From a virus, in the IMG/VR virus record IMGVR_UViG_3300017989_000443, positions 1 to 23,751 of that record: a stretch of 23,751 bases of DNA. One strand, 5' to 3'. Under the pieces are notes generated by a model, which worked only from the letters and a program-made list of their open reading frames with translations, did no database searches and was not told the DNA's origin. The position numbers were made by a program, and so were the translations under genes. Position 1 is the first letter of the stretch, and each line of letters starts with the position of its first letter. Shown piece after piece: positions 1 through 23,751 of the stretch.

Positions 1-197
1 GCCAGAGGTGCGGTATAGACAAACGCACGGAAGAAGGCGTAAAGGCAAATTTTCACGTCCATCATATTGTTGCATTTTCTGTGAAAGAACTTCGCTGCGA
101 ATTATCAAATCTCGTTTTGCTTTGCCGAAAATGCCATCGCTGGGTTCATAGCAAGAAAAACATCAATAGTGAGTTTATCAAAGAGGCTCTCCCATGA
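1..197 (+). CDS. HNH endonuclease, 3' end only (5' truncated by window edge)
   Basis: The first complete codon is at position 3 and the frame stays open to TGA at 195-197. The visible 64 residues carry a Cys-Gly-Ile knuckle near the edge, then HVHHIVAF, a Glu and Asn-Leu (ELSNLVLLC), and CRKCHRWVH. This is the His-His / Asn / His core of an HNH nuclease with the Cys pairs that usually bind a structural zinc. HNH proteins of this kind are common in tailed phages, where they nick or cut DNA and often act with terminase in packaging. Here the gene is on the early strand, far from terminase in this window, although the two could be neighbours if the genome is circular or permuted. The stop overlaps the next ATG (ATGA at 194-197), which suggests translational coupling. 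The N-terminus is outside the window. Confidence 0.85.
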   Translation, partial: QRCGIDKRTEEGVKANFHVHHIVAFSVKELRCELSNLVLLCRKCHRWVHSKKNINSEFIKEALP

Positions 198-364
198 ACG
201 ACTGGCAACTCTGGCAGCAAAAAGAAAAGCAGGCCCCCAAGCGCCCGCCCGGAAAGGATCCGCGTCATGTGGAATGCCTACGGCAAGCGCGAAGGCAGCA
301 CGTGCAAAAAATGCACACACCTACAGCGTGTCCGCTACCACGACAAACGCTACCTCAAATGTGA
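194..364 (+). CDS. short ORF, probable N-terminal part of a frameshifted Cys-rich phage protein
   Basis: The ATG at 194 overlaps the HNH stop as ATGA, the same coupling seen throughout this operon. The frame starts MNDWQLWQQKEKQAPK and reads through KRPPGKDPRHV before becoming low-information sequence and ending at TGA 362-364. The first 25 or so residues look coding; the remainder overlaps the better-supported Cys-rich ORF at 267-452 in another frame. Small phage proteins of the downstream type, as I recall them, carry a DPRV-x-x-x-x-YG segment just before the first Cys pair. The two frames together would rebuild this as DPR + VMWNAYG. I therefore suspect this is the 5' half of one gene broken by a 2-base change, but a genuine 56-residue peptide cannot be excluded. 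Confidence 0.4.
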   Translation: MNDWQLWQQKEKQAPKRPPGKDPRHVECLRQARRQHVQKMHTPTACPLPRQTLPQM

Positions 365-452
365 CCTCACCGAATGGACGCACGGCCCCGGCACCGATTG
401 GCGCGCCGGATGGACCGCCTGCGGCAAATACCAGGAGGCAACCGAAGCATGA
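267..452 (+). CDS. small Cys-rich (putative zinc-binding) phage protein
   Basis: The ORF encodes 61 residues from the first ATG in frame and ends at TGA 450-452, which overlaps the next start as ATGA. It contains a CKKC pair, a basic stretch (RVRYHDKRYLKC), then Cys-Asp-Leu, and a terminal THGPGTDWRAGWTACGKY segment. The four cysteines suggest one zinc site. I recognise this arrangement from small uncharacterised proteins of tailed phages; no function is known to me. An AAAGGA element (253-258) lies 8 bases before the ATG, so internal initiation is possible. Alternatively the true start is 194 in another frame, with a 2-base lesion near the CGCG run at 261-264. Confidence 0.7.
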   Translation: MWNAYGKREGSTCKKCTHLQRVRYHDKRYLKCDLTEWTHGPGTDWRAGWTACGKYQEATEA

Positions 453-772
453 CCAAATACCGCGCCAAACCCACCACCATTGCAGGCATCCGCTTTGCCA
501 GCAGAGCCGAAGCCAACCGCTACCTGGAACTCTCCCTTCTGCAGAAAGCGGGAGAGATCGCCAGCCTGCAAACCCACCCCCGTTTCACCGTGTGGCAGCA
601 CGGAAAGGAGAAGATCATCTACGAAGCAGACTTTAGCTACTACGAAGACGGCCAGCAGGTCGTGGAAGACGTGAAAGGCGGAAAGGGTACGCAGACCGCC
701 GTATTCAAACTCAAAGCCCGCATGTTCAAAGCCATGTACCCAGATATCCGCTTTGTCATCGTGGAGAGATAA
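449..772 (+). CDS. DUF1064 family protein (PD-(D/E)XK-like nuclease)
   Basis: I chose the ATG at 449, which overlaps the previous stop (ATGA) and has AGGAGG at 433-438. A longer reading from 374 is possible but overlaps the preceding gene and lacks family similarity. The 107-residue product follows the DUF1064 pattern: a short basic N-terminus, GIRFASRAEANRYLEL near residues 13-28, LLQKAGEI, then YEADFSYYEDGQQVVEDVKG and a C-terminal KLKARMFKAMYPDIRF. The spaced Glu, Asp and ED-x-K residues match the catalytic layout of PD-(D/E)XK nucleases. DUF1064 proteins are widespread in phage replication and recombination regions and are thought to resolve branched DNA, though I do not know of direct biochemical proof. 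Family call is firm; enzymatic role is inference. Confidence 0.88.
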   Translation: MTKYRAKPTTIAGIRFASRAEANRYLELSLLQKAGEIASLQTHPRFTVWQHGKEKIIYEADFSYYEDGQQVVEDVKGGKGTQTAVFKLKARMFKAMYPDIRFVIVER

Positions 773-774
773 CC

Positions 775-969
775 ATGCCCGAACCCACCGTCATCCAATG
801 CGAATACGGCGAAGTGCCGCAAGGCACATACGCACTCATTCCCAGAATAGACCTGCAAACCGCCGTCAAGCGCTTTCAGAACTGGCAGCGCACCAAAAAC
901 GCGCCCTTGCCGCAAACCGTCTATCAAACCAAACTCGGCTTCTACTTCCCCCTGGAGGAACAAGAATGA
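775..969 (+). CDS. hypothetical phage protein, 64 residues
   Basis: The ATG at 775 is two bases after the DUF1064 stop, with GGAGAG at 762-767 as ribosome site. The product is soluble-looking with no Cys pairs or membrane segment. It begins MPEPTVIQCEYGEVPQGTY and ends with an acidic PLEEQE. Its TGA at 967-969 overlaps the next ATG (ATGA), which supports a real translated gene in the operon. I do not recognise a family. Confidence 0.65.
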   Translation: MPEPTVIQCEYGEVPQGTYALIPRIDLQTAVKRFQNWQRTKNAPLPQTVYQTKLGFYFPLEEQE

Positions 970-1094
970 CCTGGATCGTCATCGCATCAATCATCTTTTT
1001 CGGTATCTGCACCTGCCTGCTCGCCATCGCCCTGTGCAAAGCCGCCGCAAGCGCAGATCGTCACATCCGGGAAGCGCTCGGAGAAGACGAATAA
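966..1094 (+). CDS. small single-pass membrane peptide, 42 residues
   Basis: Translation starts at ATG 966, overlapping the previous stop, with GGAGGA at 955-960 giving good spacing. Residues 2-25 are a continuous hydrophobic segment (WIVIASIIFFGICTCLLAIALC) followed by a basic then acidic tail. It should sit in the inner membrane with a short cytoplasmic C-terminus. Phage early regions often carry such peptides, and roles range from superinfection exclusion to host membrane modulation; nothing here decides between them. It is the last gene before the structured non-coding leader at 1095-1207. Confidence 0.55.
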   Translation: MTWIVIASIIFFGICTCLLAIALCKAAASADRHIREALGEDE

Positions 1095-1107
1095 TTATTG
1101 TCCGCCC

Positions 1108-1187
1108 GCTCCCTGCCCCGGCGAAAGCCGAAGGCGGAAATCTACCCAAAGGAGAAGGGCCTAAACCTGCATCGTGGGGCAGGGAGC
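1108..1187 (+). promoter_or_regulatory. candidate structured RNA leader with 12-bp closing stem
   Basis: In the 113-base gap between stop 1094 and ATG 1208, bases 1108-1119 (GCTCCCTGCCCC) are the exact reverse complement of 1176-1187 (GGGGCAGGGAGC). Just inside the 5' arm lies CGGC-GAAA-GCCG (1119-1130), a 4-bp stem with a GNRA tetraloop. An AGGC at about 1131-1135 can pair with GCCT at 1159-1163. The closing stem ends 20 bases before the next start, and GAGG at about 1200-1203 serves as ribosome site. An ATTTT run follows the 3' arm. This could be a cis-regulatory leader, a processed small RNA or a structured spacer. It does not match any riboswitch or ribozyme consensus that I can recall with confidence. 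Confidence 0.45.
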
Positions 1188-1207
1188 ATTTTAGAAAGCG
1201 AGGAATT

Positions 1208-1459
1208 ATGAAACATTGCGTAAATTGCGGTACATCGCTCGAAGGATACAACAACCGGGCAAAGTATTGCCGTGCTCAGGAATGCCAGCGGGCACGCTAC
1301 CGCAAGAATAAAGAAAACTGGGTAAAAGATAACCCCGAACACTGGAAGAAGATGCAAAGGCGGTATAACGCAAAGTATCACCGCCTGCACCGTGCGCCCC
1401 GTTTGCGCATCGTCATCGATGAAAACCGCTGCTTGCCCATCAGGAGATCTCATGCGTAA
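1208..1459 (+). CDS. zinc-ribbon protein with basic helical tail
   Basis: I chose ATG 1208 because it follows GAGG and begins the recognisable fold: MKHCVNCGTSLEGYNNRAKY, then C-x4-C (CRAQEC). The four cysteines make a treble-clef or zinc-ribbon knuckle of the kind often seen in small phage proteins and at the N-termini of some HNH proteins. The remainder (QRARYRKNKENW, KKMQRRYNAKYHR) is strongly basic and predicted helical, suggesting nucleic-acid contact. Reading further upstream in frame would cross the structured leader and is unlikely. The length is 83 residues and the stop overlaps the next gene by eight bases. Function is unknown. Confidence 0.7.
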   Translation: MKHCVNCGTSLEGYNNRAKYCRAQECQRARYRKNKENWVKDNPEHWKKMQRRYNAKYHRLHRAPRLRIVIDENRCLPIRRSHA

Positions 1460-1676
1460 ACCAAACCCCAACAATCCCCGCCCCGCTGAAATCCTCCAAT
1501 TCATCACAGACTACCGCCGCTTGAAAGGCTTTGCCCCGTCCATCCGTGAAATGGCAGAGCATCTCAACACAAGCACGTCACTCGTTGACTATTATCTCAG
1601 GCGGCTCGAAAATCAAGGCCGCATCCGCCGTGATCCTGGAATAGCCAGGTCAATCGTCATCCTGGAAGGAGCGTAA
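1452..1676 (+). CDS. LexA-type winged-helix DNA-binding protein without protease domain
   Basis: AGGAG at 1443-1447 precedes ATG 1452. The 74-residue product is almost entirely a LexA N-terminal domain: EILQFITDYRRLKGFAPSIR, then EMAEHLNTSTSLVDYYLRRL and the wing ENQGRIRRDPGIARSI. In LexA this fold binds operator half-sites. The C-terminal S24 autoprotease and dimerisation domain is absent, so the protein cannot self-cleave in response to RecA. It could occupy host or phage SOS-box-like operators as a constitutive binder, or need a partner to dimerise. Domain identification is strong; regulatory target is unknown. Confidence 0.82.
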   Translation: MRKPNPNNPRPAEILQFITDYRRLKGFAPSIREMAEHLNTSTSLVDYYLRRLENQGRIRRDPGIARSIVILEGA

Positions 1677-1677
1677 C

Positions 1678-1764
1678 GTGGAAACCTTGAAATACGTAGC
1701 CGTTGCGCTCGCCTGGGCAATGCTGATCGTATCAATCTGGAAGGAATATAAAGATGCTCGCTAA
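1678..1764 (+). CDS. very small membrane peptide, 28 residues, GTG start
   Basis: A GTG at 1678 lies six bases after AAGGAG (1666-1671), and the frame reads METLKYVAVALAWAMLIVSI followed by WKEYKDAR and TAA. Residues 5-20 are hydrophobic with a basic/acidic C-terminus, typical of a single-pass inner-membrane peptide. The good ribosome site and the overlap with the next small gene support expression, but length alone makes the call tentative. Role unknown. Confidence 0.45.
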   Translation: METLKYVAVALAWAMLIVSIWKEYKDAR

Positions 1765-1852
1765 TCTTCAACCCCTGCACATCTTCTTGCTGCTCGTGAT
1801 TTGCGCCGTGCTGCTCATCTGGTTCTTCGAATGGCTGGAGGAGCGCAAATGA
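1754..1852 (+). CDS. very small membrane peptide, 32 residues
   Basis: ATG 1754 lies within the end of the preceding peptide gene and follows AAGGA at 1741-1745. The product MLANLQPLHIFLLLVICAVL continues LIWFFEWLEERK, so residues 8-25 form a clear membrane helix with an acidic/basic end. Its TGA overlaps the next ATG (ATGA at 1849-1852). Two consecutive single-helix peptides are reminiscent of paired lysis or membrane modulators, but the early location argues against lysis and I cannot assign a function. Confidence 0.5.
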   Translation: MLANLQPLHIFLLLVICAVLLIWFFEWLEERK

Positions 1853-2025
1853 GCGAACAAATCAGCACAAATAGCTGGTACTGCCAGAAATGCGGCACCT
1901 GGGTACCTGCTGGAACCTATCACGTTTGCGGTCAATCCCCGGTGCAAACCTACCGGATCGACAAACAAGACCGCATCATCGAATTATTGGAGAAAATACT
2001 TGCCGAATTGAAGAGGAGAAAATGA
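1849..2025 (+). CDS. small zinc-knuckle protein with C-terminal helix
   Basis: ATG 1849 is coupled to the previous stop and preceded by GGAGG (1837-1841). The 58 residues contain WYCQKCGTWVPAGTYHVC, giving CxxC and a third Cys with a nearby His, a rubredoxin-like or zinc-ribbon half. A charged helix follows (DRIIELLEKILAELKRRK), suited to dimerisation. The product resembles small phage proteins with a zinc knuckle plus a coiled coil. No function is known. Confidence 0.65.
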   Translation: MSEQISTNSWYCQKCGTWVPAGTYHVCGQSPVQTYRIDKQDRIIELLEKILAELKRRK

Positions 2026-2336
2026 GAGAAGCAAAAATATCAGATCGCATCATGAAGGCGCTTGACCTTGCCATTACCGCTCAGGTTGGTGTTACCCTGG
2101 ACTATCATCAAACCATCCACCTTTGGCGCTGGATTGAGTTGACCGGCAAAGACCTGGACGAACGTGACGCCCTCCGCGCCGAGAACGAGCGACTGCGAGG
2201 ATTGCTTAGGGATAGTTTGTACGTTTGCATTGCCTATGCTCGTGATAATCCTGTACACACAATAAAGGGTGTGTCTCACGATCCGAGCGGAGTGCATCGA
2301 CTTATGGATTTGATAAAGGAGGCGATAGATGACTAA
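2022..2336 (+). CDS. hypothetical phage protein with short coiled coil, 104 residues
   Basis: GAGGAG at 2013-2018 precedes ATG 2022, which overlaps the previous stop. The middle has a heptad-like charged stretch (DERDALRAENERLRGLLRDS), predicted to be a short coiled coil. The C-terminal third is acidic and ends KEAIDD. The same LRAEN-x-RL motif recurs in the next gene, so the two proteins may pair through their helices. I do not recognise a family. Confidence 0.65.
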   Translation: MREAKISDRIMKALDLAITAQVGVTLDYHQTIHLWRWIELTGKDLDERDALRAENERLRGLLRDSLYVCIAYARDNPVHTIKGVSHDPSGVHRLMDLIKEAIDD

Positions 2337-2859
2337 CATCACCCCCGCCCTGATCGCCAGCCTGCGGGAGTTGGCGAGTAAGGCGACGCCGAGGCTGTGG
2401 GTAAACATGGATGATGATACGTTTTTCGGGCAAATTCGGGCAATTGGCGAAGATGACGATAATTTTGAGCTGATAGCCGAGATGCCAGAACTAGACGACC
2501 GAACGGCAGACTTTGACTACATCGAGGCCGCCGCCAACCACCTGCCTGACCTGCTGGACGAGGTGGAGCGGTTGCAAATTGAGATAAATATCCTCATGCG
2601 TGATGGAACGTATAAGGCGCTAGAGGATGAAAACAACAAGCTCCGCGCCGAGAATAAGCGGCTGCAAAAAGACCTCCAAAGCGAAGAAGCCTGGGCACAG
2701 CAGTACTTCAAACTCTGGCAAGAGGCGCTGCTCATGAAAGCTGAACTCGAAGCGCGCACCTACAGCGTCAACCGTGACGAAACCGTAGACTTCTTCTGCG
2801 GAGAATGCGGGTACGATGCCCCTAACCATTCTGAAAAGTGTAAATTCTATAAACCGTGA
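2329..2859 (+). CDS. Ead/Ea22-like coiled-coil protein with C-terminal Cys motif
   Basis: AAGGAGG (2316-2322) precedes ATG 2329, which overlaps the previous gene by eight bases. Residues 1-80 match the general Ead/Ea22-like pattern seen in lambdoid early regions: an LRELASKATPRLW start, an acidic middle (MDDDTFFGQIRAIGEDDD), and FDYIEAAANHLPDLLDEVER. Residues 80-145 form a long coiled coil (NNKLRAENKRLQKDLQSEE). The C-terminus adds a four-ligand-like knuckle, CGECGYDAPNHSEKC. Ea22 proteins are non-essential accessory products with no clear biochemical role. The Cys knuckle is an addition I do not associate with the usual family. Confidence 0.65.
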   Translation: MTNITPALIASLRELASKATPRLWVNMDDDTFFGQIRAIGEDDDNFELIAEMPELDDRTADFDYIEAAANHLPDLLDEVERLQIEINILMRDGTYKALEDENNKLRAENKRLQKDLQSEEAWAQQYFKLWQEALLMKAELEARTYSVNRDETVDFFCGECGYDAPNHSEKCKFYKP

Positions 2860-3137
2860 CCTCTGACACCTTCAACCGCAACCACCTGCGCAAAGAACTG
2901 CGCAAAGACCTGATCGAAGCCGGTATCCTGCTCAAAGCAGCCCGGCTTCGTAAAGGAATCCAAAAGAAAGACATCGCCGCCAGGCTCCAGGTGTCAGAAC
3001 TCACCGTCTGGCGCATCGAAAACGGCTATCCATGCAGCCAGATCAACATCCTCTACGAATACGCCGCTATCGTGAACGCCGCCGTTCACCTGCGCGTATT
3101 CGTGCCCTTACCCAAAATCAACAGGAAACAACCATGA
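2856..3137 (+). CDS. XRE-type helix-turn-helix protein
   Basis: There is no ATG at the start of this 93-residue frame; the GTG at 2856 overlaps the previous stop (GTGA) and is the only plausible initiator, with a weak ribosome site. After a basic helix (RKELRKDLIEAGILLKAARL) comes RKGIQKKDIAARLQVSELTV and WRIENGYPC, a standard XRE helix-turn-helix with the recognition helix at SELTVWRIENG. The C-terminal part is short and hydrophobic (YAAIVNAAVHLRVFVPL). It could be a small repressor or antirepressor. It is encoded in the same direction as the early genes and no divergent promoter is visible beside it, unlike a classic immunity repressor. Confidence 0.72.
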   Translation: MTSDTFNRNHLRKELRKDLIEAGILLKAARLRKGIQKKDIAARLQVSELTVWRIENGYPCSQINILYEYAAIVNAAVHLRVFVPLPKINRKQP

Positions 3138-3355
3138 TCCTTGTCGAAATCGAAACCCCCGAAAACCTGCCAAACAGCGAGCGCCACGTCTCCATCCCAG
3201 CCGATACCCTGCGCGAAGCCCTCGCCCTGCTCAAAATCAATTACGTCATGGAGCGCATCAACCTTGAACGCGTGTTCTATTCCCGTTCAGACCAGCGCTA
3301 CTGGTTCGCCTTATCCGGGAACGCGAATGCCCGAAAAACAGAATTGCAGGCATAA
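3134..3355 (+). CDS. hypothetical phage protein, 73 residues
   Basis: ATG 3134 overlaps the preceding TGA, and AGGAAA lies at 3122-3127. The sequence starts MILVEIETPENLPNSERHVS and has a short helix (DTLREALALLKINYVMERI) then an aromatic strand (RVFYSRSDQRYWFALSG). It appears to be a small alpha/beta fold. It overlaps the next gene by 29 bases. I do not recognise a family. Confidence 0.6.
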   Translation: MILVEIETPENLPNSERHVSIPADTLREALALLKINYVMERINLERVFYSRSDQRYWFALSGNANARKTELQA

Positions 3356-3548
3356 CCTCACAGAAAGCGAACTGGCCATCCTGCAAATGCTGGTTTGCGG
3401 GCAGGCTTATAAATCCATCGCCTACCAGCGCGGCGTCAATCTGCGCACCGTGTACGCGCACATGGCAAACGTGCGCTCAAAGCTCGGTGCGCATTCCAAC
3501 GCTCAAGCCGTTGCCATCGCCGTGCATCTTCGCCTTGTCAGGGTATAA
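3327..3548 (+). CDS. LuxR-type (GerE) helix-turn-helix protein, first of a tandem pair
   Basis: From ATG 3327 the 73 residues form almost only a GerE domain: LTESELAILQMLVCGQAYKS, IAYQRGVNLRTVYAHMANVR and SKLGAHSNAQAVAIAVHL. The family consensus pieces are an acidic residue after L-T, G-x-x-x-K-x-I-A, the TV-x-x-H recognition helix and K-L-G. There is no receiver, autoinducer-binding or sigma-like domain. Stand-alone GerE proteins usually act as DNA-bound transcription regulators. Placed at the distal end of the early operon facing the late genes, it could be an activator of late transcription, which is inference. No strong ribosome site is visible (GGGAACG only). Confidence 0.78.
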   Translation: MPEKQNCRHNLTESELAILQMLVCGQAYKSIAYQRGVNLRTVYAHMANVRSKLGAHSNAQAVAIAVHLRLVRV

Positions 3549-3550
3549 CC

Positions 3551-3775
3551 ATGCTATCGAAAAGAGAAAAAACAATCCTCACCTGGATCGCTTGCGGATA
3601 TTCTTACAAATCGATCGCCGCCGCCCTCAACATTCACTACAAAACCGTCACCATCCACATGAAAAACATCCGCAAAAAACTAGCCTGCACCAATGCGCAG
3701 GCTGAAGAATACGCCATAAGAACCGGGTTGCTCGATCCTCGCAATTTGAAGCCGCCTTATCCTGCGCCGCCGTAG
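3551..3775 (+). CDS. LuxR-type (GerE) helix-turn-helix protein, second of a tandem pair
   Basis: This gene starts two bases after its neighbour's stop and encodes 74 residues: LSKREKTILTWIACGYSYKS, IAAALNIHYKTVTIHMKNIR, KKLACTNAQAEEYAIRTGLL. The YKSIA, TV-x-x-HM-x-N-x-R and KL-x-x-x-x-NAQA positions are shared with the upstream protein, so the pair are probably paralogues from a local duplication. The recognition-helix residues differ (NLRTVYAHM versus HYKTVTIHM), suggesting different DNA targets or a heterodimer. The proline-rich tail (LKPPYPAPP) is unusual. It is the last plus-strand gene, and its stop lies three bases from the end of the convergent late operon. Confidence 0.8.
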   Translation: MLSKREKTILTWIACGYSYKSIAAALNIHYKTVTIHMKNIRKKLACTNAQAEEYAIRTGLLDPRNLKPPYPAPP

Positions 3776-3778
3776 CGC

Positions 3779-4078
3779 CTATTCCGCCGTAATCAGCGCA
3801 TACGAGCTGATCGTATTGCCCTCAATCACCGCCGCACAGGTCAGGCGGTAGGTTTTCCCCGCCGTCAGGCCGTAAACAATCGGAGTAGTCACCTCATCAT
3901 CGGTCACGCTTGCGCTCCCGTCCAGGGTATCATCACTCACATCCACCCCGCCGGAAACATCATAAACCGTCACCTCCGGGCTTGCCGGCGTGCCAATCGC
4001 CGCAAAGTCGAACACATACGCAATCCGCTCATCAGAGCCTTGCGTCAACGGGCTTTCAATCGCTTCTCTAACGCTCAT
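3779..4078 (-). CDS. small fibre-region structural protein, Ig/FN3-like
   Basis: The 99-residue product starts MSVREAIESPLTQGSDERIA and contains alternating beta-strand sequence ending YGLTAGKTYRLTCAAVIEGN. The G-L-T-A-G-K-T-Y-R-L motif resembles the F/G strand region of fibronectin- or Ig-like phage modules. Small proteins of this type are frequently encoded beside tail or head fibre genes. Its ATG overlaps the stop of the 837-residue fibre (ATGA), so it is the last gene of the late operon and likely an accessory of that fibre. The family cannot be named with certainty. Confidence 0.65.
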   Translation of the reverse strand: MSVREAIESPLTQGSDERIAYVFDFAAIGTPASPEVTVYDVSGGVDVSDDTLDGSASVTDDEVTTPIVYGLTAGKTYRLTCAAVIEGNTISSYALITAE

Positions 4079-6588
4079 CTGTCCTCCACGGTCAAATCAA
4101 ATCCTCGCTGTGCCGCCGCCAGGGTCAAATCGCGCTCCTCAACGGTCAGCCCCAAACTGCGCCGTAGCGCCGTCAGCACCAGGCTGCGCTCCTCAGCGGT
4201 CAAAGCAAATCCCCTGGATAACGCCGTCAGCAGCACAATCCCGTCAAACAGGTACACCGCTACATCGTCAAGGCTGGTTGCGCTCTGCAGGCTGGCAACC
4301 ACCAGGCTGTGCACCATCGCCACCGCAGCATTGTCGATCTCGCTCGCACTGCTCAGCCCGGATACTGCCAGCGTATGCAGCAGGGTCGTACTCACATTGT
4401 CCAGCCCCGTCGCGCTCTGCAACCCGGCCACAATCAGGCTGTGCACCAGGTCAACCGCCGCACTCTCCAAAGCAGCCGCACTGCTCAAATCCGCAACCGT
4501 CAGGCTGTGGATCAACGTCGCCGCTGCTGTATCCAGGCTGGCGCCGCTCAGCAGCCCGGCCACAACAAGGTTATGAACCGTCCCAAAACTGATATTGTCA
4601 ATCCCCGCTGCGCTCAGCAGATCATCCACCGCCAGGGTATGCAGCAGGGTTGCCGTCACGTTATCAAGGCTCGCTCCGCTGGCTATCTCGCTTACCACTA
4701 AACTGTGAAGCAAAGTCGCAGCGACATTGTCCAGGTTTGCGCCGCTCTCCAACCCGGCAATCACCAGGCTGTGAAGGAGCGTAGTTACTGCATTTTCCAC
4801 CGCTGATGCACTGGCCGCGTCTGCCACACTCAGCGAATGCACCAACCCGGCGGTCACCTGCTCCAAAGTTGCGCCGCTGGTCAGCCCGGCTACAATCAGG
4901 CTGTGCACCAAACCGGCGGTCACATTATCCAGCGAAGAGGCGCTGCTCGCATCTTGCGCCGCCAGCGTATGAAAATACGTCAGGCCCGGCGCTTCCAGGC
5001 TCGCCCCGCTTGCTACATCGCCAACCGCAAGCGTATGCACGTATCCCACAGAAGGAGCATCCAGGCTTACCGAACTGGCCGCATCTGCAACCGTCAAATC
5101 ATGCGTAGTGCTAGTCGTGTATTCCACCGCCAGTATCGGACGCTTAGCCGCTGTACCCGAATTAGCCGAATGGAAACGGATATATTCTGTCGTGGTCGGT
5201 GCTGAATTGTCTAAATCTTCCTGACTGATCAAACCGTAATAGGTAGTTCCGTCCGTGTCAACCCAGGCTGTATTCAGGTTTCCGCTGGTATACTGCGTTT
5301 CGTCCGCCATCCCGCTGGTGTTCCTGAATATGTTGTCGTCCAGGTCTGCGGCGAGCAACCCGTCCCAAACCGTTTCTCGGTTAGCAGACGTAACCGGATC
5401 GCTGGCGCTCCAATCATATTTCAGGATCACTACGTCAAAATCTTCATTGTTGTTTAATCCCTCAACGGTCAGCTTTAGGTTTACTTGCGTGACCGTGTAT
5501 CCGTCCAGCGATGACGTATCAAATTTCAGCACGCTCCGGTAGTTGTTGTATGACCCTGTATACCTCTGCCCGACATAGACGTTAGAGTATGTATCGGCAG
5601 AATTGGTACACGTATCCCTTGCGTCTGCATACGTTGCCGATGATCCGCTCCACAATACCGCATCGGCTGTGTCGCCAGTAATGTCGGTGCTTGGGTCAAA
5701 CACAATCCCACCAGCAGGCATAGCCGCCAATTCGGGCACTCGTGCGCCCACCAACAGATAACAATTACCGTCATTGTCTTTCCAGATACGTTTGCGCAGC
5801 CGAATACTAACAGTCGGGTCGCTCTCGCTGTACGCATAATCCACCGGCAAAAAAGCCAGCAGCGCATCGGTCGCTGTGCGTAATTCGATCCCGCCGTCGC
5901 TGTCGTCAAAATCGCCGTCAATGTTTTGCAGGATCCCGTTCTTTATCCATTTCGGCACATCCGCCACATCAAGCTGGAACACAAAGCCGAAATACGTCTC
6001 AGCAGGTACGGTCGCTGGCGGTCTGTTTGCCGTTATCCAGTTTCGGGTTGTCTCACTCAGGACAACCTCCTCTTTGATCCCCCTGCCCTCAATGCGCCAG
6101 CGCACGTCTACGCCGCTCCACACATTCGCCCACGTTGCCCGAGCCTGTAACGCCTGGACGCTGCCGTCCTCATGCACGAACGGTATCGTTTCCTGCGAGA
6201 GATTTGCCCGGTTATACGTTGGTGCGCCGCCCACATCCTGCCAGGATCGTGTCGGGTAATGCAAATAACCCACACGTGCCAACCTGAACTTTAGCCAGTG
6301 TTGCCCCTTGCGCCCGCCAAAGCCTACCCAACCGTCTTGCTGCCCGTGACTTGCAATGTCCTTGCCGAGCGCATAATGCCAGCCCGCTGCCGTCACCCGC
6401 CAACCGTCAAATACGGCATTGTTCACCCGCACAGGTGACATGTTGACCTCAGCATCAAACGTGCCGCTGTCCTGCTCGCTTTCGTAATGCAAAACAGTTC
6501 CGCTGTGGATAAGGCTTTTCAGCCTGCCTCCATCGGCAAACGTCTTGGCGTGCCTTGACCGGCGCCCTACAACCTCAGACCAGGGCAT
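4075..6588 (-). CDS. large tail fibre/appendage protein with two C-terminal repeat arrays
   Basis: This 837-residue product begins MPWSEVVGRRSRHAKTF. Its start overlaps the upstream stop as TAATG. Residues 1-310 are a non-repetitive beta-rich region. Residues about 315-490 look like a DNRLRE-type beta-sandwich (YVGQRYTGSYNNYRSVLKFD, later KRPILAVEYT). Residues 496-781 are thirteen consecutive 22-residue repeats beginning H-(S/T)-L. Residues 787-837 are two and a half 18-residue repeats ending LTVEER or similar. No catalytic motif, signal peptide or Cys is apparent. The position at the end of the tail module suggests a receptor-binding or tail-tip fibre in which the repeats form a shaft; that is inference. 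The repeat-free N-terminus probably attaches to the tail. Confidence 0.75.
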   Translation of the reverse strand: MPWSEVVGRRSRHAKTFADGGRLKSLIHSGTVLHYESEQDSGTFDAEVNMSPVRVNNAVFDGWRVTAAGWHYALGKDIASHGQQDGWVGFGGRKGQHWLKFRLARVGYLHYPTRSWQDVGGAPTYNRANLSQETIPFVHEDGSVQALQARATWANVWSGVDVRWRIEGRGIKEEVVLSETTRNWITANRPPATVPAETYFGFVFQLDVADVPKWIKNGILQNIDGDFDDSDGGIELRTATDALLAFLPVDYAYSESDPTVSIRLRKRIWKDNDGNCYLLVGARVPELAAMPAGGIVFDPSTDITGDTADAVLWSGSSATYADARDTCTNSADTYSNVYVGQRYTGSYNNYRSVLKFDTSSLDGYTVTQVNLKLTVEGLNNNEDFDVVILKYDWSASDPVTSANRETVWDGLLAADLDDNIFRNTSGMADETQYTSGNLNTAWVDTDGTTYYGLISQEDLDNSAPTTTEYIRFHSANSGTAAKRPILAVEYTTSTTHDLTVADAASSVSLDAPSVGYVHTLAVGDVASGASLEAPGLTYFHTLAAQDASSASSLDNVTAGLVHSLIVAGLTSGATLEQVTAGLVHSLSVADAASASAVENAVTTLLHSLVIAGLESGANLDNVAATLLHSLVVSEIASGASLDNVTATLLHTLAVDDLLSAAGIDNISFGTVHNLVVAGLLSGASLDTAAATLIHSLTVADLSSAAALESAAVDLVHSLIVAGLQSATGLDNVSTTLLHTLAVSGLSSASEIDNAAVAMVHSLVVASLQSATSLDDVAVYLFDGIVLLTALSRGFALTAEERSLVLTALRRSLGLTVEERDLTLAAAQRGFDLTVEDR
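4078..4230 (-). repeat. 54-base coding repeats (18 residues) at fibre C-terminus
   Basis: The last 51 codons contain two full units and one truncated unit: LTALSRGFALTAEERSLV, LTALRRSLGLTVEERDLT and LAAAQRGFDLTVEDR. The pattern L-T-A-x-x-R-x-(F/L)-x-L-T-x-E-(E/D)-R is clear. The period (18) differs from the adjacent 22-residue array, so the protein changes repeat register at about residue 782. This may be a distal tip or a trimerisation module. Confidence 0.82.
4246..5103 (-). repeat. thirteen tandem 66-base coding repeats (22 residues each)
   Basis: Reading the minus strand from 5103 to 4246, I can align thirteen uninterrupted units of exactly 22 codons. The unit consensus is H-(S/T)-L-x-V-A-x-x-x-S-(G/A)-A-x-L-(D/E)-N-V-x-x-x-L-(L/V). 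Examples are HSLVVSEIASGASLDN and HSLIVAGLQSATGLDN. Two subtypes are seen, one with VAD(A/L) and one with VAGL, and they tend to alternate. The exact period and the invariant leading His favour a repeating structural fold such as a beta-solenoid or trimeric shaft. Copy number probably varies by recombination. Confidence 0.9.
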
Positions 6589-6962
6589 TAGCTCGGATCG
6601 CCAATCTCAAAATCAAACGCCGGGATATTGGCATAATCGCCATCTACCATCGCCTTGCTGGTCATGGTAGTCACCAGCAGCAGCGCGCTGGTCGATGTTT
6701 TCACCAGGGCAATATGCGTGCCCGTGCCCGTAGACAGAACTTCCACGTTGTTCTGCGCACTGACCGTCACCTTGCGCCCGCCGCCGTCGCCATTTGCAAC
6801 CGCAAAATCATCAGCATCCACCGTTACTTCCGCCAGCATGTAATCACTGGTAGCCTCGGCATAACTGGTCGGCTCTGCGCTGCAAATCGTCATCTTATTG
6901 CAGTTGTTTTCAAAATATCCAACCGCCCCATCTAATACGTCATCTGCAACCATTTTTCCCAT
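6588..6962 (-). CDS. conserved phage structural protein (fibre region), 124 residues
   Basis: AGGAGG (6970-6975) lies seven bases before ATG 6962. The sequence begins MGKMVADDVLDGAVGYFENN and continues with CSAEPTSYAEATSDYMLAEV, GRKVTVSA, a THIALVKT strand and an acidic DFEIGDPS end. I recognise this pattern (a V-LDAAL-x-x-I start, SAEPT-x-Y-x-EA, GRK-x-x-V, HVAL) as a widespread uncharacterised protein of siphovirus tail/fibre regions. It is probably a virion component or a fibre chaperone. Its TAA overlaps the ATG of the 837-residue fibre, which suggests the two are coupled. Confidence 0.75.
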   Translation of the reverse strand: MGKMVADDVLDGAVGYFENNCNKMTICSAEPTSYAEATSDYMLAEVTVDADDFAVANGDGGGRKVTVSAQNNVEVLSTGTGTHIALVKTSTSALLLVTTMTSKAMVDGDYANIPAFDFEIGDPS

Positions 6963-6973
6963 CTCAAAACCTC

Positions 6974-7687
6974 CTATTTTGCCAGGATCGCTGGCACCAT
7001 CTGTGAATATTTACCGGGCTGAAAGATATTGCTACTCCGCCCGCCAAAACCGCAACCCATAATCCAGTAATGACCGCCGGCATGATAAGTAATCTTCAAG
7101 GTCGGTCGCTCATCTGCCGTGCCATACGTCACCCCTCTCCACACGGTCAGCGTGCCCCTCGCAACCCCAACCACGTCCCAATCCTCAATGCTTGCTTTCA
7201 GCAGAATGCCGTAATTCTGCTTGCCGCCCCAGAACCATTTTTCAACCTCATCTGCGTCCAGGGTAAACGTGTACTTCCCGTTCGCAGAGCCGCTCGTAAA
7301 CTGCAATTGCCCCAAATTGGTATCCACGTCCGTGCTGGTATTGCTCCCGCCCTGCGTGCCCCAATTCAGGTTGGCGCTGTCGTCATACTGGTTCCAGGTC
7401 ACATCGCCCCAGTCAATCCCGGAGCGGATAAACCGCCAAACCTGCACGTAATGGGTGGTATTGATATCCTTGCCGGATAAATACATCTCCAGCGCCGCAC
7501 TCTCCACCCTCGATCCGCTCGGAATGGAAGATAAATCCCATTTCATCGCCGGATGGTACACGTCATAGGCAGCATCTTTTTCCGTTCCCACCCCCATGCT
7601 GGTACCAATGGTATATTGCGTATTGCCATTTGCAGGCCCGCGCAGATACGCATTAGAAGCCGGAGCATTGCTGGAAAAGAGGCTCAT
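6974..7687 (-). CDS. DNRLRE-type beta-sandwich virion protein
   Basis: The 237-residue product has the hallmarks of the DNRLRE / carbohydrate-binding-like beta-sandwich: an N-terminal AYLRG strand, MKWDLSSIPSGSRVESAALE near residue 48, a tryptophan-rich centre (WGDVTWNQYDDSANLNW), and a terminal RPTLKITY. Such domains are common on bacterial and phage surface proteins that bind glycans or polymerise as fibres. The C-terminal 35 residues are glycine-rich (YWIMGCGFGGRSSNIF). The start overlaps the upstream stop (ATGA at 7684-7687). A related domain lies inside the downstream 837-residue protein, so both may form the same appendage. Confidence 0.75.
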   Translation of the reverse strand: MSLFSSNAPASNAYLRGPANGNTQYTIGTSMGVGTEKDAAYDVYHPAMKWDLSSIPSGSRVESAALEMYLSGKDINTTHYVQVWRFIRSGIDWGDVTWNQYDDSANLNWGTQGGSNTSTDVDTNLGQLQFTSGSANGKYTFTLDADEVEKWFWGGKQNYGILLKASIEDWDVVGVARGTLTVWRGVTYGTADERPTLKITYHAGGHYWIMGCGFGGRSSNIFQPGKYSQMVPAILAK

Positions 7688-8484
7688 GCCAACCTCGCAA
7701 CGTGCAGCATGATCGTCAGGTCATACGGAGCAGTCGTACTCACCGCATCGATATCCACGTCCACAAAGCGAACGCCGCTCAAACTGCGGTAGCTGTTGTT
7801 GATAACCGCCGCCGTTGCCGCGTCTTTACTGGCATATTCGCCCGTGTCAATATACAGCTTTGTGGAGAGAATGTCATTCGAGCCGTTGTTCAATTGTATC
7901 TGTGTGCTGTTCGTAGTGCCCGCCGTGCCAACAAACGCTTCAACCCCGTAGATCGCCCAGGGTAAGTCGCTGTTCGCAAACTCATCCGGCACCGGAATTC
8001 GCATATAGGTATCCCCGGTCGCCAGCGGCCCCGGCCTATGCATACAGATCGATTTCCGCTCCCACTGCAAGCGCCGGTACGTTGTGCCATTCGAGATAAA
8101 CATGCCCATCTCGCCCCGGCCTAAAATCGCCAGGTTGTTTGCCAGGGCATAATCTTTCACGGTCAATATCTCCCCGTCCGCATCGCCCGTGTTGATGATG
8201 ATAAATACGTGGTTATCATCCGCCTCATCCGGAAGCGAAACAATCCGGCTTGCCCCGCCCGGGTCAAACAGCAGCACCGCCGTATCCGCATCGGTCAGGC
8301 TCCGGGTTGCGCTCAATGTCTCAGTCGTCACAGAAGCCGCATACGCCAACGTGCTCAAAAGCAGGTCATCCACGGCGATCTTCTTCGTCTCCGGTGCCGT
8401 GCCCACATCGGTCACAATCGCCAGCAGATCGCTGATCTCCGCTGCACTCGCCGCCGTCAATTCAGTGATTTTCTTATCCGCCAT
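7684..8484 (-). CDS. tail/head fibre-like structural protein
   Basis: The 266 residues open with MADKKITELTAASAAEISDL and continue LLAIVTDVGTAPETKKIAVD. This start (KITELTAAT-x-x-x-x-D-x-x-x-V-D, followed by TKKI-x-V-x-D-L) is a typical N-terminal module of phage tail-fibre proteins. Residues 70-125 form a beta-helix-like segment with LPDEADDNHVFIIINTGDAD, and the last 100 residues are a globular beta domain. It ends in the fibre module just upstream of the DNRLRE protein and has the weak ribosome site GGAT. Role: likely part of the tail tip. Receptor specificity cannot be read from the sequence. Confidence 0.75.
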   Translation of the reverse strand: MADKKITELTAASAAEISDLLAIVTDVGTAPETKKIAVDDLLLSTLAYAASVTTETLSATRSLTDADTAVLLFDPGGASRIVSLPDEADDNHVFIIINTGDADGEILTVKDYALANNLAILGRGEMGMFISNGTTYRRLQWERKSICMHRPGPLATGDTYMRIPVPDEFANSDLPWAIYGVEAFVGTAGTTNSTQIQLNNGSNDILSTKLYIDTGEYASKDAATAAVINNSYRSLSGVRFVDVDIDAVSTTAPYDLTIMLHVARLA

Positions 8485-8496
8485 AACGCATCCTTA

Positions 8497-10071
8497 TCAT
8501 GCAAAGTCCAGCGCAGCAGGCTTCAGGTACCAGGTGAAATAAATCACCTTCTTGATAATGTCAAAGCCAACGCCGTTGATAAAATAATCCTCATCTTCCA
8601 GCCCGGAAACATCTTCCGTCAACCGGATCCTGTCGCCAATGTCGAATGCCAGGAACATGCGCATCAGGCTTGCCGATTTGTTTGCGCAAAGCAGGATCGT
8701 ATTCACCGCCGTGAGAGGAGTTTTATAAGCCGCCAGAATATCATCCGCAACCCCGGCAATCTCAAACGGGTCATCCTGGTACTTCATGTCAATGCTCAAA
8801 ACCCGCTGGCCGTAGTCCTCAATGCTGTCATCATCCTGCGCCGCGCTCTCCACCGTGTCATACAGGTACACGCCCTTGCCCCTCGCTTGCAGCAGGGTCA
8901 CATACCCGTCAGTGCCCGCCCCGTTGGTCAGCTCATATTCCACCGCATTGGTGCCGTAGGTCGCCGTAACGGTCAGGCTGGCGGTCATGTTCGTGCCGCT
9001 GCCGTCATCCTCCGAATTGAACAGGTAATCTGTGGTTGCCACCGGCGTCACCATGTCAATCCCGCTTACCTGCGCATCCCCGTCCGGGTCCCGGTACCGA
9101 CCGGTTATCTTCACGGTCTCGCCTGCTTCCACCTTCATTGCCCGCTGCAAAGTCCACAAAACCGCAACCGAACTGTCAAACCGCCTCGGATAGGTGAGAA
9201 GCTTCACCACGTTATACACCTGGTCGCCGCTGGCCGTCTCCGCGGCTATCTGGCTGTTGTCAAACTCGCCCGTAATGCTCAGGATCGCATCCAAAATCAC
9301 CTGATCGCCGTTTTCCTGAAGCAGATCGTCACCATTCTCTTGCAGCAGGAAGCCGCCGGTCGTGATGATATTCCCCGCTGAAAGCGAAGTCTTGCCCGGT
9401 CGTGTGCTTTGCCCCTCAACCGTCAATATCTCGCCGTTGCCCCGTTCACAGCGCACGTACACATAGCCCAATTCGCTCAGCGCCAGCTTGCCAAACTCGG
9501 TCAGCGCCTTCGTCTTGGCCCGCACGGTATCAAAGACGGTATTGAAGATATACGTCCCGGTCTGGTAATCGGTCATCAGTGGAGCGGTGGGCATATTTGC
9601 CACAATCAGCGCCGCAATCTGATCAATGCGCTTCTCGGTCGTGAAAGACGGCAGATAAAGCTCGTGGATCGCCGCCTGCTCCATGTAATCGCGCACCTCC
9701 ACGAAAACCCGCTTCATTCCCAGCTTGCCGGTCTCCACCTTGATACCGCCGTAAGGCACCCGCCCGTAAAACTTGCAGTACTCGCCGCCCTCATACGTGA
9801 TAATCAACCGTCCATACATCCCCGGCCCAAATCCGCTCACGCAGTTGCTATGTCCAGGGCTGTAATAGCCTTCCAGCCCGGCGCTGTTCCCGGCGTCATT
9901 GCGCAGCGCAAACGTCAGCGTACCCGTGCCCGCAACCCTGTCCAGCGGCCCGCTCGCCCTTATCCCCCGCTTCACCGATTGAGGCGTTCCCACCAGAACA
10001 TCGCCGGTAACATCCGTCCAGCCGGCGGTCAGGTTCAATTCAAAGCGGAACGCATCCGGGAAAATACTCAT
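8497..10071 (-). CDS. distal tail / baseplate hub-like protein
   Basis: This 524-residue protein directly follows the tape measure gene, with ATG 10071 overlapping its stop (ATGA). The position is that of siphovirus distal-tail or tail-associated hub genes. The N-terminus (FRFELNLTAGWTDVTGDVLV, then GTLTFALRNDAGN) is a beta-rich module typical of such proteins. Residues about 120-300 resemble the gp27-like hub region, with RVFVEVRDYMEQAAIHELYL and TEFGKLALSELGYVYV. The C-terminal part has DDILAAYKTPLTAV and FDIGDRIRLTEDVSG, common in tail-hub proteins. A small internal duplication LLQENGD-D/LLQENGD-Q occurs near residues 242-256. There is no lysozyme or peptidase motif. Confidence 0.72.
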   Translation of the reverse strand: MSIFPDAFRFELNLTAGWTDVTGDVLVGTPQSVKRGIRASGPLDRVAGTGTLTFALRNDAGNSAGLEGYYSPGHSNCVSGFGPGMYGRLIITYEGGEYCKFYGRVPYGGIKVETGKLGMKRVFVEVRDYMEQAAIHELYLPSFTTEKRIDQIAALIVANMPTAPLMTDYQTGTYIFNTVFDTVRAKTKALTEFGKLALSELGYVYVRCERGNGEILTVEGQSTRPGKTSLSAGNIITTGGFLLQENGDDLLQENGDQVILDAILSITGEFDNSQIAAETASGDQVYNVVKLLTYPRRFDSSVAVLWTLQRAMKVEAGETVKITGRYRDPDGDAQVSGIDMVTPVATTDYLFNSEDDGSGTNMTASLTVTATYGTNAVEYELTNGAGTDGYVTLLQARGKGVYLYDTVESAAQDDDSIEDYGQRVLSIDMKYQDDPFEIAGVADDILAAYKTPLTAVNTILLCANKSASLMRMFLAFDIGDRIRLTEDVSGLEDEDYFINGVGFDIIKKVIYFTWYLKPAALDFA

Positions 10072-11936
10072 CCCTGCACCATCACAATCGCATCCCTCAC
10101 CGCCAAAGCGATCTGCTCAGGCAACACGTCCAGCTTGCTCAAAGCCGCCTGCAAACCGCTGTCACCCCCCTGCACCTGGTGAGCAGGTGTGACCTGTACA
10201 TGCTCCCCGCTCTGTACTCGGATCGGGAAGCTGTCATTCGGGTATCCAGGCGGAACGATAAAGTCAAGACCGCTCGCCCCTTCAATGCCAGGCTGGTCAA
10301 ACGATGAAACACCGCTGCCCCCAAACGAAACACTCCCGCCGCCCGTGCCCAGAAAACCCAGTAGGCCCAGGTTGCCCGTCCCGGATACATTCACCGATAG
10401 CTTCCACGTCTGGCTGGTAGGATAACTGAATACCTCGCCTAACCTGGTTGCAAACTCCCCGGTCTTGCCGATCGCCTCGCCCAGGTCAATCCCGTTGATC
10501 TTGTCCACTTCTTCTTGTGTGGTAATACCGGCGTCAATCAGCGCATTGGTCAATTCTGCCCAGCTTGTCGAACCGTCTGCAGATACCGCATTGGCAATTT
10601 CCCATGCTTCTGCGAAATCTTCCGCTGGGAGTATTCCGCTGGTGGTCAGGCCGCTCAGGTAGCCCACCGCATCAGCCATCGCATAACTCGCTTCACTGGC
10701 AAAACCGGCGTCAATGGCGATCTGTCTGATCGCCGAAGAATACACCATTGCATTTTCAGGATCGCTTTCCATCAAAGCGGTCAATTGCTCAATCTGCATC
10801 TTTGCCGCCCCGGCAGCATCCAATCCCATCAGCGCCGCTGCCAGGTCGTGGTAAGCCAGCGCCGCGTCAATCGCCTTCTGTTGCATCTTTCCGGTCGCAT
10901 TGGCAATATCCTCAGCCGTTGCCTTGAAGCCGCTCATCTGCGCGCCGGCTGCCGCAATACCTTCGGTAAATTCGGTTGTTGGCGTGAGCGCCTGCGTGAT
11001 TACATTCGTGAAGTCGTGAACGCCTTCGCTGGTCGCTTTTTGCACCGCAGCGTGCTGCTCAAGCTGAACGTCAAGATCGGCAATCGCTTTTTCGGTTGCT
11101 GCCATTGTCCAGTTAGCCTGGTTATAAACTTTGTTTGACTCCCACTGAGTCATAATTCCGGCTGCTACCGCTTCATTCAGTTTCGTTTTCAGTACAAACG
11201 TGGCGGAAAGGTGGTCAATCATTGGCGCAATGGAAGTAGATACACCTACCTTGACACTATCGACATAGTTTTTCCATGCCGTTTCCAGCGTCTGTATCTT
11301 CCCGGCGGTTGTATCCGCAATACTGCCAACCTTCTCAATCTGCGCTTCGCCTTGCTGTAAAAACGCCTCCGTAAAGGCTTCTTCAGCCGTCAAGCCGCTC
11401 TTTTTCAGGTTCTCCAGTTTCTCAGCAAACCCATCCACCGCAACCCCCAGGGAGTCAAAGCGCATGGTGGTTTTATTGGAAAGTGTCAGGGTCAACTGGT
11501 TCATATCCATGCCCAATTGCCCCGCAATGCTGGTCAAGCGCACCGCCTGGTCATGTGTTTTCACCAGCCCCAGGCTCATCAGGTCAGCAGCGCTGGCCAT
11601 TAACTCCGCATCGCTCATCAGGCCGCTGGTTGCCTTCGATAGGTCATTCATCAAGGCTGTACTGGTTGTGCCGATTGACTCCGCCAGTCTGTCAAAGCGA
11701 TTTTCGACAAGCTGCAATTGTGCCCCTTCTTTGGCGAAATCGAAAGCGGCTTTTGCAGCCATACCAACACCTGCCAGAACGCCAGCTGTGACCGCTGCTT
11801 GTTTTGCAAAACCTTGCAACGTATTCTTGAACGAACTTGCCTGCGTCTTGGTCTGATCGCCGGCCTTCTTCAGGCCCTTCTCGTAATCGCTGGAATCCAG
11901 TCCCAGCGCAACCATCAGTTTCATCAACGCGCCCAT
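10068..11936 (-). CDS. tail tape measure protein
   Basis: The 622-residue product follows the gpG/gpT-like chaperone genes directly, as tape measures do. It has the family's composition: Ala-rich helices, almost no Cys, a hydrophobic stretch near residues 45-70 (TAGVLAGVGMAAKAAFDFAK), and a long helical middle. The N-terminus (LMVALGLDSSDYEKGLKKAG) matches the classic start in which a short structured domain precedes the rod. The C-terminus reads SGLDFIVPPGYPNDSFPIRV then QSGEHVQVTPAHQ, which is typical of many tape measures. It sets tail length; about 0.15 nm per residue predicts a tail near 90 nm, on the short side for a siphovirus. No peptidase or lytic domain is visible. Confidence 0.88.
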   Translation of the reverse strand: MGALMKLMVALGLDSSDYEKGLKKAGDQTKTQASSFKNTLQGFAKQAAVTAGVLAGVGMAAKAAFDFAKEGAQLQLVENRFDRLAESIGTTSTALMNDLSKATSGLMSDAELMASAADLMSLGLVKTHDQAVRLTSIAGQLGMDMNQLTLTLSNKTTMRFDSLGVAVDGFAEKLENLKKSGLTAEEAFTEAFLQQGEAQIEKVGSIADTTAGKIQTLETAWKNYVDSVKVGVSTSIAPMIDHLSATFVLKTKLNEAVAAGIMTQWESNKVYNQANWTMAATEKAIADLDVQLEQHAAVQKATSEGVHDFTNVITQALTPTTEFTEGIAAAGAQMSGFKATAEDIANATGKMQQKAIDAALAYHDLAAALMGLDAAGAAKMQIEQLTALMESDPENAMVYSSAIRQIAIDAGFASEASYAMADAVGYLSGLTTSGILPAEDFAEAWEIANAVSADGSTSWAELTNALIDAGITTQEEVDKINGIDLGEAIGKTGEFATRLGEVFSYPTSQTWKLSVNVSGTGNLGLLGFLGTGGGSVSFGGSGVSSFDQPGIEGASGLDFIVPPGYPNDSFPIRVQSGEHVQVTPAHQVQGGDSGLQAALSKLDVLPEQIALAVRDAIVMVQG

Positions 11937-12284
11937 TTATGCGGCTCCCTCATCATCCCACTCCTCATCTTCCCGCATAAGCTCTTCCATTGCGGAGGTT
12001 TCCGCTGCTTGCGCGTTCATTGCCATTGTAAACATTGCCGCCACCTGCTTCTGTTCATCCACCGTCTGCTCCCGTTTCGGCTCAAAATGCGGCATGAACT
12101 CATCAGGGCGCACTGCCTTGCTGTTGCGCTTCCGGAAGATATTGGCTATCGTTGCCGCTGTGATCGCGTGCCCAATAAACTGGCTGTTTCCGCCGAACGG
12201 CTCCAGCGTGTAAAATGCCATCCATTCCAGCATCAGGCGGCCCGGTAATCGCTCTAAAAGCGCATCCACATCAGGCTCGCCCAT
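11937..12284 (-). CDS. tail assembly chaperone, gpT-like (DUF4035-type)
   Basis: The 115-residue reading from ATG 12284 contains DVDALLERLPGRLMLEWMAF and YTLEPFGGNSQFIGHAITAA, then TIANIFRKRNSKAVRPDEFM. This matches the DUF4035/gpT pattern (LP-x-x-x-L-x-EWMAYY-x-LEPFG, IAN-x-x-RK, P-x-DFMP). No Shine-Dalgarno sequence precedes the ATG, and the in-frame sequence upstream (RRFAFRLALAM) continues the family's N-terminus back into the preceding gene. I therefore think it is made mainly as the C-terminal half of a gpG-gpT fusion by -1 frameshifting at 12314-12320, giving about 250 residues. The product coordinates tail tube subunits on the tape measure and is not in the virion. The C-terminus is acidic (EEWDDEGAA). 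Confidence 0.85.
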   Translation of the reverse strand: MGEPDVDALLERLPGRLMLEWMAFYTLEPFGGNSQFIGHAITAATIANIFRKRNSKAVRPDEFMPHFEPKREQTVDEQKQVAAMFTMAMNAQAAETSAMEELMREDEEWDDEGAA

Positions 12285-12292
12285 CGCCAGCG

Positions 12293-12688
12293 CTAGGCGG
12301 AAGGCGAACCGTCGAAAGGGTCGCCTGCCATCTCCTCGGCCATCTCTGCCACGTCATCAGACCCCAGCCCGCAAAGCTTCTGTGCAACCTCAAACAGCCG
12401 GTTCACCGCCGAGCCGCTTTTCTCGCTCAGCGCTTTCATATCCCCATCTTCAAACAGGCGCTTACCGTCTTCATCCACGGCGCAAAGCACAACCAACTTG
12501 GAGCGCACGTTTTCAAGGTTCGTCACCCGGTTCTTTCCTCGCTGCTGGAGCATCGATGTCTGATAGCGGTCAAGCTCCGCGGCGCTCAGGCCGCGCACGT
12601 ACACCTCGCCGTCCCATTCCGGTACACTCACCAATTCACGCGGCAAGTCTTTCTTCGCCAAAATATCGTTACGCTTCAAAATCGCCAT
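12293..12688 (-). CDS. tail assembly chaperone, gpG-like
   Basis: I chose ATG 12688, seven bases after AGGAG (12696-12700), over a GTG one codon earlier. The 131-residue product reads KRNDILAKKDLPRELVSVPE, WDGEVYVRGLSAAELDRYQT, and an acidic C-terminal helix (GSDDVAEMAEEMAGDPF). The motif W-x-G-x-V-x-VR-x-L-(S/T)-x-x-E-x-D is typical of siphovirus tail assembly chaperones in the slot between tail tube and tape measure. It should bind the tape measure together with the gpG-gpT fusion. The stop is TAG at 12293-12295. Confidence 0.83.
   Translation of the reverse strand: MAILKRNDILAKKDLPRELVSVPEWDGEVYVRGLSAAELDRYQTSMLQQRGKNRVTNLENVRSKLVVLCAVDEDGKRLFEDGDMKALSEKSGSAVNRLFEVAQKLCGLGSDDVAEMAEEMAGDPFDGSPSA
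12314..12336 (-). promoter_or_regulatory. probable -1 programmed frameshift site with upstream Shine-Dalgarno stimulator
   Basis: On the minus strand the heptamer C-CCT-TTC (bases 12320 to 12314) is a perfect X-XXY-YYZ slippery site in the gpG reading frame (Pro-Phe). After a -1 slip the codons become CCC-TTT-CGA and the frame runs open through the gpT start. AGGAG at 12336-12332 ends 11 bases before the heptamer, the spacing at which such an element stimulates -1 slippage in E. coli dnaX. The shift occurs six sense codons before the gpG stop. The lambda G/GT pair is the precedent. Confidence 0.75.
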
Positions 12689-12698
12689 CACACATCTC

Positions 12699-13109
12699 CT
12701 ATGCTAAGGTGGGAGCGCCGGTAATCTTGTACCGTGCACTTGCGGTCAATGCGCCGTCATGAGGCGCGCCAGGCTCAAAGCCCACACAGTAAGCAGTGAA
12801 AGACCAGGTCACCGCCGGGCTGCTCGGGAACACAATCGAATACGTCTGACTTGTGCGCGCAACCAGGTCAGCCAGGATACCGCCGGATGCGTTCTTGTGT
12901 GTGGCCGCATTCGGATCATAAACCAGCTCCAATGTCACCTCGCCGGAGCGAAGAATGGTCGCAACCACCTCTTCCCAGCCGCTCGGGCTATCGTGTGTGG
13001 TGACGTCTTCGGTATCCAGGGAAAGCCCCGGCCCCGAAATGTTCCTTACCTGCGCAACGGTTGTAGCGCCGCGCTTGAAAGCCGTACCGTAACCAGCATA
13101 TTTAGCCAT
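12699..13109 (-). CDS. tail tube protein, paralogue 2
   Basis: This 136-residue product begins MAKYAGYGTAFKRGATTVAQ and carries VRNISGPGLSLDTEDVTTHD, GWEEVVATILRSGEVTLELV, and a C-terminal GFEPGAPHDGALTASARYKI. These blocks fit small siphovirus major tail proteins, in which a single beta-sandwich domain polymerises into the tube. It follows GGAGG with a 6-base spacer and is separated by 12 bases from a close paralogue encoded immediately upstream (13122-13550). Both copies keep the DTED-x-TTHDS and EPGAPHDG blocks, so both probably fold alike. One could form the bulk tube and the other a modified ring, or they could co-assemble. Confidence 0.82.
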   Translation of the reverse strand: MAKYAGYGTAFKRGATTVAQVRNISGPGLSLDTEDVTTHDSPSGWEEVVATILRSGEVTLELVYDPNAATHKNASGGILADLVARTSQTYSIVFPSSPAVTWSFTAYCVGFEPGAPHDGALTASARYKITGAPTLA

Positions 13110-13121
13110 TCAAAACCTCCG

Positions 13122-13550
13122 TTATGCCAAAGTAGGTGCGCCGCTGATCTTCAGGCCAACCGAAGCGGTCAGCGAGCCGTCATGCGGAGCGCCGGGTTCA
13201 AAACTGCGCACGTATGCAGCAAAAGACCACTCTACCGCATCCGGCCAGGTGATCTTGAAATTGGTCAGCGTCTTATTCGCAATCTTTGCCAGCAGGCCCA
13301 GATCGCTCGCTTCATCATGCGTATCATCGCTCGGATCATAAACAATCTCCAGGGTCAGATCGCCCGTTCTCAATACCGTGGGCACAACCTCCTCCCACGC
13401 ATTGGTACTGTCATGGGTAGTCGCATCTTCCGTATCCAGGGAGATACCCGGCCCGGAGATGTTGCGCACATTCGCAATTTCATCAAACGTCTCGGGAGCC
13501 TCATCGCCCTGTCCCATTTCCAGAGTTGTTCCAAATGCAGAATATTTCAT
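13122..13550 (-). CDS. tail tube protein, paralogue 1
   Basis: The 142-residue product starts MKYSAFGTTLEMGQGDEAPE and contains VRNISGPGISLDTEDATTHD, AWEEVVPTVLRTGDLTLEIV, and SFEPGAPHDGSLTASVGLKI. Over the best 46-residue block I count 35 identical residues with the downstream copy. The leader is nearly identical too (GGAGG then (C/T)TTTGA before the ATG), so the duplicated unit included the ribosome site. The N-terminus differs, with an acidic insertion (GDEAPETFDE) absent from the other copy. It is upstream of the gpG chaperone and downstream of the tail terminator, the standard slot of the major tail protein. Confidence 0.85.
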   Translation of the reverse strand: MKYSAFGTTLEMGQGDEAPETFDEIANVRNISGPGISLDTEDATTHDSTNAWEEVVPTVLRTGDLTLEIVYDPSDDTHDEASDLGLLAKIANKTLTNFKITWPDAVEWSFAAYVRSFEPGAPHDGSLTASVGLKISGAPTLA

Positions 13551-13561
13551 TCAAAGCCTCC

Positions 13562-13969
13562 TTACAGCTCGTACCAGATAAAGTAATCAGCGCTTATCCA
13601 CCACAAGCCGCTGTCCGGGTCGGCATCCTCCCGCTCATCGGCAATCAGCGCACCTTGTATCCGCAAGGTTTCCAGCCCAACCGTCACCGTGCCCTTGTAA
13701 CCGTTCAGCGCCGCCCGCAGTTGAATATTCACCGCCTGCGCACTCGCATACGTCAGGCCCCAGCAGTTGAACTGGAAGCGAGGTCGCGCCGTGCCGCCAG
13801 CGTTATCATGCGAACTCAGGTAAAGATTCGATATCCGCTGATACGTCACCGCTGGCAGGGTCGCCCCTTGCGGTAAGCGCAGCGGGTACACTCTCGAACC
13901 AATCAGCGCAGATAAACCGGCATAACCGGTCAGCCGTGCTTTCAAAGCCTGCCCAATGTCCACGGTCAC
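13562..13969 (-). CDS. DUF3168 tail completion/terminator protein
   Basis: A GTG at 13969 overlaps the previous stop (GTGA); no ATG lies near the N-terminus. The 135 residues start MTVDIGQALKARLTGYAGLS, then ALIGSRVYPLRLPQGATLPA and VTYQRISN. This is the DUF3168 signature: I-G-x-R-V-Y-P-x-x-x-P-Q-x-x-x-x-P-x-(I/V)-x-Y. DUF3168 proteins correspond to gpU-like tail terminators, which cap the tail tube and dock it to the head. It lies between the HK97 gp10-type gene and the tail tube genes, the usual order. Confidence 0.87.
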   Translation of the reverse strand: MTVDIGQALKARLTGYAGLSALIGSRVYPLRLPQGATLPAVTYQRISNLYLSSHDNAGGTARPRFQFNCWGLTYASAQAVNIQLRAALNGYKGTVTVGLETLRIQGALIADEREDADPDSGLWWISADYFIWYEL

Positions 13970-14421
13970 AGCGCCCTCCGAATGTTCTTCGCCAGCTCTT
14001 TGCCGATCACTTCGCCTATTTCGGTTTCATGTTCGTCAAGCGCCGGTCTCAGGTATGGTCTCGCCGGGATGGTCACAGACTTCGTCACCACGTGCACGCC
14101 GTCAATCACGAAGTGAAGCGCTTTCGCAGCTGTTGCCTTGATAACGCCGCCGAATTCGTGGATCGCCGCATAAACGATGTTCGTTCCGATCTCCGCTTCA
14201 GCCTTGCTCCCGCTCGCCTTTGCCAGCCGGGTTTCAATGCTGTTCACCAGCGCACTCGTGTCAATCAGATCATGCGCCTGGATGTTATTGCGGGCAAAGC
14301 CTCCCACCGCTTCAGCGCCAACCATCAGCGCTTCACCCAACGCAGCACCTTGCGCCGCCTTACTCAGCGATTTCAGGTCTTTCAGCAGCGCTTCATCCTC
14401 GATCCGCACGGTCACGCGCAT
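13966..14421 (-). CDS. HK97 gp10-type head-tail/tail completion protein
   Basis: The 151-residue product has an N-terminal basic/helical part (MRVTVRIEDEALLKDLKSLS), an IGTNIVYAAIHEFGG block, and the near-diagnostic ARPYLRPALDEHETEIGEVI segment. These match HK97 gp10-type proteins (Y-A-x-x-x-E-F-G, then (A/P)RP-(F/Y)-L-x-PA). They act at the head-tail junction or in tail completion. The gene starts directly after the connector gene's stop (TAG immediately before the ATG), with GAGG at 14427-14430. The family call is firm. Confidence 0.87.
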   Translation of the reverse strand: MRVTVRIEDEALLKDLKSLSKAAQGAALGEALMVGAEAVGGFARNNIQAHDLIDTSALVNSIETRLAKASGSKAEAEIGTNIVYAAIHEFGGVIKATAAKALHFVIDGVHVVTKSVTIPARPYLRPALDEHETEIGEVIGKELAKNIRRAL

Positions 14422-14811
14422 CTAAACCTCCACCCGGCGCAGGCGCAGCGTCTTGGCGCTCGGCCCGATCTGCGCATCGCCTTCCACGTGGTACACCAGC
14501 GCAGTGCTCAGCCGCTCGCCGTGCCGCCGGGTAATCTTCACCCGCATCTGCTCGTCAATCTCCACGTCCAGGGCAACCCGCAGCAGCGCATCAGCTTCAA
14601 GCACGGTCTTATCCCGCTGCCTGATCTCCCGGCTTCCGCTTGGGTTGAACCCGCACGGGATCGCTTCGCCGTCTGTCCAGGTTTCGATCATCTCGCCGTA
14701 GCTGTCCGCCGCCGTTGTGCAGCTTTGCAGCACGCACGTATCCGGCAGGTAGCCATCCTGCGCTTCTCGCATCCCGGCCAGGTCTCGCTCAGTAAACAGG
14801 GTTGACGTCAT
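14422..14811 (-). CDS. head closure / head-tail adaptor protein
   Basis: The 129 residues begin MTSTLFTERDLAGMREAQDG and contain LPDTCVLQSCTTAADSYGEM, then a Trp-Thr turn and CGFNPSGSREIRQRDKTVLE. The layout (a short N-terminal helix, L-P-D-T-C, Y-G-x-x-x-x-T-W, C-G-F, and a beta-sandwich with RVKITRRHGE) matches head-tail stopper proteins such as SPP1 gp16/HK97 gp7-like adaptors. It overlaps the end of the upstream connector by 23 bases. Function is inferred from fold-type pattern and gene order. Confidence 0.7.
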   Translation of the reverse strand: MTSTLFTERDLAGMREAQDGYLPDTCVLQSCTTAADSYGEMIETWTDGEAIPCGFNPSGSREIRQRDKTVLEADALLRVALDVEIDEQMRVKITRRHGERLSTALVYHVEGDAQIGPSAKTLRLRRVEV

Positions 14812-15334
14812 TACGCTCCAGCCTCACCGTCTCAAAGCCGCCCCTGGAATGCTTTCTGTGAAAGTCCGCCTGCGCTTTGCAGTGTTCGTACTTCTGCTCC
14901 AGGTGATAGCTCGCTCCATCCGCAGAGAAGGCGAACTGCTTTGCCGCCGCCGCCGCTTTGTAATTCCAGATATCCGCAGCAGCAGCGTGCAGGTCATGGG
15001 CTTCACCGGTCGCATAGACCGGCATATTCGGCTCGCTGGCAAACGTCCAGCGCCCGGCGTTTAGGTCAGAAGTGGCCGCCGTGAGCTCGGCATAACCAGC
15101 ATCTTGCAGCGTGACCGTTTCCCAATCTTCAAAGCGGGAGATATGTTCCAGGTACTCGCTGCCAGTGGTTGTCCGGGTTTCAATCCCGGTCAGCTCTTCG
15201 TAGCGGATAATCAGACGGTGCGCGTCGCACGCATCTTGAAGCTGCTGGTCGGTAAACTCAGCTTCAGATTGTGGATCATCTACCAGTAAACGTAAACGCG
15301 CCAGCAGCGCCGTCATCGTGGAGCGCACCGTCAT
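14789..15334 (-). CDS. head-tail connector protein (adaptor)
   Basis: ATG 15334 follows AGGAGGG with a four-base spacer; an internal ATG six codons on is less favoured. The 181-residue protein is largely helical. It begins MTVRSTMTALLARLRLLVDD and continues FTDQQLQDACDAHRLIIRYE, matching the start of many gp6/gp15-type adaptors that contact the portal. Later, HDLHAAAADIWNYKAAAAAK forms a long helix. The position between the capsid genes and the closure protein supports the role. Confidence 0.72.
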   Translation of the reverse strand: MTVRSTMTALLARLRLLVDDPQSEAEFTDQQLQDACDAHRLIIRYEELTGIETRTTTGSEYLEHISRFEDWETVTLQDAGYAELTAATSDLNAGRWTFASEPNMPVYATGEAHDLHAAAADIWNYKAAAAAKQFAFSADGASYHLEQKYEHCKAQADFHRKHSRGGFETVRLERNDVNPVY

Positions 15335-15353
15335 ATTACCCTCCTATCTGGGG

Positions 15354-15743
15354 CTATTTGGGCAGCTTGTACGCCCGGATGGTCGCAGTCTGCGTCTTGG
15401 TGGCGGCCGGCGTCACCTTGATGCTGATGGTCCCGTCCGATTGCATGTGCCGGGCACTGTCGATCACGATGTACCGCACGGCGTTTTGGGCAACGGTGAA
15501 TTGCACATCGCCCAAACCCGCAGACATCGCCGGAGGCTGATCGCCCGCCAGAATGTCCACGGTCAGCGTGTCAGCCGCCTGAGCGGTATTGATAACCTCA
15601 ATCAGGATCCGCCGTGTATCGCCAGCAGGCGTCAGCGGCAGGGTAACCGCAACAGTGCCGGTATCCAGCACATCCGCCGTCGGCTGGGTAAGCACGGTTC
15701 CGGCGGTCAAAGAATTCAGGGTAATTACAGTGGCATTCGCCAT
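15354..15743 (-). CDS. putative capsid decoration / head structural protein
   Basis: The 129-residue product follows the major capsid gene and begins MANATVITLNSLTAGTVLTQ. A beta-rich body follows (RRILIEVINTAQAADTLTVD, ILAGDQPPAMSAGLGDVQFT), with ISIKVTPAA and a basic RAYKLPK end. Small proteins with an N-terminal MANAT-x-I-T-x-N-x-L segment, followed by a G-D-x-P-P-A-x-x-A-G-x-G-D motif, are found after the capsid gene in many siphoviruses and are thought to decorate the head. I rely on that pattern and on gene order. A tail-related role is less likely here. Confidence 0.62.
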   Translation of the reverse strand: MANATVITLNSLTAGTVLTQPTADVLDTGTVAVTLPLTPAGDTRRILIEVINTAQAADTLTVDILAGDQPPAMSAGLGDVQFTVAQNAVRYIVIDSARHMQSDGTISIKVTPAATKTQTATIRAYKLPK

Positions 15744-15777
15744 TTTTCACTCCTTCGGAATTTTCCGCTAATCATCT

Positions 15778-15820
15778 GGCGAACAGCGAACCGGTAACCT
15801 TCGCCTGATCGCTGTTCACC
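15778..15820 (-). terminator. 12-bp hairpin between capsid and downstream genes (attenuator or RNA-stability element)
   Basis: Bases 15778-15789 (GGCGAACAGCGA) pair with 15809-15820 (TCGCTGTTCACC) over 12 positions with one G-T wobble, leaving a 19-base loop. It is the only sizeable gap in the head module, immediately after the most highly expressed gene. No T run follows in the minus-strand direction, so it is not a standard intrinsic terminator. It may partly attenuate transcription, or protect or process the capsid message. Confidence 0.55.
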
Positions 15821-15832
15821 AATTGCTATTCA

Positions 15833-16702
15833 CTAACTTGCAGCGTTCTTGGCGTACAGGCAAGCCAGGATGCTGGGACGAACAACCTTGCGACCGTAGA
15901 GCAGCATGCCCTTCACCGCACTGGCAAAGCGCAGCTCAGGCCGGTAAGCCTCAAGCGAGTTGATCTGCTCAGCGTAGCTCCAGGCCATCGGATGACCGGC
16001 AAGAATGCGGTAGGTCTTCACGCTCTGGGCGTCATCGGTGACGTTGTTGCTCATGTACACGTCAAAGCCAGCAGCCTGCCCGATCATGCCATCGGTGCGC
16101 AGCCGGTTGCCCTGATCTGTAGCGTTCACAAAGCGGCTGTCTTTCAGCATCGCTCCGTGTGCCCACGGCGGTACAACCACCCAGCGACCGTTACGCGGGC
16201 AGTTGTTGTTGTCCAGGATCACCGCAAGGTCAACCAGGTAATCGTACATGGCAGAGCCGGCGGTCAGCACTAAGCCCAGCTTTGCAGAACCGGCGTCAGC
16301 GCCTACCTTGTTGGCAGACGGTACCTCGGAATGCAGCGAAGCCAGGTCAGCATCCACCACGTCAGCCAGGCCCCAGGCTGCATCACGCATGGCCGCATCC
16401 ATCACCTTCGGCTTGGTTTGCACCTTGTCGATGTCATCCACCTGGAAGTTGAAGTACTTCGCAGTGTCGATGGTCAAGGTGGTTTGCGCATCGGTCAGCG
16501 TTTCCGCAGCCGAAATGTCGGTATTCTTGGTATAGGTGCCAATGGTCACCCGCCCAATCGAATTGATCTTGACCGTATCGCCTACGGCTTTGATCTCGCC
16601 TTCATAGTCACGGTTGCACAGTTTGGCGTAAACATGCGCATCGTTCAGGTTTTCCAGCAGGCGTGCACTCCACACGCTGGGGATGAAATTGCTCAGGGTC
16701 AT
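15833..16702 (-). CDS. major capsid protein (HK97-fold, P22 coat-like)
   Basis: The 289-residue product begins MTLSNFIPSVWSARLLENLN and continues NRDYEGEIKAVGDTVKINSI, then TIGTYTKNTDISAAETLTDA. These blocks (FIPEVWS-x-x-LL, NRDYEGEI-x-x-x-GD-x-V-x-I-x-x-x-G, and YFNFQVDDIDK) are the signature of P22 coat/gp5-like major capsid proteins with the HK97 fold. The C-terminus has GFDVYMSNNV and a RVVRPS-x-like end. It forms the icosahedral shell. The scaffold gene lies just upstream, as expected, and no prohead protease is encoded nearby, so assembly probably does not use HK97-type cleavage. Confidence 0.9.
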   Translation of the reverse strand: MTLSNFIPSVWSARLLENLNDAHVYAKLCNRDYEGEIKAVGDTVKINSIGRVTIGTYTKNTDISAAETLTDAQTTLTIDTAKYFNFQVDDIDKVQTKPKVMDAAMRDAAWGLADVVDADLASLHSEVPSANKVGADAGSAKLGLVLTAGSAMYDYLVDLAVILDNNNCPRNGRWVVVPPWAHGAMLKDSRFVNATDQGNRLRTDGMIGQAAGFDVYMSNNVTDDAQSVKTYRILAGHPMAWSYAEQINSLEAYRPELRFASAVKGMLLYGRKVVRPSILACLYAKNAAS

Positions 16703-16721
16703 TGCGTTCCTCCGCTAAATG

Positions 16722-17318
16722 TTATGTTTGTTCTGCAAGCGCAGCGCTTACAGCCTCCCAGTTACGGTTGATCTCATCCGGCGTCATCTTTTCGATTGCT
16801 TCACGGGTCAGGCGCTGCGTCCCTCCGGCATTCGCCGTAGAGGTTTGCGTTTCTTGCGATTGTGCCTGTTGCCCGCTCTGCGCAGCGGCAAATAGCTCCG
16901 GGTAAGATTCCTTCATTTTGGCAAAGTCCACTTCGCCCTGCTCGCTGATCAGCTTCGCTTCCGAAGCGGCCAGGTATGCCAGGCGCAGGTTCTTTACCCC
17001 GGCGGCATGGGCAGTAGCATAAAACTGGTTCATTCGCTCTGTCGTTGCCATCCGCTCGGCCATCTCTGTCAATTGCTTCTGTGCCTCGCTCCCGCTCTCG
17101 GCTTTCTTCGCCAATTCTCTCAATTGACGCTCAGCCTCTTTGCGGCTGGTACGCTCCGTCTCAAGCGCACTCTTCAGCCCCTGGGTATGCGTTTCATACA
17201 GCTTCTTGACAGGCTCGGCCTGTTTCGCCAGGTACGCTTCAAAATCGGCAAACGTCTCGCTTGTCTCTTTGCTGGTATCCTGCGAAGTATCGCTATTCGT
17301 GTTCTCAGTCTCGGGCAT
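16722..17318 (-). CDS. capsid scaffolding protein (GP20-type)
   Basis: I start at ATG 17318, which follows AGAGGAG with a four-base spacer. A GTG 16 codons further up is possible but lacks a ribosome site. The 198-residue product has an acidic N-terminus (MPETENTNSDTSQDTSKETS), then a long coiled coil (LETERTSRKEAERQLREL), and a Gln-rich linker (QSGQQAQSQETQTSTANAGG). The C-terminus (LTREAIEKMTPDEINRNWEA) is a short helix, typical of the capsid-binding end of scaffolds. The charged, low-complexity make-up, size and place before the capsid gene fit phage GP20-type scaffolds. Confidence 0.83.
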   Translation of the reverse strand: MPETENTNSDTSQDTSKETSETFADFEAYLAKQAEPVKKLYETHTQGLKSALETERTSRKEAERQLRELAKKAESGSEAQKQLTEMAERMATTERMNQFYATAHAAGVKNLRLAYLAASEAKLISEQGEVDFAKMKESYPELFAAAQSGQQAQSQETQTSTANAGGTQRLTREAIEKMTPDEINRNWEAVSAALAEQT

Positions 17319-17372
17319 CTCGCTCCTCTTTCCCCGGCTTCCCACCAGGTTTATTTTTCTATTCACAACATT

Positions 17373-17392
17373 AACAGACTTTGCAGTCCGTT
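17373..17392. other. 8-bp imperfect inverted repeat with 4-base loop in a head-module gap
   Basis: The minus strand reads AACGGACT-GCAA-AGTCTGTT, which forms an 8-bp stem with one G-T wobble around a GNRA-type loop. It lies in the 95-base AT-rich gap between the head morphogenesis stop and the scaffold start. It has no T run on the minus strand. It could be a weak transcription or RNA-processing signal or a protein-binding site. Confidence 0.35.
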
Positions 17393-17413
17393 TCTATTGT
17401 CAAAATGTGCAAT

Positions 17414-18436
17414 TTATTCTTTCGGCTTCAAATCCCTCACCGGCTTCAGTCCAATCGTAGGCCCCCACACCGGATCATCCTTGATCTTCGCAAAATCGCC
17501 CCAGCCCACCTGCCCCTCTTTCCACATCTTCCAGCGGGTTGCCCCCATGATCTTCTTCTGCCTCGCTTCATCTTGCCGCTCAAACCAGGCTTGCCCGTCC
17601 CCGCCGCGCAAGTCAAGGCCGTCAATCTCAGGCGTGGTATAGCACCTGCAATTCGGATGACTGGCAACGATCTCCTCCGTATCTTGCACCGTGCCGTCCA
17701 GGGAAAGGCACGCCAGGCACGTCCGGTCTTGCAAGGCCACGTGCCGCCTGTACTTCTTTATGCCAGCCTGCGCATACCTCGCCCGGGTCGCTTCCCGGTA
17801 AGCCCGTATTTGCTCCGTGCGCGCAATCGTCAGCGCCTTATTCAGGCCAGCGCTCAGGCCCCCGGCCATGCGCCTTGCTACCTTTCTCGGGCTTTCGCCA
17901 AATGCCAGCCCATCCAGCAGCGCCTGGGTCATGCCGTCCACCGCATCCGGGAAGAGCGCCCGCTCCTGCAGAAGCGAGAAGAGCGGCTTCCCATCGGCAC
18001 AGACGCCGGTCATAAACTCGAAGGGTTGAGAAGGGAGCATTTGAAAGTTGCCCCGCATCGCAACCCGCAAGGCGGTAGAAGCGCTATCCAACCCCAATTG
18101 CCCGGCTTCGGTTTGCATCTGGATGATGGTTCGCTCAGCGTAGCTTTCGTAGCGCTCAATCTCGCCCCGCACCTGCGTCAGCAAGGTGCGGTAACGCTCG
18201 TTGCGCCGCATCAGCGCAAATGCGGTAATCGTTTCGCCTCGCTCCTGGGCATCGATCATCTCCTGCGCCGTTGCCAGAATTTGCCCCATCAGCGCATCTT
18301 CTGCCCGCTTCCAGCGCTGGGTCAGGATCACCAGCGCCTCGGTTTCACGCGCCAAAAGCGAGCGCTGAAAGTCTCGCATGGCCCGGTAGATCGCCGGCCC
18401 AGCGGTAGGGTCAATCGTTTGCGGAAAGGTCGTCAC
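17414..18436 (-). CDS. phage head morphogenesis protein, SPP1 gp7 / Mu gpF type
   Basis: A GTG at 18436 with GAGG six bases upstream starts this 340-residue protein, which overlaps the portal gene by 26 bases. The first two thirds are helical (MTTFPQTIDPTAGPAIYRAM and a long charged region). The conserved module follows: TIARTEQIRAYREATRARYA, then RHVALQDRTCLACLSLDGTV and HPNCRCYTTPEIDGL. The R-T-E-x-x-R-A, (C/D)-x-x-C-x-x-x-DG, and HP-N/R-CRC residues match the family. It is a minor head protein linked to the portal and incoming DNA; the Cys and His may bind metal. A C-terminal WKMWKEGQVGWGDFAK segment is also typical. Confidence 0.88.
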   Translation of the reverse strand: MTTFPQTIDPTAGPAIYRAMRDFQRSLLARETEALVILTQRWKRAEDALMGQILATAQEMIDAQERGETITAFALMRRNERYRTLLTQVRGEIERYESYAERTIIQMQTEAGQLGLDSASTALRVAMRGNFQMLPSQPFEFMTGVCADGKPLFSLLQERALFPDAVDGMTQALLDGLAFGESPRKVARRMAGGLSAGLNKALTIARTEQIRAYREATRARYAQAGIKKYRRHVALQDRTCLACLSLDGTVQDTEEIVASHPNCRCYTTPEIDGLDLRGGDGQAWFERQDEARQKKIMGATRWKMWKEGQVGWGDFAKIKDDPVWGPTIGLKPVRDLKPKE

Positions 18437-19757
18437 GGTCAGCCTCTGTGCCGTTGTCGCTCAGCAATTGCAGCAGCGCCCCGCCCAAAGATCGCTGTTG
18501 CGCTTGCTGCTCTGCGGCCATACGCTCCTGTTCGCGCTCCCAATCTCGCCCGCGCAGTTGCGCCGCCGTCTGCCGGCTGATAATCCCCAGCGCAATTTCC
18601 TTTTCCAGTATTTGCACCTCTTCCATGTCGTTGTAAGGCAATGGGTCAGGCCAGACAATCTCCGCCCCGCGCCAATCCTTGCCCATCATCATGCCCATGC
18701 GTACCAGCATCTCGGTCAGGCCGTTGCCGTAGAGAGTGCGCTTGCTTTTCAGCTTGTCCAGCGCATCCTTGAACAGCGATGTCAAGCCGAAGTTGGTAAG
18801 CTGCCCGAGGCGGTCTTTCAAGCTGCCAATGTCCACCGCCCGGTGCTGGGCAAAGAAGCTCGCCTGCAAATATTCCAGGTAGGCCATGCTGGAAGATAGG
18901 TCGCTTTGCATTTCAAGGTTCTGGACCTTCGCATCTTTATCCTGGATCGCCCAGAACCCGTCTACCGCCGTCTCGGTCACATCCTTTGCCGCAATGCCAA
19001 TGCCCATCGTTTTCGGATGCGCATGGAACTTCAGGATCCGGTTGATATTCGATGCGACAAAGTTGACCGCATCGTTCAGGGTCGCATTGGTAATGTCGCT
19101 TTCCCCGTACAGCGAGTTGGCCCGTGGCAGGTTTTGCCAGTCCAGCAGTGGTGGAAATGGGAACGGGAACACCTGCTCTGCCGTCTGTTGCCATGCGCCG
19201 CTCTCTTCCCGCTGAAGGTCTCGGATCATCCACAAACCGCCGTCGCCCTGGTAGATATCCTGCCGGTAATGCATCTTGCCTTGCTTCCACAGGATCATGT
19301 ACGCCTGTATCCTGGAAACATCATCCGGCTGCCAGAAGACGGTCACATATTCCGGGTTGATGCTTACCATGCGCACGCCCAGCTTTGGGTCGGGCATCAG
19401 CTTCACGTACACATGCCCGCTCAGCGCACCGGTCACGCCTATCCCGTGCATAAACTGCTCAATGCCGTTATCTTCCAGCAGCTTATCGGCAAGCACCTGG
19501 TCAGCCTCGCTCCCCGGCGCTTGCATCTCTGGCCGCTCGCCAAACAGCATCGATACCGATTGGTCAATCACCTTCTTGGTCAGGTTGACAATCACGTTAT
19601 CATCCGCCTGCCCAGCGCGCACCTTCAACGGCTTGCGATGATCGCCGCTGTAATAGCGGCTTGCCTTCTCAATTGCATCATTGCGAGCCGCCCGCTCCGC
19701 CTCGCTCAGCTTCATCAAAATTTCAGGATCAAAAAGATACTCTCTCAATTCAGGCAT
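18411..19757 (-). CDS. portal protein (SPP1 gp6-type)
   Basis: AGGAGGG four bases before ATG 19757 sets the start. The 448-residue product has YYSGDHRKPLKVRAGQADDN, NLTKKVIDQSVSMLFGERPE, then GHVYVKLMPDPKLGVRMVSI, the N-terminal and stem signature of gp6-type portals. A central VNFVASNINRILKFHAHPKT and later QRTLYGNGLTEM-like segment follow. The C-terminal LGIISRQTAAQLRGRDWERE is typical of portals, whose C-terminal region ends in an acidic, Gln-rich stretch. It forms the 12-fold channel for DNA. It follows terminase closely (9-base gap) and overlaps the head morphogenesis gene. Confidence 0.88.
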   Translation of the reverse strand: MPELREYLFDPEILMKLSEAERAARNDAIEKASRYYSGDHRKPLKVRAGQADDNVIVNLTKKVIDQSVSMLFGERPEMQAPGSEADQVLADKLLEDNGIEQFMHGIGVTGALSGHVYVKLMPDPKLGVRMVSINPEYVTVFWQPDDVSRIQAYMILWKQGKMHYRQDIYQGDGGLWMIRDLQREESGAWQQTAEQVFPFPFPPLLDWQNLPRANSLYGESDITNATLNDAVNFVASNINRILKFHAHPKTMGIGIAAKDVTETAVDGFWAIQDKDAKVQNLEMQSDLSSSMAYLEYLQASFFAQHRAVDIGSLKDRLGQLTNFGLTSLFKDALDKLKSKRTLYGNGLTEMLVRMGMMMGKDWRGAEIVWPDPLPYNDMEEVQILEKEIALGIISRQTAAQLRGRDWEREQERMAAEQQAQQRSLGGALLQLLSDNGTEADRDDLSAND

Positions 19758-19766
19758 ATCGCCCTC

Positions 19767-21080
19767 CTAACCAAAGAACGGATTTTCACTTACCTCAACC
19801 GGCCCGCCAGAGCCGAACACCAGGTCATTGATCGCCCAGACCAGCGCATCCACCCTGTCCGGGCTTTCCTCGCTGGCCGGGTTCCAGGTGGTCATCTGAC
19901 TTTCCAGCGCTCCAAATACGCCCACATGATGTACCTTGCCCTGCTCATACAGGCCAGCGACAGGCTCGGCGCGGGTTGCCTTGCCCCGGCTCGCACGCAC
20001 AGAGCGCACTCTGCCCGTAAACCCGGCGGCTCTCAGGTTCGCTTCCACCAGGTCGCCGCCGTTGTTCACCTCGGCAATCATCGCATCGGCTTCCAGCAGC
20101 TCATAATGCGTCATCGCCTTCTTTGCCCAGCCCAGCGGAGAGTAGATACCGCTCGCATCGCCCAGCACGTAGACGTGCTCATCTTCAGCGCCCAGCCCCG
20201 CAACGATAATGCCCGTTTCGTTGCTATCGGCATTCGATGAAACCGCCGGGTCAATCCCGATCACGATCCTGCGCAAAGCAGGCGCCTTCTTTTTCTTCCG
20301 GCGGTACTGCTCGATCAAAGCGCTTGTCCACAGAGCGCCTTCCACATCTTCCAAGATTTCAGCGAGCAGCTCCTGCCGCCCCAGCCGGGTTCCCTCGTAA
20401 CGTTGAATGACGTAATCGAAAAAGCCTTTTGCCAGGTTCGCCCGGTTTTCATACGTGGTGCCCCTGGTTATCACGTTGCTCTCATCGGCCACCAGCGCCT
20501 TCACCAGCTTGATCGGCTTTGGCGTAGTGGTCACAATCCCTTGCGGTTGCGCTCCCAGCCGTAAGCCCAGCATCGCCTGATTCCAGGCTTCTTCCGGGTA
20601 GCGCCAGGCCCCCACTTCATCTGCCCACAGCTTTTCATGCTGCTTACCCCGCAAGCGCTCCGGCTCATCGGCTGTGAAGATAAGGCTGATCGCTCCGTTA
20701 GGCCAGGATAACTTGCGGTCGCTCTTCTTGTACACCGGTCGCTCATTCGCCGGGCAAACGGCCAGAATACCGCTCTCGCCCTCGATCATAATGTCACGGG
20801 CATCATCCGCCGTTGCGCCAATCAGGTTCACCAGGCGAAAGGAGCGTACCCACATGCGCACCTGCTCAGCGCCGGTACGGGTCTTGCCGAAGCCGCGCCC
20901 CGCCAGGATCACCCAGTTGAACCAGTCGCCCGCCGGCGTTTGCTGTTTCTCGCGCGCCCAGAACTGCCAGTCGTATTGAAGATGGTAAAGTTCAGTCTTC
21001 GTCAGGCTGCTCAGAAACTGCGTCCGCTGCTCCGGCGGCTGCAATGCCAGCCAATTTGCGGAGTATGCTATCTCTGACAT
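19767..21080 (-). CDS. terL: terminase large subunit
   Basis: The 437-residue protein has all key parts. Residues 58-70 contain the Walker A motif ILAGRGFGKTRTG, residues 151-155 the Walker B LWADE with catalytic Glu 155, and TTTPKP at 185-190 the coupling motif. The nuclease part opens with IGIDPA near 274-279 (Asp 277) and has later acidic residues in AEVNNGGD and DRVDALVWAI. It is the motor that cuts and packages DNA. ATG 21080 follows GAGGT; it overlaps the small subunit's end by 89 bases in a different frame. The packaging mode (cos or pac) cannot be decided from the sequence alone. Confidence 0.93.
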   Translation of the reverse strand: MSEIAYSANWLALQPPEQRTQFLSSLTKTELYHLQYDWQFWAREKQQTPAGDWFNWVILAGRGFGKTRTGAEQVRMWVRSFRLVNLIGATADDARDIMIEGESGILAVCPANERPVYKKSDRKLSWPNGAISLIFTADEPERLRGKQHEKLWADEVGAWRYPEEAWNQAMLGLRLGAQPQGIVTTTPKPIKLVKALVADESNVITRGTTYENRANLAKGFFDYVIQRYEGTRLGRQELLAEILEDVEGALWTSALIEQYRRKKKKAPALRRIVIGIDPAVSSNADSNETGIIVAGLGAEDEHVYVLGDASGIYSPLGWAKKAMTHYELLEADAMIAEVNNGGDLVEANLRAAGFTGRVRSVRASRGKATRAEPVAGLYEQGKVHHVGVFGALESQMTTWNPASEESPDRVDALVWAINDLVFGSGGPVEVSENPFFG

Positions 21081-21486
21081 CGCTTACCTCGTGTTGCATC
21101 GGCCCGCCGTCTGCGCCGGTGAGCGGCTGAGCGGCTTTGCCCAGCTCGCCTTCGATGATTTCGGTAGATACCGATTGGCGAATGCGCTCATCTTCGCTGT
21201 CCAGCCCGGCAATCTTCACGGCCATTGCTTTGGCAAGAGCGCGCCGGCGCATCTGACGCGCCGCAGCGATGGAATCCAGCGCCATCAGGCGAGCTGCCTC
21301 TTCGACATCGCCATTCCAGCGGTAGGCGGTATCCGGCTTTATGCCGATCGCCTCCGCCGCCTCTTTCTTCGATGGGTAATCCTGGAGCGCAATGACGAAA
21401 CGAAGCTGATCTTTGCTCAGGCGTGCCAGGGCATCTTTCAGCTGCTCAGATATGGATTTTTCCGCGTTTTCCAGTGAATCCGTCAT
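20992..21486 (-). CDS. terS: terminase small subunit
   Basis: The 164-residue product begins with a coiled-coil-like helix (ENAEKSISEQLKDALARLSK) and then a helix-turn-helix, YPSKKEAAEAIGIKPDTAYR, that would recognise the packaging start. A helical middle (AARQMRRRALAKAMAVKIAG) and an acidic tail (VSEQPDED) follow. This is the normal architecture of a terminase small subunit and it sits directly before terL. GAGG lies six bases before ATG 21486. Its C-terminal codons overlap the terL start by 89 bases. Confidence 0.87.
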   Translation of the reverse strand: MTDSLENAEKSISEQLKDALARLSKDQLRFVIALQDYPSKKEAAEAIGIKPDTAYRWNGDVEEAARLMALDSIAAARQMRRRALAKAMAVKIAGLDSEDERIRQSVSTEIIEGELGKAAQPLTGADGGPMQHEVSDVRDSILRKLAGIAAAGAADAVSEQPDED

Positions 21487-21667
21487 CTTGTTCCTCTTGC
21501 GGCATGTAAACTACCGCCACGTCAACCTGCGCTTTCAGCCAGGCCATCATCGTCTGCGTTTGCGTCAGGCAGTATTCGGGAATGTTCAGAACCAGGTTAT
21601 ACGTCCCGTCCGCCATGCTTTTTATCTGGCGCAATTCCGCATCGAACTTGACAACCTGAGGCTCCAT
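21446..21667 (-). CDS. small conserved phage protein upstream of terminase, 73 residues
   Basis: The start ATG overlaps the GH25-like gene's stop (TAATG) and the end overlaps terS by 41 bases. The product reads MEPQVVKFDAELRQIKSMAD, GTYNLVLNIPEYCLTQTQTM and MAWLKAQVDVAVVYMPQEEQ. A short beta-beta-alpha-beta fold with K-F-D-x-x-x-x-x-I-K and (D/G)-x-T-x-N-(L/I)-x-L-N-(I/V)-PE is plausible. I recognise this layout as a small conserved protein in many phage early/packaging regions, but it has no assigned function. The frame beyond codon 64 is shared with terS coding sequence. Confidence 0.7.
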   Translation of the reverse strand: MEPQVVKFDAELRQIKSMADGTYNLVLNIPEYCLTQTQTMMAWLKAQVDVAVVYMPQEEQDDGFTGKRGKIHI

Positions 21668-22446
21668 TAGCGCAGCAGCCTCCCCAGCAAATCCATCAGC
21701 CAGCGGATGATCTTCTGCCAGAACGATAATTGCGGCTCAGGCTCGGGTTCCGGTTCCGGCCCAGGAAGCGGTTGCAGGTCATACTTCGCCCAGGCTGAAA
21801 ACGCAGCAGCATCGCCATTGAAGTACACCTCGCCAGCGTAACGCTGCCACAAATCCCAGCGGTCAAAACCTTCCACCGCCGGGCAATCGCTGCTTGTCCA
21901 CTGCGCCGTGAAGTTGGAAACATTGCGCCTGAACTCGTCCGGGAGCGGAAGCAGGTAAGAGCGCAGCATACTCAGGTTGGTATAAAGGCCAACTTCAGCG
22001 CCCGGTTTGTAGCGTCCGCCGGTTAGCGCATTCAGCCGCCCGGTGATCGTGTTGTAAAAGTCGATCCGGCTTCCGGTCATGGAAGGCAGCCATTCCGCAT
22101 CGGCAAAGCGCTCCAGCGAAACGTAAGGCATCACGGGCAGATCATTGCGGATGATTTGCCAGTACACCTCAGCCTGCTCGTTGCCCCACTCCCACGGGTA
22201 GGCCGCAAAGACGGTTATCCAGGGAATGCGTAGCTTCTTCAGTTGGGAAACATACCCGTCATAGGCCCGGTTCTTGATAAACTCCATCACCGGCACGCCA
22301 GCAGCGTTATAAACCATCTTCGCCCGGCCAGCACGCAGCACAGCGAAGTAGAACGGTCGCTCTTTGCGCAGTTGGGCAAAATCCACCCCCGGCCCGCCGT
22401 CCGGGTCAGGGTGAGTCAAAAAGTCAATGCCAGGTAAAAATTCCAT
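21667..22446 (-). CDS. GH25-like muramidase (possible endolysin) with altered active site
   Basis: AGGAG at 22453-22457 precedes ATG 22446. The 259 residues show a GH25-type barrel: GIDFL near residue 6, GVDFAQLRKERPFYFAVLRA near 20, an AAYPWEWGNEQAEVYWQIIR segment, VGLYTN, and the WDLWQRY strand near 220. GH25 enzymes cut N-acetylmuramic acid bonds in peptidoglycan. The usual Asp-x-Glu pair reads Ser110-Leu-Glu112 here, so the catalytic Asp is missing while Glu is kept. After residue 230 comes a Pro-Glu-rich linker (PGPEPEPEPEPQ) and an amphipathic basic helix, SFWQKIIRWLMDLLGRLLR, that might target membrane or wall. It is likely a lysis protein, or an inactive or re-tuned relative. Confidence 0.68.
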   Translation of the reverse strand: MEFLPGIDFLTHPDPDGGPGVDFAQLRKERPFYFAVLRAGRAKMVYNAAGVPVMEFIKNRAYDGYVSQLKKLRIPWITVFAAYPWEWGNEQAEVYWQIIRNDLPVMPYVSLERFADAEWLPSMTGSRIDFYNTITGRLNALTGGRYKPGAEVGLYTNLSMLRSYLLPLPDEFRRNVSNFTAQWTSSDCPAVEGFDRWDLWQRYAGEVYFNGDAAAFSAWAKYDLQPLPGPEPEPEPEPQLSFWQKIIRWLMDLLGRLLR

Positions 22447-22458
22447 AAGGTCATCTCC

Positions 22459-23346
22459 TCAGTGCAGCTCTGGGTGAATATCCCAGAGCCGCTGAACCTT
22501 CTCCTCAAGCGTCAATTCAACCGGCGGTTCTTCCGGTTCCGGTTCCGGCTGGGGCTGCTCGATTTCACCGTAAGGCGCAAGCTCGCAGAGCGCCTGCCAG
22601 ATACCCGCCAGCTTCAGCGCATGTTCCATGCTCCACCAGGTGACGCCAGGTGCGCCCAATTCACGCGCCCGGGCATCGAAGGCCTTGACCGCCTCAGCGG
22701 TCGCCGTGCCGCCATCGCCGTTATACGCCCGCCCGATTGGGATGATTGGCTTCTGGGTCAGATTGCGGTACTGGTTGTAACTCTCGTTCAGGTACGCAAC
22801 CGCTGAAGCCGCATCGGTGCCAGGGTTCCAATACATCATCGGGCAGAAGAAGTCGCACTCGCCGTAGCCGTCCGCCATCGCCGCCCAGATTACCTTCTTG
22901 CGAGGATGCCATGACACGCCGGAAGAAGAGCGCCAGAATGACCAGTAGCACCAGCCGGCCAGCACGCCCGGCGCTCGCTCCTTGAACGTGCGCAGCAGCT
23001 TCACGGCGTTACTATCCGCCGCTGAACGGGCATCCCAGGCGGTCTCAGCGTCAAAGACAAAAGCGGGCAGCTTCAACTCCGTGCAGATCGCCGCCGCTTC
23101 TCGCCCTTCTGCAGCCGGGTCAAGCCCGTAGACCGCCGCCCCGCCAACCGGCAGAATGCCGTGATCGTGGAGCGCATACACCAGCGCAATCCGCTCGGGT
23201 TCACGCCAGCGCGCCAGGTGCGCCTCGTGCAGGATCGCAGACTGGAACCCGCAGTTGGCAAGCGCCGTGGCAATGCGCTCCACATCGCCTGAAAAACAGG
23301 CTTCCACGTTCCAGATATAAACCGATTTACCCAGGGGAAGTGTCAT
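22459..23346 (-). CDS. TIM-barrel glycosidase-like protein (probable cell-wall/lysis protein)
   Basis: I chose ATG 23346, the start of folded sequence; an upstream in-frame start at 23418 would add 24 residues overlapping the preceding gene. The 295-residue product reads KSVYIWNVEACFSGDVERIA, then GFQSAILHEAHLARWREPER and a FVFDAET strand (Asp99, Glu101). CDFFCPMMYWNPGTD and PGVTWWSMEH follow. The alternating beta/alpha pattern and a D-x-E at a strand end match a glycosidase-type barrel. Its C-terminus has a PQPEPEPEEPPVEL linker and EEKVQRLWDIHPELH, a tail I associate with phage lysis proteins. No family can be named firmly. Confidence 0.65.
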   Translation of the reverse strand: MTLPLGKSVYIWNVEACFSGDVERIATALANCGFQSAILHEAHLARWREPERIALVYALHDHGILPVGGAAVYGLDPAAEGREAAAICTELKLPAFVFDAETAWDARSAADSNAVKLLRTFKERAPGVLAGWCYWSFWRSSSGVSWHPRKKVIWAAMADGYGECDFFCPMMYWNPGTDAASAVAYLNESYNQYRNLTQKPIIPIGRAYNGDGGTATAEAVKAFDARARELGAPGVTWWSMEHALKLAGIWQALCELAPYGEIEQPQPEPEPEEPPVELTLEEKVQRLWDIHPELH

Positions 23347-23611
23347 TACGCCGCCTCTGTTTTCTCTCGGCCAGCAGCTCCCGCAGAATTTCCATCTCGG
23401 TCGCGTCATGCTCCTCAAACTTGGTCAGGAGCGCTTCGATCGCCGTCGCCAGCCGTGCCGTTGTCTGGTTGTCCTCCTTCCGGAGGCTGGAAAAAAAACT
23501 TCGCCAGTCATTATCCCTTTTCTCAATAAAGCGGAGAAAGATAATGACCACTGCAATGACGGCTCCCCCTACGCCGAGGTTCACCAATGTCGCAATACCT
23601 TCAGCCGTCAT
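23327..23611 (-). CDS. single-TM coiled-coil membrane protein, holin-like
   Basis: The 94 residues have one membrane helix near positions 7-27 (ATLVNLGVGGAVIAVVIIFL), an arginine/lysine/aspartate boundary, and a long charged helix (ARLATAIEALLTKFEEHD) with a basic C-terminus (RKQRRR). This topology (N-out or N-in single helix plus cytoplasmic coiled coil) is common in phage lysis cassettes directly before the endolysin. It lies just upstream of the TIM-barrel gene and overlaps it by 20 bases. Function could be a pinholin-like or membrane anchor protein; it could also be unrelated to lysis. Confidence 0.6.
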   Translation of the reverse strand: MTAEGIATLVNLGVGGAVIAVVIIFLRFIEKRDNDWRSFFSSLRKEDNQTTARLATAIEALLTKFEEHDATEMEILRELLAERKQRRRNDTSPG

Positions 23612-23613
23612 GG

Positions 23614-23751
23614 TTATCTGCTCTTCAGCTCATCATGAATGCCGGAAGGCACAATGCCCATCGCCAGGCCAAAGATGATGTACGAAAACCAGCCGGCAAA
23701 ACCTACCGGGAAACCGTTGCTTGCCCACATGTAGCCAAAGCCCAGCAGCAA
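23614..23751 (-). CDS. partial hydrophobic membrane protein (N-terminus outside window)
   Basis: The reverse frame runs open from the window edge (codon at 23751-23749) to TAA at 23614-23616, giving 45 residues: LLLGFGYMWASNGFPVGFAG, then WFSYIIFGLAMGIVPSGIHD and ELKSR. Residues 1-6 and 21-34 are hydrophobic, consistent with a small multi-pass membrane protein. Placed first in the lysis cassette, two bases before the next gene, it could be a holin. Its start and promoter lie beyond the right edge of this window. Confidence 0.6.
   Translation of the reverse strand: MLLGFGYMWASNGFPVGFAGWFSYIIFGLAMGIVPSGIHDELKSR

Follow-up and report, generated by a model that had tools for sequence, protein, structure and literature searches.

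Intercistronic stem-loops involved in mRNA processing and stability are known from bacterial and phage operons, and they form no sequence family. Another kind of structured RNA is represented by the putRNAs of HK022, which are ~70 nt in length and consist of two successive stem-loops downstream of early promoters (PMC9378689).

The element described here lies in an early phage operon on a 23,751-base linear virus record of the IMG/VR type (hereafter, the window). With the intercistronic processing and stability stem-loops it has in common a strong, GC-rich helix, predicted to be stable, between cistrons of one operon, an AT-rich flank and a downstream gene with its own ribosome site; it differs from them in its large 56-nt loop, in that its processing is conjectural, and in that no relative was found. 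With the HK022 putRNAs it shares the setting in an early phage operon, a length of ~70-80 nt and a structured nature. In contrast to these, it consists of a single enclosing helix inside the operon rather than two stem-loops after an early promoter, with no promoter-like site in 900-1500. In its mode of action, the element would resemble an intercistronic mRNA hairpin, and it belongs to no testable sequence family.

An overlong junction in a compact early operon

The source virus is a tailed phage, as its SPP1-type portal, P22-like coat protein and terminase indicate. Its very small early genes form a rightward operon at 1-3.8 kb, and leftward late genes occupy most of the remainder of the window. 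The features in and around the gap at 1095-1207 are the following:

966-1094, plus strand: upstream gene, an open reading frame for a 42-aa putative membrane peptide with a strong SD (GGAGGA) and a TAA stop at 1092-1094
1098-1211, plus strand: competing feature, a 37-aa open frame with a TTG start, LSARSLPRRKPKAEIYPKEKGLNLHRGAGSILESEEL; its TGA (1209-1211) overlaps the next ATG as ATGA
1108-1119, plus strand: 5′ arm of the 12-bp closing helix P1, GCTCCCTGCCCC, one half of an exact inverted repeat
1120-1129, plus strand: possible P2 hairpin GGC-GAAA-GCC, ~0.23 of the ensemble by base-pair probabilities
1132-1162, plus strand: possible P3 in the minimum-energy fold, AGGC (1132-1135) with GCCT (1159-1162), and an inner TCT-A-CC/GG-AGA hairpin (1141-1155)
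1163-1175, plus strand: 13-nt strand between P3 and P1, AAACCTGCATCGT, part of which pairs in an alternative P1 extension in predicted folds
1176-1187, plus strand: 3′ arm of P1, GGGGCAGGGAGC, the other half of the exact inverted repeat
1188-1199, plus strand: AT-rich single-stranded flank, ATTTTAGAAAGC, 75% AT, a candidate endonuclease site
1208-1459, plus strand: downstream gene for an 83-aa zinc-ribbon protein, with its ATG at 1208 and an SD (CGAGGA) 3 nt upstream
1452-1676, plus strand: next gene, for a LexA-type winged-helix DNA-binding protein (Pfam PF01726, E 5e-13)

At all other tabulated early junctions, the spacing lies between −11 and +2 nt and is mostly −4, so that the 113-nt gap, the only one above +2 nt, is indeed as exceptional for a compact operon as the original prediction had proposed. 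Like most genes around it, the zinc-ribbon gene has an SD of its own; most neighbours also start with ATG at a normal distance from their SD. Against PHROGs, the zinc-ribbon protein matched phrog_1271 (E 0.005). In an alignment with Variovorax phage V45v66, it is similar to the zinc-binding N-terminal part of phage HNH endonucleases and lacks the HNH domain itself.

Several further observations concern the gene content of the window. The early operon encodes several hydrophobic peptides of 28-42 aa, and what appears to be a 172-nt gap 3′ of the gene for the LexA-like protein is occupied by two overlapping frames for tiny membrane peptides (1678-1764, 28 aa; 1754-1852, 32 aa) that have SD-like sequences. 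The early operon closes with two consecutive small frames (3360-3775) resembling related helix-turn-helix proteins of the LuxR type (GerE); PF00196 is matched by the second of them (3551-3775) with E 1.7e-16, and the pair faces the late operon tail to tail. On the minus strand (4075-5000), short repeats of the type LLHSLVVAGLxSGASLDNVAAT form an array at the C terminus of an 837-aa late protein.

The predicted closing helix and its interior

The two arms at 1108-1119 and 1176-1187, originally described as exact reverse complements, are so, and are separated by 56 nt. The 5′ arm starts 13 nt past the stop codon of the upstream membrane-peptide gene, and the 3′ arm ends 20 nt before the zinc-ribbon ATG, a distance that had been given correctly as well. 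Within the window, this is the sole perfect inverted repeat with arms of at least 12 nt and a loop of at most 100 nt. Dinucleotide shuffling of the whole window yielded at least one repeat of this class in 13.5% of cases (mean 0.15; about one window in seven), as compared to 0.04% when the gap alone was shuffled. The window-wide rate would suit a chance repeat in a non-functional spacer; the rate within the gap argues against it, as does the rest of the operon, to which an unused 113-nt spacer would be foreign, and we regard this explanation as very unlikely.

Computed folding energies point to a stable structure, with −27.9 kcal/mol for the P1 duplex and −39.8 kcal/mol for the 80-nt element (1108-1187) versus −27.4 +/- 3.2 kcal/mol in shuffles (z −3.9), while the whole gap with its flanks reached a z of only −1.5 to −1.6. 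In three sequence contexts, the P1 arms were predicted to pair with one another at a mean probability of 0.88-1.0. According to these models, the 12-bp helix forms in the predicted transcript and is unlikely to have arisen by chance within the gap.

The excess stability of the element stems from the closing helix and not from its interior: folded on its own, the 56-nt interior (1120-1175) gave a z of −0.1, that is, no stability beyond that of shuffles, and hence none of the interior structure beyond chance that would mark a riboswitch or ribozyme. Inside the helix, a CGGC-GAAA-GCCG hairpin had been proposed. Such a hairpin is possible (~0.23 of the ensemble) in competition with an extension of P1 (~0.76), and just three of its pairs are compatible with a closed P1, since C1119 is shared and the fourth pair, C1119-G1130, is therefore blocked. 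A 4-bp GNRA hairpin arises in 1.1% of interior shuffles, a figure that applies to a motif picked only after being seen. The second proposed pairing, AGGC/GCCT, is present in the minimum-energy fold at a stability no greater than that of shuffles. Because the interior has a z of −0.1 and the GAAA hairpin competes with the P1 extension, only one helix is convincing in the models, any finer architecture being tentative.

Folding had also been suggested to gate translation of the zinc-ribbon gene. Sequestration is not favoured by our predictions, in which the P1 arms pair with each other and not with the zinc-ribbon SD, the helix does not cover the ribosome site, and the SD is partly open. On the plus strand, no sigma-70-like promoter was found in 900-1500, nor was any sequence in this interval like an intrinsic terminator, in which a U run follows a GC stem with a short loop; the loop of the element itself is 56 nt. 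An Rfam 15 search returned no family at or above its gathering cut-off in the window, and nothing up to E 10 for the gap on the plus strand; the element thus matches no nameable family, as originally stated.

These results bear on two further explanations. In a regulatory leader, the helix would present its loop to a protein (for example, the zinc-ribbon product) or to a ligand, and control the zinc-ribbon and LexA-like genes. That the element closely precedes a small zinc-ribbon gene and the gene of a LexA-like regulator is, together with the possible GNRA hairpin, consistent with such a role; an interior that folds like its shuffles, the empty Rfam result, a helix unpaired with the SD and the lack of a second copy in the window make it improbable. 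Of the structured RNA leader originally called, what stands on thermodynamic grounds is a strong single helix in an overlong intercistronic gap; an elaborate leader is not borne out, with an interior equal to shuffles and neither homologue nor covariation found. Alternatively, the nascent RNA might, like a putRNA, enable RNA polymerase to resist terminators along the early operon. The operon, the ~70-80 nt length and the strong structure would agree with the ~70-nt putRNAs of HK022, but a putRNA has two successive stem-loops (PMC9378689) where here one helix encloses everything, and the element sits inside the operon with no recognisable promoter nearby. We therefore give this possibility very little weight.

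Coding potential of the gap

Whether the gap is non-coding, as the original prediction had it, is uncertain, since frame 0 is open and has coding-like codons, set against a weak TTG start and no homologue found. Read as a gene, the 37-aa frame would have junction spacings of +3 and −4, which fit the rest of an operon filled with other tiny ORFs (28, 32 and 42 aa). Its codon score of +0.080 lies above those of several accepted early genes of the window, and only 0.26% of shadow-frame windows free of stops, and 0.74% of gap shuffles, score at least as high. On the other hand, its start at TTG 1098 has an SD-like run (CGGAGAA) 12 nt upstream, whereas most neighbours have an ATG and a well-placed SD. 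The peptide matched nothing in PHROGs or Pfam, and nothing better than E 7 in GenBank phages. If the gap were this gene, coupled on both sides, the repeat would be coincidental or secondary; the 13.5% window-wide chance of a repeat would allow for that, its 0.04% rate in gap shuffles speaks against it, and we consider such a gene unlikely, if less so than the alternatives above. Chance is an improbable source of either signal, the helix or frame 0, and both may be real. As a signal in the gap, we weigh the helix above frame 0, as chance would produce it there less often.

An N-terminal extension of the zinc-ribbon protein through the gap in frame 2 was rejected (codon score −0.18, no usable start). 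The extension scored slightly better against its PHROG, but that family is promiscuous; in the Variovorax phage relative, a stop codon immediately precedes the matching start.

Relatives and proposed role of the element

Queries comprised the DNA of the gap, the proteins on either side of it, patterns from the interior and a covariance model made from this one sequence; they were run against IMG/VR, GenBank phages, PLSDB, several dozen related phage and host records, 1.23 Mb of relatives and 400 Chloroflexota genomes. Chloroflexota is a guessed host phylum, chosen solely on the basis of one Chloroflexi MAG that encodes a terminase of 61% identity as well as a relative of p267. Throughout these collections no homologue of the element was found, and only the window itself matched convincingly. 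In IMG/VR, an 18-base core pattern had four matches in unrelated contexts without the helix, three further interior patterns had none, and neither the zinc-ribbon nor the LexA-like protein had relatives there. The Chloroflexota genomes yielded two short DNA matches, rejected as both lay over long open frames, one spurious zinc-ribbon match, and one covariance match with E 0.007, chance alone being expected to give about four with E below 0.01. Relatives of DUF1064 and of the coat protein do exist, and the sequence examined from them was without the zinc ribbon, the gap or other early genes alongside. The late genes have relatives, including a coat protein of 100% identity encoded on a contig of 4.8 kb that stops short of the early region. 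This absence of homologues neither supports nor refutes the element.

The longest blastn match to the gap (45 nt, 78% identity including CCGGCGAAAGCC, E = 4) fell in a repeated leading-region element of Serratia conjugative plasmids. Like the gap, that element lies upstream of a same-strand gene; unlike it, it has the conserved blocks TACCCCGT and GGGGAATACACCAGAAAG, which are absent from the gap. Because of the E of 4 and the missing blocks, the match is most likely due to chance. The Serratia plasmid itself carries three near-identical copies of its element (96-98% to the query; 20001-20121, 29466-29554 and 35027-35115), each ~89 nt or more and upstream of leading-region genes, as well as diverged inverted copies ~130 nt away, an arrangement suggestive of a single-strand initiation or promoter element.

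A perfect inverted repeat next to a LexA-like HTH gene might instead act at the DNA level, as spaced operator halves or a recombination site, or be what is left of a small mobile element whose ends are inverted. The repeat is single-copy in the record and no copy occurred in the searched phages, plasmids and genomes, and we find this highly improbable.

The reading that we tentatively prefer is a cis-acting intercistronic mRNA hairpin that would uncouple the genes on either side and act as a barrier to processing or decay, allowing separate expression of the zinc-ribbon and LexA-like half. It is favoured because the helix does not pair with the SD, is not a terminator, has no promoter-like site nearby and is followed by an AT-rich 3′ flank. 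The exact repeat, its rarity in the gap, the z of −3.9 and the predicted P1 pairing all argue for it, as do the only early junction above +2 nt, the separate SDs of the zinc-ribbon gene and most neighbours, the AT-rich 3′ flank and the lack of promoter and terminator on the plus strand of 900-1500; an interior without excess structure is what a simple hairpin would have. Against it stand the lack of a homologue, the coding-like frame 0 and a window-wide chance of roughly one in seven for a repeat of this length.

Given general knowledge of ribosome footprints, the helix would sit between that of a ribosome finishing the upstream gene and that of one starting the downstream gene, and could therefore fold during translation of both, blocking neither. 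In this way, it would uncouple the membrane-peptide gene from the zinc-ribbon gene. Cuts of the RNase E type usually fall in AT-rich sites such as the 3′ flank; an endonuclease cutting in the AT-rich flanks would leave RNA protected by the helix, which would serve as a processing or decay barrier, and the zinc-ribbon/LexA-like half of the operon would be expressed at a level of its own. The flanks and the position of the predicted helix are directly visible; processing and uncoupling are what we infer.

Overall, the models describe a single-copy element with a stable predicted helix, an unusual gap, no relatives found and a putative function, whose job is most likely that of a passive spacer or processing hairpin between genes. 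It is quite improbable that it represents a novel class of phage cis-regulatory RNA in which helix and passing ribosome would jointly set expression of the zinc-ribbon gene and LexA-like regulator, possibly together with translation of the 37-aa frame as a leader peptide, its stop codon overlapping the start of the zinc-ribbon gene; in any case, evidence from a single genome cannot found a new RNA class. Should the 37-aa frame be translated, the call of a structured non-coding gap would be wrong. If processing or uncoupling holds true, the helix would show how one break point, inserted among early genes that overlap almost throughout, lets a phage set the level of a regulator apart.
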